From the NCBI GenBank assembly GCA_024401335.1, contig JAKSLH010000010.1:1-64000 (forward strand): 64,000 nt of DNA, in the 5' to 3' direction. The translations under genes were made by a program, and so were the position numbers. Origin of the DNA: Bacteroidales bacterium. GTDB lineage: Bacteria > Bacteroidota > Bacteroidia > Bacteroidales > Marinilabiliaceae. Of the stretch, positions 1 through 64,000 are shown in pieces. Each line of letters opens with the position of its first letter. Within the stretch, counting starts at the first letter, position 1. The notes under the pieces were generated by a model. The model saw only the letters and a program-made list of their open reading frames with translations, did not search any database and was not told the DNA's origin.

Positions 1-1
1 T

Positions 2-49
2 TCGATAGCGGAGCAGATCAATAAAGTGTGTGATTTCATCGAGTCGTAA
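2..49 (+). CDS. C-terminal end of an unidentified gene (partial)
   Basis: One frame is open from the left edge to a TAA stop and encodes the tail SIAEQINKVCDFIES. It is directly followed by a strong hairpin and T-run, which supports a real gene end on this strand. Fifteen residues are too few to name the protein. Confidence 0.5.
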   Translation, partial: SIAEQINKVCDFIES

Positions 50-81
50 GTTCTTTCCAATAAGAATAGACGCAAAATAAA

Positions 82-125
82 AAGCCCCTAAGTGTCATTA
101 TACAACACTTAGGGGCTTCTTTTTT
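82..125 (+). terminator. Rho-independent terminator
   Basis: A perfect 14-bp stem (82-95 with 105-118, core GCCCCTAAGTGT) closes a 9-nt loop and is followed by a T-rich run. It terminates the gene ending at 49. The A-run on the other side may let it work in both directions, but no minus-strand gene points into it within the window. Confidence 0.85.
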
Positions 126-221
126 ACTTCTTGTCATCTACCTTGGTGCTGCCTAACATATAGACACCATGGCGAGCCATGAGAAAGAATTGCGGAAGGA
201 TTACATACCTAAAAATGAGTA

Positions 222-252
222 TTGTGCTAATCGCTGAAAATGTGTAATTTCG
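222..252 (+). promoter_or_regulatory. Probable Bacteroidetes-type promoter
   Basis: TTG at 222-224 and TAATTTCG at 245-252 are 20 nt apart, close to the -33 TTTG / -7 TAnnTTTG consensus with one mismatch in the -7 element. It lies 22 nt upstream of the ATG of the receptor remnant and may now drive the GLUG protein gene at 601. Confidence 0.45.
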
Positions 253-274
253 CATCCGTTGAGAAACGCTGTCG

Positions 275-574
275 ATGCTTAAGATTCATACAACAATATT
301 CATGATGCTGATGTCGGTCGTGGCCGTGTCACAGTCGTTCAAGATAAGCGGCCGGATTGTTGACGCAGAGTCGGGCGATGGGCAAGCAGAAGATCAGCAT
401 CTGCCGTCCGTTTGCCCAAATGGAACGCAAGATAATAATTCGCGACAGCCGTCACTTCACCGTCGGACTCCGTATGAACATGCAGAGCGGCTCGGGCGAC
501 ATGAAAGACGAGGGACAACTGTCTGGCGTCGACACCGACAAGACAGGTATGGCAGTGCAGGAGACGTTTCATAG
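275..574 (+). pseudogene. Decayed outer-membrane receptor remnant (signal peptide + carboxypeptidase-like start, then frameshift)
   Basis: The ATG at 275 opens a signal-peptide-like start (hydrophobic stretch ending near VAVSQS) followed by FKISGRIVDAESGD. This is how the carboxypeptidase-regulatory-like domain of Bacteroidetes TonB-dependent receptors usually begins. After about 30 codons the frame becomes arginine-rich nonsense. The +1 frame from about 380 instead reads RKIIIRDSRHFTVGLRM and then a polar tail, like the last strands of an outer-membrane barrel. The simplest reading is a receptor gene that lost its middle by an internal deletion, leaving start and end in different frames. The family assignment is inference from short motifs; the frame break is visible directly. 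Confidence 0.5.
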
Positions 575-600
575 GAAAACAAACAAAACAGATAAAAAAT

Positions 601-1803
601 ATGAAGAAATTATTCACGCTTTTTGTGGTTCTTGGTGCGGCATTCAACGCCATGGCAGACAATGTTTATGGCTTTGCAGGTAGCGGTACTGAAGCCGACC
701 CATACAAGATTAGTTCGGCTAGCGATTTCACAACTCTCGCTGCGAAGATTACTTCCGACAACACTGGTGCAGGCGAGTATTTTATATTGACTGCCGACAT
801 CAATTTCGGCGGCACTGAAGCAAACCCTGTGCAGTTTCCATCGGTTGCAAGAGCTGCTATCACTAATCTCACTACTGTTGCCTGGGGTTTCCAGGGCGTG
901 ATTGACGGTAATGACAAGAGAATAAGCGGCATATATCATACAAAATGCGACCGTGATGTACAAGGACAGTTCAATGCTCTTATCTCTTCGCTCGGCGAAG
1001 GTGGCGTGGTAAAGAACATGATTTTCACCGAGAACAATTATGTCAATACACATCAATATGTGGCACCTTTTGTTTGTGTCAATTATGGAGGATTTGTTGA
1101 AGACTGCACCAATTATGCCGATATCACTTCGGTTGGCATGGCAGCTGCGGGCATCTGCTCTTATATTGTCAAGGGGAAAGGTGTCGTGAGAAATTGCACT
1201 AACTATGGTGATATTGTAGCTTCTTCATACGCGGCTGGCATTGTTGGTGGTAGTCAGTCAGGAGCATCGGTGGGCACAACAGATGCAGCATACGCGAACG
1301 TTATAGTTGATCATTGCGTTAATTATGGCAATTGCTCTTCGACTAATGGGACAGGCGCTGCAGGTATTGTAGGTATGTTTAGCGGTGTGGTCACCAATTG
1401 CACAAATAACGCTAATATTAATGATCCCAAGGGGAAATATATTGCCGGCATCGCGGCTAGCATGTCCTATGTCGCTGGCGTCAGTGGTAATGTCAACAAT
1501 GGAGATATTACGGGTTCCAACTATGTAAGTGGCATCGTCAGTTATATCGCTAAAGGCAACAACGAAGATGTCGACTTTTCCGACAATATTAATAATGGTC
1601 TGATTGTTGGGACAGGTGAGAATTGCGGACCAATATTTGGTGGCGGCGTGCGTACATCTCAGATAATAACAGCTGTCAACGAACTAGTCGTGCCATCCAT
1701 TGCCGACGACAATGCTCCATGCTACAATCTCGCAGGTCAGCGTGTCGATCGTTGGACCAAGGGCATTGTGATTCAGAATGGCAAGAAGTTTATCAACAAG
1801 TAA
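601..1803 (+). CDS. Secreted GLUG-repeat protein with Prevotella-type C-terminal tail
   Basis: This 400-residue protein starts with a signal peptide (MKKLFTLFVVLGAAFNAMA). Its body is a chain of short Gly/Asn-rich repeats such as NYGDI, AAGIVG and CTNYADI, typical of GLUG-motif beta-helical surface proteins. The last 30 residues (CYNLAGQRVDRWTKGIVI, then NGKKFINK) match the tail seen on many Prevotella exported proteins and thought to act in secretion or sorting. No catalytic motif is visible, so an adhesive or structural surface role is most likely. The M16 peptidase gene starts 5 nt after its stop, so the two are probably co-transcribed. Ligand and substrate cannot be inferred. Confidence 0.75.
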   Translation: MKKLFTLFVVLGAAFNAMADNVYGFAGSGTEADPYKISSASDFTTLAAKITSDNTGAGEYFILTADINFGGTEANPVQFPSVARAAITNLTTVAWGFQGVIDGNDKRISGIYHTKCDRDVQGQFNALISSLGEGGVVKNMIFTENNYVNTHQYVAPFVCVNYGGFVEDCTNYADITSVGMAAAGICSYIVKGKGVVRNCTNYGDIVASSYAAGIVGGSQSGASVGTTDAAYANVIVDHCVNYGNCSSTNGTGAAGIVGMFSGVVTNCTNNANINDPKGKYIAGIAASMSYVAGVSGNVNNGDITGSNYVSGIVSYIAKGNNEDVDFSDNINNGLIVGTGENCGPIFGGGVRTSQIITAVNELVVPSIADDNAPCYNLAGQRVDRWTKGIVIQNGKKFINK

Positions 1804-1808
1804 AGAAA

Positions 1809-4649
1809 GTGAATAGATTCTTCTATACGTTGGTTGCGCTGATAGCAGGAGTCACTGCCGTCAGCGCACAACCTTTACCTAAGGACACGGCAATTCGTGT
1901 GGGACATCTTCCTAACGGATTGACGTATTATATCCGTCATAACAATCAGACACCGGGACAGGCTGACTTCTATATTGCTCAGCGTGTCGGGTCAATCCTT
2001 GAGGACAAAGATCAGCGAGGCCTTGCGCATTTCCTCGAACACATGGCCTTTAACGGTTCGGAGCATTTCCCTGATGGCAATGCCGGTCAGCGATCTATCC
2101 GTAACTGGTGTGAACGTAACGGCATAAAGTTCGGCACCGACCTTAACGCCTCAACCGGCATCGACCGTACGATCTATAACATATCAAATGCACCTGTCGC
2201 AAAGAGTGGTGTGACCGACACCTGCTTGCTTATACTGTGCGACTGGAGTCACTCGCTGCTGCTGAAAGACGAGGAGATCGACAATGAACGTGGCATCATA
2301 CATGAAGAATGGCGAACAAGGCGTTCGGGCATGGCTTGGCAACGTATCATGGAAGAAGCCATGTCTGTCATATATAAAGGGTCGAAATACGAGGACTGCC
2401 TTCCTATCGGTTCTATGGATGTGGTTGACAAATTCCCACACGAGGCACTGCGTCGTTACTACGACAAATGGTATCGTCCGGATCTGCAGGCTGTCATTGT
2501 AGTAGGCGATATAGATGTAGATGATGTCGAACATAAGATATGCAGCCTCTTCTCTTCTATACCATCAGCCGACAATAAGGCTCAACGCATCTACTATCCT
2601 GTAGCAGACAATGATGAGATGATAGTATACTCAAAAGCCGACAGCGAGCAACCGACGATGAACATGCAGCTTTTCATGAAACATGATGCAACTGCACGTA
2701 GTGAGCGTGACTCGCATGCCGATTTTGCCGACGATTACAAGTCGCGACTCGCCATGTTCATACTACGTCAACGTCTGGCCGAACTGACCAATAATCATAA
2801 GCCTGCAGTCATGTCAAGCAATGTGCGAAATGGTCGATTCTACATCACCGATGAAAAAAATGCATTTTCAATTTCAATAGGCCTCAAGCCCGAGAACCCA
2901 CAGGCAGGTATTGACGCCGTAATGGAGGTTGTAGAAAAAGCCCGCAGATATGGCGTTACTGAAGCCGAATTTGAGCACGCGAAGATGCAGCACAATGTCA
3001 ACCTCGAGCATCGTATCGACACAAAAGACAAGACAAACAATTCGGAATACATAGGCAAAATAGTCAACCATTTCTGCGACAACAGCCACCTCATGTCTAT
3101 CGAGCAGGAAGCTGACATAGAACATGCTCTGATGGATAGCGTCACCATAGAGGAAGTCAATCAGACTCTGAAAGACATCATCTTTGAGGATACTACAGGC
3201 AGGAATCAGATCATAGTGGTATATGGACCTAACGTCTTCAACGGACAGGCATATTCGATGCCAACGAATGAGCAACTCAAATCGTGGGTGCTCGAAGCCG
3301 AGAGACGTGACTATGTCAACGATATCGTCAACACTCCTATCGACCGCAAGTTCATCAAGAAACTGCCAAAGAAGGGTCAGATTATTGCTCGAAATGATTT
3401 TGGCAATGACTATACCCAGTATGTCTTGTCAAATGGCATCAACGTATATGCACGTCCGTCCGAACTCGAACCCAACCGTCTGACTATAAAAATGTTTAGA
3501 GAAGGCGGGCATGCGTTGTATGGACTCGAAGACATACCTTCACTGACTATATTGCAGACCGTCATCAATCAAAGTGGCGCCGCTGATTTTGACCATCTAA
3601 TGCTTGAAAAAAAGCGTGCAGGCAAAGCTCTTCGTGTCACTCCGTTTATGCGTAGTGAAGAGGAAGGCATAGAGGGCGTATGTGCAGCTTCTGATTTCAA
3701 GACGTGGCTCGAAGTGGCTTATCTTTTTGCTACGCAGCCACGCAAGGATGACAAGGCATTCTGTAGCATAATTGATCGTCAGCGCTCGATGCTCGGCAAT
3801 AGGACTGCCAGTCCTATGGTAGTGTTTAACGATTCTCTGCGCAGTGCGAAATACTCAAATACCGAACGTATCGAACCTCTCAATCTGGCGACAATCGACC
3901 GCGTGTCCCATGACCGCATAATGCAGATCTATAAAGAGCGCTTCAAAAACATGGCAGGCATGTCGCTTATCGTTACAGGCGATATACGTACAGAAGAATT
4001 CGAAGAGCTTATTTGCCAGTATGTGGCCTCTCTTCCGGGCAACCGCAAACGCCCTGTGGCAACCAAGGCACCGAAAGAGAATTATACCGATTACCGTCGT
4101 GGCGGTTATACAAACGTATTTGAATATGAACAGCAGACACCTTCTGCTCTGACAGAACTGACATATTTTGTGGATATGCCATATACAAGCGACAATGACA
4201 TTCGACTGGACGTATTGTCGCAAATGCTGAAGACAATATATACCGAAACAGTGCGTGAACAGATGAGTGGTGTATATGGAGTTGCCGTCTCTACTAAGAA
4301 TTGGAGCACACCAGCTGACGGATTGTCACTTGCCATCAATTTCAGGTGTGATCCAGACAAATACCAGAGTATCCTTAACGAGGTTGAGAGACAACTGCGT
4401 AATCTTGCAGACCATGGACCATCGGAGGAATTACTTCAGAACATCAAAGAGTATGAACGGAAGTACTATGACCGTATCATACGAACCAACGGATGGTGGG
4501 AATATGTATGTTATCATAAGTTAGCTGATGGCATTGACTTTAACGACTCATATCTCGAACGTATTGATGCACTGACAGCACAGGATATTCAATTGTTGTG
4601 TAGGTCAATACTTGATGCAGGCAATCGAATTCAGGTAACCATGAAATGA
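1809..4649 (+). CDS. M16 family zinc metallopeptidase (insulinase/pitrilysin-like), exported
   Basis: The protein has 946 residues from a GTG start at 1809. This start gives a clean signal peptide (VNRFFYTLVALIAGV...SAQ), while the open frame upstream overlaps the GLUG gene and is not protein-like. The inverted zinc motif HFLEH is at residues 74-78, in the family context RGLAHFLEHMAFNG, and the downstream helix with the third zinc ligand region reads ERGIIHEEW. The length fits the usual two-lobed M16 peptidase with tandem active and inactive halves. Action in the periplasm or outer membrane on peptides is inferred from family and signal peptide. It is a paralogue of the gene at 23902. Its stop overlaps the start of the FMN-binding gene as ATGA, indicating translational coupling. 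Confidence 0.88.
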   Translation: MNRFFYTLVALIAGVTAVSAQPLPKDTAIRVGHLPNGLTYYIRHNNQTPGQADFYIAQRVGSILEDKDQRGLAHFLEHMAFNGSEHFPDGNAGQRSIRNWCERNGIKFGTDLNASTGIDRTIYNISNAPVAKSGVTDTCLLILCDWSHSLLLKDEEIDNERGIIHEEWRTRRSGMAWQRIMEEAMSVIYKGSKYEDCLPIGSMDVVDKFPHEALRRYYDKWYRPDLQAVIVVGDIDVDDVEHKICSLFSSIPSADNKAQRIYYPVADNDEMIVYSKADSEQPTMNMQLFMKHDATARSERDSHADFADDYKSRLAMFILRQRLAELTNNHKPAVMSSNVRNGRFYITDEKNAFSISIGLKPENPQAGIDAVMEVVEKARRYGVTEAEFEHAKMQHNVNLEHRIDTKDKTNNSEYIGKIVNHFCDNSHLMSIEQEADIEHALMDSVTIEEVNQTLKDIIFEDTTGRNQIIVVYGPNVFNGQAYSMPTNEQLKSWVLEAERRDYVNDIVNTPIDRKFIKKLPKKGQIIARNDFGNDYTQYVLSNGINVYARPSELEPNRLTIKMFREGGHALYGLEDIPSLTILQTVINQSGAADFDHLMLEKKRAGKALRVTPFMRSEEEGIEGVCAASDFKTWLEVAYLFATQPRKDDKAFCSIIDRQRSMLGNRTASPMVVFNDSLRSAKYSNTERIEPLNLATIDRVSHDRIMQIYKERFKNMAGMSLIVTGDIRTEEFEELICQYVASLPGNRKRPVATKAPKENYTDYRRGGYTNVFEYEQQTPSALTELTYFVDMPYTSDNDIRLDVLSQMLKTIYTETVREQMSGVYGVAVSTKNWSTPADGLSLAINFRCDPDKYQSILNEVERQLRNLADHGPSEELLQNIKEYERKYYDRIIRTNGWWEYVCYHKLADGIDFNDSYLERIDALTAQDIQLLCRSILDAGNRIQVTMK

Positions 4650-5056
4650 TGAGAATGATGAAAATTATAAAACTCACTTCTACGTTTTTGGCGTTGGTGT
4701 GTCTCATGATAGCAGCCATACCTGATAGCGTAATGACTAGAGATGGCGACGTTTACATTATAAACACGACTACTCTTTGCGACAAAAAGGGATTCAAGAG
4801 CAATACGCCACTTGAGGTCTACATCAAGAACGAACAAGTCATAAAGATTAAGGCACTTCCTAATGAAGAGAGCAAAGGCTACTTTAATCCTATGACAAGG
4901 AAGCTTTTCCCTCTTTACGAAAACCTAAAGGTCGGCAAGGCAAAGTCGTTGTCAGCAGACACTTCTGTTGATGCTATTACAGGAGCGACGTTCAGCGGCA
5001 ATGCTGTGCAGGCGAATATCAATGCTGCATTAGTTTATTACAAGGAACATAAATAG
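4646..5056 (+). CDS. Exported FMN-binding domain protein
   Basis: This 136-residue protein has an N-terminal hydrophobic segment (LTSTFLALVCLMIAAI) and ends with DAITGATFSGNAVQANI. That is the S/D-x-x-TGAT motif of FMN_bind domains (RnfG/NqrC type), whose threonine receives FMN covalently through ApbE. The domain fills nearly the whole mature protein, so it is a minimal flavin carrier with no electron-transfer partner encoded next to it. It starts inside the stop codon of the M16 gene (ATGA), so the two are translationally coupled; why a peptidase and a flavoprotein are coupled is unknown. The gene converges on the L,D-transpeptidase with only 6 nt between stops. Confidence 0.75.
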   Translation: MMRMMKIIKLTSTFLALVCLMIAAIPDSVMTRDGDVYIINTTTLCDKKGFKSNTPLEVYIKNEQVIKIKALPNEESKGYFNPMTRKLFPLYENLKVGKAKSLSADTSVDAITGATFSGNAVQANINAALVYYKEHK

Positions 5057-5062
5057 GTGATA

Positions 5063-5710
5063 TCAGTCGGGAAGAATAGTCACCTGCATGCCACAGTAGG
5101 CATAGTTTTCCTTTAGACTGATAATATCGGCATCACGGAGGCGGATACATCCTTCACTGGCACGGCCAGGAACCGTCTGCTCGTTGCCAGTGGAGCCATG
5201 AATACCTATACCTCGGAAACCTGTCTGCAGTCGAAGGAACCAATGTCCATAGGCTTTGATACTGCCACGGCCGTCGCCAAAGTCGTGGCGCCACGACGAC
5301 GCATCATTGATTTCGGTGATGACAAACGGGTGTTCGGCAGGTGATTCGGGAGTACGCATATCGCCTGCCATCTGCTTGTTGCCCTTGTTGAGGCTGAGGC
5401 AAACAGGATAGTGGGCTATGAGAGCATCGGGTTCGCCAGCACGATGTTCGTAAACATAGAGGCGAAGATCCTTCTTAGATACAATGATATAGCCATTATG
5501 CTTGTCGCGCATAGTATCATATACGACAGCATGATCGGGACGCAGACTGACGTGAGCTATTTTGCCACCTGGCATATCGATGGTAGTCATCGGCAGTTCG
5601 GGCGACACGACAGCGGGTTTGGCATCGGGATTTACGTTGGCAGCATAGGGCATGGCAGACAGAGCTGCGACAGCAGCAACAACGACAAACAGAATCTTTC
5701 TCATATACAT
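5063..5710 (-). CDS. L,D-transpeptidase (YkuD family), exported
   Basis: The protein has 215 residues with a signal peptide (KILFVVVAAVAALSAM). The YkuD domain occupies roughly residues 72-213. The catalytic signature is complete: GIHGSTG with His171 and the S-x-G-C motif ASEGCIRLRD with nucleophile Cys188. Family members cross-link peptidoglycan stem peptides (3-3 bonds) or attach proteins to the wall from the periplasm. A second in-frame ATG at 5704 is an equally good start. It is a single-gene unit, divergent from the DUF4249 array and convergent with the FMN-binding gene. Confidence 0.88.
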   Translation of the reverse strand: MYMRKILFVVVAAVAALSAMPYAANVNPDAKPAVVSPELPMTTIDMPGGKIAHVSLRPDHAVVYDTMRDKHNGYIIVSKKDLRLYVYEHRAGEPDALIAHYPVCLSLNKGNKQMAGDMRTPESPAEHPFVITEINDASSWRHDFGDGRGSIKAYGHWFLRLQTGFRGIGIHGSTGNEQTVPGRASEGCIRLRDADIISLKENYAYCGMQVTILPD

Positions 5711-5823
5711 ATCTTGTTTAGTGATGTTTGTTTTATGGCAAACGAGCCAAGCCGCATTTTATTGTGTCATTTTGTTGCAAAGAAATTTGTCCTAAAACAA
5801 TAGACAATTATTCATATATTCAC

Positions 5824-5831
5824 TACATTTG
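5824..5831 (+). promoter_or_regulatory. -7 element upstream of the DUF4249 array
   Basis: TACATTTG matches the Bacteroidetes TAnnTTTG -7 consensus. It sits 47 nt upstream of the first lipoprotein ATG; no good -33 TTG lies at the usual 19-21 nt spacing. Copies 2 and 3 have no equivalent element, so this is the only evident promoter for the array and the receptor. Confidence 0.5.
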
Positions 5832-5878
5832 CAATACAAACAGATAGTGAATTTTCCAATCGTTACAAAAGTACGGCA

Positions 5879-6763
5879 ATGAAGCTGATTAATATTATCT
5901 CTGCGTGCTGTCTATATATGCTCACAAGCTGCGTCGAGAAATTTGACATTGATATCAATGGCCATTCCGAACTTTTTGTCATTGATGCCATGGTAACAGA
6001 CTTCGACAGTGTCCAGACTGTTTATATTCGACGCGAACGAGAATCATTAGATTATTATGATCGAATAAAATATCCACCAATAGAAAACGCAACAGTACAT
6101 ATTGAGGATAACGACGGATGGAGTGCATATTTTGAAGATGACAGTGAAGAACATGATATGAGTGAGGGGCATTGTTTTTGGCTCAAAGGTCACAAGTTTG
6201 AGTCAGGTCGCACCTATACTATTACAGTACGCGTTGGTGACCGCGAATTCAAGGCTACAGAAACAATGGTTCCCTTGCCGGATGTTGACGGACTGAAATT
6301 CTACGCCAAAGACACAAAGGATGGTGAAATATCATACAATCCTATTCTATACTTCAGAGACAATCAGCCTAACGTCGACAATTACTATCTGTTTTATCAC
6401 GATCTCAACAGAAACTGGTCAGCATGCCGATATGCTTCTATACAGAGACTAAGCGACGAAGGCCTACGTGGCGATTTAGAAGGGATTGTGCTGGAATTAG
6501 GTCTTGGTGCAGAATGGTTCTTAGATACAAATATCTCTTTTGGAGAATACTACAGCTACTCTATAATGACCATCAGTAAAACAAACTACGATTATTTCGG
6601 CGTAATGGCCGACCAAATAAATAGTGACGGAGGAATATATAAGCCGACACCAACTTCTCCCGTCACCAACTTTAGCGGGAAAGACGTACAAGGCCAGTTC
6701 ATTGCTGCCTCAGGAATAGAGTTTTACGATTATATAACAGAAGACAAGGTGGTAGAGAGATGA
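5879..6763 (+). CDS. DUF4249-type lipoprotein, tandem copy 1
   Basis: This 294-residue lipoprotein has the lipobox LTSC with Cys18. Its start (CVEKFDIDINGHSELFVIDAMVTD) and beta-rich body match DUF4249, a Bacteroidetes family usually encoded beside a TonB-dependent receptor and thought to be a surface partner of it. Residues 1 to about 165 and 224 to 270 are almost identical to copies 2 and 3. Residues about 168-223 differ strongly (FYHDLNRNWSACRYAS here) and are three codons shorter than in the other copies. A 48-codon ORF starts inside its stop codon (ATGA). The family call rests on N-terminal features and context. Confidence 0.75.
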   Translation: MKLINIISACCLYMLTSCVEKFDIDINGHSELFVIDAMVTDFDSVQTVYIRRERESLDYYDRIKYPPIENATVHIEDNDGWSAYFEDDSEEHDMSEGHCFWLKGHKFESGRTYTITVRVGDREFKATETMVPLPDVDGLKFYAKDTKDGEISYNPILYFRDNQPNVDNYYLFYHDLNRNWSACRYASIQRLSDEGLRGDLEGIVLELGLGAEWFLDTNISFGEYYSYSIMTISKTNYDYFGVMADQINSDGGIYKPTPTSPVTNFSGKDVQGQFIAASGIEFYDYITEDKVVER

Positions 6764-6906
6764 TGAATATATTACTCATGCAAAATAGTCGTTGTGGAGT
6801 AAAACAAACTCCAACATTGCTGCTTAACGGGCATCCATTGCGCAAGCCCAATAATATTAATCACATTATAAACCAAATAGAAAGAGCATTAAATGAAGCT
6901 GATTAG
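6760..6906 (+). pseudogene. 48-codon thioredoxin-like ORF in spacer 1 (probable gene remnant)
   Basis: The ORF starts at the ATG overlapping the stop of copy 1 and ends 14 nt inside copy 2. The translation contains CGVKQTPTLLLNGHPL followed by an amphipathic helix (NNINHIINQIERALN). V-x-x-TPT-x-x-x-NG is the cis-proline region of thioredoxin/DsbA-fold proteins, and the helix fits their C-terminal end. The piece is too short to fold as a thioredoxin and has no CxxC. It may be the relic 3' end of a DsbA/thioredoxin-like gene carried in with the duplicated lipoprotein, or a small translated coupler. Function unknown. Confidence 0.4.
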
Positions 6907-7786
6907 TATTATCTCTGCGTGCTGTCTATATATGCTCACAAGTTGCGTCGAGAAATTTGACATTGATATCAATGGCCATTCCGAACTTTTTGTCATTGAT
7001 GCCATGGTAACAGACTTCGACAGTGTCCAGACTGTTTATATTCGACGCGAACGAGAATCATTAGATTATTATGATCGAATAAAATATCCACCAATAGAAA
7101 ACGCAACAGTACATATTGAGGATAACGACGGATGGAGTGCATATTTTGAAGATGACAGTGAAGAACATGATATGAGTGAGGGGCATTGTTTTTGGCTCAA
7201 AGGTCACAAGTTTGAGTCAGGTCGCACCTATACTATTACAGTACGCGTTGGTGACCGCGAATTCAAGGCCACCGAGACGATGGTTCCTCTGCCGAATGTT
7301 GACGGACTGAAGTTCTACGCCAAAGATACAAAGGACGGTGAAATATCATACAATCCTATTATATATTTCAGAGACAATCAGCCTAACGTTGACAATTACT
7401 ATCTGTTCACAGAAGGAGGCGCTGTGGCGTTAAGAAATGGTTCACAATGCCGTTACGTACCAATACAAAGACTTAGTGACAAAGGATTTCGTGACGATCT
7501 GGATGGAATAGTTTTTGAATTAGGCCTTGGTGCCGAATGGTTTATGGCAACCAACATCTACATAGGAGGCAACTACTACTACTCTATAATGACCATCAGT
7601 AAAACAAACTACGATTATTTCGGCGTAATGGCCGACCAAATAAATAGTGACGGAGGAATATATAAGCCGACACCAACTTCTCCCGTCACCAACTTTAGCG
7701 GGAAAGACGTACAAGGCCAGTTCATTGCTGCCTCAGGAATAGAGTTTTACGATTATATAACAGAAGACAAGGTGGTAGAGAGATGA
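6893..7786 (+). CDS. DUF4249-type lipoprotein, tandem copy 2
   Basis: This 297-residue lipoprotein has the same signal peptide and lipobox (LTSC) as copy 1, with one change in the first 20 residues (Asn5 to Ser). The variable core reads FTEGGAVALRNGSQCRY and FMATNIYIGGNYYYS. The 3' end and the downstream spacer are identical to those of copy 1, while codons 125-165 share silent changes with copy 3, so the gene is a mosaic of its neighbours. There is no promoter-like element in the spacer; expression probably depends on read-through from copy 1. Role as for copy 1. Confidence 0.75.
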   Translation: MKLISIISACCLYMLTSCVEKFDIDINGHSELFVIDAMVTDFDSVQTVYIRRERESLDYYDRIKYPPIENATVHIEDNDGWSAYFEDDSEEHDMSEGHCFWLKGHKFESGRTYTITVRVGDREFKATETMVPLPNVDGLKFYAKDTKDGEISYNPIIYFRDNQPNVDNYYLFTEGGAVALRNGSQCRYVPIQRLSDKGFRDDLDGIVFELGLGAEWFMATNIYIGGNYYYSIMTISKTNYDYFGVMADQINSDGGIYKPTPTSPVTNFSGKDVQGQFIAASGIEFYDYITEDKVVER

Positions 7787-7929
7787 TGAATATATTACTC
7801 ATGCAAAATAGTCGTTGTGGAGTAAAACAAACTCCAACATTGCTGCTTAACGGGCATCCATTGCGCAAGCCCAATAATATTAATCACATTATAAACCAAA
7901 TAGAAAGAGCATTAAATGAAGCTGATTAG
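7783..7929 (+). pseudogene. 48-codon thioredoxin-like ORF in spacer 2 (second copy)
   Basis: It is identical to the ORF at 6760-6906 and lies exactly 1023 bp downstream, again overlapping the stop of the preceding lipoprotein gene and the start of the next. Since both copies are identical, preservation may only reflect recent duplication and not selection. Confidence 0.4.
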
Positions 7930-8809
7930 TATTATCTCTGCGTGCTGTCTATATATGCTCACAAGTTGCGTCGAGAAATTTGACATTGATATCAATGGCC
8001 ATTCCGAACTTTTTGTCATTGATGCCATGGTAACAGACTTCGACAGTGTCCAGACTGTTTATATTCGACGCGAACGAGAATCATTAGATTATTATGATCG
8101 AATAAAATATCCACCAATAGAAAACGCAACAGTACATATTGAGGATAACGACGGATGGAGTGCATATTTTGAAGATGACAGTGAAGAACATGATATGAGT
8201 GAGGGGCATTGTTTTTGGCTCAAAGGTCACAAGTTTGAGTCAGGTCGCACCTATACTATTACAGTACGCGTTGGTGACCGCGAATTCAAGGCCACCGAGA
8301 CGATGGTTCCTCTGCCGGATGTTGACGGACTGAAGTTCTACGCTAAAGACACAAAGGATGGGGAAATATCATACAATCCTATTCTATATTTCAGAGACAA
8401 TCAGCCTAACATTGACAATTACTATCTGTTCACCAAAGGAGGTGATATAGCGTTAAGAAATCTTTCACAATGCCGTTACGTACCAATACAAAGGCTTAGT
8501 GACAAAGGATTTCGTAACGATCTGGATGGAATAGTTTTTGAATTAGGCCTTGGTTCCGAATGGTTCTTAGATACAAACATCCCTTTGGGAGGACACTACT
8601 ACTACTCTATAATGACTATCAGCAAAACAAACTACGATTATTTCGGCGTAATGGCCGACCAGATAAATAGCGACGGAGGCATATACAAACCGACACCAAC
8701 TTCTCCGGTTACCAACTTTAGCGGGGAAGATGTGCAAGGCCAGTTCATTGCTACCTCAGGAATAAGGTTTAACGATTATGTAACAGAAGACAAGGTGGTA
8801 GAAAGATGA
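7916..8809 (+). CDS. DUF4249-type lipoprotein, tandem copy 3 (receptor-coupled)
   Basis: This 297-residue lipoprotein has the lipobox LTSC. Its variable core reads FTKGGDIALRNLSQCRY and FLDTNIPLGGHYYYS. Unlike the other copies its C-terminus has diverged (SGEDVQGQFIATSGIRF), and its stop codon overlaps the ATG of the TonB receptor gene. This is probably the ancestral copy: DUF4249 genes normally sit directly beside the receptor. It is probably an outer-membrane lipoprotein presented with the receptor; the ligand is unknown. Confidence 0.78.
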   Translation: MKLISIISACCLYMLTSCVEKFDIDINGHSELFVIDAMVTDFDSVQTVYIRRERESLDYYDRIKYPPIENATVHIEDNDGWSAYFEDDSEEHDMSEGHCFWLKGHKFESGRTYTITVRVGDREFKATETMVPLPDVDGLKFYAKDTKDGEISYNPILYFRDNQPNIDNYYLFTKGGDIALRNLSQCRYVPIQRLSDKGFRNDLDGIVFELGLGSEWFLDTNIPLGGHYYYSIMTISKTNYDYFGVMADQINSDGGIYKPTPTSPVTNFSGEDVQGQFIATSGIRFNDYVTEDKVVER

Positions 8810-11031
8810 TGAAATATATAACAATACTAATAGGCATAAGCATTTGTCTTTTATCTGAGGCACAGAGTGTTTTCGGATATGTAAAAGAGAAAGCCACAGG
8901 CGAATCGGTGCCAAGCGCTGTTATTATCGATGGCAAAAACTACGCTTTCTCAAATAGCTATGGATATTATTCTATAGTTGCGACATCTGATTCTATCAGT
9001 GTAAGCGCATACGGCTATGCCACAGTAAAGAAAGCTGTCAAGGATGCCAAAGATGGACGAATGGACATACTGTTAACACCATTACACACCGACATTGCCG
9101 AAGTAACAGTCAGATCAAAGAGTCTGTTTCAAACAGAACTCAACATGCCACGTATGAGCCGACATTCGGTGACGGCAGCCGACATCAAGGAAAATGTTGC
9201 GATATTCGGCGAAGCCGATGCCCTGAAGACACTGCAGAACCTGCCTGGCGTAGCTTCGGCTGCCGACGGAAGTGTTAATCTGTCGGTCAGGGGCAGTTCA
9301 CATGACCAGAACATGATTCTCATCGACGAAGCCACTGTTTACAATCCATCTCATGCTCTCGGTCTTTTCTCTGGATTCAATCCAGACGCAATATCTACCG
9401 TCGAATTCTACAAGAGCGGATATTCGCCTAAATATGGAGGGAAACTTGCTGCCGTAGTAGATATCCACATGAAAGAGGGCAGCAACCAACAGCTACAAAT
9501 GGATGGCGGCATAGGCAACGTAGTCTCAAGACTCGTGCTGGAGACTCCTATAGTAAAGAACGTAGGCTCGCTCATGATAGCAGGCAGATATGGCGATGGA
9601 ACATTGGTTAACACTATAGCCCATCTGGGCAAGACACCAGATATAGTCAAGTTCTACGACTTGTGTGCCAAGACCAACTGGAACATCTCATCAAGAGACC
9701 GCATCTACGCTTCGGGCTACGCAAGCCACGATAAATTCAAGTGCACTATTCTGTTGCAAGACAACAACCAAGAATGGGGCAACCAGACAGCCACCCTACG
9801 ATGGAACCACATCTATAGCGACAGATTGTTTTCGAACTTTACAGCCACTGCATCGAGCTATGAGTATATGCAACAGCAAGAGAAAGACGTAAGAGACTTC
9901 GAATGGAAGGCAGGTCAGTCGGAAATCACGCTCAAACTCGATTTCGACCACTACCTGAACAATGTGCATCTGTCGTATGGAGCCAATGCAGAAAAACACC
10001 GATACAATCCTGGCGAGATTGACCCGCTAAATGACAGGTCGGCGATGCTACCTCATCATCTCACCCACAAGAGCATGGCACTCGGAGCTATCTACCTAAA
10101 TAGCGAGATAAAATTCACGGATAACCTTAACGCAAGTATAGGCGCACGTGCAACAGCAGCATCGAACTCAAAGAAATACTACAGGATAGAGCCTCGCATT
10201 GCAATGTCATACTCGCTTAGCGACCACTCAGCGCTCAAAGCTTCATACGTCCGCACAGCACAATTTGACCACATGTTGACCAACTCTGCCTTGAGTATGC
10301 CTACCGACATCTGGATGCCTATAAGCAAAATTGTAGCACCTCAGACAGCCAACACATTCTCTGCAGGCATACATAGCGCATTGGCAAATGGCGCGTGGGA
10401 ACTCTTTTGCGAAGGTTATTTCAAGAACATGCAAAAAACCATTGACTATCGAGACAATGCTAACCTCCTCATGAACGAGGACGTAGACCTTGAAGTTAAA
10501 GAGGGAGAAGGCAGAGCGTATGGTATAGAAACCATGGCCAAATATGAGAAAAGAACCTTTAAAACACAAATCAGCTACACCATTTCGTTATCTGAACGCA
10601 GAGCGGATGAGATAAACGAAGGAAGATGGTATTATGCTGTATATGACCAAAGGCACAACCTATCTGCCACTACGACATTTCGCGGCAAGAGAAATGAATT
10701 CTCCTTCGTCTTCAAGTACCACACAGGCGGACGAGCAACCATACCTTATACAACATTCTCGTATTATGGTACAACACTCGCCCAATACACCGAGAGAAAC
10801 GGATATGTGATGCCAGTATTCCACCGACTCGACTTCTCGTGGCGTCACAATTTCGAAACGCACGGTCGTTACCGTTCATACATGGTGTTCTCGCTATATA
10901 ACTGCTACGGACGCAAGAACGCATATTCGGTATTTATAAACGGTAACGAGTTTAGTATGTCGGTGGCAGAAGGATACATGCTTTATCTCTATCAGTGGAT
11001 GCCATCAATCACATATTGCTTCAGCTTTTAG
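8806..11031 (+). CDS. TonB-dependent outer-membrane receptor with carboxypeptidase-like N-terminal domain
   Basis: The protein has 741 residues. Order: signal peptide (to about residue 19), a carboxypeptidase-regulatory-like domain (about 20-100; VFGYVKEKATGESVP), a plug domain (about 115-225; LKTLQNLPGVASAADG, VSVRG-like LSVRGSSHDQNMILID, YSPKYGGKLAAVVDI) and a beta-barrel ending in the aromatic C-terminus ITYCFSF. Such receptors import a ligand through the outer membrane using TonB energy. The ATG overlaps the stop of lipoprotein copy 3. No SusD-like partner is present, which sets the locus apart from a glycan-utilisation SusCD pair. Substrate not predictable. Confidence 0.88.
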   Translation: MMKYITILIGISICLLSEAQSVFGYVKEKATGESVPSAVIIDGKNYAFSNSYGYYSIVATSDSISVSAYGYATVKKAVKDAKDGRMDILLTPLHTDIAEVTVRSKSLFQTELNMPRMSRHSVTAADIKENVAIFGEADALKTLQNLPGVASAADGSVNLSVRGSSHDQNMILIDEATVYNPSHALGLFSGFNPDAISTVEFYKSGYSPKYGGKLAAVVDIHMKEGSNQQLQMDGGIGNVVSRLVLETPIVKNVGSLMIAGRYGDGTLVNTIAHLGKTPDIVKFYDLCAKTNWNISSRDRIYASGYASHDKFKCTILLQDNNQEWGNQTATLRWNHIYSDRLFSNFTATASSYEYMQQQEKDVRDFEWKAGQSEITLKLDFDHYLNNVHLSYGANAEKHRYNPGEIDPLNDRSAMLPHHLTHKSMALGAIYLNSEIKFTDNLNASIGARATAASNSKKYYRIEPRIAMSYSLSDHSALKASYVRTAQFDHMLTNSALSMPTDIWMPISKIVAPQTANTFSAGIHSALANGAWELFCEGYFKNMQKTIDYRDNANLLMNEDVDLEVKEGEGRAYGIETMAKYEKRTFKTQISYTISLSERRADEINEGRWYYAVYDQRHNLSATTTFRGKRNEFSFVFKYHTGGRATIPYTTFSYYGTTLAQYTERNGYVMPVFHRLDFSWRHNFETHGRYRSYMVFSLYNCYGRKNAYSVFINGNEFSMSVAEGYMLYLYQWMPSITYCFSF

Positions 11032-11138
11032 CACACCACATCTCACGTGATAATTTCAAGGCGTTGCATATTTCTTGCAATTACTATACAGATTATAATA
11101 CGTAAGTGGCAGATGGCAGCGGAATTGAAAAGAATAGA

Positions 11139-11146
11139 TATATTTG
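11139..11146 (+). promoter_or_regulatory. -7 element of the DUF4369-TlpA gene
   Basis: TATATTTG matches TAnnTTTG exactly, 22 nt upstream of the ATG at 11169. No -33 TTG was seen at the usual distance. Confidence 0.5.
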
Positions 11147-11168
11147 TATTAACCAAAACAATTGAACT

Positions 11169-12299
11169 ATGAAACACTTTGCAATTCTAATTCTTGCGAT
11201 GGCAATACCGTCAGTGGGCTCCGCTCAAGGAGTATTCAAAATGAAAGGTACCTTAGAGGGTGTAAAAAACGACTCGCTAGTAGTCGAATACAGGCAATAC
11301 GAGCCAGTAGACTCGTTGTACAGCAAAACGATAGCCGTCAGAAACGGCAAATTCAAATACAAGGCGAAAACACAATTCGCATGTCTGGCATTTATGCACC
11401 TCAAGTCGAAGCATGGCAAGGGCTTAACTTTCTATGTCGTTCCGGGCGAAGAGGCTATTTTCAGCGGCAAACTAAATGACAAGGAAGCGCACTGGGATGG
11501 CACAGCATTCTTTAAACAATACCAAAGACTTGAGGACCAGTTGAATTCGATCAGAAAGGAATATGAAGAAATCAGGAAGGAGAAAAGAGAAGCATTGGAA
11601 GCCGGTGTAGATGAGGCTACAGTGGACAGCATAACGGAATCGAAGAGTTTTGTTGTGGCCGACAAATGGATGAATATACTGCTGAATCGTATCGAAGAGC
11701 ATCCGGATGAAGATGCGTCAGCCACGGACCTGTTTGTACTAGGAATAAACTACGACCTCGACACGATAGTGGCCAAATTCACTCCAGAAGTGAGAAACGG
11801 CAGAATGAGAGTTGTCATTGACAAGGAATTGGCAATCACGAAGAAGCTCAAAACACAAATGGCTGCACACAAAGCAGTTGGCAACGACACTGTAGCACTA
11901 GGCGACCTGGCACCAGAACTTAACCTCATGAATCCACAGGGCGACACATTGAAACTCGAATCGCTAAGAGGCAAATATGTCATACTCGACTTCTGGGGCT
12001 CGTGGTGCACGTGGTGCATCAAGGGATTTCCGAAGCTGAAAGAGTATTACGCAGCTCACAGAGACCGCATAGAGATAGTAGGTGTCGACTGCAACGACAC
12101 GAAAGAGAAATGGGAGGCAGCCATCGAAACACATAAGATACCATGGCTCAACGTCAGAAGCGAAGATGCGACGACCGAGGTCAGATATAAAGTTGAGGGA
12201 TTCCCTTTTAAGGTCGTCATATCTCCCAAAGGAGAGATACTCAAATCGTTTCTCGGCAACGACGATGACTTCTTCAACTACATGGATGAACTGCTCTGA
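11169..12299 (+). CDS. TlpA-like thioredoxin with N-terminal DUF4369 domain
   Basis: This 376-residue protein starts with a signal peptide ending at GSAQ (residue 20). Residues about 21-120 resemble the beta-rich DUF4369 domain, followed by a charged helical segment (about 120-240) and a TlpA/AhpC-TSA thioredoxin domain (about 245-376). The active site FWGSWCTWC has Cys280 and Cys283, so the redox pair is present with an unusual Thr-Trp between the cysteines. Such proteins are common in Bacteroidetes and probably reduce or isomerise envelope disulfides. It is a single gene with its own -7 element. Confidence 0.85.
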   Translation: MKHFAILILAMAIPSVGSAQGVFKMKGTLEGVKNDSLVVEYRQYEPVDSLYSKTIAVRNGKFKYKAKTQFACLAFMHLKSKHGKGLTFYVVPGEEAIFSGKLNDKEAHWDGTAFFKQYQRLEDQLNSIRKEYEEIRKEKREALEAGVDEATVDSITESKSFVVADKWMNILLNRIEEHPDEDASATDLFVLGINYDLDTIVAKFTPEVRNGRMRVVIDKELAITKKLKTQMAAHKAVGNDTVALGDLAPELNLMNPQGDTLKLESLRGKYVILDFWGSWCTWCIKGFPKLKEYYAAHRDRIEIVGVDCNDTKEKWEAAIETHKIPWLNVRSEDATTEVRYKVEGFPFKVVISPKGEILKSFLGNDDDFFNYMDELL

Positions 12300-12366
12300 A
12301 AGCGCCACTTTCGAATGCCATGACATCATTTAATGGTGATTGTCGGGACTCATCATATATTTTTTC

Positions 12367-12374
12367 TATCTTTG
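12367..12374 (+). promoter_or_regulatory. -7 element of the FAD oxidoreductase-recQ unit
   Basis: TATCTTTG matches TAnnTTTG, 33 nt upstream of the ATG at 12408. A TTG at 12340-12342 is 24 nt upstream, slightly longer than the usual spacing. Confidence 0.5.
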
Positions 12375-12407
12375 CGGTATTATCACACAATCATAGAGCA
12401 ATAGAAG

Positions 12408-13970
12408 ATGTATCAGGAAGTTCAGTTGCGACTAACACCAGAACAGGCTGCCAATGATGACGCAGTAAGAGACGAAATAGCCAAAGAGCTTGGCATCAAC
12501 CCTGCAGACATCACAGCTATGCGCCTTCAGCGACGTTCGATAGACGCGCGTAAGCGTCAGATACTGATACTAGAACAGCATGGTGTATGGATAGGCGAAG
12601 AGCCTGCACCAGAGCAGCTACACCTGCCTGGCTATAAGGATGTGAAGGACAGCAAGAGCGTAGTGGTGGTAGGTGCAGGACCTGGCGGCCTATATGCAGC
12701 TTTGCGACTTATAGAGCTAGGGGTGAGGCCAATAGTCATCGAGCGTGGCAAGGATGTGAGCACGCGTAAGATAGACCTTGCACAACTAAACCGTACACAC
12801 ACCGTTGATCCGGAAAGTAACTACTCGTTTGGTGAAGGCGGCGCAGGCACATTCTCGGACGGCAAGCTCTTCACTCGTAGCACGAAACGTGGCGATATAA
12901 GAAAGATTCTCGAGGTTTTCGTTCATCATGGCGCTAACCCAAACATCCTCATCGACGCCCATCCTCATATCGGAACAGACAAACTGCCTTACGTCATCAA
13001 GGCTATGCGCGAGACAATCATCGCTAATGGTGGCGAGGTGCGCTTCGAGACTAAGATGACCGACCTGATCATAAGAGATAATGCCGCACGTGGTGTTGTC
13101 CTGGCCGACGGCACGACGATCGAAGCTGAAGCTGTCATATTGGCTACTGGCCATTCGGCTCGCGACGTATACGAGATGCTCAACAAACGTAGCATAGAGC
13201 TCGAAGCAAAGACATGGGCCATGGGAGTGCGCGTGGAACATCCGCAAGACCTCATAGATGAGATACAATATCACTCGCCAGAGGGACGAGGCGACTATCT
13301 GCCAGCGGCGACATATAGCCTATCGACCCAGGTGGAAGGACGAGGTGTATATTCATTCTGCATGTGCCCTGGCGGATTTATCGTGCCTGCAATGACGGGA
13401 CCTAACCAGATGGTTGTCAACGGCATGTCGCCTTCAATGCGTAACTCGCCATTCGCCAACTCGGGCATTGTAGTAGAAGTAAGACCAGAGGATATAGGAG
13501 AGTTCCAGAACGATGGTGTGCTAGGCGGAATGCACTACCAGCAGGAGCTCGAGCGACTTGCATTCATCAATGGTGGACTGGGCATCACTGCTCCTGCACA
13601 GGCTTTGGCTGACTTTGTCAAGGGCCGCCTCTCTAGCGATCTCCCTGAGACATCCTACATACCTGGCGTGATATCATCACCTATGCATTTCTGGCTCCCA
13701 GAGAATATCGGCGAGAGACTGCGCAAAGGTTTTGACACTTTCGGAAAACAGGCCTACGGCTTCGTGACAAATGAAGCTATGGTGATTGGCGTGGAGAGCC
13801 GCACTTCATCTCCTGTTCGCATTCCTCGCAACACAGAAACTATGCAACATACCCAAATCGCTGGCCTCTACCCTTGTGGCGAAGGTGCTGGATATGCGGG
13901 TGGCATCGTATCATCGGCTGTCGATGGTGAATTGTGTGCAGAAAAAGCAGTTGAATATATAGGCAAATAA
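12408..13970 (+). CDS. NAD(P)/FAD-dependent oxidoreductase (COG2509-like)
   Basis: This 520-residue cytoplasmic flavoprotein has the dinucleotide-binding motif VVVVGAGPGGLYAALRL at residues 85-101, an acidic end of the second strand (VIERGKD), and a second nucleotide-contact motif ending in LATGHSARDVYEM. The C-terminus carries the typical FAD-family closure GLYPCGEGAGYAGGI. The first 80 residues form a separate small domain, as in the widespread uncharacterised FAD-dependent dehydrogenase group. The substrate is unknown. recQ follows after 6 nt, so the two form an operon, although no functional link is known. Confidence 0.82.
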   Translation: MYQEVQLRLTPEQAANDDAVRDEIAKELGINPADITAMRLQRRSIDARKRQILILEQHGVWIGEEPAPEQLHLPGYKDVKDSKSVVVVGAGPGGLYAALRLIELGVRPIVIERGKDVSTRKIDLAQLNRTHTVDPESNYSFGEGGAGTFSDGKLFTRSTKRGDIRKILEVFVHHGANPNILIDAHPHIGTDKLPYVIKAMRETIIANGGEVRFETKMTDLIIRDNAARGVVLADGTTIEAEAVILATGHSARDVYEMLNKRSIELEAKTWAMGVRVEHPQDLIDEIQYHSPEGRGDYLPAATYSLSTQVEGRGVYSFCMCPGGFIVPAMTGPNQMVVNGMSPSMRNSPFANSGIVVEVRPEDIGEFQNDGVLGGMHYQQELERLAFINGGLGITAPAQALADFVKGRLSSDLPETSYIPGVISSPMHFWLPENIGERLRKGFDTFGKQAYGFVTNEAMVIGVESRTSSPVRIPRNTETMQHTQIAGLYPCGEGAGYAGGIVSSAVDGELCAEKAVEYIGK

Positions 13971-13976
13971 TCCATC

Positions 13977-15839
13977 TTGTCGAAATATCACGACATACTT
14001 AAGCAATACTGGGGCTATGACGATTTCCGTCCGCTTCAGCTGGATATCATAGAATCTATTGGTAATGGGCATGACACGCTTGGCCTGATGCCAACAGGTG
14101 GCGGCAAGTCGATAACTTTTCAGGTTCCTGCCCTCACTATGGATGGGGTGTGTCTTGTCATCACTCCTCTGATTGCCTTGATGAAAGATCAGGTGCAGAA
14201 TCTGCGCGACAGGGGCATACAGGCTAAGGCTATATTCTCGGGTTTGACTAACGATGAAATAACTGTAGCTCTTGACAACTGTATCCTTGGCGGATGCAAG
14301 TTCCTCTATGTCTCGCCTGAACGATTGTCTAGTGAGACCTTCAACATCAAACTCAAGCAGATGAAGGTCAGCATGATTGTCGTAGATGAGGCCCACTGCA
14401 TCTCACAATGGGGATTCGACTTCAGACCATCATATAAAAGAATTAGCGAGGTCCGTGCCATGAAGCCTGACGCTCCTGTACTTGCTCTCACTGCAACAGC
14501 GACGGAAGAAGTGGTAAAAGACATAATGGAGTCGCTAGCATTTCGCAAGAAGAAAGTATTCACCAAAAGCTTCAAGCGCGACAACATAGCATATATGGTG
14601 CGTCACACTGAGGATAAAGAGGCTGACATGCTTAAGATCCTCAACAGGATACAGGGCACTGGCATCGTATATGTTCGCAGCCGCAAAAAGACTTGGGAGA
14701 CGGCTCGTTTCCTGAATTCCAAAGGCATCCCTACAGCTTTCTATCACGCTGGCATGACCAATAAGGAGAAGGACCAGGTGCAACGTGACTGGCAGGCTGG
14801 TATCGCTCGAGTGATTGTTTGCACTAACGCTTTTGGAATGGGTATTGACAAGCCTGACGTGAGGACGGTGATTCACCTTGATGCACCGGAATCGATAGAG
14901 GCTTATTTCCAGGAGGCGGGAAGAGCGGGACGTGACGGCTATGTCGCCTATGCGGTCATGCTATGGTCGGGATATGACGCCGCGAAACTACGAAGGGCAA
15001 CAACCAACAAATATCCGGAACCTGATGAAATTAAGGCTATATACAACTCATTATGCAACAGTGAGACTATTGCCCTCGGATCGGGCTGCGGACATGTTTG
15101 CGAGTTCGACATCGAGGCGTTCTGCAACACGTATAAGTATTGGGGCATGACGGTTCATAGCTCGCTTGCCATTCTGACCAACGCTGGATACATCGACTAT
15201 CAGGAGGAGATTGACTTGCAGAGCCGCGTGATTTTCATCGTTGAACGTGGTGAACTATACAACATACAGATGGCTCACCCTGACCTCGATGTTGTGATCA
15301 AGGCGCTGTTGCGACTCTACACTGGTCTATTTACTGAATATGCTATAATCAACGAGGACACGGTTGCTCGTATGTGTCAGCTCGACAGACAAGAGGTTTA
15401 CAATCGTCTCAAGGCTCTTGCTCGCTTGAAGGTTATCATATATAATCCGCAGAAACATACGTCATTGGTCATTTGGACTCGCGAACGAGTACATGAAGAC
15501 GAGATGGTCTTCCCACATAGCGTATATAGAGATCGGAAGGCCGACACCGAACGACGCATAACGGCCATGATTGACTACTGCGAGAGAAACGACACTTGCC
15601 GTAGCCAGCTGCTGCTTGAGTATTTTGGCGAAAGCGGGTCGCAACCTTGCGGACACTGCGACATCTGCAACGCACGTAAGCGTGAGGGTTCGTTCGACTC
15701 AAAGCGACTGATGGAGATTGAAAACAACATAAAAGAAAATGGCCTCCTATCGGAACTACCCGAGGACGCCATTGTATATCTTATGGACCGTGGTATCATA
15801 ACGTCTGATGACGGTATTGAATACAAACGGCTCAGATGA
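13977..15839 (+). CDS. recQ: ATP-dependent DNA helicase RecQ
   Basis: The protein has 620 residues from a TTG start, chosen because it gives the typical N-terminus MSKYHDILKQYWGYDDFRPLQ. It has the Walker A motif MPTGGGKS (residues 38-45), the RecQ form of motif II with its continuation VVDEAHCISQWGFDF, and motif VI QEAGRAGRDG. The cysteine cluster near the C-terminus (CRSQLLLEYFG ... CGHCDIC) is the RecQ zinc-binding domain. The tail is short and an HRDC domain is not apparent. RecQ unwinds DNA 3'-5' in recombination and replication-fork repair. Confidence 0.93.
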   Translation: MSKYHDILKQYWGYDDFRPLQLDIIESIGNGHDTLGLMPTGGGKSITFQVPALTMDGVCLVITPLIALMKDQVQNLRDRGIQAKAIFSGLTNDEITVALDNCILGGCKFLYVSPERLSSETFNIKLKQMKVSMIVVDEAHCISQWGFDFRPSYKRISEVRAMKPDAPVLALTATATEEVVKDIMESLAFRKKKVFTKSFKRDNIAYMVRHTEDKEADMLKILNRIQGTGIVYVRSRKKTWETARFLNSKGIPTAFYHAGMTNKEKDQVQRDWQAGIARVIVCTNAFGMGIDKPDVRTVIHLDAPESIEAYFQEAGRAGRDGYVAYAVMLWSGYDAAKLRRATTNKYPEPDEIKAIYNSLCNSETIALGSGCGHVCEFDIEAFCNTYKYWGMTVHSSLAILTNAGYIDYQEEIDLQSRVIFIVERGELYNIQMAHPDLDVVIKALLRLYTGLFTEYAIINEDTVARMCQLDRQEVYNRLKALARLKVIIYNPQKHTSLVIWTRERVHEDEMVFPHSVYRDRKADTERRITAMIDYCERNDTCRSQLLLEYFGESGSQPCGHCDICNARKREGSFDSKRLMEIENNIKENGLLSELPEDAIVYLMDRGIITSDDGIEYKRLR

Positions 15840-15853
15840 TTTTATCTCTCTTT

Positions 15854-16444
15854 TCAGATCTTTCTGCTCTCTGCCATTGCCTTGTTAAAGCAGTCACGGC
15901 ACAATGGTTCATAACGGTCTGTCTCACCTAAGACTACGAGCTTCTTGCCTCCCGACAAACGATGACTGTGCTGAGCCAAGGCACCACAACGTACACATAT
16001 AGCATGAACCTTAGTGACATCTTCGGCTATAGCCATAAGAAACGGCATAGTTCCAAATGGCTTCCCGGTATAATCCATGTCAAGACCGGCAATAATAACC
16101 CTTACGCCTCTATTGGCTAGCTCCTGACAAACATCGGGCAACTCTTCATCAAAAAACTGGGCTTCGTCGATTGCAACAACATCCGCATTGACAGAGAGAA
16201 GCTTCACCATTAGCGATGTGTCAACAGGCATGGCATCAATGCAGTTGGAATCATGGGAAACGACCTTTATGTCGCTATATCTGACATCAAATTTAGGCTT
16301 GAAAAGGACCACCTTCTGCTTGGCAAATGTCGCTCTACGCAAACGTCGCATGAGTTCCTCGGTTTTACCAGAAAACATCGAACCGCAAATAACCTCTATC
16401 CACCCTTGACGCTTTGCGCCAAGAGACCTACCTTCGACAAACAT
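15854..16444 (-). CDS. tdk: Thymidine kinase
   Basis: The protein has 196 residues from the ATG at 16444. The open frame runs on upstream, but MFVEGRSLGAKRQGWIEVIC is the start that fits the family length, and the upstream extension crosses the promoter palindrome. The P-loop is GSMFSGKT (residues 21-28), the Walker B-like segment is VVAIDEAQFF, and zinc ligands lie in CVRCGALAQHSHR and CRDC. It phosphorylates thymidine to dTMP in pyrimidine salvage. It converges with recQ (14 nt between stops) and is divergent from the gene at 16533. Confidence 0.93.
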   Translation of the reverse strand: MFVEGRSLGAKRQGWIEVICGSMFSGKTEELMRRLRRATFAKQKVVLFKPKFDVRYSDIKVVSHDSNCIDAMPVDTSLMVKLLSVNADVVAIDEAQFFDEELPDVCQELANRGVRVIIAGLDMDYTGKPFGTMPFLMAIAEDVTKVHAICVRCGALAQHSHRLSGGKKLVVLGETDRYEPLCRDCFNKAMAESRKI

Positions 16445-16508
16445 TTTTACTCTTACTCTTAGAATTATTAAATTGTCACAAATTGGTATATAGATATGTT
16501 TTTTTAGA

Positions 16509-16524
16509 TACCTTTGCAAAGGTA
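16509..16524. promoter_or_regulatory. Perfect 16-bp palindrome carrying -7 elements on both strands
   Basis: The sequence TACCTTTGCAAAGGTA reads the same on both strands, and each half-site is a TAnnTTTG -7 element. It lies between tdk (start 16444, minus) and the plus-strand gene at 16533. The plus-strand reading has a TTG at 16483-16485, 23 nt upstream. The two -7 elements abut, so sigma factor occupancy in one direction would probably exclude the other. Confidence 0.55.
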
Positions 16525-16532
16525 CAAATTAA

Positions 16533-17279
16533 ATGACAATGAAAAAAGAGGCAATAATTGATATTATCATCAACGATTTGAAGGAGATTGAGCTGCTGCT
16601 CCAGAACTTCAAATACGGAGAAAATATAGAAGGTGCATTCATTGATCTGCTTCACTCTAAGCAACAGAACATCTCGAAGGAGATCGCTCTGCTCGACTTC
16701 TGGCGTAACGATGAAAAGCAAGTGCCTCACATTGATACTCCTAAGACTCCAGCAGAAGAGGCTCCTAAAGCCCTAGCTGTAGAGCCAGAGCCACAGGTCA
16801 TCAAAGCTGTGGAACCTGAGCCTGTGAAAGAGTCTGTCGCAATAGTCGAACAACCTACAGTTGTTGCAGAGCCTGAACCTGTCGTTGAACAAGTGGTGGC
16901 TCCAGAGCCAGAGCCGGCTCCTATGCCTGAACCTGTTGCTGAACCAGTCGCTGTAAACAAGGTTGCTGATGCTGTAGTGACAGCTGCAAAGCCTAACGCT
17001 GCAGAGACCATCACTCGTCAAGCTAAAGGTAGTGACGTAAAGAACTACGGAACACCTGTTTCTGATATAAAGAAGGCCATTGCTATAGCAGACAGATTCC
17101 TTTTCCAGAAGGAGTTGTTCGGTGGCGATGCCAACGAATTCAATTCGGCAATCAACAGGGCTAACGAAATGACTTCGTACGAAGAGGCGGAAAGTCATTT
17201 CCTGTCGAACTATGGTTGGGATATAGAGAACAAAACGGTGGAGGCTTTCCTAAAGGCTGTTCACAGAAAATTCATATAA
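16533..17279 (+). CDS. Conserved hypothetical protein with Pro/Glu/Val-rich linker
   Basis: The 248-residue protein has three parts: an alpha-helical N-terminal segment (about 1-70), a long linker of repeated EPEP/VVEP units (about 75-155), and a compact C-terminal helical domain (about 170-248; IADRFLFQKELFGGDANEF ... AFLKAVHRKF). There is no signal peptide or membrane segment. The linker looks like an extended tether between two interaction modules. A second in-frame ATG lies at 16539. rsmI starts 4 nt after the stop, so the genes are co-transcribed. Function not recognised. Confidence 0.75.
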   Translation: MTMKKEAIIDIIINDLKEIELLLQNFKYGENIEGAFIDLLHSKQQNISKEIALLDFWRNDEKQVPHIDTPKTPAEEAPKALAVEPEPQVIKAVEPEPVKESVAIVEQPTVVAEPEPVVEQVVAPEPEPAPMPEPVAEPVAVNKVADAVVTAAKPNAAETITRQAKGSDVKNYGTPVSDIKKAIAIADRFLFQKELFGGDANEFNSAINRANEMTSYEEAESHFLSNYGWDIENKTVEAFLKAVHRKFI

Positions 17280-17283
17280 TATA

Positions 17284-18000
17284 ATGGCAAAGCTAGTAGT
17301 AGTACCAACGCCAGTAGGTAACCTTGAAGACATCACGATGCGTGCTCTGCGCGTGTTGAAGGAGGCTTCGTTTGTTCTTGCCGAAGATACACGTACTACA
17401 GCCAATCTTTTTAAACATTTCGGGATAGAGACAAAACTTGTTAGCTACCATAAATTCAACGAGCATCAGGTAGTTGACGGACTTGTACAAAGAATAGCAG
17501 CTGGAGAGATGGTAGCCCTGGTAAGTGATGCCGGAACACCTGCCATAAGCGACCCGGGTTACCTCATCGTTCGCAAATGTATCGACGAAGGTGTTGACGT
17601 GGAGTGTCTGCCTGGAGCTACCGCTTTTGTTCCTGCTCTTGTTGACAGTGGATTGCCTAACGACAAGTTCTGTTTCGAAGGTTTCCTGCCTCACAAGAAG
17701 GGCCGACAGACTGCTATTCAGCAGCTTGCTACAGAAACACATACTATGATTCTCTACGAGTCGCCTTTCCGTATTGTCAAGACTCTCCAGCAGCTGGCAG
17801 AGGTTATGGGGGGCAACAGAAGGGCTAGTGTGACACGCGAAATCAGTAAGGTGTACGAGGAGACCGTAAGAGGAACACTCGACGAACTCATTGCTCATTT
17901 CACAGAGATTCCACCTAAGGGTGAATTTGTGATGATAATAGAGGGGTTGACTCGCAAACTCAGCAAAAACCAAGATAAAGAAGAAAACGAAGAAGAATAA
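17284..18000 (+). CDS. rsmI: 16S rRNA (cytidine(1402)-2'-O)-methyltransferase
   Basis: The 238-residue protein has the family's diagnostic segments: N-terminal VVPTPVGNLEDITMRAL, AEDTRTTANLFKHFGI, and the SAM-binding region ALVSDAGTPAISDPG with PGATAFVPAL. RsmI methylates the ribose of C1402 in the 30S decoding centre. It is slightly shorter than the E. coli enzyme; its C-terminus ends in a charged tail (KNQDKEENEEE). It is probably transcribed with the preceding Pro/Glu-rich gene; a lipoprotein gene follows after 26 nt. Confidence 0.93.
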   Translation: MAKLVVVPTPVGNLEDITMRALRVLKEASFVLAEDTRTTANLFKHFGIETKLVSYHKFNEHQVVDGLVQRIAAGEMVALVSDAGTPAISDPGYLIVRKCIDEGVDVECLPGATAFVPALVDSGLPNDKFCFEGFLPHKKGRQTAIQQLATETHTMILYESPFRIVKTLQQLAEVMGGNRRASVTREISKVYEETVRGTLDELIAHFTEIPPKGEFVMIIEGLTRKLSKNQDKEENEEE

Positions 18001-18026
18001 AATACATTACATAAAACTTTAAAGAA

Positions 18027-18878
18027 ATGAAGAAAACACTCGTATCAGCAATAGCTGCCGTTCTTGCAATGACAGCATGCGTCAGCAAGGAACAGGCTGA
18101 AAAGATGCAGCATACCATCGACTCACTCCGTGATGTGAACGACCTCAAGGACAGCAGCATGGGTTTGCTCGCAGAAACAATGGCTGACATCCAGACCAAC
18201 CTTAACACTATCAAGGAGAAGGAGGGCATTATCAGCGTAAGCCTTGCAGAGGGTTCTACACAGAGTCAGATTCAGTCGGATCTCGAAGCTATCCACACTG
18301 CTCTCGAAGCTAACAAGAAGAAGGTTGCTAATCTTCAGGCACAGCTTTCTAAGTCAACAAAGAACAACAAGGAGCTCCAGGGTATCATAAGTGTCCTCAA
18401 CGCTCAGATCGAGCAGCAGAACAACGAGATCGCTAAGCTCAACACTATGCTTGAGGAGAAGAATATCGAGATCGGCTTCCTCAACAACGCTGTGATCAAG
18501 CTCTCTTCTACAACTGACTCACTCGCTACATTGAAGGCTAATGTCGACGATAAGCTTGCAGAGGCTACTGACAACCTCGAGACTGGCTTCTACATCGTTG
18601 CTGAAAAGTCGGTTCTCAAGGAGAAGGGTCTTCTCGAAACTGGCCTCTTCAAGGGTAAGAAGGTAACAGGCAACGTTGACGACAAGCTCTTTACTAAGAT
18701 CAACATCACTGAGGTATCTGCTCTTCCACTCAACGTTAAGAAGGCACAGGTTGTTTCTGCTCACCCAGAGGCTTCCTACTCTCTCGATAAGGATGAAGAG
18801 GGCTTCATAACTCTCAACATTCACGACAAGAGTGCTTTCTGGAATACATCAAAGTACCTCATCATCATCGGAAAATAA
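18027..18878 (+). CDS. Coiled-coil lipoprotein
   Basis: This 283-residue protein begins MKKTLVSAIAAVLAMTAC, with the lipobox MTAC at Cys18. Residues about 25-185 are one long predicted coiled coil with heptads (LQAQLSKSTKNNKELQGI, LNAQIEQQNNEIAKLNTML). Residues about 195-283 form a small beta-rich domain. It resembles a conserved Bacteroidetes envelope lipoprotein group without known function; a structural or spacer role in the envelope is inferred. Codons are strongly biased (CTC, AAG, GAG), which may indicate high expression. A terminator follows at 18909. Confidence 0.75.
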   Translation: MKKTLVSAIAAVLAMTACVSKEQAEKMQHTIDSLRDVNDLKDSSMGLLAETMADIQTNLNTIKEKEGIISVSLAEGSTQSQIQSDLEAIHTALEANKKKVANLQAQLSKSTKNNKELQGIISVLNAQIEQQNNEIAKLNTMLEEKNIEIGFLNNAVIKLSSTTDSLATLKANVDDKLAEATDNLETGFYIVAEKSVLKEKGLLETGLFKGKKVTGNVDDKLFTKINITEVSALPLNVKKAQVVSAHPEASYSLDKDEEGFITLNIHDKSAFWNTSKYLIIIGK

Positions 18879-18908
18879 AAGTTTATACATATAGCTTATA
18901 ACTTATGA

Positions 18909-18938
18909 GCGGCAACTTTTTCAAGTTGTCGCTTTTTT
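18909..18938 (+). terminator. Rho-independent terminator after the coiled-coil lipoprotein gene
   Basis: A 10-bp stem (18909-18918 with 18923-18932, one G-U pair) with a 4-nt loop is followed by six Ts. Confidence 0.85.
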
Positions 18939-18955
18939 CATTTCTATCTTTTTAA

Positions 18956-18963
18956 TACATTTG
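18956..18963 (+). promoter_or_regulatory. -7 element of the M64 peptidase gene
   Basis: TACATTTG matches TAnnTTTG, 22 nt upstream of the ATG at 18986 and directly after the terminator. No -33 TTG was found at the usual spacing. Confidence 0.5.
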
Positions 18964-18985
18964 TGGCGACAACATCCAATTTGCT

Positions 18986-20236
18986 ATGAATCAAAAAATT
19001 ACAGCATTAATTATACTACTAATTTCAGCATTGAATGTTAATGCCGATCCATTTGATAAATATTTTACAGATCAGACGCTGCGTGTTGACTATATATTTT
19101 CGGGTAACGCCGACCACCAATCGATAAGTTTGAGTGATATATCTTCATTAGAGAACTGGGCCGGGAGACGCGTCAACATGGATTCTCTAATATATCTCGG
19201 CAACGGTCAAATAGTTATGCGCGACGCTGAGAGCAAAAAAGTTATCTACACTGCATCTTTTTCTACTCTTTTCCAGGAATGGCTCACAACCGACGAAAGC
19301 AAAACCATCACCAAGGGATTTGAGCATTCTATGCTTTTGCCATATCCAAAGAACAATGTTGACATTACGATTAGTCTTTGCGATAACAGACATAGGGTGA
19401 CTGCTGATTTCACACATACCGTTGACCCTAATGACATTCTCATAAGGCGTCATAAACGTAATAACGAGGTAATTACTTTCTATACTCACAAAGGCGGAAC
19501 TTACCAGGACTGCATTGACATTGCTATTCTCTCTGAAGGATATACTAAAGAGCAGGTCGGCACTTTCCTTATGGATGCTAAAGTCGCTACAAAGGCTATC
19601 TTTAGCCACGAACCATTCAGCTCTTTCAAGGATAGATTCAACATAGTGGCTGTCTTTATTCCATCAGAAGATGAAGGGGTCAGCATACCCAAAGACAACA
19701 TATGGAAAGACACTCCATTCCAGTCTCATTTCTCTACGTTCTACTCTGACCGTTACTTGACTAGTCTCAACATAAAGGACATTCACGACGCTCTGACAAG
19801 TGTGGACTATGAACATATCATTATTCTGGCTAACACAACAGAATATGGTGGTGGCGGTATTTTTAATAGCTATACGCTTACCGCTGCTCACCACAAGACG
19901 TTCCAACCTGTTGTTGTCCATGAATTTGGACATAGCTTCGGCGGTCTTGCTGACGAATACTACTACACGACAGAGGCTGACACGACAACCTACCCTGCTT
20001 GTGTCGAACCATGGGAGCCTAACATCACTACTAAGGTTGCTTTTGACCAAAAATGGGAGAAGGAGATTGGCACTAATGGTATCGGACTGTTAGAAGGTGC
20101 CGGATATTCAGGAAAACTAATCTACAGGGCTTGTCAAGACTGTAGAATGAAAACCAACGAATGGCCTGAGTTCTGTCCGGTATGCAAAAATGCTCTAGCA
20201 AAGATCATTAGATATTATACCGAACCTTCTAAATGA
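18986..20236 (+). CDS. M64 family metallopeptidase (IgA-peptidase-like), exported
   Basis: The 416-residue protein has a signal peptide ending near residue 20 (LNVNA). The zinc-binding motif HEFGHSFGGLADE starts at His312 (Glu313 catalytic, His316 second ligand), with the LADE extension typical of M64 peptidases. The family N-terminal beta domain precedes it. Founding members cleave IgA heavy chain in Clostridium, but the many Bacteroidetes homologues have unproven substrates, so IgA cleavage should not be assumed. A CRACQDCRMKTN-like cysteine cluster near residue 385 and a further CPVCKNAL are visible. It is followed by a small gene and a large secreted protein. Confidence 0.86.
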   Translation: MNQKITALIILLISALNVNADPFDKYFTDQTLRVDYIFSGNADHQSISLSDISSLENWAGRRVNMDSLIYLGNGQIVMRDAESKKVIYTASFSTLFQEWLTTDESKTITKGFEHSMLLPYPKNNVDITISLCDNRHRVTADFTHTVDPNDILIRRHKRNNEVITFYTHKGGTYQDCIDIAILSEGYTKEQVGTFLMDAKVATKAIFSHEPFSSFKDRFNIVAVFIPSEDEGVSIPKDNIWKDTPFQSHFSTFYSDRYLTSLNIKDIHDALTSVDYEHIIILANTTEYGGGGIFNSYTLTAAHHKTFQPVVVHEFGHSFGGLADEYYYTTEADTTTYPACVEPWEPNITTKVAFDQKWEKEIGTNGIGLLEGAGYSGKLIYRACQDCRMKTNEWPEFCPVCKNALAKIIRYYTEPSK

Positions 20237-20302
20237 TAAAAAAATCTAAATAAGGAACATTATTGTCCTATATCTCGTAAAAAAAACAGAAAGTCAACTC
20301 AG

Positions 20303-20491
20303 ATGATTCAGACAAAGAAAAAATATCAGGCACCTAAGATAGAGGAATACGAGGTTGATGTGTGTGTAATGGTCGTACACCACACTCCTTCTAAGCCTCC
20401 TGTAATCGACTTCCAAAGTTCTGGTGCAAGACAAGCTGAGCAGGCTCCTCAAGAGAACATATATTCAACAGAAATAGGTTTCGGTGAATAA
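20303..20491 (+). CDS. 62-residue protein of the 'KKxYxxP' small-protein type
   Basis: The ORF is intact and set cleanly between two genes (66 and 27 nt gaps). The N-terminus KKKYQAPKIEEYEVDV follows a pattern I recognise from many short Bacteroidetes proteins (Lys-Lys-x-Tyr-x-x-Pro then alternating hydrophobic/acidic residues). The middle VHHTPSKPPVIDFQS and the acidic tail are not recognised. There is no signal peptide and only one cysteine. It could be a regulatory peptide, a precursor peptide or a partner of the flanking secreted proteins; none is supported beyond position. Confidence 0.6.
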   Translation: MIQTKKKYQAPKIEEYEVDVCVMVVHHTPSKPPVIDFQSSGARQAEQAPQENIYSTEIGFGE

Positions 20492-20518
20492 AACAACAAT
20501 CACAACACAATTCTAGAC

Positions 20519-23500
20519 ATGAAAACAGTAAGACTTATAGCTGTCATTGCATTTTTAACCTCATACATTCATTGCGTTGCACAAGACTACCCTACCGTCT
20601 ATTGCCACACAAGCAGTGAATGGAGTGACTGGAATTTCACAAACGACATCAACGACAAGACGCAACACATAAACATCGGCGGCACAAGCAGCGAGATAGC
20701 CAACTATACTATCGTTGTCCCTAACGGGGTGATACTCGAGATGGGCGAGAAGTCGAACGGCTGTAGAGCAAGGAAAATCATAGTTGAAGAGGGCGGTTAT
20801 CTGAATATCACTAGCAAGACTTGCCAGGCTGTAGAACTTGTCATAAATGGCGAGTGTTTCCTCCACTCCAACAACGCAGTGGTAACTATGATGGACAAAT
20901 ATGTTGAGGGAGCTACATTGTCGCAGGGTTTATATGTTGAGGGAACGGGTACTCTCACAATACCTAACAGGGATTACTTCAACTTATCTGATGATTCTCC
21001 TATTCTCAAGAACGGTATAGTTAGAGAGTTTGATCCAAAGCAATACAATGGCTACCGTTTCTACTCATGCGACAACGGAGACTGGAACAATGGCGAAATA
21101 TGGTCGCTCTACCCTAACGTGAAGATTCTATTCTATGACATCGACAACAACACATATCATTATCCAGGTTATATTACAGATGTCAGAGAAGAGGTTCATG
21201 TGCAGGCAAGCAATGAAGTCACACTTGACGGCCATACGACTGTCGGTTCTGTCTTTGTCTATGGTATATTACATGTATGTGGTACCGAAGAAGCAAAGGC
21301 TAGCGTCAACTGTACCGATCAATGGGTCGCAGGAGGTGTTCATGAAGGTGTCATAACAGTTGGTGCCAACGGTGTTTTGGATATTTGTGAAAACTCAAGT
21401 CTTGAAGTGCCACTCGGAACAATCACAATCAACGGCGAGATAAAAGGTGACGGAAACATAAATGGCTACAAGATAGACACTTCAGCAAGTGCGAAGACTA
21501 CACAATTTATTGGAACAGCAACTGAAAACGTTGACCGCAGCAGCGATTGGGGATATTTCCATAACAACACAGCAACGTTCGTGGCAATGGAAGATGGCTC
21601 ATGGGATGCCATAACCTGGGGATGGCAGAGTGAATGTGGCCTTGTCATAGCAAACACAAACATAAAAGAGCCACTTGATAACGAAGGAGTGATTGTCATT
21701 ATTCCTAAAGACAAAACCGTACAACAGATTGAAGGGAAAACAGAAAACGCGCATACGATAGTCAATGGCAAACTACAAATGTGCATAGATGAAGCCATGT
21801 GGGATGCAGCAAACCAATATAGCCTAGAAACAATAATAGAGGTCAATGGCATACTGGAAATATGCGACAATTCTATCATTTATATCGACGGAACATTACA
21901 GATAAACCCAGGAGGTCTAGTTATAAGCAACGGAGATCTGAATTACAAAAGACTCATTAACAACGGAACTATAAGCGGCCATTTCAGTGAGGGCGAGAAG
22001 TTCCAGAGCACACAAGACGGGAACTGGGCTGATGGTGCGACATGGAACTGGGCCCACGGAAGGACACCAAACACTGGAGACATTGTAATCATAAAGCACA
22101 GAGTAACAATCGACCCTAGACAATACTACAACGCCATTTGCCAGGGAGCAAAATGGATTGTCATCGAAGGGACCGGATCGCTTACGTTGAACAACATAAC
22201 TACTAATTACGCCGACGGAAGCAACACAAACAATGACTTTGCCATATCGTTCAAACTTGACATTAACGACAAAGGCAATCTCACCATCAACACTCCTCTG
22301 GTGCTTGCCGATGGAGCTACTCTTAAGGCTATGCCTGGTGCAACAGTTGACGTGAATTCTCATATAAAGACTAGCAAAGACGGACAGATTATCATCAGCA
22401 ATAGCAGCGACTTGTCAACCTCTTTCTATTTGAACAGTGGATGTAAGCTTGACAACAAGGTTAAGGTGGAACGAGGTTTGAAGAAGAACAATGGCTATAC
22501 TGCTGGCTCTGCTACATTGGAGGGCACAATCAACGAGGGCCTTTCCGACGGCGACTTGTTCTATAGCTTTGATGCAGAGCAATACGACTACTCTCCATCG
22601 AAAAGCTTCGCAGGCACTTTCAAGACGGCTCAGATGCAGCTGTTCGACAAGGGCGCTCCAGAACGTATAATCACTCAGATAGGTACTCTGCAGCAGGGTG
22701 ACAAGACTTACAATCTTAAGATTGCTAACGGCGAAAACTATGGATGGAACCTCATACAGAACCCATTCACAACTGCTATTGGTATCGCAGATGATGGAAA
22801 GGACTTGTTCGTTTACGACAATGAGTATATCGACCCTGTTTTATGGTTCTATATCAATATGGGCGGTATTTACCAGTTCGTGACATATAGCCTTGATACA
22901 GACGTCGAGGTACCTACAAACAGCGAAGGACGATGGGCTGACAACATTGCTCCTCAGCAGGGTTTCTTTGTGAAGGCTAACGATAAGAGTTCTGACTTTA
23001 CTATCAAATACCCTAAAAAGCCTATCGCAAGAACTGGCTTGAAGTCACTCAAGGCTGAACCAAACGATGTTCTTCGCTTGACTTTGAGCAGCGATGAATA
23101 TAATACCGACGAGATGGCTATCGTATTCAGAAACGGCAGCGAGAATCACATTCAGGCTGATGCTGAGAAGAAGTGGCTGGGCGATGACAGACTCAATCAG
23201 ATTTACGGAATAAAAGGTGACTTCGCTTATTCTATCCCTGTTTATCCTAATGCGAATGAAATGAAGGATATCCTCATTCCTATTGGTATGCAGATCTCTA
23301 ATCTCTCAACAGAATGCACTATAAGCGCTCTGAACATAGAGGACTTTAAAGACGCTGAAGATGTGTTGCTCTACGATAACATAACTAAAGAGAAGATTGA
23401 CCTGCGCTCTGAAAGCTATACTTTCACAACAACTAACCAATACGAGGACGAGCGTTTCTTCATCATAGTATCTGGGAATAAGATGGAGGATGTTGCAACC

Positions 23501-23734
23501 GACATCAACAAAAACAATGCTGATAAGGTTACCATTCGCCAAACTACAGATGGTGTTAGCGTTGATGTGACTTCCGATGCATCGCTTAAGATATATGACA
23601 TTAGCGGACGTGAAATGGTTTCACAAAAACTGACTGACAGACATAATGATATCAAGTTCAACGCTCATGGCATTTGTCTTGTTGAAGTGATTTCAAAAAA
23701 CGGTTCAATATCACGCAAGAAGATACTTAAGTAA
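20519..23734 (+). CDS. Large secreted multidomain protein with T9SS-type C-terminal domain
   Basis: This 1071-residue protein has a signal peptide ending around HCVAQ. The body carries recurrent beta-solenoid-like segments with motifs such as QDGNWADGATWNW, GSLTLNN and GTLTIPN, resembling parallel-beta surface proteins. The last ~75 residues (VSVDVTSDASLKIYDISG, then REMVSQKL and ISRKKILK) fit the type A T9SS sorting domain: an Ig-like fold ending in a basic tail. Export to the surface is therefore likely. No catalytic motif was seen. It follows the M64 and small-protein genes and ends at a strong terminator, so the three genes probably form one unit. Confidence 0.75.
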   Translation: MKTVRLIAVIAFLTSYIHCVAQDYPTVYCHTSSEWSDWNFTNDINDKTQHINIGGTSSEIANYTIVVPNGVILEMGEKSNGCRARKIIVEEGGYLNITSKTCQAVELVINGECFLHSNNAVVTMMDKYVEGATLSQGLYVEGTGTLTIPNRDYFNLSDDSPILKNGIVREFDPKQYNGYRFYSCDNGDWNNGEIWSLYPNVKILFYDIDNNTYHYPGYITDVREEVHVQASNEVTLDGHTTVGSVFVYGILHVCGTEEAKASVNCTDQWVAGGVHEGVITVGANGVLDICENSSLEVPLGTITINGEIKGDGNINGYKIDTSASAKTTQFIGTATENVDRSSDWGYFHNNTATFVAMEDGSWDAITWGWQSECGLVIANTNIKEPLDNEGVIVIIPKDKTVQQIEGKTENAHTIVNGKLQMCIDEAMWDAANQYSLETIIEVNGILEICDNSIIYIDGTLQINPGGLVISNGDLNYKRLINNGTISGHFSEGEKFQSTQDGNWADGATWNWAHGRTPNTGDIVIIKHRVTIDPRQYYNAICQGAKWIVIEGTGSLTLNNITTNYADGSNTNNDFAISFKLDINDKGNLTINTPLVLADGATLKAMPGATVDVNSHIKTSKDGQIIISNSSDLSTSFYLNSGCKLDNKVKVERGLKKNNGYTAGSATLEGTINEGLSDGDLFYSFDAEQYDYSPSKSFAGTFKTAQMQLFDKGAPERIITQIGTLQQGDKTYNLKIANGENYGWNLIQNPFTTAIGIADDGKDLFVYDNEYIDPVLWFYINMGGIYQFVTYSLDTDVEVPTNSEGRWADNIAPQQGFFVKANDKSSDFTIKYPKKPIARTGLKSLKAEPNDVLRLTLSSDEYNTDEMAIVFRNGSENHIQADAEKKWLGDDRLNQIYGIKGDFAYSIPVYPNANEMKDILIPIGMQISNLSTECTISALNIEDFKDAEDVLLYDNITKEKIDLRSESYTFTTTNQYEDERFFIIVSGNKMEDVATDINKNNADKVTIRQTTDGVSVDVTSDASLKIYDISGREMVSQKLTDRHNDIKFNAHGICLVEVISKNGSISRKKILK

Positions 23735-23756
23735 ATATCATAAGAACATGAACTAG

Positions 23757-23790
23757 AAGCGAAGCGTAACTAATATGCTTCGCTTTTTTT
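23757..23790 (+). terminator. Rho-independent terminator after the large secreted protein gene
   Basis: A perfect 9-bp stem AAGCGAAGC / GCTTCGCTT (23757-23765 with 23777-23785) is followed by a T-run. Confidence 0.85.
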
Positions 23791-23799
23791 TGCTTTTTA

Positions 23800-23830
23800 T
23801 TGTTATAATCAGAAATAACGAATAAATTTG
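23800..23830 (+). promoter_or_regulatory. Promoter of the second M16 peptidase gene
   Basis: TTG (23800-23802) and TAAATTTG (23823-23830) are separated by 20 nt, a full match to the Bacteroidetes -33/-7 layout. The leader to the ATG at 23902 is about 65 nt. Confidence 0.7.
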
Positions 23831-23901
23831 CGGTGTACTACAAATCTAATACACTTGCGGTACTGCTTATAGATTATAAATAAATTATTAATTCTTACTT
23901 G

Positions 23902-26724
23902 ATGAGCATTTTTCGAAAAATCACGCTGGTAGCAGCTATGGCTGTGTCTATCAGTAGCATGGCTCAACAGATGCCAACATTGCCACTCGACCCTGATGTG
24001 AGATATGGCAAACTAGAAAACGGACTCACTTATTACATTCGTCACAACGAAGAACCTCGCGAACGCGCTAACTTCTACATTGCGCAAAAGGTGGGATCTG
24101 TTCAGGAGGACGAGAATCAACGTGGTCTGGCACATTTCCTTGAACACATGTGCTTCAACGGTACAAAACATTTCCCTGGCAACCGTGTCGTCGGATACTG
24201 TGAATCTATCGGTGTCAAGTTCGGACAAAACCTGAACGCTTACACTTCGACAGATGAGACTGTGTACAATATTGACGATGTTCCTACATTGAGCGAAAAC
24301 ATCGACTCATGTCTTCTCATACTCCGCGACTGGAGCGACGGCCTTCTCCTTGAGCCTGCAGAAATCGACAAGGAAAGAGGCGTTATCCACGAAGAGTGGC
24401 GTATGCGCACATCGGGACAGATGCGTATCCTCAACCGTAACCTCGAGGCTATATACCCTGGCTCTAAGTATGGCAAGCGTATGCCTATCGGTCTGATGAG
24501 CGTCGTTGACAACTTCAAGCCACAGGAGCTTCGCGACTACTACGAGAAATGGTATCGCCCTGACCTTCAGGCTATCGTCGTTGTTGGCGACATCGACGTT
24601 GACGACATTGAGAAAAGAATAATAAACACTTTCTCCGACATCAAGATGCCAGAAAATGCTGCACAATATGAGTCATATCCTGTGCCAGACAATGAAGAAC
24701 CTATCATTCTTGTTGACAAAGACCCTGAACTTGCCAACGCAATGATTCTCATTGACTACAAGACTGAGGCTCTTAGCCCAGAGCAAAATGGCACAATGGC
24801 TTATCTGATGAGCGAATATATCTCAGATGTCATCGCTACAGCTATGAACGCTCGATTCTATGAGCTTAGCCAGAATCCTGATTGCCCTTATGTTGTTGCT
24901 CAGATTGATTTCGGCAAGTTCCTCCTCGCAAAGACAGTGGACGCTCTTGAGCTTGTCGTTATCCCTAAGCCTGGCAAAGACACTGAAGCTGTAGAGGCTG
25001 CTTTGAAGGAGATGGAACGCGCTAGTCGCTTCGGTATAACTGGCACAGAAATCTACCGTGCTCGCCAAGAGGTATTGAGCCAGATTGATAAGCTCTACGA
25101 TAACCGAAACAAGCAGAAGAGCACATATTTCGTAAACAAATATGTTCGTCACTTCCTCGACGGTAAGGCTACTCCTGGCATTGAGACTGAAACTCAGATT
25201 TATAAGATGCTCGACAGCCAGCTTCCTGAGCAGGCTTACTCAACAATCATAAACTCGATTGCTTCAAATGTTGAAAAGAACTTCGTATTCCTCGCTATGT
25301 ATCCTGAAAAAGAGGGATATGTAGTACCTAAGGTTGAGGATATGAAGCAGGCTATCACATCTGCTCATCTCGCTGAACTGGAGGCTTACGTTGACAACGT
25401 TAAGGACGAACCTCTTATCGCTCAGATGCCTAAAAAGGGTTCTATAAGGAGCGAGAAGGCTGCTGAGAATGGCTACACTCTTTGGACTCTCTCTAACGGT
25501 ATCAAGGTTTACTTCAAGCAGACTGACTTCAACGACACTGAAGTCCTCATGAGAGCTATTAGCTATGGCGGCTTTGCTCGTCTTGACAACTCACAGGCTA
25601 CTGACATTAAGCTCTTCAGCGATTTCGCAAACAACACTGGTATCGGCAATTTCACTGAGATTGAGAAGGGTAAGCTTTTGGCTGGAAAGCAGGTTAATAC
25701 TTCACTCTCATTAAGCCAGAAAACTGAAATGGTATCGGGTAAGTCAACACCTAAGGATCTCCGCACTTTGTTTGAGTTGACATACCTTCGCTTCCAGGGT
25801 CCTACAAACGACGTCGAAGGTTTCAACAGCATCGTTAGCCAGTACAACACTTTGCTCGAGAACGCTGAAAAGCAGCCTACTGCTGCTTTCTCTGACTCTA
25901 TTCGTGCTGTCTTCTACCAGCACAACCCTATCATGGCCAGAATCAGCAAAAAGGAACTTGCTAACGCTTCGTTCGAGGGCTACCAGAAGTTATACAAGGA
26001 ACGCTTTGCTTCTGCAGGCGACTTCGACTTCTTCTTTACTGGAGCTTTCAATAAGGACTCACTCAAGCTTTATTGCGAACAGTATATAGCATCACTTCCA
26101 ACAAATGGCAAGCGTGAGGAGTTCAAGGATTCATCTATCAAGCCTGTCAAGGGTGTGGTAATGAACCGTTTCAACCGTGAGATGGAGACTCCACAGGCTT
26201 ATATGTGCCAGATCTGGAATGGCGACTGCAACTATACTGTCAAGAACGATATCGTGGTAACTTTCCTCGCAAGCATACTTGACATGCGCTATACTCGTAC
26301 AATACGCGAAGAGGCTGGCTATGCATATAGTGTCGGTGTTGGCGGTAGCCTTAGCTACCAAAGCGGCAACAAATACAGCTTGGAAATAACTGCTCCTTTC
26401 ACTCCTTCAAAGGTTGACTCTGTACTTATTCTCGTTCGCGAGTCTATTGACGACATAGCTAAGAACGGTGTGACTGACGAGGAACTTGAGAATGTTCGTA
26501 AGTTCGAACTTAAGGACTTCGCCGACAGCCAGCGTCAGAACAACTTCTGGCAGGAGGTTGCAACAAGTAGCTCTTTCTACAAGATCGACGCTATAACTGG
26601 ATATGAAGAGATACTCAAGGGTATCACATCTAAAGACATCCAGGATTTTGCTAAAAACATACTGCTCAAACAGAATAACTGCGCGACAATTATAATGCTT
26701 CCTGAAAGCTTGGAAGAGAAGTAA
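23902..26724 (+). CDS. M16 family zinc metallopeptidase, exported (second paralogue)
   Basis: This 940-residue protein uses the ATG at 23902; a TTG codon lies one position upstream. The signal peptide ends near SSMAQ. The inverted zinc motif HFLEH is at residues 78-82 in RGLAHFLEHMCFNG, with ERGVIHEEW downstream, and the two-lobed length is normal for the family. It is clearly related to the M16 gene at 1809 (shared NGLTYYIRHN, FYIAQ, WYRPDLQA). It has its own promoter and terminator, so it is monocistronic. Peptide degradation in the envelope is inferred. Confidence 0.9.
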   Translation: MSIFRKITLVAAMAVSISSMAQQMPTLPLDPDVRYGKLENGLTYYIRHNEEPRERANFYIAQKVGSVQEDENQRGLAHFLEHMCFNGTKHFPGNRVVGYCESIGVKFGQNLNAYTSTDETVYNIDDVPTLSENIDSCLLILRDWSDGLLLEPAEIDKERGVIHEEWRMRTSGQMRILNRNLEAIYPGSKYGKRMPIGLMSVVDNFKPQELRDYYEKWYRPDLQAIVVVGDIDVDDIEKRIINTFSDIKMPENAAQYESYPVPDNEEPIILVDKDPELANAMILIDYKTEALSPEQNGTMAYLMSEYISDVIATAMNARFYELSQNPDCPYVVAQIDFGKFLLAKTVDALELVVIPKPGKDTEAVEAALKEMERASRFGITGTEIYRARQEVLSQIDKLYDNRNKQKSTYFVNKYVRHFLDGKATPGIETETQIYKMLDSQLPEQAYSTIINSIASNVEKNFVFLAMYPEKEGYVVPKVEDMKQAITSAHLAELEAYVDNVKDEPLIAQMPKKGSIRSEKAAENGYTLWTLSNGIKVYFKQTDFNDTEVLMRAISYGGFARLDNSQATDIKLFSDFANNTGIGNFTEIEKGKLLAGKQVNTSLSLSQKTEMVSGKSTPKDLRTLFELTYLRFQGPTNDVEGFNSIVSQYNTLLENAEKQPTAAFSDSIRAVFYQHNPIMARISKKELANASFEGYQKLYKERFASAGDFDFFFTGAFNKDSLKLYCEQYIASLPTNGKREEFKDSSIKPVKGVVMNRFNREMETPQAYMCQIWNGDCNYTVKNDIVVTFLASILDMRYTRTIREEAGYAYSVGVGGSLSYQSGNKYSLEITAPFTPSKVDSVLILVRESIDDIAKNGVTDEELENVRKFELKDFADSQRQNNFWQEVATSSSFYKIDAITGYEEILKGITSKDIQDFAKNILLKQNNCATIIMLPESLEEK

Positions 26725-26750
26725 TAAGTCGTTATTCTGATGTCAAATAT

Positions 26751-26785
26751 AGCAGCCGCCACACAAAGTGAGCGGCTGCTTTTAT
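26751..26785 (+). terminator. Rho-independent terminator after the M16 gene
   Basis: A perfect 9-bp stem AGCAGCCGC / GCGGCTGCT (26751-26759 with 26772-26780) with a 12-nt loop is followed by TTTATT. Confidence 0.8.
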
Positions 26786-26797
26786 TATAAATTTTAT

Positions 26798-26805
26798 TAT
26801 ATTTG
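26798..26805 (+). promoter_or_regulatory. -7 element of the DUF2520-nitroreductase gene run
   Basis: TATATTTG matches TAnnTTTG, 17 nt upstream of the ATG at 26823, giving a very short leader. Confidence 0.5.
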
Positions 26806-26822
26806 CCCTATATCTATTAAAT

Positions 26823-27575
26823 ATGCACATATCTATCATAGGTAGCGGTAACGTCGCATGGCACTTGGCCAAGGCTTTTCTGCAGGCAGGACATACTATC
26901 GACGCCATTGCTTGCCGAAATTCTCAACACGCAGCAGACATTGTGCAGTTCTCTCATTCTTCATACTCCACAATAGATAACGTTCCTATAGATTCGGATA
27001 TATACATCATTGCTGTCAGCGACGCGAGTATTCTCGACGTGGCTCAACAGATGCCTAACGTCAGCGGAGCGGTATATCACACTTCGGGGGCTTCCTCGAT
27101 GGATCAACTGACTGGGTTCAAGCACTACGGTGTGTTCTACCCTTGCCAGACTTTCAGCAAAGGCGATATCATAGACTATGCTAAAATGCCTTTTTTCATA
27201 GAGGGTAACGACGAATATGCATCTCACCAAGCTGACTCGCTTGCACGTAGCATTTCATCTAATGTTCAATTCGCCACTGGCATCCAAAGAACACAACTGC
27301 ACATTGCCGCAGTAATAGCTAGCAACTTCACCAACCATATGCTTCATCTCGCAAAAAAACAGATGGAAAGCAATGGACTTGACTTCAATATGCTGCAGCC
27401 GCTTGTCTCACAAACAATGGCTAAAGCTTTCTCCACAACTCCGTTTGATGCTCAAACAGGACCGGCAAGAAGACATGACACAAATACCATCGAGAAACAT
27501 AAACTGTTGATCGAAGACATAAACACTAGAAACATATACAACATAATAACAGACAGCATCAAAAAAACATATTGA
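26823..27575 (+). CDS. Rossmann-fold protein of the DUF2520 type
   Basis: The 250-residue protein opens with the dinucleotide-binding strand-loop-helix ISIIGSGNVAWHLAKAFLQAG and has an NADP-reductase-like N-terminal domain (about 1-115). The C-terminal helical domain carries HIAAVIASNFTNHMLHLA, typical of the DUF2520 half. Members resemble pyrroline-5-carboxylate and F420-dependent reductases but have no assigned reaction. It starts a tightly spaced run with the HAD phosphatase (1 nt), the prenyltransferase and the nitroreductase; I recall the first three in this order in other Bacteroidales. Confidence 0.83.
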   Translation: MHISIIGSGNVAWHLAKAFLQAGHTIDAIACRNSQHAADIVQFSHSSYSTIDNVPIDSDIYIIAVSDASILDVAQQMPNVSGAVYHTSGASSMDQLTGFKHYGVFYPCQTFSKGDIIDYAKMPFFIEGNDEYASHQADSLARSISSNVQFATGIQRTQLHIAAVIASNFTNHMLHLAKKQMESNGLDFNMLQPLVSQTMAKAFSTTPFDAQTGPARRHDTNTIEKHKLLIEDINTRNIYNIITDSIKKTY

Positions 27576-27576
27576 C

Positions 27577-28092
27577 ATGAAAAACTTTAAGGAACAACTC
27601 ACCAATATAAAGGCTTTTGCATTCGACGTTGATGGCGTATTATCGCGCACTGTTGAAACGATGTATCCCGACGGACAGCCTATGCGCACTGCCAATATCA
27701 AAGACGGCTATGTGCTTCAACTTGCCATAAAGCTTGGATATAAGATTGCTATCATAACTGGCGGAAAGACTGATGCAATATACAACCGTTTCTCTGCTCT
27801 TGGCATCTCCGACATCTTCATGGGCCAATCGTCAAAACTACAGACTTACAAAGATTGGCGCGACAAATACAATTTGACTGACGAAGAGGTCCTTTATATG
27901 GGCGATGACATTCCCGACATTCCTATCCTCCAAACTGTCGGCATCCCTACTTGTCCTAACGACGCTGTGATCGACGTCAAGACTATTGCTAAATATATCT
28001 CTCCTTTCAACGGAGGTGAGTGTTGTGTGCGCGATGTCATGGAACAGGTTTTGAGGGCCCAGAACAAATGGGGATTTGACCATACTTGGTAA
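27577..28092 (+). CDS. KdsC-like HAD phosphatase (3-deoxy-D-manno-octulosonate 8-phosphate phosphatase type)
   Basis: The 171-residue protein has the HAD nucleophile motif AFDVDGVLS (Asp17 and Asp19), motif II ITGGKTDAI and the motif III/IV segment YMGDDIPDIPIL. Length and the lack of a cap domain fit the KdsC subfamily, which removes phosphate from KDO-8-P for lipopolysaccharide core synthesis. The usual DVDGVLTDG reads DVDGVLSRT here. No other KDO gene is in the window, so the substrate is inferred from family only. Confidence 0.85.
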   Translation: MKNFKEQLTNIKAFAFDVDGVLSRTVETMYPDGQPMRTANIKDGYVLQLAIKLGYKIAIITGGKTDAIYNRFSALGISDIFMGQSSKLQTYKDWRDKYNLTDEEVLYMGDDIPDIPILQTVGIPTCPNDAVIDVKTIAKYISPFNGGECCVRDVMEQVLRAQNKWGFDHTW

Positions 28093-28107
28093 TAAAAACA
28101 CTAAAAC

Positions 28108-29058
28108 ATGAAGAACTTTCTTGCATACCTACAACTTGCCCGTATTGGCAATGTGTTGTTCGTAGGACTATTTCAAGTTCTACTCAGATGGTGCGTCATC
28201 TTGCCTTTACTTGACAACTGGCAGGTTACTCCTATAATGACTACATCTCAGTTCATTCTTCTTGTTATTGCTACTATGGCCTTGACTGCTTCGGGTAATG
28301 TGATAAACGACTATTTCGATGTCATACCCGACTCTATAAACCGACCACACACACAAGTTGTCGACCGCATAATAGACAGGAAAACAACTCTGCTTATTCA
28401 TGTTCTCTTGACTCTTATTGGTGTCTTCTGCGGACTATTCCTCTCTTTCCTTTACAAAAAGGAGACTCACGCTCTCTTTTTCATATCAATGCCTATCATT
28501 CTCTGGTTCTACTCTACACATTTCAAGAAACAGATGCTTATAGGTAACATGACTGTTGCACTCCTCACGGCTTCTGTGGCTTTCCTAACTACCTCATCGG
28601 AAATAAGTTTCATTGAAGCATCGGGCAACGTGTCTTTCCTTGGCACTACCGCTTGCGACTATCTGTGGAAGTTAACCGCACTTATCGCCTTTTTCGCCTT
28701 CATAACGACATTGACCCGCGAGATAATAAAGGACATGGAAGATATACAAGGCGACGCTCAATGCAACTGCCATACCCTGCCTATCGATATGGGAATACGA
28801 AACTCTAAGGTGATTGTCATATTACTGCAGATTTTTACTCTCTTCATTTTATGGATGAGCTATTACTATCTCAGTTTCTTAAACGACAACCAATACATCT
28901 GGCTGTACTTGATTATTGCCATAACAATCCCTACAATCATCAACTGCATTCTTACAATAAGAGCAAAGAATAACAACGATTACCATAAGATAAGTTCATA
29001 CAGCAAAATCATTATGGGACTAGGCTCTCTAATCATGCTTTATGTTCACCTGTTTTAA
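28108..29058 (+). CDS. UbiA-family prenyltransferase (geranylgeranylglycerol-phosphate geranylgeranyltransferase-like)
   Basis: This 316-residue integral membrane protein has about eight or nine hydrophobic segments. The first Asp-rich motif is NVINDYFDVIPDSINRPH and the second region reads EIIKDMEDIQGD; both bind prenyl diphosphate through Mg2+ in UbiA enzymes. Bacteroidales commonly carry this homologue next to the DUF2520 and KdsC-like genes, as here. The acceptor substrate is not deducible. It begins 15 nt after the phosphatase gene. Confidence 0.82.
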   Translation: MKNFLAYLQLARIGNVLFVGLFQVLLRWCVILPLLDNWQVTPIMTTSQFILLVIATMALTASGNVINDYFDVIPDSINRPHTQVVDRIIDRKTTLLIHVLLTLIGVFCGLFLSFLYKKETHALFFISMPIILWFYSTHFKKQMLIGNMTVALLTASVAFLTTSSEISFIEASGNVSFLGTTACDYLWKLTALIAFFAFITTLTREIIKDMEDIQGDAQCNCHTLPIDMGIRNSKVIVILLQIFTLFILWMSYYYLSFLNDNQYIWLYLIIAITIPTIINCILTIRAKNNNDYHKISSYSKIIMGLGSLIMLYVHLF

Positions 29059-29085
29059 ACTGCACAATTAATATACAACATCATT

Positions 29086-29826
29086 ATGATTCAAAGTATT
29101 CTAAAACACGCATCAGTAAGGAAATACAAAACTACTCCTATCCCTGAATCTGTTCTTAACGAAATAATCGAAGCTGGTGTTCGTGCATCAAACACTGGCA
29201 ACATGCAGTTATATAGCATTATTGTCACAAAATCTGCTGAGATAAAGGAACAGCTTGCTCCTGCTCATTTCAATCAGCCAATGATAAAAAATGCACCTGT
29301 AGTTTTGACTCTTTGCGCAGATGTCAACCGTTTCACTAAATGGTGTAACCAAAGGAATGCTGACGCTGGGTTCTTCAATTCCGAATCTCTCATCAGCGCT
29401 ATCATCGACACTTGTCTTGTAGCTCAGAATATATGCATAGCTGCCGAGTCTCATGGACTTGGAATCTGTTACCTCGGCACTACGACATACAACCCACAGC
29501 AAATAATAGATGCCCTTCAGCTTCCTAAAGGCGTATTCCCTGTAACTACTGTTACAATGGGTTATCCAGATGAGTCACCTGCGCTGTCAGAACGTCTGCC
29601 TCTAAATGCTGTCGTTCATGCAGAGAAATACAACGACTACACCTCAGACGCTATCGACAAAGCATACAACGAAATAGAAAACAACCCTGCCAACCAGAAG
29701 TTCATCACAGAAAACAACAAACAGAACCTGGCCCAGGTCTTCGCCGAAATACGTTATTCAAAGAGCAACAACGAATTCTTTAGCGAACAATTAATGGAGG
29801 CAATCAAATCACAAGGATTACTCTAA
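29086..29826 (+). CDS. Nitroreductase family FMN oxidoreductase (NfsA-like)
   Basis: The 246-residue protein begins with the nitroreductase signature HASVRKYKTTPIPESVL and has the FMN-contact segments GVRASNTGNMQ and AAESHGLGICYLGTTTYN. The extended C-terminal region (about 180-246) fits the NfsA/Frp branch. It reduces nitro compounds, quinones or flavins with NAD(P)H in the cytoplasm. It is the last gene of the run and ends before a bidirectional terminator. Confidence 0.87.
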   Translation: MIQSILKHASVRKYKTTPIPESVLNEIIEAGVRASNTGNMQLYSIIVTKSAEIKEQLAPAHFNQPMIKNAPVVLTLCADVNRFTKWCNQRNADAGFFNSESLISAIIDTCLVAQNICIAAESHGLGICYLGTTTYNPQQIIDALQLPKGVFPVTTVTMGYPDESPALSERLPLNAVVHAEKYNDYTSDAIDKAYNEIENNPANQKFITENNKQNLAQVFAEIRYSKSNNEFFSEQLMEAIKSQGLL

Positions 29827-29855
29827 ATCTTTTCCTTGTCACACAGAGAATAACA

Positions 29856-29886
29856 AAGGGATGGTCTTGCATCAAGGCCATCCCTT
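29856..29886. terminator. Bidirectional terminator between convergent genes
   Basis: A 14-bp stem (29856-29869 with 29873-29886, one G-U pair on the plus-strand RNA) with a 3-nt loop sits between the nitroreductase and BY-kinase stops. The U-tract is poor on both sides, but the stem is strong. Confidence 0.75.
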
Positions 29887-29907
29887 ATTCTATATCACAT
29901 AATCATC

Positions 29908-32313
29908 TTACTTATTTGTCGAATACGACGAATATCCATAGCCATATCCATAATATGACCCATATCTCGAATATTCTCTACGCGAATGTGACGCGCCGTT
30001 GAACAATAGACAGAGGGACTTGACCTCCTCTTCTTTCAACGACTCTATCGTCTCACGCAAATGACCATACTCTGTAACACCTGATCTGACGACAAACAAG
30101 AAGGCATCTGCCTCTTGCTCCAATAGTCGTCCATCTGCTACACATCCTATAGGTGCAGTATCTATTATTACAATGTCATAAGCCTCCTTCATCATATTAA
30201 TCAGCTCCTTGTTCTTTTCCGAAGCTATCAATTCCGATGGATTAGGTGGAATAGCCCCTGAAGGCATAACATCAAAGCCATCTTCCTTGGTATGGACAAT
30301 GATATCATCTACCGAGCAATTACCAACAAGATAATCTGTTATTCCGTTGTTTACATCTACTCCTAGAGCCTTCTCTGCTCGAGGACGACGCAGGTCATAG
30401 TTCATCAGCAGACATCTCTTTCCCGACAATGCGAAATTAGCCGCTATGTTAATTGCACAGAATGTCTTGCCCTCTCCTGCATTGCTACTAGAGATGACAA
30501 ATGTCTTCTTCTCTTTATCTGTCGCCACAAAACGTAGCTTTGCCCTGAGCGTTCTGAAACTTTCGCTTATCGGTGCCTGAGGCATATCTACACATGGCAT
30601 ATCCCCACAGTTATCTGTCTGTGGCAATACTCCCATAACAGATATTCCTGGAACGGTCTTCTTCAACTCCTTGAGCGAACGAACTTTCTTATTAAGGAAC
30701 TCTATCAAGAAGAATACCGCCGCTGGCAACATCAATCCGATAGCCATTGCTGTCGTTGTGTTCTTGTGCGTATTAGGACCTATCTGGCCCTGTCCACATG
30801 GGTCTTGCAATATGTCATTATCTGCGGTATTCGAAGCCTTCGCTATAAGGGTCTCACTCTCTTTCTGCAAAAGGAATGTATATACTGCATCTTGAATATT
30901 GTACTCTCTCTCTATGTTCTGCAGCTCTGTCTCCATATCTGGGAGCTTATCCGACTGAGCCGACATTCTGACTAGATGTTTCTTGAGCTCTGCTATCTGC
31001 TGATCGTATGCCTCTATCGTTTGACCAATAAGTACATTGATATTGTTCTCCAGATACTCTTTCTCCTCTATTGTGGCTTTCTTATAAGGATTGACATCAT
31101 ACTCCGACTTCATCGAATTGAGCGTCTTCTGAATTGCAATGAGTTCCATCAACTGCTTCGATATCAAGCCATTCTCATTCAAGGAGGCCATAGGAAAATA
31201 CTCCTCTATATCTGCCCCACCCTTGTCTAGCTTCTCTTTGATAACCGCCAGGTTGCTTCTCTTTAGCATCAACTCCTGTATCTGATTATCATAGTCCATA
31301 TAGCGCTCGTCTATCTTGTCTGCATACGACTTACGACCTATATATCCGTTTCTAACCTTAAACGATTTGAGTCTGTTTGATACCGAGGTCAAGGAGTCTG
31401 ATGTTTGTCTGAGCTGCTCCTTGATAAAGCTCAATGTCCTTGTGGCTGCCTCGTTCTTCTGCTCAAGACTGTATTTTACAGAGGCATCATTCAATCCCCA
31501 CAAAAACGACACCATCTTCTGCATATTGGTCCCGACAACACTGATATGAGCTACCGTACCTCCCTCGCTGTCTATGCTGAATCCTAATGCACCACTCCAC
31601 ATGCCTACTATGCTCTGCGTGGTATTGAAATAGAATCTCACACACCCACTCAACCTGCCTTTATTGAATACTCCGTATGGCACCAATGTGAATGAATACA
31701 TGTCGTTCTCATATTTCTGACCTAGCTTGACGATCATTGTCGTGTCAACTCCAGAAGCATAATACGATGTATATCCCGATGTCGTATAGTCATATCCAGA
31801 AATACCGCCACCATATACATGCATCTTGACTGCATCATCTGAATAATACTCGACATCAAAAATAGCACCTATAGGCTGCGAATGTAACGTGTCATACTGC
31901 ACAAAGAATGGCACCTCTCTGCCATACATCTCAATATCACAGAAACGGCCTACATTGTAGTACGACACTTCAAAATGTCTGTTCTTCACCGCCTGACCAA
32001 TCATCTTGGACGATGAATAGATATGTCTTTGATTTTCGAGATTCTTCTGTTCACTTGACAGGCCAAAACCCTCTGTCAGTTCATACGAGGCGCCTCCTCT
32101 TGAATCCTTAAGCAATACGGTCATGCCTGCACGATAGACAGGAACCAATGTCTTGTTATAGAAATGTGCGGCAACGACAGCTATACCAAATGACAATACG
32201 AAAACCCACCAGTAACGAAGCATGTTCTTTAACATGCGTTCGTAATCCATATTGTCTAACAAGCCTGTCGAGTCGGCACTGCTTGTCGTTGTCTTACCTT
32301 TTGCTGACTTCAT
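29908..32313 (-). CDS. Polysaccharide biosynthesis tyrosine autokinase (Wzc/BY-kinase)
   Basis: The 801-residue protein has an N-terminal Wzz-type domain bounded by membrane segments (first about 34-54; second near VAMAIGLMLPAAVFFLIEF, ~540), a long periplasmic coiled coil, and a cytoplasmic kinase domain from about 570. The kinase shows Walker A SSNAGEGKTF, Walker A' LLMNYDLRRPRAE and Walker B IVIIDTAPIG. The C-terminal tail YSRYGSYYGYGYGYSSYS is the tyrosine cluster used for autophosphorylation. It should control chain length and export of capsule or exopolysaccharide, but no Wza, flippase or glycosyltransferase is nearby. It lies 5 nt downstream of the amidohydrolase-like gene, its operon partner. 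Confidence 0.92.
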   Translation of the reverse strand: MKSAKGKTTTSSADSTGLLDNMDYERMLKNMLRYWWVFVLSFGIAVVAAHFYNKTLVPVYRAGMTVLLKDSRGGASYELTEGFGLSSEQKNLENQRHIYSSSKMIGQAVKNRHFEVSYYNVGRFCDIEMYGREVPFFVQYDTLHSQPIGAIFDVEYYSDDAVKMHVYGGGISGYDYTTSGYTSYYASGVDTTMIVKLGQKYENDMYSFTLVPYGVFNKGRLSGCVRFYFNTTQSIVGMWSGALGFSIDSEGGTVAHISVVGTNMQKMVSFLWGLNDASVKYSLEQKNEAATRTLSFIKEQLRQTSDSLTSVSNRLKSFKVRNGYIGRKSYADKIDERYMDYDNQIQELMLKRSNLAVIKEKLDKGGADIEEYFPMASLNENGLISKQLMELIAIQKTLNSMKSEYDVNPYKKATIEEKEYLENNINVLIGQTIEAYDQQIAELKKHLVRMSAQSDKLPDMETELQNIEREYNIQDAVYTFLLQKESETLIAKASNTADNDILQDPCGQGQIGPNTHKNTTTAMAIGLMLPAAVFFLIEFLNKKVRSLKELKKTVPGISVMGVLPQTDNCGDMPCVDMPQAPISESFRTLRAKLRFVATDKEKKTFVISSSNAGEGKTFCAINIAANFALSGKRCLLMNYDLRRPRAEKALGVDVNNGITDYLVGNCSVDDIIVHTKEDGFDVMPSGAIPPNPSELIASEKNKELINMMKEAYDIVIIDTAPIGCVADGRLLEQEADAFLFVVRSGVTEYGHLRETIESLKEEEVKSLCLLFNGASHSRREYSRYGSYYGYGYGYSSYSTNK

Positions 32314-32318
32314 ATCAT

Positions 32319-33503
32319 CTAAATATATCGTCTGAAAACCTGCTTTCCTTGAATATTGTTCAACCTTAATTCTCCCTTGTCATACACTATCCTGCCAGAC
32401 ATCAATACATAATCGACGCTATTGTGTAACTCCAATACAACTTTCTCTCCACCACTCTCCAACGATATCATATCATGCTTATTGTCATTCACCAAGCATA
32501 TGTCGGCATCCGACCCGACCGCTATCTGACCTTTCTCTGGCCATAAACCGAGCAGTCTGCATTTACGCTCAGTCATATACTCTACCATCTCCTCTACTGT
32601 GAGCTTATCTTTCTCACACAATGAACCAAGAACCGCAACTCTATGCTTACGCGAGAATTTCTCTCTTACCCCCGATCCATCATACGATGTCTCACCTTCT
32701 CCTGGCAAATCATCTATGTCGCCCGATATCCATGTATTCTGCCTTAATAGTTCGACAAATACATTATGCTCTATCTCTGTCAGGCCATAGTTGTTTCTTA
32801 TTATTGGAGAATATAGCAGATGAACATATACGTCATTGTTTCCTCTTGCCTTAGAGATGACATCAAACTCTTCTGAATACCTGACATTCACAAACATCAC
32901 TCGACACCCTGTTCCATCTATTCTTTTGCAAAAATGATTGAGTGCCCTGATATGTTCCTCAATATGGCAATGCATATTAATCTCCACCATCAACAACATG
33001 TTGTTTTTGGCAGCTGTAGCCAGATACAGATCCAATCTGTCATTAAATGCATCCTTAGGTTCATCCATGAGATAATGGAGCGTTGGCATACCATTGATCT
33101 CTGATGTGTTCTTTATCTTGTTCAGATCTCCGTGATGAAAGGCATTGATGTTATAATGTAGGCTGAAATTCAAAGTATGTGGATCCTGAAAAGACAACTG
33201 CGCGAGCCTCTCTACCGCATTCGAAGGCGACACATCACCTATCCACGTCGTAAATCCCGCACTTAGATCCTCATAAACCTTGGCAGCAAGCTTCTCGTTA
33301 TATACAGTGTTAATAAACGAACTGCAGATGTCTACAAAACCAGGTACGGCCATGCGACCTTCGGCATCAATCTCCTCACAATCTATGGTTGGACGAGAGA
33401 TATTCTTACCGATTTCGACAATCTTATTGTTGGCAATAAGGATATCCATATTCTTTTCCATAACGCCAACAATCCTGCATCTCTTTATTAAAACGTATCT
33501 CAT
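32319..33503 (-). CDS. Dihydroorotase-like amidohydrolase-fold protein lacking the HxH metal motif
   Basis: The 394-residue protein has the amidohydrolase layout: a small N-terminal beta domain, AEGRMAVPGFVDICSSF where active enzymes read PGFIDxHxH, a TIM-barrel body, and the C-terminal return to the beta domain (GQIAVGSDADICLVN). Both histidines of the HxH motif are replaced (Cys60 and Ser62), so a binuclear metal centre is unlikely and the protein is probably a pseudoenzyme. DHOase-like pseudoenzymes are known as scaffolds in other systems. It immediately precedes the tyrosine autokinase gene, 5 nt apart, suggesting a structural or regulatory role there; this is inference. Confidence 0.78.
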   Translation of the reverse strand: MRYVLIKRCRIVGVMEKNMDILIANNKIVEIGKNISRPTIDCEEIDAEGRMAVPGFVDICSSFINTVYNEKLAAKVYEDLSAGFTTWIGDVSPSNAVERLAQLSFQDPHTLNFSLHYNINAFHHGDLNKIKNTSEINGMPTLHYLMDEPKDAFNDRLDLYLATAAKNNMLLMVEINMHCHIEEHIRALNHFCKRIDGTGCRVMFVNVRYSEEFDVISKARGNNDVYVHLLYSPIIRNNYGLTEIEHNVFVELLRQNTWISGDIDDLPGEGETSYDGSGVREKFSRKHRVAVLGSLCEKDKLTVEEMVEYMTERKCRLLGLWPEKGQIAVGSDADICLVNDNKHDMISLESGGEKVVLELHNSVDYVLMSGRIVYDKGELRLNNIQGKQVFRRYI

Positions 33504-33574
33504 AAAAGATTACTTGCTGAAGATAGTTGCCTCTAAGTTACATCATTTTATATTCAAATCACTAAAACAATGGG

Positions 33575-35524
33575 CTATTTCTTGCCGTCTTCCAGGAATT
33601 TTATGAATTTATCTACGTTCTCGTCATATCCGTATGGCTTTGCCCTCAGATTGCCATCTGCATCAACAGGTGCATAATAAGGCTGAGAATTCACACCAAA
33701 CTTTGTTCTTTGCAGATAACTCCATCTGTCTCCCACTGTGCGCAAAATCGTCTTGTCATCTATCACTATCTTCTCTGGCAGCGGTGTCTTGTCGTCAACA
33801 TATAGACTTATGAGGATATAATCTTCCTTAAGTATCTTGGCTACTCTCTGGTCGCTCCATACGCTCTGCTCCATCTTACGGCAATTGACACAGCCATGAC
33901 CAGTAAAGTCAAGCAACACTGGCTTACCCTGTGTCTTAGCAGCCGCCAAACCTGCATCATAGTCAGTAAACTGCGCGTGCGGTGTATTGTCAACTACGAC
34001 AAAATCCTGTGTTGTAATAGGTGGACAGAAAGCTGACACTGCCTTCAGTGGAGCGCCCCACAAGCCTGGAATCAAATATAGACAGAACGCAAACGAACAT
34101 ATAGCGCCTACTATTCTCACTGTTCCGACTTCCTCGTCTGTATCGACATGTGCCATCTTTATCTTGCCAAGCAAGAACATACCAAGCACTAAGGCCAACG
34201 ACGCCCATATACAGATAAATACCTCTCTGTCAAGCAAATGCCATCCATACGCAAGGTCGGCTACCGAGAAGAATTTCAATGCAAAGGCTAGCTCTATGAA
34301 GCCCAACACTACCTTAACTGTCGCCATCCATGAGCCCGACTTAGGCAATTTCTGCATCCACGATGGGAACATGGCGAATATGGTAAATGGCAACGCCAAT
34401 GCCAAAGAGAATCCTAGCATACCTATCGCCGGACCGACGATGCTTCCCTGTGTCGATACTTCAACAAGCAAGAAGCCTATTATAGGACCTGTACATGAGA
34501 ATGACACAAGCGCCAGAGTGAATGCCATAAGAAATATCGAAACGAAGCCTGTTGTCTGCTCTGCCTTCTGATCTACCGCAGTGCTCCACGACGATGGCAA
34601 CGTTATCTCAAACGCACCAATAAACGACAATCCGAAGACCACAAGCATCGCAGTGAATATCAGGTTAAACACGGCATTTGTCGACATCGCATTCAACGCA
34701 CTCGGTCCTGCAATGATTGTTATAAGCAATCCAAGAATAAGATATATCAACACTATCGATATGCCATAAATCACCGAGTCTCTAATGCCTTTTGCCTTAT
34801 CTTTTGTTCTCTTCAAGAAGAATGACACTGTCATCGGTATTATAGGCCATACACATGGGGTCAAGAGTGCGCCAAAGCCACCGAGGAAGCTGAGCCAGAA
34901 CACCATCCACAACGATGAATCATCTGCGTCTTCAACAGCCGTTGAGATTTCCTCGGCAACAACTGCCTCTTCGCTGCCAGCCTGCGGTGTATTATCAGTA
35001 GCAACAACGGCAGACACCGCATTCTCTTTATCACTTTCTGGCTCTGCCACGGGTGTGGACACTGTCCCGTCATATTTGAAATTGACAGCTGTAGGAGGAA
35101 GGCAACTCATGTCATTGCATGCTCCATATTCAAGATATCCGTCAATATGATAATCACCCGTCAACTTCATCTTCTGACTGAAGACAACCGACTCCTCATA
35201 AAAACGCAAGTCACTCATGAAAGCGTTGTCATATGTCGATTTCGGCTCTCGATCTGCTGCCAGCTCACCAACAAGCTCAACACCAGTCTTGTTCTCAATA
35301 TTAAGCGTTGTAGGTATAGGACCTTCGCCCGGATCAGTAGCATACACATGCCACTTGCCATCAATATTCATCGCAAACGACAAAACCGCCGAGCCATCGC
35401 CCGACACTTCAATGTTTGTCTTCACATGCACAGGATCGACACCTCTAGGCATCTGCGCAACAGCCGCAACACAGCTCAGCACACATGCCACAGCCATCAG
35501 CGACCTATAGAGTATAGTCTTCAT
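33575..35524 (-). CDS. dsbD: Thiol:disulfide interchange protein DsbD-like (transmembrane reductase)
   Basis: The 649-residue protein has a signal peptide (to about residue 23), an N-terminal DsbD-alpha-like beta domain (about 24-150), a charged linker, a multi-pass DsbD/CcdA membrane domain (about 200-490; FGALLTPCVWPIIPM and SCTGPIIG carry the conserved TM cysteines), and a C-terminal thioredoxin domain with LLDFTGHGCVNCRK (Cys545, Cys548). It moves electrons from cytoplasmic thioredoxin to periplasmic proteins. The several TlpA-like proteins in this window are possible acceptors. It has its own promoter and lies 71 nt upstream of the amidohydrolase-like gene. Confidence 0.92.
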   Translation of the reverse strand: MKTILYRSLMAVACVLSCVAAVAQMPRGVDPVHVKTNIEVSGDGSAVLSFAMNIDGKWHVYATDPGEGPIPTTLNIENKTGVELVGELAADREPKSTYDNAFMSDLRFYEESVVFSQKMKLTGDYHIDGYLEYGACNDMSCLPPTAVNFKYDGTVSTPVAEPESDKENAVSAVVATDNTPQAGSEEAVVAEEISTAVEDADDSSLWMVFWLSFLGGFGALLTPCVWPIIPMTVSFFLKRTKDKAKGIRDSVIYGISIVLIYLILGLLITIIAGPSALNAMSTNAVFNLIFTAMLVVFGLSFIGAFEITLPSSWSTAVDQKAEQTTGFVSIFLMAFTLALVSFSCTGPIIGFLLVEVSTQGSIVGPAIGMLGFSLALALPFTIFAMFPSWMQKLPKSGSWMATVKVVLGFIELAFALKFFSVADLAYGWHLLDREVFICIWASLALVLGMFLLGKIKMAHVDTDEEVGTVRIVGAICSFAFCLYLIPGLWGAPLKAVSAFCPPITTQDFVVVDNTPHAQFTDYDAGLAAAKTQGKPVLLDFTGHGCVNCRKMEQSVWSDQRVAKILKEDYILISLYVDDKTPLPEKIVIDDKTILRTVGDRWSYLQRTKFGVNSQPYYAPVDADGNLRAKPYGYDENVDKFIKFLEDGKK

Positions 35525-35550
35525 TTAAAGAGTATAAGTGTTTATTCACG

Positions 35551-35581
35551 CAAAACTACTCAGTTTTTTTGACATTCCCAA
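35551..35581 (-). promoter_or_regulatory. Promoter of dsbD
   Basis: On the minus strand, TTG (35581-35579) and TAGTTTTG (35558-35551) are 20 nt apart, a full -33/-7 match. The leader to the ATG at 35524 is about 20 nt. Confidence 0.7.
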
Positions 35582-35795
35582 AGTCACAACAACCACATCA
35601 AAACCAACCAATACAATTCCATCCCTAAGCCCCCAAAAAATCCGCCATTACTCACACCTACCACCCCTCACCGTAGAGACAGAGCGTGCTCCATCTCAAA
35701 TGCAGTTCAGCTAATTGCACATAACAATCAACATTGAATAATAGACATTTGGAGGCATGATGGACATGGGTTGTTTTTTCTTTTGCAGAGAAACA

Positions 35796-35829
35796 CAAGC
35801 GCCGCACCCTCGTTGGGGTGCGGCGCTTG
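35796..35829 (-). terminator. Terminator of the acyl-CoA dehydrogenase-etf operon
   Basis: A perfect 14-bp GC-rich stem (35796-35809 with 35816-35829) with a 6-nt loop lies 34 nt past the acyl-CoA dehydrogenase stop. In the minus-strand reading it is followed by TGTTTCTC, a moderate U-tract. Confidence 0.85.
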
Positions 35830-35863
35830 ATATTTATAATCGTATTAGGATTACTCTTTCCGA

Positions 35864-37591
35864 TTATGCCTGACGGTAATCAGCAATGTTCTCAGCCTGG
35901 AACTTGCGGATAAATGTCATGTGCTTCTCTACTTCAGCCTCTGCATAACGAACGTATACATTAGCCGACTTAGCGAACATCTCAGGAGCCTTCAATGCGT
36001 CAATAACAAGAAGGTTACCCATGATTGTATGAGCACACATCTCAACAAGACGGCGAGCCATAAGATCAAGGAGTTCCTGATCCTTAGCCTCTGTAATCTG
36101 GTTGATAGCCATACGAGTCTTGTCAGCCATATCCTTCAACTTGTCACGGAGAATGTCAAATGGTGTTGACTGACCTGCAGCAAGCATTGAAATCTGCTGT
36201 TCGTAATCTTCGATCTGTGTAAGATATGCACCTGTTGTAACATAGCGGATAGCTGCAACAACCTGCAACTGTGTTGTACCCTCGTAGATAGAAGTGATAC
36301 GTGCATCGCGATAGATACGTTCGCACTTATACTCCTTCATGAAGCCCGAACCACCATGTACCTGGATACAGTCGTATGTATTCTGGTTAGCGAACTCTGA
36401 ACCCATAGCCTTTGACAACGGAGTAAATGAGTCAGCGAGCTTAGAATACTTCTTCTGCTCTGCACGCTCTTCTGGAGTAAGCTTACGTTCCTTAGAGATA
36501 TCGTCGAGTGCCTTGTACATATCAACGAAACGAGCTGTCTCATACAAGATAGCACGTGTTGCATCTGTCTTAGCCTTCATTGTAGAAAGCAAATCTGCTA
36601 CAGCAGGGAACTCAATGATTGCCTTACCGAACTGCTTACGATCCTTTGCGTATGCAAGTGCCTCGTTATATGCAGCCTGTGAAAGACCAACACCCTGAGC
36701 AGCGATACCAAGACGAGCACCGTTCATCAATGCCATGACGTACTTGATAAGACCGAGCTTACGGTCGCCGCAGAGTTCAGCCTTAGCATTCTTATATACA
36801 AGCTCACATGTTGGTGAACCCTTGATACCCATCTTGTTCTCGATACGACGTACATCAACGCCACCCTGACGCTTGTCATAAATGAACATTGAAAGACCAC
36901 GGCCGTCATGAGTACCTTCCTCAGAACGAGCAAGTACCAAGTGGATGTCTGCGTCACCGTTAGTGATGAAACGCTTTACACCATTAAGTCTCCAGCAGTT
37001 CTCCTTCTCATCGTATGTAGCCTTGAGCATAACACTCTGAAGGTCCGAACCTGCATCTGGCTCAGTCAAGTCCATAGACATTGTCTCACCTGCACACACA
37101 CGAGTCAAGAAACGCATCTTCTGATCTTCGTTACCAAACTCATAGAGTGTCTCAGCGCAGTCCTGCAAACCCCAGAGGTTTTCGAAACCAGCATCAGCAG
37201 AAGATACCATATCTGCTGCCATGATATAAGGAACGATTGGGAAGTTCAAGCCACCGAAACGGCGTGGCATAGCCATACCCATCAATCCTGCCTTACGTGT
37301 AGCGTCGATATTTACATCTGTGCCTGGAGCATACTGTACACGACCGTTCTCACACTTTGGACCGTCGTGGTCAACGCCTTCAGCATTTGGACCGATAACT
37401 TCACCACAGATCTCGCCAACGATGTCGAGTACTCTGTCGAAGTTGTCCATTGCATCCTCAAAGTTCTGAGGAGCATAGTCATACTTGTCTTTATCAGCAT
37501 AGTCGCGCTCCTTGAGCTCAACGATGCGCTTCATCAACGGATGGTTAAGGTGATACTTAAGCTCCGGTGTTTCTGTATAATAATTTGCCAT
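35864..37591 (-). CDS. Acyl-CoA dehydrogenase family protein
   Basis: The 575-residue flavoprotein has an N-terminal helical domain, the beta-domain segment AGETMSMDLTEPDAGSDLQSV, and the C-terminal helices with GGSGFMKEYKCERIYRDARI and ITSIYEGTTQLQ, whose Glu fits the catalytic base. It is longer than the typical 380-residue enzyme because of a C-terminal extension with helices, as in the larger bacterial subgroup. It oxidises an acyl-CoA and hands electrons to the ETF encoded just upstream (etfA 20 nt, etfB beyond). Chain-length preference cannot be read. In anaerobes such units can also run as reductases with a bifurcating ETF. Confidence 0.9.
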   Translation of the reverse strand: MANYYTETPELKYHLNHPLMKRIVELKERDYADKDKYDYAPQNFEDAMDNFDRVLDIVGEICGEVIGPNAEGVDHDGPKCENGRVQYAPGTDVNIDATRKAGLMGMAMPRRFGGLNFPIVPYIMAADMVSSADAGFENLWGLQDCAETLYEFGNEDQKMRFLTRVCAGETMSMDLTEPDAGSDLQSVMLKATYDEKENCWRLNGVKRFITNGDADIHLVLARSEEGTHDGRGLSMFIYDKRQGGVDVRRIENKMGIKGSPTCELVYKNAKAELCGDRKLGLIKYVMALMNGARLGIAAQGVGLSQAAYNEALAYAKDRKQFGKAIIEFPAVADLLSTMKAKTDATRAILYETARFVDMYKALDDISKERKLTPEERAEQKKYSKLADSFTPLSKAMGSEFANQNTYDCIQVHGGSGFMKEYKCERIYRDARITSIYEGTTQLQVVAAIRYVTTGAYLTQIEDYEQQISMLAAGQSTPFDILRDKLKDMADKTRMAINQITEAKDQELLDLMARRLVEMCAHTIMGNLLVIDALKAPEMFAKSANVYVRYAEAEVEKHMTFIRKFQAENIADYRQA

Positions 37592-37611
37592 TGTATTTTA
37601 CTCTTGTAGGG

Positions 37612-38649
37612 TTACTTGCTGTTCTTCTTGTAATACTTGATCATCTTAGGGATAACCTCCTCTACTGTACCATTGATAACATAGTCTGCTATCTGGTTGA
37701 TTGGAGCATCAGGATCCGAGTTGATTGAGATAATCATTGAAGAATCCTGCATACCTGCGATGTGCTGAATCTGACCAGAGATACCACATGCGATATAGAG
37801 CTTCGGACGAACAGTCACACCTGTCTGACCAATCTGACGATCATGGTCAACCCATCCTGCATCTACAGCAGCACGGCTGGCACCAACCTCAGCATGAAGT
37901 TCCTTTGCAAGTTCAAAGAGCTTATCGAAGCCTTCCTTAGAACCAACACCATAACCACCAGCAACAACGATAGGAGCGCCTTTGAGATTATTCTTAGCAG
38001 CCTCTACATGACGGTCAATAACCTTCACAACATAATCGGTTGTTGGAACATACTTAGCTACGTCATGCTTAACAACTTCACCCTTGTAGTTTGCATCAAC
38101 AATCTCCTTCTTCATCACACCGTCACGTACTGTTGCCATCTGTGGGCGATGCTCTGGATTTACGATTGTAGCGATGATAGAACCGCCAAACGCTGGACGG
38201 ATCTGATAGAGCTGGTTCTCATAGTGCTTATCTACCATCTGGTCACCTTCCTTCACCTTCATGTCGAAAGAGCCGATTTCAAGCTGAGTACAGTCTGCTG
38301 TCAAACCAGAATGCAAAGCTGACGATACGCGTGGACCGAGGTCACGACCGATAACTGTTGCACCGAGAAGACAAATCTGTGGCTGTTCCTCCTTGAAGAG
38401 GTTTACTACAGCTGAAGTATGAGGAAGTGATGTATATGGGAACAAACCCTCTGCATCAAAAATATGCACCTTATCTGCACCGTATGGCAATATCTGAGAC
38501 TCTACGCCGTCAAGCTTATAACCAACACAAAGTGCCTCGAGCTTCACACCAAGTTCGTTGGCCAACTTGCGGCCCTTGGTCAAAAGCTCCAAACTTACAT
38601 CGGCAACCTTATTGCCTTCAAGTTCGCAATATACAAATACGTTGTTCAT
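37612..38649 (-). CDS. etfA: Electron transfer flavoprotein subunit alpha
   Basis: The 345-residue protein has an N-terminal ETF domain and the C-terminal FAD-binding domain with all usual segments: GGYGVGSKEGFD, GASRAAVDAGWV, QIGQTGVTVRPKLYIACG, SGQIQHIAGM and NSDPDAPINQIADY. It forms the heterodimer with EtfB and accepts electrons from the acyl-CoA dehydrogenase. It is separated from etfB by a 68-nt spacer containing a large inverted repeat. Confidence 0.93.
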   Translation of the reverse strand: MNNVFVYCELEGNKVADVSLELLTKGRKLANELGVKLEALCVGYKLDGVESQILPYGADKVHIFDAEGLFPYTSLPHTSAVVNLFKEEQPQICLLGATVIGRDLGPRVSSALHSGLTADCTQLEIGSFDMKVKEGDQMVDKHYENQLYQIRPAFGGSIIATIVNPEHRPQMATVRDGVMKKEIVDANYKGEVVKHDVAKYVPTTDYVVKVIDRHVEAAKNNLKGAPIVVAGGYGVGSKEGFDKLFELAKELHAEVGASRAAVDAGWVDHDRQIGQTGVTVRPKLYIACGISGQIQHIAGMQDSSMIISINSDPDAPINQIADYVINGTVEEVIPKMIKYYKKNSK

Positions 38650-38662
38650 TTTTTATTCTGAG

Positions 38663-38717
38663 TTACTAGCTACTAGTGACGAGCGTGTTCTCGTCGTTAG
38701 TCACTAGTCGTTAGTAA
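38663..38717. repeat. Intercistronic inverted repeat between etfB and etfA
   Basis: The left arm 38663-38683 (TTACTAGCTACTAGTGACGAG trimmed at its ends) pairs imperfectly with the right arm 38690-38717, which has a 5-7 nt internal insertion relative to it. Both arms contain CTAGTGAC/GTCACTAG and TTACTA/TAGTAA. The sequence is built from repeated CTAGT and GTTAGT words. It would form a long hairpin in the etf mRNA and may adjust the expression ratio of the subunits. Confidence 0.65.
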
Positions 38718-39593
38718 TTAACCAATTGTATTGCTCTGAATGAGTTCTGCCATGAGGTTGTCAATATCATTGTCACTAGCAGTGAATGTCTTGCTTTCCT
38801 TTGCTGTGAACACGATGTTCTTGACTGCCTTCACATTTGTTGGAGAACCGGCCTTACCTATCTGTGCAGGATCTGCATCAATGTCAGCTGCACCCCACTG
38901 CTGGATTGCAAGATATGGGCGTGTTGCATAGTAAGCCTTCTCAGCCTCATCTGTAAGTGCTGCGATCTCTGGCGCTGGCTTTGCATTCTTGTACTTCATC
39001 ACAAGCTTAGCGTTGCGTGTACGACATGGAGCTGCAGAACCGTTTACTGTGATAACAATTGGAAGTGGACCTTCAACTGTCTCCACACCACCATCGATAT
39101 GACGCTTCGCTGTAATCTTCTTGCCTGCTACTGAAAGAACTTCCTCAGTGTAAGTGATCTGTGTCAAGCCAAGCTTCTCTGCTACCTGTGGACCAACCTG
39201 AGCTGTATCACCGTCGATTGCCTGACGACCACATACTATGATGTCATAGTCACCTATCTTCTTGATGCCCTGTGCCAATGTGTAGCTGGTTGCAAGTGTA
39301 TCTGCACCACCAAGAGCACGGTCTGTCAAAAGAACGCCTGCATCTGCACCTCTGTAAAGGCCTTCACGAAGCACTTCTGTTGCCTTTGGCAAGCCCATTG
39401 TAAGCATTGTGATTGTTGAACCAGGATTTGCATCCTTGATGCGGAGAGCCTGCTCAAGTGCATTGAGATCCTCTGGATTGAATACGGCTGGCAGAGCTGC
39501 ACGATTGACTGTTCCCTCAGGAGTCATCGCATCAGGACCCACGTTGCGTGTGTCTGGCACCTGCTTAGCAAGTACAATGATTTTGTATCCCAT
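38718..39593 (-). CDS. etfB: Electron transfer flavoprotein subunit beta
   Basis: The 291-residue protein begins KIIVLAKQVPDTRNVGPDAM, the usual ETF-beta start, and contains the nucleotide-binding segments DYDIIVCGRQAIDGDTAQVG and ITYTEEVLSV. It is about 30-40 residues longer than mitochondrial-type EtfB. The clostridial bifurcating type is also somewhat longer, but I cannot decide bifurcation from this alone. It is the first gene of the etfB-etfA-acyl-CoA dehydrogenase operon. Confidence 0.92.
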   Translation of the reverse strand: MGYKIIVLAKQVPDTRNVGPDAMTPEGTVNRAALPAVFNPEDLNALEQALRIKDANPGSTITMLTMGLPKATEVLREGLYRGADAGVLLTDRALGGADTLATSYTLAQGIKKIGDYDIIVCGRQAIDGDTAQVGPQVAEKLGLTQITYTEEVLSVAGKKITAKRHIDGGVETVEGPLPIVITVNGSAAPCRTRNAKLVMKYKNAKPAPEIAALTDEAEKAYYATRPYLAIQQWGAADIDADPAQIGKAGSPTNVKAVKNIVFTAKESKTFTASDNDIDNLMAELIQSNTIG

Positions 39594-39663
39594 TTTTTAT
39601 TTCTTAGTTATATATTTTCTGTTTAATTCAGTAGCGCAAAAACATTACGCCAAAAAATTGTTT

Positions 39664-39693
39664 CAAAATTATAAAATTATAGAATAACGGCAA
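39664..39693 (-). promoter_or_regulatory. Promoter of the etf operon
   Basis: On the minus strand TTG (39693-39691) and TAATTTTG (39671-39664) are 19 nt apart. The leader to the etfB ATG at 39593 is about 65 nt. Confidence 0.7.
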
Positions 39694-39769
39694 GCAATTT
39701 CAGACGAAAATCACTTGCCATTGGAACAAATAGACGATTTTGTGGTCTTTTTTTATTTTTTATTATACT

Positions 39770-42130
39770 TTATTCGGGTCTAAGTCTGGCAAATTTCACC
39801 AGTAACTGCTTTACCCCTAAATTATCAAACTGTATCTTCAATTTGGTATTAGGCATTGTGCCCTCTATCGCCAATATCGTTCCTCTGCCGAATGTCTCAT
39901 GCACCACTCTTTGGCCTACACTGTAGGTACCACTTGGCACATCTACCGAACTGACTTTAGTGGCTGGCTTAAACGATGACGGAGGTCTCTGAATGCCTCC
40001 TCCCGACCTGAATCCAGACGTCTGTCTCATCGAACTATATGGAGATGACGCTCCTGTATGATTTCTCGCGTATGGATTCTGCACAGGCTGTGTCCTCTGA
40101 CCATAGCTGAACGATGAACGAGGCGACTGCTCCATTCTGAACGCCGACCTTGGTCTATCTACATTCATACTGTCCGGACGGTCGATATACTCACTGTCGA
40201 TATCTGCTATGAATCGGCTTGGATGACAATCTTTTCTCTGGCCATACTGGAAACGACTCAAACAATAGCTTATTGTAGCCGTATCCTTGGCTCTCGTCAA
40301 GGCCACATACATCAAGCGCCTCTCTTCCTCCAGTTCCTTCGGATTATATCCGCTCTGCTGACCTGGGAAAGTCTCGTCCTCTACGCCTACAATATATACA
40401 CTATTGAACTCCAATCCCTTCGACGAGTGTATAGTCATCAGCTTCACCTGGTCCATATCGCCCCTATCCTGATCCATGTCTGATATCAAGGCCACCTCTT
40501 CCAGATAGCTGCGTATATGGTTGTCATCACCGCTCTCTACCCTCTCCTGGGAATAATCCTGCAGTGAATTCATAAGTTCATTCACGTTGTCATACCTGTC
40601 CTTGCCCTCAGCATCGTTCTTCCCCTCTGTCAACTCCTTCATGATACCGCTCTGCGAAAGCACTTCCGCAGCGAACTCGTACGCTGTGAGATTCTCTGCC
40701 TGCATCGAAAACATCTCTATCATGCTGACAAACTTCCCAATCTTGTTCTGAGTCGAGCCATTCAGCCCCGTCTTCTCTATCATACCCGGCTGCATGACCT
40801 GCCACAACGACACATCAACACTTGTCGCCGCTGAAACAAGCTTCTCTATCGTCGTCATGCCAATAGCTCGCGCCGGATAGTTTATTATTCTCTTAAGCGA
40901 CTCCGAATCATTATGGTTAACCGCCACTCTGAAATACGCTAGCAAGTCCTTTATCTCCTTTCTCTGGTAAAAGGCCAAACCACCGTATATTCTATATGGG
41001 ATTCTCCCCTGCCTCAGCCCGTCCTCGAACGCGCGGCTCTGAGCATTTGTCCTATAGAGCACAGCGAAATCCTGAGGCCTCAACCCCTCATTTCGCATTC
41101 TCATGGCAATGTCTCTAACTATCATGCCCGCCTCTTCAGTGTCTGAATGCGCCGAACAAATCCTTATCTTGTCACCCTCGTCATTTTGTGAGAACACAGT
41201 CTTCTTGAGCCTACCCTGATTCTTCTCTATGAGGCTGTTGGCCGCATTTACAATATTCTGGGTGGACCTATAGTTCTGCTCTAGCTTAAATATCTTCAAG
41301 TCAGGATAGTCCCTCTCCAAACCCAAGATATTCTCAATTCTGGCACCACGGAACGAATAGATGCTCTGTGCATCATCGCCCACTACACAGATATTGTGAT
41401 GAGCTTCTACAAGCTTCTTTATAATGACATACTGGGCTTTATTCGTGTCCTGATACTCATCGACAAGCACATATTTAAACTTCTGCTGATACTTAGCCAG
41501 TATATCCTGATGATCTCTAAACAATATATGTGTATAGAACAGCAAGTCATCGAAATCCACAGAGTTCGACTTCTTCAGCCTTATTGCATACTGGTTATAG
41601 ATATCCGTTGTCCTTGGTCGGCGTGCGCTCTTGTCTCTCTCTATGAAATTGACATCCTGGGCATACATCGACGGACTGACAAGGTCATTCTTAGCCTGCG
41701 AAATAGCCCCCATAACATTGCTGAGCTTATACTCCTTCTCGTCAAGCCCCATGTCCTTGATAATGCTCTTGAGCAGATTCTTCGAGTCCTGCGTATCATA
41801 GATAGTGAAGTCCCTATTCAACCCCACCGCATCAGCCTCAATCCTCAATATCTTTGCAAAAATCGAGTGGAATGTACCCATCCATAGCTGCTGGCTCTCT
41901 TCCGGACCGACAATCTGCGCTATTCGCTCCTTCATCTCCTTAGCCGCCTTATTAGTAAAAGTCAGCGCCAAGATATTATATGGTTTCACGCCCTGCTGCA
42001 ACAGATATGCTATTCGCATGGTGAGCACACGCGTCTTGCCAGAACCCGCACCCGCAATCACAAGCACAGGTCCGTCAGTCGTCATCACAGCTTGTCTCTG
42101 TGGCTCATTTAAAGAATCAAGATAATTCAT
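39770..42130 (-). CDS. UvrD/PcrA-type ATP-dependent DNA helicase
   Basis: The 786-residue protein is a superfamily 1A helicase with Q-motif LNEPQRQAV, Walker A VIAGAGSGKTRVLTMRI (residues ~26-42), motif II VDEYQDTNKAQ, motif III GDDAQSIYSFRGA, motif V HSSKGLEFNSVYIVG and motif VI RRLMYVALTRAKD. After about residue 640 there is a Ser/Pro/Arg-rich low-complexity linker, then a short C-terminal beta domain (VGQRVVHETFGRGTILAIEG), as in PcrA/UvrD, where it binds RNA polymerase. It acts in nucleotide excision repair and in removing blocked transcription or replication complexes. Confidence 0.92.
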   Translation of the reverse strand: MNYLDSLNEPQRQAVMTTDGPVLVIAGAGSGKTRVLTMRIAYLLQQGVKPYNILALTFTNKAAKEMKERIAQIVGPEESQQLWMGTFHSIFAKILRIEADAVGLNRDFTIYDTQDSKNLLKSIIKDMGLDEKEYKLSNVMGAISQAKNDLVSPSMYAQDVNFIERDKSARRPRTTDIYNQYAIRLKKSNSVDFDDLLFYTHILFRDHQDILAKYQQKFKYVLVDEYQDTNKAQYVIIKKLVEAHHNICVVGDDAQSIYSFRGARIENILGLERDYPDLKIFKLEQNYRSTQNIVNAANSLIEKNQGRLKKTVFSQNDEGDKIRICSAHSDTEEAGMIVRDIAMRMRNEGLRPQDFAVLYRTNAQSRAFEDGLRQGRIPYRIYGGLAFYQRKEIKDLLAYFRVAVNHNDSESLKRIINYPARAIGMTTIEKLVSAATSVDVSLWQVMQPGMIEKTGLNGSTQNKIGKFVSMIEMFSMQAENLTAYEFAAEVLSQSGIMKELTEGKNDAEGKDRYDNVNELMNSLQDYSQERVESGDDNHIRSYLEEVALISDMDQDRGDMDQVKLMTIHSSKGLEFNSVYIVGVEDETFPGQQSGYNPKELEEERRLMYVALTRAKDTATISYCLSRFQYGQRKDCHPSRFIADIDSEYIDRPDSMNVDRPRSAFRMEQSPRSSFSYGQRTQPVQNPYARNHTGASSPYSSMRQTSGFRSGGGIQRPPSSFKPATKVSSVDVPSGTYSVGQRVVHETFGRGTILAIEGTMPNTKLKIQFDNLGVKQLLVKFARLRPE

Positions 42131-42152
42131 TTCATTCCTCTCTTAAGTGGCG

Positions 42153-42160
42153 CAAAGGTA
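42153..42160 (-). promoter_or_regulatory. -7 element of the PcrA/UvrD gene
   Basis: TACCTTTG on the minus strand matches TAnnTTTG, 22 nt upstream of the ATG at 42130. No -33 TTG was seen at the usual spacing. Confidence 0.5.
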
Positions 42161-42245
42161 GAAATATTTTTGCGTTTATCACATTTTTCTTTCCCGTAGG
42201 CTCTCTTGATCGATTACACGATAGCAGAAGAGAAGACTACAAATA

Positions 42246-42307
42246 GTCAATAAAACACGAAAAACACCGTTTTGTCGATAAAACATGCCTGTTCGTCGAC
42301 AAACACG
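42246..42307 (+). repeat. Three imperfect direct repeats upstream of the His-rich gene
   Basis: GTCAATAAAACACG (42246), GTCGATAAAACATG (42274) and GTCGACAAACACG (42295) share the pattern GTCRAYAAA(A)CAYG, with start-to-start spacings of 28 and 21 nt. They lie 117-178 nt upstream of the His-rich ORF and could be binding sites for a regulator. No classical -7 element is evident between them and the gene (best: CACTTTG near 42343). Confidence 0.5.
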
Positions 42308-42423
42308 CCTTCATCACCTTCATGCCATGTTTTTTTGGCACGCACTTTGCAATGACAATTAATACCAGCGACAACATAAACGTCCTGGAAGCAATATTAC
42401 AAACGCTTAAAACATTTACAACT

Positions 42424-42903
42424 ATGAGAACACTCAGAATCATGGTAGCAGTGATGGCGATAGCCTTCAGCACCGCAGCTTTCAATTCTGTATCAGCTCA
42501 GAATATACGTCGTGACAATGGTGCCCGTCACAACTCACATCAGCCAGCTCATGCAGGTGGTCACAACAGCGCTCCTGCTCATCACTCTGGCAACAAGGCA
42601 TACAACTATGGTCACCACAACAATGGTCCTGTTCATCATAATGATGCTCATCACAACCATTATGTAGTCAACCACCACGACGCCCACTTCCATGGTCATT
42701 CATATGCTCACTATGATCATATGCACCATGCGACCATCCATCACATGCATCACGGATATGTACCTGTTGTCGGCCATATCGTAGATTATCTTCCTAGCGA
42801 CTACGTAGTGATCAATGTTGATGGCATCCGCCTCTACAGAGCACTAGGACACATCTTCCGTCCTATCAGCATCGGCGGAGTAATACACTTTGTAATTGAA
42901 TAA
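42424..42903 (+). CDS. Exported histidine-rich protein, possible metal binder
   Basis: The 159-residue protein starts at the ATG at 42424, which begins the signal peptide (MRTLRIMVAVMAIAFSTAAF ending SVSAQ). An upstream in-frame ATG at 42322 would add an untypical 34-residue extension. Residues about 28-108 contain dozens of His residues in HH, HxH and HNxH clusters with Gly, Asn and Ala between them. The last ~45 residues (VGHIVDYLPSDYVVINVDGI ... GGVIHFVIE) resemble the small beta domain of DUF6515-type periplasmic proteins. Periplasmic binding of Zn, Ni or Cu is inferred from composition only. It is alone, between minus-strand genes. Confidence 0.7.
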   Translation: MRTLRIMVAVMAIAFSTAAFNSVSAQNIRRDNGARHNSHQPAHAGGHNSAPAHHSGNKAYNYGHHNNGPVHHNDAHHNHYVVNHHDAHFHGHSYAHYDHMHHATIHHMHHGYVPVVGHIVDYLPSDYVVINVDGIRLYRALGHIFRPISIGGVIHFVIE

Positions 42904-42967
42904 AACCCGATTTGTTAGTGTTTCTATATGCCTTGGGCAACGTCAACGGACCGCGCTCAAGGCTTCT

Positions 42968-43558
42968 TTATTTCCTCATCGAAAACTCACATCCACAATA
43001 CAGCTGATTATAGAAGCCACCCTCTTTAAGCAGCTGGTTCCTTCGCTCTTGCAATCCACCCTTTCTCCAGTTCTGTGTCCAAAACTCCACACCGTCCACC
43101 ATACCTTCGGCATACTTACCCGCCGCCTCTATCTGCTCAAGGCTCTTCCATCTCGATGACGCCAAAGTTGTAGTAAACAACCGTATCCCCTCCTTCCTGG
43201 CCATCATTGCCGTGGCCTTCATACGCATCTTAAAGCACAGCAGACATCTCCCGCCACGCTCCGGTTCCTCTTCCATTCCCCTTATATGCTCAAGCCATTC
43301 TTCATGGTCATAGTCCCCATCAATCCATTTCAGTCCCAACGCACTAACCTGGCGTTTGCTCTCTTGTTTTCTGATCTCATACTCCTCAACCGGGAATATA
43401 TTAGGATTGAAATAGAACACCGTCGGTTCCAATCCGTTGGCCAACATACATTCCAATATAGCCGACGAACATGGAGCACAGCAAGCATGAAGCATTATCC
43501 TCTTCTCATTTCCAGGCACAACAACCTGAGGCGCCTTATATGTCTTTTCCTTATCCAT
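42968..43558 (-). CDS. queH: Epoxyqueuosine reductase QueH
   Basis: The 196-residue protein has the QueH/DUF208 signature: the paired cysteines of LHACCAPCSSAILE near residue 25, the segment RGGRCLLCFKMRM, and YCGCEFS close to the C-terminus. These cysteines hold an iron-sulfur/iron centre in characterised QueH. The enzyme performs the last step of queuosine tRNA modification, replacing the unrelated cobalamin-dependent QueG. It begins just after the dnaN terminator, so some independent initiation or read-through is expected. Confidence 0.9.
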   Translation of the reverse strand: MDKEKTYKAPQVVVPGNEKRIMLHACCAPCSSAILECMLANGLEPTVFYFNPNIFPVEEYEIRKQESKRQVSALGLKWIDGDYDHEEWLEHIRGMEEEPERGGRCLLCFKMRMKATAMMARKEGIRLFTTTLASSRWKSLEQIEAAGKYAEGMVDGVEFWTQNWRKGGLQERRNQLLKEGGFYNQLYCGCEFSMRK

Positions 43559-43565
43559 TCCAATG

Positions 43566-43599
43566 AAAAAAAACAGGCCGCACCTTTAGGCACAGCCTG
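43566..43599 (-). terminator. Terminator after dnaN
   Basis: On the minus strand, an 11-bp stem (43599-43589 with 43584-43574, including G-U pairs) with loop TAAA is followed by eight Ts. It ends 8 nt before the queH ATG, so it would separate queH from the dnaN operon or attenuate it. Confidence 0.75.
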
Positions 43600-43628
43600 C
43601 GTTATTATCTTTTTATAGCATCTACTTA

Positions 43629-44741
43629 TTACACCTTCATAGGCATAATAAGCATCAGCTCGTCCTCATTCTCCTTCTTATCTACAGGCAATACAATCAC
43701 CGCACGCGACGCGTCACTGAGCTGCATCTCTATATCCGAAGAATTCATGTTCGACATTATATTCGAGAAATATGACGACTTTATACCTATCACCATCTGC
43801 TCGCCTTCATATTGGCATGCAACAACCTCATTGGCAGAGCAAGAAAAGTCGAGGTCCTGTGCCATAACATTCACGCTGTTAGACGACAACTCAAGACGGA
43901 TAAGTTCAGTACCGTCAGAGAACAAAGCCGATCTAGATATCGCATTAGACAAATCCTGCCTGTTGACCATCACACGGAACGGATTGTTAGTAGGGATGAC
44001 ACTACGATACTGTGGATAGTTTCCGTCTGTCAAGCGACATGTCATCTTGAACTTGTCAGCCTCGAATATCGCACTCTTCGAATCATAAGTGACCTTAACA
44101 TCAACACCAGCCGACATGATATTCTTCAGCAGCGCTGCAGGCTTCTTGCCCAAGACAAATGACGACTTGAAGCCGCACTTCACGTCGGTTCTTGTGTAAC
44201 GAGCCAAGATATGAGAGTCAGTAGCAACAAATGTGATGCCATCAGGCTCTATATCGAAGAACACACCATTCATTATCGGACGCAACTCATCGTTGCCAGT
44301 AGCAAACAATGTATGTGATATACCAGCCAACAAGACATCAGAAGACAAGCTGAATGACTGAGACTCACCGCCAAGTGACTGGAGCTGTGGATAATCATTT
44401 GCATTAAGACCAACCTGGTTGTTCTTACCCGACACTGTAGCGATCTCTATCGCGAATGTCTCATCATTTATATTGAATGTCACAGGCTGCTCAGGCAACT
44501 TCTTGAGATATTCTACAAGCTTGCCACCTGGTATTGCAACCTTACCATCTTTGTCAGACTCATTGACTTCCATTGTTGTTACAACAATAACCTCAGAATC
44601 CGAACCAGTAATCGACAAAGTCTTGCCTGTTATTGAAAAAAGGAAATTATCCAGGATCGGAACCGGGCTCTTACTTGCTATTGCTCGTCCTGCTACCTGA
44701 AGGCGACCAAGTAAATCGCTACTTGAAACTACAAATCTCAT
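43629..44741 (-). CDS. dnaN: DNA polymerase III subunit beta (sliding clamp)
   Basis: The 370-residue length is typical. The start MRFVVSSSDLLGRLQVAGRA and the segments LDNFLFSITGKTLSITGSD, ATDSHILARY and the C-terminal LMLIMPMKV are clamp landmarks, and the protein shows the expected three repeated domains. The ring-shaped dimer tethers replicative polymerase to DNA. Here it is not beside dnaA but within a def-ruvX-trkA-dapA run, 36 nt after def. Confidence 0.93.
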   Translation of the reverse strand: MRFVVSSSDLLGRLQVAGRAIASKSPVPILDNFLFSITGKTLSITGSDSEVIVVTTMEVNESDKDGKVAIPGGKLVEYLKKLPEQPVTFNINDETFAIEIATVSGKNNQVGLNANDYPQLQSLGGESQSFSLSSDVLLAGISHTLFATGNDELRPIMNGVFFDIEPDGITFVATDSHILARYTRTDVKCGFKSSFVLGKKPAALLKNIMSAGVDVKVTYDSKSAIFEADKFKMTCRLTDGNYPQYRSVIPTNNPFRVMVNRQDLSNAISRSALFSDGTELIRLELSSNSVNVMAQDLDFSCSANEVVACQYEGEQMVIGIKSSYFSNIMSNMNSSDIEMQLSDASRAVIVLPVDKKENEDELMLIMPMKV

Positions 44742-44777
44742 ATCCTCTGTTTTTTATTTCTTACTTCACTGAAAAAA

Positions 44778-45329
44778 CTATGGCAACACAGTGCGGAAAT
44801 GCACCGGAGCCTTACCACTGCTGATAGCATTAAGCTTGCCCTTGAGCAATCTCTTCTTCAACATACCTATATGGTCGATGAACACCTTGCCGTCGAGATG
44901 GTCGTATTCGTGCTGCACAACAACTGCACAATAGCCCTTAATCTCTTCAACGTGCTCTTCGAAATTCTCATCAAGATACTGAATCTTTATCGTTGTACTA
45001 CGACGCACATCCTCACTGATACCAGGCAAGCTCAAGCAGCCCTCTGTAGTCTGCATTGTCTCATTGCTCATCTCGAGTATATGCGCATTGATAAACACAC
45101 GCTTGAAATCCTTCACCTCAGGATAATCCTCTGCACATGGAGTAGCATCTATTACAAAAAGACGGATATTCTTGCCTATCTGAGGAGCCGCAATACCTAT
45201 ACCTTCTGCCTTATACATGGTATCATACATGTCCTTGATCAACTTGTCAAGTCCTTCATAGTCTTTCGTAATATCCTCCGACATCTTTCTGAGTATAGGA
45301 TGTCCAAACTGTACAATCGGTAATATCAT
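44778..45329 (-). CDS. def: Peptide deformylase
   Basis: The 183-residue protein contains the three metal/active-site motifs: GIGIAAPQIG (motif 1), EGCLSLPGI (motif 2, Cys ligand) and QHEYDHLDGKVF (motif 3, HExxH-like HEYDH). It removes the N-formyl group from nascent proteins using Fe2+ or a similar metal. It is in an operon between ruvX (22 nt upstream) and dnaN. Confidence 0.94.
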   Translation of the reverse strand: MILPIVQFGHPILRKMSEDITKDYEGLDKLIKDMYDTMYKAEGIGIAAPQIGKNIRLFVIDATPCAEDYPEVKDFKRVFINAHILEMSNETMQTTEGCLSLPGISEDVRRSTTIKIQYLDENFEEHVEEIKGYCAVVVQHEYDHLDGKVFIDHIGMLKKRLLKGKLNAISSGKAPVHFRTVLP

Positions 45330-45351
45330 ATCTTTTCTTTTTCTTTCTGTC

Positions 45352-45768
45352 CTACATATTGCTCTCCATGTATGTCTGGAGTATTATTGTTGCACTTACC
45401 ATGTCGACAGTGCCGTTCTTATTGTTTCTGTCACTCTTCTTCACGCCGCCGTCTATCATTGCCCTGAAGGCCAACTTAGTAGTAAAACGTTCATCCACCA
45501 TTTTTATTGGCAATGTCGGATAGTTTTTTTTCATCCTATTGACAAATGGCGTGATATATTGCATAGTCTCCGAATCTTCACCGGTGACCTTACGTGGCAA
45601 ACCGATGACTATAGTCTCCACGTCCTCCTTCTCAATGTATCCCTTGATAAAATCAAAGAGTTCATGAGTAGCAACTGTAGTCAATCCATTAGCTATTATC
45701 TTCAAAGGATCTGTTACAGCTATACCAGTACGCTTCTTACCATAATCTATCGCCAGTATTCTCCCCAT
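45352..45768 (-). CDS. ruvX: Holliday junction resolvase-like / pre-16S rRNA nuclease YqgF (RuvX)
   Basis: The 138-residue protein has the RNase H-like fold signature GRILAIDYGKKRTGIAVTD with catalytic Asp8, a GLPRKVTGE segment, and the acidic pair region KMVDERFTTKLA. It functions in rRNA 5' maturation in E. coli, and a role in recombination was proposed earlier. The def-ruvX pairing is common in Bacteroidetes. Confidence 0.9.
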   Translation of the reverse strand: MGRILAIDYGKKRTGIAVTDPLKIIANGLTTVATHELFDFIKGYIEKEDVETIVIGLPRKVTGEDSETMQYITPFVNRMKKNYPTLPIKMVDERFTTKLAFRAMIDGGVKKSDRNNKNGTVDMVSATIILQTYMESNM

Positions 45769-45786
45769 CGCAAATCACACCTCTCT

Positions 45787-47130
45787 CTACACAAACATTT
45801 TCTCCACTTTATGTATGCAATCCTGCATTGCAAACATCACAACCTTATCATAAGGAAGTATCTGCGTCAGTCCAGATGCTATTATCACCTCATCATTTCT
45901 CACTATCGCACCCACATTCATATCCTTAGGCAGATTAAGATCCTTAATAGGACTCTTAGTCACCTTAGAACCCGGTTGTGCGACGAGTTCAAGCATCTCA
46001 GAATTATTAGCAGTCAAGCACTTGACATACGCCACATGTGCATGCAAAGTATATCTATAAATGTGGCTGGCAGCGATAAGCTTCTTATTGAGCATAGTAC
46101 CGATACCGATACCTTCGGCCAACGGCATATAGTCGAGGTTTTCAACCTCAGCTATAGTCTTCTTTATACCCAGCTTCTTCGCCAACTGACATGAAAGAAT
46201 GTTAACCTCAGCATTATCAGTAACCGCCACGAACGCCTGCATCTTACTGATACCTTCATCCTTGAGCAGTTCAAGGTTTCGTCCGTCACCATTGATAATC
46301 AACGTATTTTCCAACTTGTTAGTCAACTTTATCGACTTCTCTCTGTCGGCCTCAATCAGCTTCACATTGTAACGTCCCTTTGACTCCAATATTCTAGCCA
46401 CAAGACGTCCTATTCGGCTTCCGCCGATAATCATCACGTTGTTTATCTCGTACTGTTCCTTGCCCGCATCATCCAACACAAGAGGCATATTCTCACGTGT
46501 AGAGACGAAATAAGCAAGGTCACCATGCATAAGCATATCACCACCATGAGGGATGATGATATCGCCCTGCCTGTATATGGCAACTATATTATACTTCTTC
46601 TTTTTCTCCGGATCAATCTCAGAAAACAGCTTATTCAATATCGGAGCCCCTTCGCGGACCTTGATGACCGACAACACCACCTTGCCGTCGGACGACTCAT
46701 ACCATTGACGTATGCCAACTCTCTGAATCGACTCTACGGCCTCCTGTGCGGCAAGTTGTTCAGGATAGATAATCTCATCAACACCCAGTCGTCTGAAGAA
46801 ATCACAGTTTTCGGCCGTAAGATATTCCGAAGTATTTACACGAGCCACAGTTGTCTTTGCCCCCAGCTGCTTAGCCAGGATACAAGCCAGAATACTCATG
46901 TCACGATACGGTGGAACGGCTATGAAAAGGTCAGCAGAACTTACATCTGCATCTTTAAGGTCTTCAAGAGATGTCATACTGCCACGGCGCGTCATCAGGT
47001 CGAGATGTGTCTCAACCTGCTGCAACTTATCATCGTCTTCGTCCATGAGTATCACCTCATGATCCGAATCGACAAACAGCTTTGCCAAATGTGTACCTAC
47101 AGCGCCAGCACCAGCGATAAATATTCTCAT
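45787..47130 (-). CDS. trkA: Trk system potassium uptake protein TrkA
   Basis: The 447-residue protein is a tandem duplication of TrkA-N and TrkA-C halves. The first dinucleotide-binding motif is IFIAGAGAVGTHLAKLF (residues 3-19); the second is MIIGGSRIGRLVARIL near residue 233. Each half ends with a TrkA-C regulatory domain (VREGAPILNKLF, and PGSKVTKSPIKDLN). It is the cytoplasmic NAD(H)-gated regulator of a TrkH/G potassium channel. The trkH gene is not in the window. It is 18 nt upstream of ruvX and 38 nt downstream of dapA. Confidence 0.92.
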   Translation of the reverse strand: MRIFIAGAGAVGTHLAKLFVDSDHEVILMDEDDDKLQQVETHLDLMTRRGSMTSLEDLKDADVSSADLFIAVPPYRDMSILACILAKQLGAKTTVARVNTSEYLTAENCDFFRRLGVDEIIYPEQLAAQEAVESIQRVGIRQWYESSDGKVVLSVIKVREGAPILNKLFSEIDPEKKKKYNIVAIYRQGDIIIPHGGDMLMHGDLAYFVSTRENMPLVLDDAGKEQYEINNVMIIGGSRIGRLVARILESKGRYNVKLIEADREKSIKLTNKLENTLIINGDGRNLELLKDEGISKMQAFVAVTDNAEVNILSCQLAKKLGIKKTIAEVENLDYMPLAEGIGIGTMLNKKLIAASHIYRYTLHAHVAYVKCLTANNSEMLELVAQPGSKVTKSPIKDLNLPKDMNVGAIVRNDEVIIASGLTQILPYDKVVMFAMQDCIHKVEKMFV

Positions 47131-47168
47131 CTCTTAAAATATGCTTAGCCCGATGGGGACAGACTATA

Positions 47169-48059
47169 TTAGATTAGCTTAAGCTTCTTCATCTCGTCGA
47201 GAAGGAGCTTCTTGTTAGCAGCTTCCATCTCACATAGTGGAGCTCTATAAACCTCTTCCATCATACCCATTGCAGCCAAAGCAGCCTTTACAGGTATCGG
47301 ATTCGATTCAACAAACAACAAATCCATCAATTTGTTATATCTATAATGGATTTCGCGTGCCTCCTTGGCGTCACCAGCGATCGACAAAGCCATCATTCTG
47401 CTGAAATCCTTTGGGAATACGTTCGCTGCTACAGAGACACATCCGTCAGCGCCCAAAAGATTACAAAGCATAGAGATGCCGTCGTCACCCGAATAAACAT
47501 GGAAACCTGCTGGACGGTTCTGGAGCAGATACTCAACATTGTGGAGATTACCGCTCGCTTCCTTGACACCAACGATATTACCAAAGTCCTTCGCCAACTG
47601 AATAGCTACCTCAGGCTTGATAGACGAACCTGTTCTACCAGGTACATTATATAATATAATAGGAACATCCAAGTTCTTTGCCAATTCAGAGAAATGGAGA
47701 TACATTCCCTTTGAAGTTGGCTTATTATAATAAGGACCGACAACCAAAACCGCATCCACGCCTGCGTCAACAGCATTCTGTGTATATTTGATACAGCTCT
47801 GTGTCGAGTTACTTCCTGTTCCTGCAATAACAGTCATTCTGCCATTTACACGCTCCACTGCGTGACGGAACATCTCCGCATCTTCACTTTCACTCAATGT
47901 TGGTGTCTCACCTGTTGTACCACAGACAACAACACCCGATGTACCATTCTCTGCATGAAAATCAAGCAAACGGTCAAAAGCCTTGAAATCAATGCTTCCA
48001 TCTGCCTTGAATGGTGTAACCAATGCTGCAATTGATCCCTGAAGCGAAAATTTCGTCAT
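47169..48059 (-). CDS. dapA: 4-hydroxy-tetrahydrodipicolinate synthase
   Basis: The 296-residue (beta/alpha)8 enzyme has the pyruvate/aldehyde-binding GTTGETPTL segment, Tyr137 in LYNVPGRTG and the Schiff-base Lys166 in GVKEASG. It condenses pyruvate with aspartate semialdehyde, the first committed step to diaminopimelate and lysine. Length and all key residues are standard. It is the first gene of the run toward dnaN and is divergent from the ACT-domain gene. Confidence 0.95.
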   Translation of the reverse strand: MTKFSLQGSIAALVTPFKADGSIDFKAFDRLLDFHAENGTSGVVVCGTTGETPTLSESEDAEMFRHAVERVNGRMTVIAGTGSNSTQSCIKYTQNAVDAGVDAVLVVGPYYNKPTSKGMYLHFSELAKNLDVPIILYNVPGRTGSSIKPEVAIQLAKDFGNIVGVKEASGNLHNVEYLLQNRPAGFHVYSGDDGISMLCNLLGADGCVSVAANVFPKDFSRMMALSIAGDAKEAREIHYRYNKLMDLLFVESNPIPVKAALAAMGMMEEVYRAPLCEMEAANKKLLLDEMKKLKLI

Positions 48060-48091
48060 ATATTTATTCCTCTATTTCAATTTCTACCACG

Positions 48092-48099
48092 CAAATTTA
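48092..48099 (-). promoter_or_regulatory. -7 element of dapA
   Basis: TAAATTTG on the minus strand matches TAnnTTTG, 32 nt upstream of the dapA ATG. No clear -33 TTG was found. Confidence 0.5.
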
Positions 48100-48149
48100 T
48101 AAAATCTTTTGGTGAAACATTAAAGATATTAAAAATATTATTTAAACGC

Positions 48150-48179
48150 TTGTTAATTGATTAACAAATAGTACATTTG
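48150..48179 (+). promoter_or_regulatory. Promoter of the ACT-domain gene
   Basis: TTG (48150-48152) and TACATTTG (48172-48179) are separated by 19 nt, a full match. Transcription would start near 48186, leaving only about 7 nt before the first ATG (48193) or 19 nt before the second (48205). Confidence 0.7.
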
Positions 48180-48192
48180 CAGTCGAATATAA

Positions 48193-48870
48193 ATGATATG
48201 TGATATGACTATTAGTCAAGCAGTAGAAAAAGTTGTAAAGGTAAAGCCTTTCATCATCGAAGCTCTGTCAGAAGGTCTTCTTAACATCTCATCTTTGGCT
48301 CGACAGATTCATCCTACAGTCGAGAAGATGGTACAGAAGCCTGTTAAACAGGGTGCTATAGTTATGGCGCTCAATCGTCTAGTTCCTAGCCTTGAAGACA
48401 GCGGATTCGGTTCTTTCAAAGATGTCCTCAGCCAACTTGGTGACATCATAGTCCGTTCAAACCTTACAGACTACACATTCCGCAACAGCAACACCATATT
48501 CGAAAGTCTCAACCGCACACTCAATGAGTTCAGCGGCAACCATGATGCTTTTTACACTATGGTTCGTGGCGTGTTCGAATCAAACCTCATCGTAGGTTCA
48601 GATTTCGTTAGTGTAGTTGAGAAGAACTTCGCTACAGAGGAGTGCACATACCGCAACGACAATCTATCTGCTATCACACTCAAGCTTCCAGCCAACAACG
48701 TACAGGCATGCGGTTTCTATTACCAGATAATGAAATTCATCGCTTGGGAAGGCATCAACGTGAAGGAAGTTGTCTCTACAACAAATGAGTTCTCTATCAT
48801 CGTTGCAGAAGAAGATGTCGACAGAGCATTTACCATCCTCAAAAACCTCAAGACTTCAAATCGTATCTAA
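48193..48870 (+). CDS. ACT-domain-like regulatory protein, function unknown
   Basis: The 225-residue soluble protein may start at 48193 or the in-frame ATG at 48205 (MTISQAVEKVVKVKPFI), the latter more likely given the promoter position. The N-terminal half is helical (about 10-110, ISSLARQIHPTVEKMVQ, possibly DNA-binding-like). The C-terminal ~70 residues (ITLKLPANNVQACGFYYQIM, then FIAWEGINVKEVVSTTNEFS and IIVAEEDVDRAFTIL) have the beta-alpha-beta pattern of ACT domains of aspartate kinases. A sensor of an amino acid is plausible next to dapA, but this is inference. Confidence 0.7.
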   Translation: MICDMTISQAVEKVVKVKPFIIEALSEGLLNISSLARQIHPTVEKMVQKPVKQGAIVMALNRLVPSLEDSGFGSFKDVLSQLGDIIVRSNLTDYTFRNSNTIFESLNRTLNEFSGNHDAFYTMVRGVFESNLIVGSDFVSVVEKNFATEECTYRNDNLSAITLKLPANNVQACGFYYQIMKFIAWEGINVKEVVSTTNEFSIIVAEEDVDRAFTILKNLKTSNRI

Positions 48871-48887
48871 TACGAAAACAAGCATAC

Positions 48888-48919
48888 AAAAAAAGGAGAC
48901 CGTCAAGGCCTCCTTTTTT
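48888..48919. terminator. Bidirectional terminator between the ACT-domain gene and batE
   Basis: GGAGaCC (48895-48901) pairs with GGcCTCC (48907-48913), with A-run and T-run on the outer sides, so it can stop both convergent transcripts. Confidence 0.8.
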
Positions 48920-48941
48920 ATTATACATATATCGATCTACA

Positions 48942-49688
48942 CTAGATAACTTCTACATCAGTCTTCTTCATCCAGCCCACGTTACCATCTTTCAGCTTAA
49001 CCTCTATCCACTCTCCGAGTTCGCTCAAAATCTCCACATGTGTTCCTTCATGAAGGACAGCCATTTCAGAGCCATTCTTATCCGGTGATGTTGTCATAGT
49101 AACCGATGCACTCATTATAATAGCATCCTGGCCATCGATTATCTCACCTCTTTTATCTATTGATATAGTAATAGCGATGACAGCTAACACGACCGACACA
49201 ATAGCCGAGAAAAAGCCCAGCTTTCGGATAGCCACCGTATCAGTGAACAAGAATCCGCTAGCACCCAACAGCACGAGGACAAACAACACAACGAAAGTCC
49301 ATGCCCAACCGTCAGAACTCATGATATTGGTAAACGAACGCCACCAGCGAACCAAGAACACAGGCTCGAGGGTCTGCATCTGATCAGTCATCGAATAAGC
49401 CTGTTCAAGATTAGCCTCCACATCAGGGTCATTAGGGTTCAGTCGTCGTGAACGCTCCATATTGAGAATAGCCTTTCCCAGTTTGCCTGACTTATAATAA
49501 GCGTAGCCAAGATTGTAATACAACGTTGCGCTCTCACGGCCTTCACTTAGAATAGTCTCATATGTCTCAATCGCCTCAGAATACTTACCTTCCTGACAAT
49601 CAGACAAAGCCTGTTGCATACGATATTCTGTCTCAGCATGTGACAACGAACATACGAAAACCAACAATATCAAAACTAAACTCTTCAT
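48942..49688 (-). CDS. batE: BatE: TPR and SH3-like membrane protein of the Bat (aerotolerance) cluster
   Basis: The 248-residue protein has a signal peptide, TPR repeats (about 20-100; YYNLGYAYYKSGKLGKAIL), two transmembrane segments (about 128-180) and a C-terminal SH3b domain (about 190-246; EGTHVEILSELGEWIEVKL ... VGWMKKTDV). This domain order fits the last member of the Bacteroides bat operon, described for aerotolerance in B. fragilis. It probably couples the VWA/TPR complex to the envelope. It is last in the operon, 19 nt after batD. Confidence 0.83.
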   Translation of the reverse strand: MKSLVLILLVFVCSLSHAETEYRMQQALSDCQEGKYSEAIETYETILSEGRESATLYYNLGYAYYKSGKLGKAILNMERSRRLNPNDPDVEANLEQAYSMTDQMQTLEPVFLVRWWRSFTNIMSSDGWAWTFVVLFVLVLLGASGFLFTDTVAIRKLGFFSAIVSVVLAVIAITISIDKRGEIIDGQDAIIMSASVTMTTSPDKNGSEMAVLHEGTHVEILSELGEWIEVKLKDGNVGWMKKTDVEVI

Positions 49689-49707
49689 TTACTCCTTGTT
49701 TAACGTT

Positions 49708-51549
49708 CTACATCTGATCTTCTATCTGTCCTATGACATTCTCAGCCTCCTCATACACCTTCTCCATTGGTTCAGCAACCTCAACAGGTGCATAACGGGC
49801 AAACTCACAAGCATCCAACAAATTCATGAATGCATCAGCTGCCTCAGAACTTATATTATGCTTCTCCATCTCCTCCTTAGCATTATCTTTAGTCAAAACG
49901 CTCAGAGGCAGAGTCAACTTGTCACTCAAATATCCCCACAACGCTCTCATAACCTCATCATAGAACGACTCACGCTGCTGTTCTTTCATATACTGCGCAG
50001 CCTTCTTCAATCTCTTCATAGCAGCCTTGTTTGCCCTACGACGCTTAACACCGCTTACATTCATGCTGTCTGCGACCTTCTTTCTGTAGAACATGAACAT
50101 AGCAACAAACAACACTGCAGGAATCAATAAGCAGACAAAGAACAAAGGAGAGAACAAGAAGAACTTATTCTTTATGTTGACCTCAGTATTGGAATGAACA
50201 TATCGAATATCCTTACCGATATACTGAACCTGCTCTCTCGAATTGCCGGAGAACGTAACCTGGCCACCGCCTTGAGATGCAGCTCCATCACCCTTTTCTA
50301 CGTGAATCTTGAATGGGCCCTGCACCTTTGTCACATATTTGCCCTGTGATGGATCGAAATATGTGAAACTGATTTCTGGGATCTCAAAGTCGCCCTCTCG
50401 ACGAGGTATTATCAGGTATTCTGCACTCTTAGTTCCCTTATAGCCCTTAACTGTAGCATCAACGTTGACATTCTCACTAGGATCGAACTCATCGAAATCC
50501 GAATGAATCTGTGGCTTAGGCAAGCTCAACAACTTAAGATTGCCCTCACCTGTAACGCTCAACTTAAGCTGAACGCTATTGTCAACCTTCACCTCTGTAG
50601 GACTTACTGTTGCCGTAAACTTAAAATCGCCGACGCCACCACTCGTCTTTGTTGATGACTGTGGCAAAGGCTTTACCTCAAGAGTAAGGCTATTACTTAC
50701 AGCACTGCGACGGACCATCTGGACATCATCAAAGAAACCTCCGAAGAATCCGCCTCCCGTATTGGTGCGCTGCTTTACAACAAACTCATATTCGGTAGGA
50801 TTGATAGTTATCTTTCCGCTCTTCTGTGGGATAAGAAGCTGTTTCTCTGACACAGCAGACTGATAAAGGACGCCATCCCTAACCTCTTGTTCAAACTGCA
50901 ACTGGCTGCCAGTTGTCATATCCGACGCGACAAACTGAGTCAAGTCAGGACGTTTAATATCTGATATCTGCTGAAGATTAGCTCGAGTATATATTTTAGT
51001 TGTCAAAACGACTGCCTCACCTTCATACACCGAACTCCTGTTCAACGACTGAACAACAATGATATCCTTGGCATTGCCAGCCGACTGCTGTGACTGGTTT
51101 CTATTACCGATTTGTGAAGAGCCACTATTCTGAGGCACATTAGCCGACGCAGCCACCACATTAATGGTAACAGCATTAGAATTATACTGCTTGCCATCGG
51201 AAGTCACCCTAGCTGCTGGGATAGTAAACTTACCTTCCTTAAGCGCCTTAAGAACGAAAGTATATGTTGTTGTATTAGACTGAGTAACATTACCATTGAT
51301 AATTTGAACACTTCGAGAAGTCGATTGCGAAGGGCCCATAAGGACATCAAAATCACTAGTCTCACCCATACGCATATCGGTACCCGACGCATTGAGAGTG
51401 TACGACAGTTGAAACTTCTCACCAACTCTGACTGTAGAGGGAGCATTCCCCTCAAATGTTGTATTGTCACACCATGCCGACAACGGTATCATCATGACAA
51501 TAAAACACAATATACTTTTCAATATATTCATATGAGATGTCCTCATCAA
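49708..51549 (-). CDS. batD: BatD: oxygen-tolerance membrane protein
   Basis: The 613-residue protein has a signal peptide, a long periplasmic part of Ig-like beta domains (about 30-440), a single transmembrane segment (around FLFSPLFFVCLLIPAVLFVA, about 465-490) and a cytoplasmic helical tail (about 500-613). This is the BatD architecture, and its place between batC and batE supports it. A second and third start (Met2, Met7) are possible; the first in-frame ATG gives a usable signal sequence. Role: part of the Bat complex; biochemical activity unknown. Confidence 0.87.
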   Translation of the reverse strand: MMRTSHMNILKSILCFIVMMIPLSAWCDNTTFEGNAPSTVRVGEKFQLSYTLNASGTDMRMGETSDFDVLMGPSQSTSRSVQIINGNVTQSNTTTYTFVLKALKEGKFTIPAARVTSDGKQYNSNAVTINVVAASANVPQNSGSSQIGNRNQSQQSAGNAKDIIVVQSLNRSSVYEGEAVVLTTKIYTRANLQQISDIKRPDLTQFVASDMTTGSQLQFEQEVRDGVLYQSAVSEKQLLIPQKSGKITINPTEYEFVVKQRTNTGGGFFGGFFDDVQMVRRSAVSNSLTLEVKPLPQSSTKTSGGVGDFKFTATVSPTEVKVDNSVQLKLSVTGEGNLKLLSLPKPQIHSDFDEFDPSENVNVDATVKGYKGTKSAEYLIIPRREGDFEIPEISFTYFDPSQGKYVTKVQGPFKIHVEKGDGAASQGGGQVTFSGNSREQVQYIGKDIRYVHSNTEVNIKNKFFLFSPLFFVCLLIPAVLFVAMFMFYRKKVADSMNVSGVKRRRANKAAMKRLKKAAQYMKEQQRESFYDEVMRALWGYLSDKLTLPLSVLTKDNAKEEMEKHNISSEAADAFMNLLDACEFARYAPVEVAEPMEKVYEEAENVIGQIEDQM

Positions 51550-51614
51550 TAATAGTTATACAAAATCAAACCGCAAGTGTCATTAGCACGCAAAATTATG
51601 AATAATTGGATATA

Positions 51615-52301
51615 TTACCAATTCTTTTCAATCTTGCGTTTTTGGCCCTCCTGCATTTTCTTCCTCTCTTCTTGCAACTTATTCTCATCGTTCTGAATAG
51701 CATTCAGCAAACGCTCTGCCTCCTCCTTATCCATCTGCTGTTGCTGATCCTGCTGCTGTTGCTGTTGTTGATCTTGCTGATCCTGCTGTTGTTGTTCTTG
51801 TTGCTGCTGCTGTTGTTGATCTTGATTCTGCTGGTTCTGATCTTGATTCTGCTGCTGTTGTTGCTTATCATCCAGTAACTTCTTGGTTGCCACAAGATTA
51901 TATCGAGTCTGGTCGTCAAGAGGATTGCTCTTAAGCGACTTCTTAAACGCCTCGATAGCCGGTTCGAGTTCTTGCTTTGCAAAGTGACAATCACCTATGT
52001 TGTGATACAGCTCACCAAGCTTATTCTTGTCAGTTTCCTTACTTGCTAACTGGTTGAATTTCTCAAGAGCCTCATCATACTTCTGCTGCTTGAAAAGCGA
52101 ATTAGCATAGTTATAGTTAGCCTCATACGAATCAGGAGTCAAAGCCATTGCTTTAACGGCAGCCTCTTGAGCCTGGTCGAACAAGCTATCATGATAGAGC
52201 GTATAGCTATCACGAATATATTTGCGTTCTTGCTGTCCAAACGATATCATTGGTAACGCAAGAAATATCATAAACAATAAATGCTTCATAACTGTCTTCA
52301 T
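51615..52301 (-). CDS. batC: BatC: TPR protein with glutamine-rich linker
   Basis: The 228-residue protein has a signal peptide (to about 22), TPR repeats (about 30-140; YEANYNYANSLFKQQKYDEAL, LYHNIGDCHFAKQELEPAI), then about 50 residues made almost only of Gln with Asn and Asp (about 148-195), and a basic/acidic helical end. The linker is encoded by CAG/CAA-type triplets, so it is prone to length change by slippage. It lies 6 nt after batB. The TPR part is expected to bind BatA or BatB. Confidence 0.85.
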   Translation of the reverse strand: MKTVMKHLLFMIFLALPMISFGQQERKYIRDSYTLYHDSLFDQAQEAAVKAMALTPDSYEANYNYANSLFKQQKYDEALEKFNQLASKETDKNKLGELYHNIGDCHFAKQELEPAIEAFKKSLKSNPLDDQTRYNLVATKKLLDDKQQQQQNQDQNQQNQDQQQQQQQEQQQQDQQDQQQQQQQDQQQQMDKEEAERLLNAIQNDENKLQEERKKMQEGQKRKIEKNW

Positions 52302-52307
52302 TTTAGC

Positions 52308-53387
52308 TTATTCCTTTATTGACGGTTCAATAAACAAATCTCTATTAGCATTCTTCCTCGTAAAGATATCAAAGCCCGACAACTTAGGATTCTTTCTTCC
52401 AAGAATCAACAAGTCGATGAGTAGCAGGATAAGAACCACCAGTTCAAAATACATAAACTGCTCATTATACGAAGTAAAGACCTTAGCCTCAAACTCCGAC
52501 TTCTCTATTGAGTTCAACTCTTCAATTAAGGCGTTAATACCCGAACGAATGTTATTAGCAGGCACATAAGCGCCATTACCGGCAGCGGCCACCTGCATAA
52601 GTGATTGTTCATCTATACGCGTAATCACCACCTGGCCATCCTTATCCTTAATGAAGTTGCGAAGATCTCCCGGAACAACAGGCACAGGTGCGCCCTTCGT
52701 CGTTCCCATTCCCACAGTGTACACCCTAACGCCCATCTGAGCAGCACGTTGAGCCGCCTCGATCGCATCATCTTCGTGATTTTCACCATCTGTGATGACA
52801 ACGATAGCACGATTTATATCCTGCTGCGAGCTGAACGAGTTAAGGCTAAGATTTATCGCTGCACCGATAGCGGTACCCTGAGTAGGAACCATATCTGTAG
52901 ATATCGACTGCAGGAACATCTTTGCCGAAGGGTAATCAGTGGTAATAGGCAACTGAACATACGCCTGTCCGGCAAACACAACGATACCCAATCTATCATC
53001 ACCCAATTTATCGACCAATCGAGATACAGCCATCTTTGCCATATCCAATCTGGATGGAGAGATATCTTGAGCGTTCATACTGTTAGACACGTCCAAAGCG
53101 ATCATCAGTTCTATACCCTTACGCTTTGACGTCTCCAGCTTAGCGCCGAACTGTGGTCCGGCAAGAACCAAGATCTGTATTGCAAACGCAACAATCAATA
53201 TCCAGCTCTTCAAACGGAATCTACGATCGCTCATTGCAGGCATCAAGTGCGAGAGAAGCCTCATGTCACCAAAAGTCTCAAAAGCCTTCTTCCTCTTGCG
53301 TCCGAAATAGAGCATCATCAATGCAAAAACGGGTACAAGAATGAGCAGATATAGAAAATATGGATGTGCAAATCTAAATGAGTCCAT
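52308..53387 (-). CDS. batB: BatB: VWA-domain membrane protein
   Basis: The 359-residue protein has two N-terminal membrane segments (about 10-30 and 62-80), a VWA domain with the MIDAS start IALDVSNSMNAQD (DxSxS) and metal/fold landmarks GIVVFAGQAYVQLPITTD and VVITDGENHEDDA, and a C-terminal membrane helix (about 310-330). It is paired with BatA and is transcribed just after it (12 nt gap). Confidence 0.9.
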   Translation of the reverse strand: MDSFRFAHPYFLYLLILVPVFALMMLYFGRKRKKAFETFGDMRLLSHLMPAMSDRRFRLKSWILIVAFAIQILVLAGPQFGAKLETSKRKGIELMIALDVSNSMNAQDISPSRLDMAKMAVSRLVDKLGDDRLGIVVFAGQAYVQLPITTDYPSAKMFLQSISTDMVPTQGTAIGAAINLSLNSFSSQQDINRAIVVITDGENHEDDAIEAAQRAAQMGVRVYTVGMGTTKGAPVPVVPGDLRNFIKDKDGQVVITRIDEQSLMQVAAAGNGAYVPANNIRSGINALIEELNSIEKSEFEAKVFTSYNEQFMYFELVVLILLLIDLLILGRKNPKLSGFDIFTRKNANRDLFIEPSIKE

Positions 53388-53399
53388 AACAAAAAATAC

Positions 53400-54419
53400 T
53401 TATGGTAATGTTCTTAAAATCGTATTGCGCAATACTACCTCTAGGAGCAACAGAAGCAATGCAACGATCGCAAATGGCAGATACTCCTCCGTCTTCTTAG
53501 TGTATTCACGCACATCAAGTATCGTCTTCTCCATCTCGTCAATCTCCTCATAGATGGCCTGAAGGCTCTTCTTGTTTGTAGCACGGAAATATTTACCACC
53601 TGTCATGTCGGCAATTTTAGTCATCAGTTCTTCATCGATGTTGACCTCCTGATCGACATATTGAGTCTGAACCTGCTGACCATTTATGCCATACGGAGTG
53701 ACCACCTGCACAGGCACCTGGGCTGTTCCCCTTGTTCCCACGCCGATAGTATAGACTCTAATGCCAAACGTCTGAGCTATTTCAGCCGCTTTCTGCGGAG
53801 TGATATCGCCTCTATTGTTACAGCCATCCGTCAAGAGAATGATAACCTTGCTTTTTGCCTTGCTATCTTTAATTCTACTTATAGACGTTGCCAGTCCCAT
53901 ACCGATAGCCGTTCCATCTTCCAACATACCATTGGTCACGTCGTTAAAAAGGTTTGTCAAGGCAGTATGGTCGGTAGTCAGAGGGCATTGCGTAAAGCTC
54001 TCTCCAGCAAAAATCACAAGACCGATATTGTCGTTTGGACGGCTTGATATAAACTGAATACCAACATCTTTAGCAGCTTCCAGACGATTAGGCTTGAAGT
54101 CAATCGCCTGCATACTACCTGAGATATCTATAGCCATCACAATATCAATACCCTCGGTCTTCTCGTCCCTGAAGCTATTGCTTGACTGTGGTCGAGCTAT
54201 AACTGCGACAACAGCAACAAGCGCCAACATACGCAACACCATAGGCACATGTCTCAGATAGCTCTTCCACGAGCGTTTCTGACCGGCAAATGGCTTTATA
54301 GTAGAGAGTTGTATAGTGGCATTCAGCGTCTTACGCTTATATATATACCATGCCACATAAAAAGGTATCACCAACAGAACCCAAAAGACTCCCGGATGTA
54401 AAAAAGTTATGCCTTCCAT
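53400..54419 (-). CDS. batA: BatA: VWA-domain membrane protein
   Basis: The 339-residue protein has the same layout as BatB: N-terminal membrane helices (about 8-25 and 58-77), a VWA domain with MAIDISGSMQAIDF (DxSxS MIDAS), LVIFAGESFTQCPLTTDH and IILLTDGCNNRGD, and a C-terminal hydrophobic helix (about 310-335). Known bat operons encode these two VWA proteins in this order. It follows the membrane gene at 54433 after 13 nt. Confidence 0.9.
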   Translation of the reverse strand: MEGITFLHPGVFWVLLVIPFYVAWYIYKRKTLNATIQLSTIKPFAGQKRSWKSYLRHVPMVLRMLALVAVVAVIARPQSSNSFRDEKTEGIDIVMAIDISGSMQAIDFKPNRLEAAKDVGIQFISSRPNDNIGLVIFAGESFTQCPLTTDHTALTNLFNDVTNGMLEDGTAIGMGLATSISRIKDSKAKSKVIILLTDGCNNRGDITPQKAAEIAQTFGIRVYTIGVGTRGTAQVPVQVVTPYGINGQQVQTQYVDQEVNIDEELMTKIADMTGGKYFRATNKKSLQAIYEEIDEMEKTILDVREYTKKTEEYLPFAIVALLLLLLEVVLRNTILRTLP

Positions 54420-54432
54420 AGTTATCCTCTGA

Positions 54433-55443
54433 TTATTCGTTGTTAGTCACTGTCTTTTCGCCCGATTCGGAACCTGCATTTGACGCACGTTCTTCACGAG
54501 TCTTAGACACAAAATCTATAGCATACTTAATTGCCATATCATTTTCATCCGGGAGTGGTTCATGCTTTGCAAACTTCACAAAATCGGCCTCTTCCAATAT
54601 ATTCTTCAAACGGTCGCGGCTTTGAGTATCATCACTCAACGCACCTCTGAGGTCAGCCATGATTTCATCTGTCGTACTCTCCATAGCGCTTATGCCATAT
54701 CGCTCAGAGACGTACTTACGCAGAGTATCTGTTATGCTTGAATAATACTCCTTGAACTGATTCTTTTGCCATATCTTCTCAACTCTGATCTGCTCTAGTT
54801 CACGCAAAGCGACAACATCACATGGCTCTATATTCTTGACCTCAGCAGGCTCTTCACCACTCTTACGTGCGAGATACTTGCGATAATACCAAATACCAGC
54901 CACCACAGCAGCGATCAGCAGGAGCCCAATAATAATCCATGGAAGGTATTGCAGCAGCTCTCCAAAACTAAACGGAGTATTCTTCACATCCTTCACATCA
55001 AATATCTCTACGGTATGCGTCTCTTCATCTACAACAATATTCTGGAATGGGTTAACCACATTAAGAGCCATATCAGATGTTGTCACCTTATGACCATCCT
55101 CAAACTCCAATATCTCAATCGGCGGAATATAATGCAAACCAGAATCGAAAGATGTTACGATATAACGCTGTACAAGCTGAACAATTCCATTCTGAACCGT
55201 AGTGTCTATAGGCAATGCAGTAACAATCTCCACATCCTTTGTAAGAGAATCTGACAGTTGCTTATAGGCAACAGGCATATTTTCTGGATATGATGCACTC
55301 ACATTGAATCCGACCTGACCTCCAATCACAATTGTCATGGAATCGAGTTGAGCCTCAACCCTACCCTGTGCAAAGCACAAAGTATTCAAAGCCAACAAAA
55401 AAAGTGATAATATGTATTTCGTTCTAACCATATTAATTATCAT
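54433..55443 (-). CDS. Bat-cluster membrane protein with periplasmic beta domain
   Basis: The 336-residue protein has a signal peptide; the more likely start is Met5 at 55431 (MVRTKYILSLFLLALNTL). A beta-rich periplasmic part (about 25-160), one transmembrane helix (WIIIGLLLIAAVVAGIWYY, about 175-195) and a cytoplasmic helical domain (about 205-320) follow. It resembles the membrane gene usually between DUF58 and batA in Bacteroidetes (DUF4381/BatD-like layout). Its partner in the MoxR-DUF58-VWA assembly is inferred from position. Confidence 0.7.
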   Translation of the reverse strand: MIINMVRTKYILSLFLLALNTLCFAQGRVEAQLDSMTIVIGGQVGFNVSASYPENMPVAYKQLSDSLTKDVEIVTALPIDTTVQNGIVQLVQRYIVTSFDSGLHYIPPIEILEFEDGHKVTTSDMALNVVNPFQNIVVDEETHTVEIFDVKDVKNTPFSFGELLQYLPWIIIGLLLIAAVVAGIWYYRKYLARKSGEEPAEVKNIEPCDVVALRELEQIRVEKIWQKNQFKEYYSSITDTLRKYVSERYGISAMESTTDEIMADLRGALSDDTQSRDRLKNILEEADFVKFAKHEPLPDENDMAIKYAIDFVSKTREERASNAGSESGEKTVTNNE

Positions 55444-55478
55444 TTGTCACAACAGACCGGTCATAAAACCTGGCACAA

Positions 55479-56345
55479 TCACGCTCTCTGCTTAAAAAGC
55501 TTCAGCAACTGCTTGACGTAATCTTCATCAGTTCTGACCATAACATTATCCACCCCGGCCTTTGAGAACATTGTCTGAAGATCATCAACACGCTTCTGCC
55601 AAGCAGCAGCATATTGCTTACGCAATGTAACGTCGCTAGTATCTATCCACTGCTGCTCGTCGGTTTCTGCATCAACAGCCAGCATCATACCAACATCAGG
55701 CAACACAGCTTCGCGCCAGTCATATATATGCAAAGCCACAAGGTCGTGCTTATGGTTTGCAATCCTCAGCGACTTCTCGAAGTCCGCATCCATGAAGTCA
55801 GAGATCAAGAACGCCGTACAATGCTTCTTGATTGCACTAGTGAGATAACGCAGCGCCTCATTCAGATTTGTCCCCCTGTTTTCAGGTTCAAACGTCAGCA
55901 ACTCACGGATGATATGAAGCACATGTTTCTTACCCTTCTGCGGTGGTATGAAATTCTCCACCTTGTCGGAAAAGAAAATCACACCTATCTTGTCATTGTT
56001 CTGTATCGTAGAGAAAGCAAGTGTCGCAGCGATCTCGGTCACAAGGTTTTTCTTGAAACGATCCTTTGTACCGAATTCACGCGAGCCCGACACATCAACC
56101 AGCAACATCACAGTGTTCTCACGTTCTTCCTCAAAAACCTTGATGAAAGGACGATTCATTCGAGCAGTGACATTCCAGTCGATATTACGCACATCGTCAC
56201 CATACTGGTACTCTCGCACCTCGCTGAATGTCATACCCCTGCCCTTGAATGCAGAATGATACTCACCAGCGAATATATGGTTCGACAATCCGCGAGTCTT
56301 TATCTCTATCTGACGAACTTTCTTTATTAATTCGGTAGTTTCCAT
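55479..56345 (-). CDS. DUF58 domain protein of the Bat cluster
   Basis: The 288-residue start METTELIKKVRQIEIKTRGL at 56345 was chosen; it leaves a 1-nt gap to moxR, whereas the upstream ATG at 56360 would overlap it. The DUF58 signature FKGRGMTFSEVREYQYGDDVRN is followed by IDWNVTARM and a VWA-like domain with LLVDVSGSREFG. DUF58 proteins work with MoxR ATPases, possibly as chaperone or assembly partners. Cytoplasmic, no signal peptide. Confidence 0.88.
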   Translation of the reverse strand: METTELIKKVRQIEIKTRGLSNHIFAGEYHSAFKGRGMTFSEVREYQYGDDVRNIDWNVTARMNRPFIKVFEEERENTVMLLVDVSGSREFGTKDRFKKNLVTEIAATLAFSTIQNNDKIGVIFFSDKVENFIPPQKGKKHVLHIIRELLTFEPENRGTNLNEALRYLTSAIKKHCTAFLISDFMDADFEKSLRIANHKHDLVALHIYDWREAVLPDVGMMLAVDAETDEQQWIDTSDVTLRKQYAAAWQKRVDDLQTMFSKAGVDNVMVRTDEDYVKQLLKLFKQRA

Positions 56346-56346
56346 A

Positions 56347-57339
56347 CTAAGGCACCTCAACCTGATTGAGTATTTCGCTTATTATCTCGTCGCTAGTCAC
56401 ATTGTTTGCTTCAGCTTCGTAAGTCAATCCGATACGGTGACGGAGCACGTCGTGACAAACAGCACGAACATCTTCTGGTATCACATATCCTCTTCTCTTG
56501 ATGAAAGCGTAAGCCTTAGCCGCCATAGAGAGACTGATTGACGCACGAGGTGACGCACCGCATGATATCATCTCTACGAAACGATCGAGCTTATACTGCT
56601 CTGGATAACGAGTAGCGAAGACTATATCTACAATATACTTCTCAATCTTCTCGTCCATATAGACATCCTTCACAACATCTCGTGCTCTTACGATATCTTC
56701 TGGCTTCAACAGCTTGCTTGGCTGTGGGAACTGCTTGAGAAGGTTGTTTCTGATAATGAGCTGCTCCTCTTCCTTCTTAGGGTAGTCAATGATAACCTTA
56801 AGCATAAAACGGTCAACCTGAGCCTCTGGCAGAGGATAAGTACCCTCCTGCTCAATAGGGTTCTGTGTAGCCATAACCAAGAAAGGCTTTGCCATCTTAT
56901 AAGTCTGGTCACCGATTGTCACCTGACGCTCCTGCATAGCTTCGAGCAATGCGCTCTGCACCTTAGCTGGAGCACGGTTGATCTCATCCGCCAAAATAAA
57001 GTTAGAGAAGATAGGGCCCTTCTTTACGACAAACTCTTCAGTCTTCTGGCTGTATATGAGCGTACCAAGGATATCTGCTGGGAGAAGGTCTGGCGTAAAC
57101 TGAATACGTGCAAAATCTGCATCAACAATCTTGGCAAGTGTATTAATAGCAAGTGTCTTGGCCAAACCCGGAACGCCTTCCAACAATATGTGTCCATCTG
57201 AAAGAAGACCGATAAGCAAACTCTCTACAAGATGCTTCTGACCAACAATAACCTTATTCATCTCCATAGAGATAAGGTCAACAAACGAACTCTCCTGCTT
57301 TATGCGTTCATTGAGTTCTTTAATTTCATTTGCGTCCAT
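56347..57339 (-). CDS. MoxR family AAA+ ATPase of the Bat cluster
   Basis: The 330-residue protein has Walker A LLEGVPGLAKTLAINTLA (about residues 52-69), Walker B ILADEINRAPAKVQSALLEA, sensor-1 MATQNPIEQEGTYPLPEAQ and a C-terminal lid domain (SCGASPRASISLSMAAKA). This is the MoxR/BatI type, a chaperone-like ATPase for the VWA proteins. It is the first gene of an eight-gene Bat operon. It has a leader of about 70 nt containing a perfect hairpin. Confidence 0.93.
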   Translation of the reverse strand: MDANEIKELNERIKQESSFVDLISMEMNKVIVGQKHLVESLLIGLLSDGHILLEGVPGLAKTLAINTLAKIVDADFARIQFTPDLLPADILGTLIYSQKTEEFVVKKGPIFSNFILADEINRAPAKVQSALLEAMQERQVTIGDQTYKMAKPFLVMATQNPIEQEGTYPLPEAQVDRFMLKVIIDYPKKEEEQLIIRNNLLKQFPQPSKLLKPEDIVRARDVVKDVYMDEKIEKYIVDIVFATRYPEQYKLDRFVEMISCGASPRASISLSMAAKAYAFIKRRGYVIPEDVRAVCHDVLRHRIGLTYEAEANNVTSDEIISEILNQVEVP

Positions 57340-57360
57340 TTATTCTTAATATTGTAATTG

Positions 57361-57380
57361 GCAACTGCGTATGCAGTTGC
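57361..57380 (-). promoter_or_regulatory. Leader hairpin upstream of the bat operon
   Basis: GCAACTGC (57361-57368) and GCAGTTGC (57373-57380) are exact inverted repeats around GTAT, between the -7 element and the moxR ATG. It could be an operator or an mRNA leader structure. Confidence 0.5.
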
Positions 57381-57417
57381 AATTGTGTTTTACATTACTT
57401 ATGCTTTATCAGCACTA

Positions 57418-57425
57418 CAAAGTTA
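57418..57425 (-). promoter_or_regulatory. -7 element of the bat operon
   Basis: TAACTTTG on the minus strand matches TAnnTTTG, 78 nt upstream of the moxR ATG. No -33 TTG at 19-21 nt was found. Confidence 0.45.
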
Positions 57426-57482
57426 ATATATGTTTTTGAATTACATACGCGTCAAAAATGGCTAATCTACCAACGTACGGGT

Positions 57483-57521
57483 TTCTGCTACGAAATGCAC
57501 AAATTCTGCTACGAAATGCAC
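57483..57521 (+). repeat. Two tandem 21-bp repeats between moxR and the SPOR gene
   Basis: TTCTGCTACGAAATGCAC occurs at 57483-57500 and 57504-57521 (period 21), followed by a degenerate third unit (GAAATTTGCAAC). There is no obvious gene here. Confidence 0.6.
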
Positions 57522-57544
57522 GAAATTTGCAACAAAAGGAAAAG

Positions 57545-57582
57545 GAAAAAAGCCCGGAAAGCTTTCGCTTTCATGGGCTTTT
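57545..57582. terminator. Terminator of the SPOR lipoprotein gene
   Basis: AAAAGCCC (57548-57555) pairs with GGGCTTTT (57575-57582), with an inner AAAGC/GCTTT stem around TTTC. A/T runs outside allow minus-strand termination after the stop at 57606. Confidence 0.8.
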
Positions 57583-57605
57583 GTCTTGTTTTTATACATC
57601 TGTAC

Positions 57606-58217
57606 TTATTTTTCAATAAGCAACCATGCGTCATCGTATTGTGGATATTTGATTTTCACCTGTGCCAGCTTTTTCCTGGCAGTGTCTTCTGCCGCTTCAT
57701 TGAAGACCGTCACTCTATACATGCCGTCTTCATTCTCAACTATGTTAGGTGTATACCCCTGTTCCACCAACGTCTCACAAGCAGTGCGAGCATTGGCTAG
57801 TGACTTGAAGGAACCTACGACAACATGATATTTGCCATCCGTCTTTATCGACGACTCTATCACCTTCACCTTCTCGACCTTTGCCTTAGCAGCCGCCGCT
57901 ATAGCAGCCTCCTCTGCCGCAGCCTTAGCCTTAGCTTCAGCCATAGCCTTTCGAGCGGCCTCTTCAGCCTCCCTTGCCTTAGCTTCGGCCTCCGCACGAG
58001 CCTGTTGTTCTGCAGCCTGCGCAGCTCTTCGGGCCTTCTCTGCAGCCTCTTCTGCCGCCGCCTTCTCCATAGCAAGCTGTGCATCATTCTTTACCTTTGG
58101 TGATGCCGATGCCGTGGTTCTCTTTGTCGTGCCCAACGACGACGACCCCTTATGCGACGCACACGACACAAGCATAAGTCCCGCTAGCGCTATTGCAATA
58201 ACTCTACAAACTCTCAT
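57606..58217 (-). CDS. SPOR-domain lipoprotein with Ala/Glu-rich coiled coil
   Basis: The 203-residue protein starts at 58217 (MRVCRVIAIALAGLMLVSC), giving a proper lipoprotein signal with lipobox LVSC. Residues about 50-120 are an Ala/Glu/Lys/Arg helix (AEEAAEKARRAAQAAEQQ). The C-terminal ~75 residues (KYHVVVGSFKSLANARTACE ... YPQYDDAWLL) form a SPOR domain, which binds denuded peptidoglycan at division or remodelling sites. It ends at a terminator and follows dnaJ after 50 nt. Confidence 0.84.
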   Translation of the reverse strand: MRVCRVIAIALAGLMLVSCASHKGSSSLGTTKRTTASASPKVKNDAQLAMEKAAAEEAAEKARRAAQAAEQQARAEAEAKAREAEEAARKAMAEAKAKAAAEEAAIAAAAKAKVEKVKVIESSIKTDGKYHVVVGSFKSLANARTACETLVEQGYTPNIVENEDGMYRVTVFNEAAEDTARKKLAQVKIKYPQYDDAWLLIEK

Positions 58218-58267
58218 GGTTCCGACATTGATTATTATGGACATCTGCCGATGGTCCTGTGTTCATA

Positions 58268-59407
58268 TTAATTAAACATCGACTTCATTCTTGAGAAGAA
58301 TCCAGCCTTATCGGTAGCCGACGGATTGAATGATGATGCATTCTTGAGCTGCTCAACAATCTTGATTTCATCCTTCGAGAGCGACTTTGGCACAAATATA
58401 TCTACGCGAACCAGCAAGTCGCCCTTTCGTCCTCCATTGACCGATGGCAAGCCCTTGCCTTGCAGACGCAACACCTTGCCAGGCTGTGTTCCGGCATCTA
58501 TCTTGAGACGCACCTTGCCATCTACTGTTGGCACCTCCACCTGTGTTCCCAACAACACATCAGGGATGCTCAAATAGAGATGATATATGAGGTTGCTACC
58601 GTCTCTTACGAGCTCATCATGTGGCTCCTCGTCAATCACCACTATAAGGTCGCCATTTATGCCACCATTCCTAGCCGCATTTCCCTTACCTGTGACATTG
58701 AGCTGCATGCCAGCCTCAACACCGGCAGGTATCTTAACGCTTACTACTTCCTCTTCCTCTACAAGACCTGTTCCATGACAACATGTACACTTGTCGGTGA
58801 TAGTCTTACCCTCTCCATGACAATATGGACAGGTTGACTGGCTTTGCATAGGACCAAGGAACGACTGGACAACCTGTGTGATGACACCTGTTCCATGACA
58901 ATGCGAGCAAGTCTTCACGCTCGACGCATCCTTGGCTCCACTACCTCCACACTGCTTACACTGTACCTGTTTCTTGACCTTGAACTTTTTCTCTACGCCA
59001 TTGGCTATCTCACTAAGATTAAGCTTAACCTTTACGCGCAAGCTAGAACCCTTCTGCACCCTCTGTCCACGACTTCTTCCGCCGCCGAAACCAAAACTGC
59101 CAAAGATGTCGCCAAACTGGCTGAAGATATCATCCATCGACATGCCGCCGCCATAGAAGCCGCCGCCACCACCGCCGCCGTTTTCAAACGCAGCGTGACC
59201 AAACTGGTCGTACTTGGCTTTCTTATCAGCATTAGACAACACATCGTATGCCTCTGCAGCCTCCTTGAACTTCTCCTCAGCTTCCTTGTCGCCAGGATTC
59301 TTGTCAGGATGGTATTTGATGGCCAACTTTCTATAGGCCTTCTTTATTTCATCAGCCGAAGCACCCTTTGAGACGCCCAGCACTTCATAATAATCTCTTT
59401 TTGCCAT
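58268..59407 (-). CDS. dnaJ: Chaperone protein DnaJ
   Basis: The 379-residue protein has the J domain (residues 1-70) with HPD in [17 protein letters not shown], a Gly-rich segment with [11 protein letters not shown], four zinc repeats ([32 protein letters not shown]) and the C-terminal substrate domain. It stimulates DnaK ATPase with GrpE, whose gene lies 29 nt upstream. The dnaK gene is not in the window. Confidence 0.96.
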
Positions 59408-59436
59408 ATATCTTAACTAAATAGCCTGCATATAAA

Positions 59437-60033
59437 TTACTGGCAAACGACAACCTTTGCGAATCTTATCACCTTGTCGCCCATCTTGTAGCCCTTCTCT
59501 ACGCAATCAAACACCTTGCCCTTGAGGTCTTCTGATGGAGCAGGTATAGTAGTGATAGCTTCGTGCACATCTGCATCAAAAGCCTCTCCCTTTGCAGGTA
59601 TCTCTGTCACTCCCTTCTTTGTAAGGAACTCAGAGAACTTCTTGTAGATGATATCCACTCCTTCCTTGAGCGAAGCGACATCTGCCGCATCTGTCATATG
59701 CTGTAATCCTCTTTCAAAGTCATCCATCACAGGAAGCAGACCAACCAATATGTCAGAGCCGGCACCCTTTATGAGATCGGCCTTCTCCTTTATCGTACGC
59801 TTACGATAGTTGTCATATTCTGCTGCCAAACGCACATACTTGTCATTCATCTCGGCTAGCTTCGCCTTAAGCTGATCCTCTTCACTCATAGGTTCAGCAT
59901 TCGACTCGCCTTCCTTCACTTCCTCTGAAGCCTCTGCATTCTCTACCTTAGCTTCTACATTCTCTTCTGCGTTCTGAGCTGTCTCTTTCACTTCCTGCTC
60001 ATCTGCCGCATTTTTCTGCTCTTCTGTCGACAT
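59437..60033 (-). CDS. grpE: Nucleotide exchange factor GrpE
   Basis: The 198-residue protein starts with a very acidic low-complexity region (about 1-55), followed by the coiled coil and the GrpE core: YDNYRKRTIKEKADLIKGA, LLPVMDDFERGLQ and the C-terminal beta domain ending in KMGDKVIRFAKVVV. It releases ADP from DnaK. It forms an operon with dnaJ. Confidence 0.95.
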   Translation of the reverse strand: MSTEEQKNAADEQEVKETAQNAEENVEAKVENAEASEEVKEGESNAEPMSEEDQLKAKLAEMNDKYVRLAAEYDNYRKRTIKEKADLIKGAGSDILVGLLPVMDDFERGLQHMTDAADVASLKEGVDIIYKKFSEFLTKKGVTEIPAKGEAFDADVHEAITTIPAPSEDLKGKVFDCVEKGYKMGDKVIRFAKVVVCQ

Positions 60034-60127
60034 ATATCTGCTGTATTTATTATTCTATTATTATCTAGTAAGTATCTTCAAATGCCTTGCCATGCAACGC
60101 TTTTCTGACACATTGTCAGTCACTCAC

Positions 60128-60153
60128 AAAAAAGGCAGCCTCTGGGGACTGCC
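60128..60153 (-). terminator. Terminator after the TlpA-like gene at 60180
   Basis: On the minus strand GGCAG(T)/(G)CTGCC closes a short hairpin followed by TTTTTT (plus-strand A-run 60128-60133). It lies 27 nt past the stop. Confidence 0.7.
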
Positions 60154-60179
60154 ATGTCATACATTGTATGCCAATATTT

Positions 60180-60701
60180 CTATTTCAAGAGATTCTTCAG
60201 CGTCGCTTTCAATGCCGGACCACGAAGATTCTTTGCTACTATAATGCCATCTGCATCAATCAAGAAACTTGAAGGGATGCTATGGATATTATAGCGCTGA
60301 GCAGCTTTACTGCCCCATCCGCCGAAATCGCACACATGTGAATTCCACTCAAGGCTATCCTTAGCAATCGCTGTCTTCCATCTGTCGATGTTGTTGTCCA
60401 ACGAGACACTATAGACTGTAAAACCGTTACCGTTCTTGAACTGCTTATCCTTGAACTCACGATATACCTTTACCACATTAGGGTTTTCGTAGCGGCAAGG
60501 GCCACACCATGACGCCCAGAAATCGACAAGGACCATCTTACCCTTCAACGAACTCAACGCTACAGCTCGTCCGTCGGGATTGTTAAACAACAGTTCTGGA
60601 GCCTTGTCGCCTACCTCAAGACCTACCTTCTGCGCATTTGCAGTCAATGATGAAGCTACCATCACAACAACTGCAAGAAGAATCTTTACTATCTTTTTCA
60701 T
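60180..60701 (-). CDS. TlpA-like thiol-disulfide oxidoreductase, exported
   Basis: The 173-residue protein has a signal peptide (MKKIVKILLAVVVMVASSL, to about ANAQ) and a TlpA/AhpC-TSA domain. The active site FWASWCGPCRYENP has Cys66 and Cys69. The C-terminal half contains the conserved cis-Pro region YNIHSIPSSFLIDADG. It is expected to reduce envelope disulfides, with DsbD (33575) as a possible electron source. Its neighbour at 60811 is a paralogue lacking the cysteines. Confidence 0.9.
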   Translation of the reverse strand: MKKIVKILLAVVVMVASSLTANAQKVGLEVGDKAPELLFNNPDGRAVALSSLKGKMVLVDFWASWCGPCRYENPNVVKVYREFKDKQFKNGNGFTVYSVSLDNNIDRWKTAIAKDSLEWNSHVCDFGGWGSKAAQRYNIHSIPSSFLIDADGIIVAKNLRGPALKATLKNLLK

Positions 60702-60751
60702 ATATCAATCATTACATCTGAGAATATACACTTTACGTGCCAAATACTTCT

Positions 60752-60782
60752 CAAAAGTATATAACAAAAGCCACATTTCCAA
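60752..60782 (-). promoter_or_regulatory. Promoter of the TlpA-like gene, overlapping a terminator
   Basis: On the minus strand TTG (60782-60780) and TACTTTTG (60759-60752) are 20 nt apart. The -33 end overlaps the terminator stem of the upstream gene. The leader to the ATG at 60701 is about 45 nt. Confidence 0.65.
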
Positions 60783-60803
60783 TTTAATGTCGAAAATGTG
60801 GCT
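60764..60803 (-). terminator. Terminator of the cysteine-less thioredoxin-like gene
   Basis: AGCCACATTT (60769-60778) pairs with AAATGTGGCT (60794-60803); minus-strand RNA then reads TTTTGTT. It lies 8 nt past the stop. Confidence 0.75.
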
Positions 60804-60810
60804 CTATACA

Positions 60811-61347
60811 TTACTGAATTGCTAGCATTTCTAGTGTAGACTTGATTGTCTCTACATTAAAATCTCGCGCTATAACTGTTCCGTCGGCGTCGATAAGCAT
60901 GTTTACTGGCTTATAGACTTCAAAGAGTTTTGCAAGATCAGAATCAGCACCCTTGTAGTCACAGATGTGATGGAAAGAACTTGTGCCGTCAGTCTGGATA
61001 GCTTTCTTCAGAGGTGACTTAAACTTGTCGAGCGATATGCTCAGCACGTCAATGCCCTCTCCATTGTGGAACGAAGCATCCTTATATGCCTCCAACGTCT
61101 GAATAAGCTGATAGCTGTTCATGCGCGACTGCGCGTCATAAGATGCCCAGAAATTGATGATCAGCATCTTATTTTTCAGGTCCTCAACATGAAGTGTGTC
61201 ACCGCAAATCTCCTGAATGCCATCCATCTTGGCTATTTCATCTGCGTAAATCTGGCTGCCTACTTCACGTTTGTTTGATGACAACAACACCATTGCTGTC
61301 ATACATGCCAAAGAAAATGTCTTTGTCTTTAGATTTCTTATTACCAT
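60811..61347 (-). CDS. Thioredoxin-fold exported protein without redox cysteines
   Basis: The 178-residue protein has a hydrophobic N-terminal signal region (SLACMTAMVLLSS) and a TlpA-like body. The site equivalent to WCGPC reads NFWASYDAQSRMNS, with Asp71 and Ser74 in place of the cysteines. The rest of the fold is kept (LSISLDKFKSPLKKAI, then YKPVNMLIDADGTVI). It is a paralogue of the adjacent 60180 gene and of the 11169 protein. A binding or chaperone role, not redox catalysis, is inferred. Confidence 0.8.
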   Translation of the reverse strand: MVIRNLKTKTFSLACMTAMVLLSSNKREVGSQIYADEIAKMDGIQEICGDTLHVEDLKNKMLIINFWASYDAQSRMNSYQLIQTLEAYKDASFHNGEGIDVLSISLDKFKSPLKKAIQTDGTSSFHHICDYKGADSDLAKLFEVYKPVNMLIDADGTVIARDFNVETIKSTLEMLAIQ

Positions 61348-61473
61348 TCTATCGTATTTCTTAGACTGCCTTAAGAAACACCAGCTCTAAGCCTTCCATC
61401 TCATAAGTTCAGATACTCTTCTTATTCACATGGAAATCAAAGAAATATCCTAACCAGTCTAAAATCAACAATG

Positions 61474-61481
61474 CAAAGTTA
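61474..61481 (-). promoter_or_regulatory. -7 element of the cysteine-less thioredoxin-like gene
   Basis: TAACTTTG on the minus strand matches TAnnTTTG. It is 126 nt upstream of the ATG at 61347, so the leader would be long. No -33 TTG was found. Confidence 0.4.
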
Positions 61482-61699
61482 AACCGATTATTACGCACCG
61501 CACCACTATTACATCATAAAAATGCTTTACGCTCTATTTTAAGCACATATTTTTAGATATAACAATCTATATATCAACTATATAACAAGTAGTTAAATAT
61601 AGTTAAGCCAAATAAGTCTTGCATACATATTGACCAAAGATTATTACTTTTTCACAATGATATTAACTGTAAATAATTACATTATCAATGATTATTTTT

Positions 61700-61707
61700 T
61701 ATATTTG
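61700..61707 (+). promoter_or_regulatory. -7 element of the alpha/beta hydrolase gene
   Basis: TATATTTG matches TAnnTTTG, 20 nt upstream of the ATG at 61728. No -33 TTG was found. Confidence 0.5.
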
Positions 61708-61727
61708 CATAACTAAACTGAACAGCT

Positions 61728-62651
61728 ATGAATCCTATAACCCTCATTATAATTGTTCTTGCATTGATTGTGATGTTGTTTGTCGCAACATTCATCATGT
61801 ACAAGACATACTTCCACAACCCACTAGGACAGGACGAAGACAAGTTTCTCGACACCGTAACCAACATCCAATATCCTGGCACTAAGGAGTGGGTAAAGGA
61901 CAACATTGCCAACGGCACTTTCACAGATGTATTTATTGACAGCAAGATAGAACATGGACAGCACGCCTACGTAGCTAGTCACAACGGAGCGACACGCACC
62001 GTAATTCTTGTACACGGCTATTCCGGCTGCGCCTTCCAAATGATGCCATACGCCCGTCCCTGGTTCGAACAGATGGGATATAACATCGTCGTAATCGACT
62101 TGCCTAACCACGGACGCAGCGAGGGCAACGTAACTCACATGGGATGGAAGGAACGTCTGATACTCATAGAATGGATAAAAAAGTCGCAAGAGCTGTTTCC
62201 CGACACCAGCATTTATCTTCATGGCTTATCTATGGGTGCGGCGACGATTCTCATGGCTGCGGGCGACGGTTTGCCTACCTACGTCAAAGGTATCGTTTCA
62301 GACTGCTCATTCAGTAGCGTTTGGGACGAGATAAAACATGTCTCTAAAGACAAGCACATACCAATCTTCCCATTCCTTTATTTGTCGAATATCATAGCCA
62401 AACTATATTTCGGATGGTCATATACCGAAGCCTCGGTTATCAAGCAGACCGCCAAGATATCTATACCAGTGCTTTTCATCCATGGCGACGCCGATCTACG
62501 TGTCCCTGTAGATCAGGCCTACAACTTGTTCAAGGCTAAGGCTACAGGTAAAAAAGAGCTATGGATCACCAAGGATGCCGGTCATGCATGTTCTCTGATT
62601 CTCTACCAGGACAGATACATTCGCAACATAAAGGCATTCTTCGAAGAGTAG
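61728..62651 (+). CDS. Membrane-anchored alpha/beta hydrolase
   Basis: The 307-residue protein has an N-terminal transmembrane segment (ITLIIIVLALIVMLFVATF). The hydrolase domain has the oxyanion segment VILVHGYSGCAFQMM, nucleophile elbow HGLSMGAATI (Ser), acid loop IHGDADLRVP (Asp) and catalytic His in DAGHACS. It resembles the BAAT/YqkD-type serine hydrolases of unknown substrate. It has its own -7 element and converges with transketolase. Confidence 0.87.
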   Translation: MNPITLIIIVLALIVMLFVATFIMYKTYFHNPLGQDEDKFLDTVTNIQYPGTKEWVKDNIANGTFTDVFIDSKIEHGQHAYVASHNGATRTVILVHGYSGCAFQMMPYARPWFEQMGYNIVVIDLPNHGRSEGNVTHMGWKERLILIEWIKKSQELFPDTSIYLHGLSMGAATILMAAGDGLPTYVKGIVSDCSFSSVWDEIKHVSKDKHIPIFPFLYLSNIIAKLYFGWSYTEASVIKQTAKISIPVLFIHGDADLRVPVDQAYNLFKAKATGKKELWITKDAGHACSLILYQDRYIRNIKAFFEE

Positions 62652-62707
62652 CAGTCTTCACCCATCCACTACTACAACCGATCAGCCCTAATCATCATTT
62701 ATCCACA

Positions 62708-62742
62708 TAAAAAAAAGGAGACTGTCTTATTCAGACAATCTC
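62708..62742 (-). terminator. Terminator of transketolase
   Basis: On the minus strand an 11-bp stem (62742-62732 with 62726-62716, one G-U pair) is followed by eight Ts. It lies 41 nt past the transketolase stop. Confidence 0.85.
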
Positions 62743-62783
62743 CATTATTGTTTTGAGGCTATGCCTCTATTAATCTGCTTCTA

Positions 62784-64000
62784 TTAGAAAAGCTTCATAA
62801 CCTGATCGTAAACATTCTGAGCTGTATAGCCGAGCTTCTCGTCAAGTACCTTGTAAGGAGCAGAGAAACCGAATGTCTCAAGACCCCAAACTGTTGACTT
62901 AGGATCAGCACCGATAAGGAAGCCCTGGAGGTTAACTGGAAGACCTGCTGTCATACCAAATACCTTTGCACCTGCAGGAACTACGCTCTGCTGATATTCA
63001 GCGCTCTGAGTACGGAAGAGGCCTTCAGATGGAACGCTAACGATACGAACCTTCTTGCCAGCCTTACGGAGCAATTCAGCACCAGAAACGAGTGTAGAAA
63101 CTTCAGAACCAGTAGCTACACAAACAACGTCTGGATTAGCATCTGAACCAGCAACAACATAAGCACCCTTGCGAGCGAGTTCATAGTCGTTACCCTCTGG
63201 AAGGTTGTTGATATTCTGACGAGAAAGGATGAGTGCTGTAGGACTCTCCATGTTCTCCATAGCCATAGCCCAAGCCACTGTAGTCTCCTTAGCATCAGCT
63301 GGACGAAGTACGAGGCATGAGTTCTTGCCGTCATGACGCTTCAACTTCTCCATCAAACGGATCTGTGCCTCGTGCTCTACAGGCTCGTGAGTAGGTCCAT
63401 CCTCACCTACGCGGAATGCGTCGTGTGTCCAGATGAACTTAACTGGGAGCTGCATGAGAGCTGCCATACGAACAACAGGAAGCATATACTGGCTGAATAC
63501 GAAGAATGTACCACATGCTGGAATAACACCACCATGAAGTGCCATACCTACGCAGCAGCATGCCATAGTGAACTCAGCAACACCTGCCTGGAAGAATGCG
63601 CCAGAGAAGTCATTTGCTGTAAGAGCCTTAGTCTTCTTCAAGAAGCCATCAGTCTTATCAGAGTTAGAAAGGTCGGCAGAAGCACAGATCATGTTAGGAA
63701 CCTGCTCAGCGAGAACACTGAGACAAGCAGCTGATGCGTTACGTGTAGCATCGTTATCCTTCTGTGCACACTTGCTCCAGTCGATCTTTGGAGCCTTACC
63801 ACTGAACCAATCGTTCTGAGCAGCAGCCTTTTCAGGATTAGCCTTAGCCCAAGCAGCTTCCTCAGCATAACGCTCTGCTACGATCTTCTTTAGTTCCTCA
63901 GCACGCTTTGCATAGAGTTCCTTAACCTCTGGGAAGATCTGGAATGGATTCTCAGGATCACCGCCGAGGTTCTTAATTGTATTCTTGTATGCGTCGCCAC
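62784..64000 (-). CDS. tkt: Transketolase, C-terminal part (start beyond right edge)
   Basis: The frame is open to the right edge, so about 405 C-terminal residues are visible; the N-terminal thiamine-diphosphate domain (about 250 residues) is outside. Visible landmarks are the central domain ICASADLSNSDKT, FAECGVAE-like QAGVAEFTMAC, and WTHDAFRVGEDGPTHEPVEH, the transketolase signature that binds the sugar substrate. The C-terminal domain (VRIVSVPSEGLF ... QNVYDQVMKLF) is complete. It transfers two-carbon units in the non-oxidative pentose phosphate pathway. Confidence 0.93.
   Translation of the reverse strand, partial: GDAYKNTIKNLGGDPENPFQIFPEVKELYAKRAEELKKIVAERYAEEAAWAKANPEKAAAQNDWFSGKAPKIDWSKCAQKDNDATRNASAACLSVLAEQVPNMICASADLSNSDKTDGFLKKTKALTANDFSGAFFQAGVAEFTMACCCVGMALHGGVIPACGTFFVFSQYMLPVVRMAALMQLPVKFIWTHDAFRVGEDGPTHEPVEHEAQIRLMEKLKRHDGKNSCLVLRPADAKETTVAWAMAMENMESPTALILSRQNINNLPEGNDYELARKGAYVVAGSDANPDVVCVATGSEVSTLVSGAELLRKAGKKVRIVSVPSEGLFRTQSAEYQQSVVPAGAKVFGMTAGLPVNLQGFLIGADPKSTVWGLETFGFSAPYKVLDEKLGYTAQNVYDQVMKLF

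Follow-up and report, generated by a model that had tools for sequence, protein, structure and literature searches.

Tandem DUF4249 lipoprotein genes beside a single TonB-dependent transporter gene: an array with uniform ends and divergent middles, probably shaped by homologous recombination

Why should a bacterial operon carry three neighboring copies of a lipoprotein gene that are almost the same at both ends, differ strongly in the middle and lie upstream of only one transporter gene? The question arose in the window, the whole stretch of 64,000 nucleotides that was analyzed, which comprises bases 1–64000 of contig C2 (90,999 bases) of a Bacteroidales genome of 2.7 Mb in 33 contigs, that of a gut-type bacterium. 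Open reading frames and matches to PF14054 agreed with an earlier note that had described three tandem DUF4249 genes (5879–8809) coupled to a single TonB receptor gene (Table 1). All three copies scored above the curated PF14054 cut-off of 28.5 bits over most of the domain, and the start of the transporter gene overlaps the stop of copy 3 by 4 bases (8806–8809). The earlier note read the array as a conserved scaffold with a diversified segment, kept by recombination, as in antigenic variation or ligand diversification at one receptor. Our analyses partly supported that interpretation and point to a simpler cause, in which the gene was multiplied in tandem and recombination made the ends alike.

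Table 1. Coordinates of the lipoprotein array, its repeats and the adjoining transporter gene (positions in the window).
Feature	Position	Strand	Details
Leader of copy 1	5711..5878	+	Unrelated to both spacers (blastn)
DUF4249 lipoprotein copy 1	5879..6763	+	ORF, 294 aa, lipobox Cys18; PF14054 70.7 bits, residues 20-277
DUF4249 lipoprotein copy 2	6893..7786	+	ORF, 297 aa; PF14054 65.9 bits, residues 20-280
DUF4249 lipoprotein copy 3	7916..8809	+	ORF, 297 aa; PF14054 66.8 bits, residues 20-279
TonB-dependent transporter	8806..11031	+	741 aa; Plug domain; CarboxypepD_reg-like match under cut-off
Divergent core of copy 1	6395..6556	+	Its codons 173-226; nt difference 35% to copy 2 and 32% to copy 3
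Core of copy 2	7409..7579	+	Codons 173-229; 14% nt difference from copy 3
Core of copy 3	8432..8602	+	Codons 173-229
Exact 739-bp repeat, first copy	6556..7294	+	Copy 1 3' end, spacer, first 134 codons of copy 2
Exact 739-bp repeat, second copy	7579..8317	+	Identical in sequence to 6556-7294
DsbA-like relic, spacer 1	6760..6906	+	48 codons in frame; overlaps copy 1 stop and copy 2 start
DsbA-like relic, spacer 2	7783..7929	+	48 codons; same translation as relic of spacer 1

The leader of copy 1 presumably carries the operon promoter. A promoter scan returned 5 sites, fewer than the 10.8 in shuffled sequences, and blastn of 5711–5878 against the spacers and five compared loci gave only short matches at chance level. 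The start of the spacers resembles the start of the transporter gene, with ATGATGAA at both.

Divergence among the copies is distributed very unevenly. Base difference is 0–0.5% over codons 1–125, 6–9% both in codons 135–172 and toward the 3' end of copy 3, and 0–8.8% over codons 230–297. Codons 1–134 do not differ between copies 2 and 3, nor do codons 230–297 between copies 1 and 2, as the reported common 3' ends of the latter pair implied. The dense divergence reported for residues of about 168–223 was found slightly later, spanning codons 173–229, with the three-codon indel at codons 178–180 (copy 2 numbering). Also borne out were the mid-gene silent changes that copies 2 and 3 have in common against copy 1 (codons 126–129, 132, 133, 140, 158, 172 and others). 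Codons 126–134 of copy 1 differ at 22% of bases (6/27), so that divergence also steps up once before codon 173.

Recombination between the copies, which the earlier note had proposed, is strongly supported. The exact 739-bp direct repeat was reproduced, and the longest identical intragenic runs (326, 402 and 326 nt for pairs 1/2, 2/3 and 1/3) were matched in 0/10000 shuffles of the differing sites for each pair, whereas in two control pairs of related genes (G009 b/c and G006/C3, loci described below) the runs were matched in 2809/10000 and 2385/10000 shuffles. Between copies 1 and 3, divergence jumps at codon 172; the best segment, 172–208, held 43/100 differences versus 40/407 outside it and was matched in 0/200 shuffles, which were scanned in steps of 6, more coarsely than the real alignment, slightly favoring significance.

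Silent changes between copies 1 and 2 numbered 1/74 sites in codons 1–125, 12/30 in codons 126–172, 27/35 in the core and 0/42 at the 3' end (Fisher p 2e-17 for codons 1–125 versus the core). The silent difference of the copy 1 core, 0.76 from copy 2 and 0.68 from copy 3, is near saturation; for scale, that between the transporter gene and its relative in G006 is 0.84, and the other pairs among four transporters, one of them the second transporter of this genome, gave 0.82–0.88. In the comparison of copies 1 and 3 the silent rate was higher in the core (24/35) than in its neighbors (24/72, p 0.0008), so protein constraint is not the explanation, while a different ancestry of the segment can be. 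Base composition did not flag the cores as foreign (core GC 0.40–0.44 and GC3 0.32–0.37, compared with 0.40 and 0.36–0.37 in the 5' part). The silent sites show ends that recombination has made alike, on either side of a middle with an older ancestry.

The spacers provided a finding that is new relative to the earlier note. Both 129-bp spacers sit inside a 48-codon frame that corresponds to the 3' end of a DsbA-like lipoprotein gene, and both matched residues 257–300 of an intact protein of the same genome at 63% identity (E 7.7e-11). The gene for this intact protein lies upstream of a second DUF4249-transporter operon, on contig C3. Intact proteins of this type have a CxxC motif, and their gene was present at 7/10 fetched loci (absent at L031, L032 and L036), preceding the DUF4249 gene at C3, G006 and G011 and following it in G009. 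Each relic runs from the stop of the preceding DUF4249 gene to just inside the next one, and because it overlaps both neighbors, the deletion preserved the chain of overlapping genes. Of 37 relic residues, 20–24 were identical to three intact relatives, which are identical to one another at 20–23; the relic is therefore as close to its relatives as these are mutually, and has no sign of long decay. No further match to the relic was identified in this genome, which is given as 84.6% complete.

Relatives of the transporter, 64–81% identical, were found at C3 of the same genome and in G006, G009 and G011. The relative directly follows a DUF4249 gene at C3, G006 and G011, the same order as in the window, and in G009 it follows a DUF4249 gene and a DsbA-like gene. 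Of eight window genes compared with five loci (one being C3), the transporter gene alone was shared. A search of named genomes with the transporter alignment returned five loci, four of them in close-kin Bacteroidota metagenome assemblies, of which three came from horse faeces and one bore the name Marinilabiliaceae, and the fifth in a distant Arcicella (30%); copy 3 found no relative among the named genomes, and neither search of these genomes returned a second strain of the species.

DUF4249 genes as such are common, being present in 15/15 genomes of the genus and 54/60 sampled genomes of the order. With the DUF4249 alignment, 1/393 order genomes matched at E 1e-45, namely this genome, in a sample that included two of the genus, and 8/71 family genomes matched at E 1e-30, all of the same genus. 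Among the matches listed for the order sample, two same-strand DUF4249 pairs less than 1 kb apart were found besides this genome, both in G139, and a few further pairs lay 2.6–4 kb apart. Genomes of the genus with closely spaced pairs are G009 and G005, while the members of a pair in G013 are separated by about 1.1 kb. In G009, two DUF4249 genes overlap (copies a and b) and a third (copy c) lies about 2 kb further along; next come the DsbA-like gene and the transporter gene. Copy a agrees with copy c at 49/60 informative sites in its left part and with copy b at 118/164 in its right part, with a split near column 78 that was matched in 0/2000 shuffles, and identical runs were in excess for a/b (68 nt, 0/10000) and a/c (41 nt, 1/10000) and not for b/c. 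This independent mosaic indicates intragenic recombination in another species too.

If recombination made the ends uniform, is there still reason to regard them as a scaffold held identical by constraint around a core that is under diversifying selection from host, phage or ligand? We consider this improbable, and for the flanks it is refuted. Among six related DUF4249 proteins, three of them from G009 and one from this genome, identity over the 15 pairs was 47% at residues 50–100 and 45% in the core, whereas the same stretches of the window copies were 100% and 68% identical. Both stretches are thus fast-evolving in this DUF4249 subfamily, as judged from these alignments, and one has been made uniform in the window array. 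Since residues 50–100 vary among relatives, the identical flanks reflect copying and not a conserved scaffold, and since flank silent sites are nearly unchanged too, constraint cannot be the cause. In the tandem pair of G005, a third species, the outermost 25-codon windows had 81–89% nucleotide identity and the remainder 61–81%, except that windows starting at alignment columns 49–169 had only 36–59%. This divergent stretch, judged by eye, is N-terminal to the position of the window core; the divergent part is accordingly not at a fixed position, which favors patchy homogenization over a dedicated variable module.

The core itself has some signals in the direction of selection. Silent divergence between copies 2 and 3 is even (core 9/38, neighbors 16/72, p 1.0), and the core has an excess of amino-acid changes (15/133 versus 9/273 sites, p = 0.003), which partly supports the diversified segment of the earlier note; the contrast of nonsynonymous to synonymous changes alone was not significant for this pair (15:9 versus 9:16, p = 0.09), and for copies 1 and 3 it was (28:24 versus 7:24, p = 0.006). 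The per-segment dN/dS comparison that the earlier note proposed gave core values of 0.14 (copies 1/3) and 0.43 (copies 2/3), versus 0.02–0.24 elsewhere in the gene where computable (the 0.24 being one silent and one other change); for copies 1/2 the core value was not computable owing to saturated silent sites. In G009 the core value was 0.40 for a/c and b/c, against 0.10–0.27 elsewhere, and 0.17 for a/b. No computable core dN/dS exceeded 1 in either the window or the G009 copies. Because silent divergence is also high in the copy 1 core, much of its difference is a matter of age rather than of selection. The core is therefore less constrained or moderately favored to change, and positive selection is not demonstrated. 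The roles that the earlier note suggested for it, antigenic variation or ligand diversification, are conjectural.

Other mechanisms would make the core an actively moving part. Identical flanks could serve as landing zones across which cores are swapped among copies and strains, changing the set of lipoprotein partners, and the jump at codon 172 together with the older silent ancestry of the core would suit such an exchange. The copy 1 core used as a query, however, found no silent cassette or second source in this genome (84.6% complete), and no recombination site was recognized at the core edges, short inverted arms being present near some cores; ongoing exchange is in our judgment doubtful. 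A diversity-generating retroelement or a recombinase shufflon acting on the core is highly improbable, even though contig C4 of the genome carries a single match to a reverse-transcriptase domain and some cores have inverted arms of 12–16 nt on either side. The retroelement was rejected on the absence of a template repeat in a search with the copy 1 core: this query matched only four places in the genome, and since all four are DUF4249 genes, the assembled 84.6% contains no template repeat. In addition, the listed differences between the copies, read without a count, fall at all three codon positions. Of the ten pairs of inverted arms, of 12–16 nt, some span a core at 416–2841 nt and none are at core edges; the arms are of chance length and differ among cores, except for a palindrome in each copy, and an inversion mechanism for the core is thus unlikely.

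The array might also be an artifact in which the assembler strung together strain variants of one or two copies. The assembly is incomplete, its SSU rRNA was not found, contig ends lie in or near shared repeats, and short reads do not easily resolve an exact repeat of 739 bp. The window is nevertheless free of N, adjacent DUF4249 pairs occur also in two related genomes (G009 and G005), and the 739-bp repeat includes a gene end, a spacer and a gene start, so that at least two tandem copies must exist. The 66 ends of the 33 contigs had exact flush overlaps between contigs of 20–36 bases, with no fixed length, and other pairs had longer, non-flush repeats with as many as 95 21-mers in common; contig C27 matched itself in all orientations and was left out of this reading, and nothing firm on the assembler follows from these overlaps. 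We regard an artifact as quite improbable.

The array is thus probably a DUF4249/TonB-transporter operon in which the lipoprotein gene was multiplied in tandem and has been kept as a patchwork by homologous recombination. An in-frame deletion would have cut a DsbA-like lipoprotein gene to the 48-codon relic, keeping its stop and start overlaps with the neighbors; the unit of relic and DUF4249 gene would then have been multiplied or spread. Copy 2 combines the exact 5' part of copy 3 with the exact 3' part of copy 1, as would be expected if tandem copies had undergone unequal crossing-over or conversion. Homogenization spared the middle (codons 135–229), and codons 173–229 of copy 1 are of older ancestry, near between-species divergence. 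Against the patchwork reading, the array is known from one assembly only, three of the ten fetched loci lack a DsbA-like gene, divergence of copy 1 also rises at codons 126–134, and no donor for the copy 1 core was found in this genome (84.6% complete); a competing cause, fast local mutation of the core, would need to have increased silent change too.

The three lipoproteins are likely surface subunits that act as alternative or joint partners of the one transporter, by analogy with the lipoprotein-capped transporters of Bacteroidota and with a report on Bacteroides thetaiotaomicron. As excerpted, that report (PMC11003636) describes similar consequences on disruption for the transporter BT2172 and the DUF4249 protein BT2173, which function together, and calls the DUF4249 family uncharacterized. 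A DUF4249 gene adjoins a TonB-dependent transporter gene in both cases; unlike the BT2172/BT2173 pair as given in that excerpt, the window array sets three DUF4249 genes, separated by relics of a third partner, beside one transporter gene. Lipoproteins are likewise paired with TonB-dependent transporters in the Bacteroidota systems BtuB/BtuG, SusCD and RagAB (excerpts of PMC10404256), and XusAB is a lipoprotein-assisted TonB-dependent transporter (PMC13142918). By the same analogy the DUF4249 lipoproteins may act as lids. Unlike SusCD and BtuBG, the window proteins had no sequence match to any solved chain, 0 chains matching the DUF4249 profile (E up to 1) or the transporter (0.001) in what was a comparison of sequences only. 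We infer that the distinct middles were retained because binding differs. A stronger version is speculative and on balance unlikely: the array would be a working reserve of interchangeable lids for one receptor, and the binding middles would pass between copies, strains and perhaps species by way of the identical ends. If that is true, losing the DsbA-like partner left a unit small enough to be multiplied.

Other bacterial surface proteins are already known to combine identical ends with different middles. The nearest are babA/babB/babC of Helicobacter pylori, which, in the available part of PMC4552749, have near-identical N- and C-terminal ends, a divergent middle and gene conversion between loci. 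As described there, the bab genes encode outer-membrane proteins (BabA being an adhesin) at separate loci, whereas the window has tandem lipoproteins, and babB has CT-repeat phase variation, the window array having been read as sequence alone. In the open-licence PubMed Central literature we found no paper that joined gene conversion, tandem arrangement, lipoprotein, TonB-dependent receptor and Bacteroides, and a single paper there that mentions DUF4249. The array resembles bab-type concerted evolution in a DUF4249-transporter operon, extending it to the presumed lipoprotein partners of a transporter. Three natural copies that differ mainly in a 57-residue stretch, beside one transporter, may mark a specificity site, and the array offers ready-made chimeras for testing this.

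Tandem arrays of DUF4249 genes were also examined in related genomes of the same genus. In one of these, G005, a second tandem pair was found (L032:5644-8028) whose ends are alike and whose middle is very divergent, at a different position from that in the window. In another, G009, the DUF4249 genes are separated by two further reading frames that appear to begin as lipoprotein genes do (L028:8778-10853).

Features of the window outside the divergent core of the DUF4249 copies
Feature	Window position	Remarks
Short reading frame	275-574	Start resembles exported protein
Perfect 14-base palindrome	5947-5960, 6961-6974, 7984-7997	Near start of each DUF4249 copy, inside uniform 5' part
Thioredoxin-like protein	11169-12299	Downstream of transporter; Pfam Thioredoxin_8, AhpC-TSA

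The palindrome is probably due to chance, and the short reading frame is possibly a broken gene. The NCBIfam matches of the thioredoxin-like protein were under the cut-off, and a comparison with five loci yielded no counterpart of it. The reverse-transcriptase domain had a single match, on another contig of the genome that contains the window (G000:C4:50232-50711).

Each of the three copies has two cysteines besides that of the lipobox (C99 and C186 in copy 2, 6893-7786, with equivalents in copies 1 and 3), the first within the uniform 5' part and the second within the core. Cysteines at the equivalent positions, as judged from surrounding residues, were absent from six related DUF4249 proteins, most of which have cysteines at other positions. 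C99 and C186 might form a disulfide pair, in an operon whose DsbA-like gene was lost.
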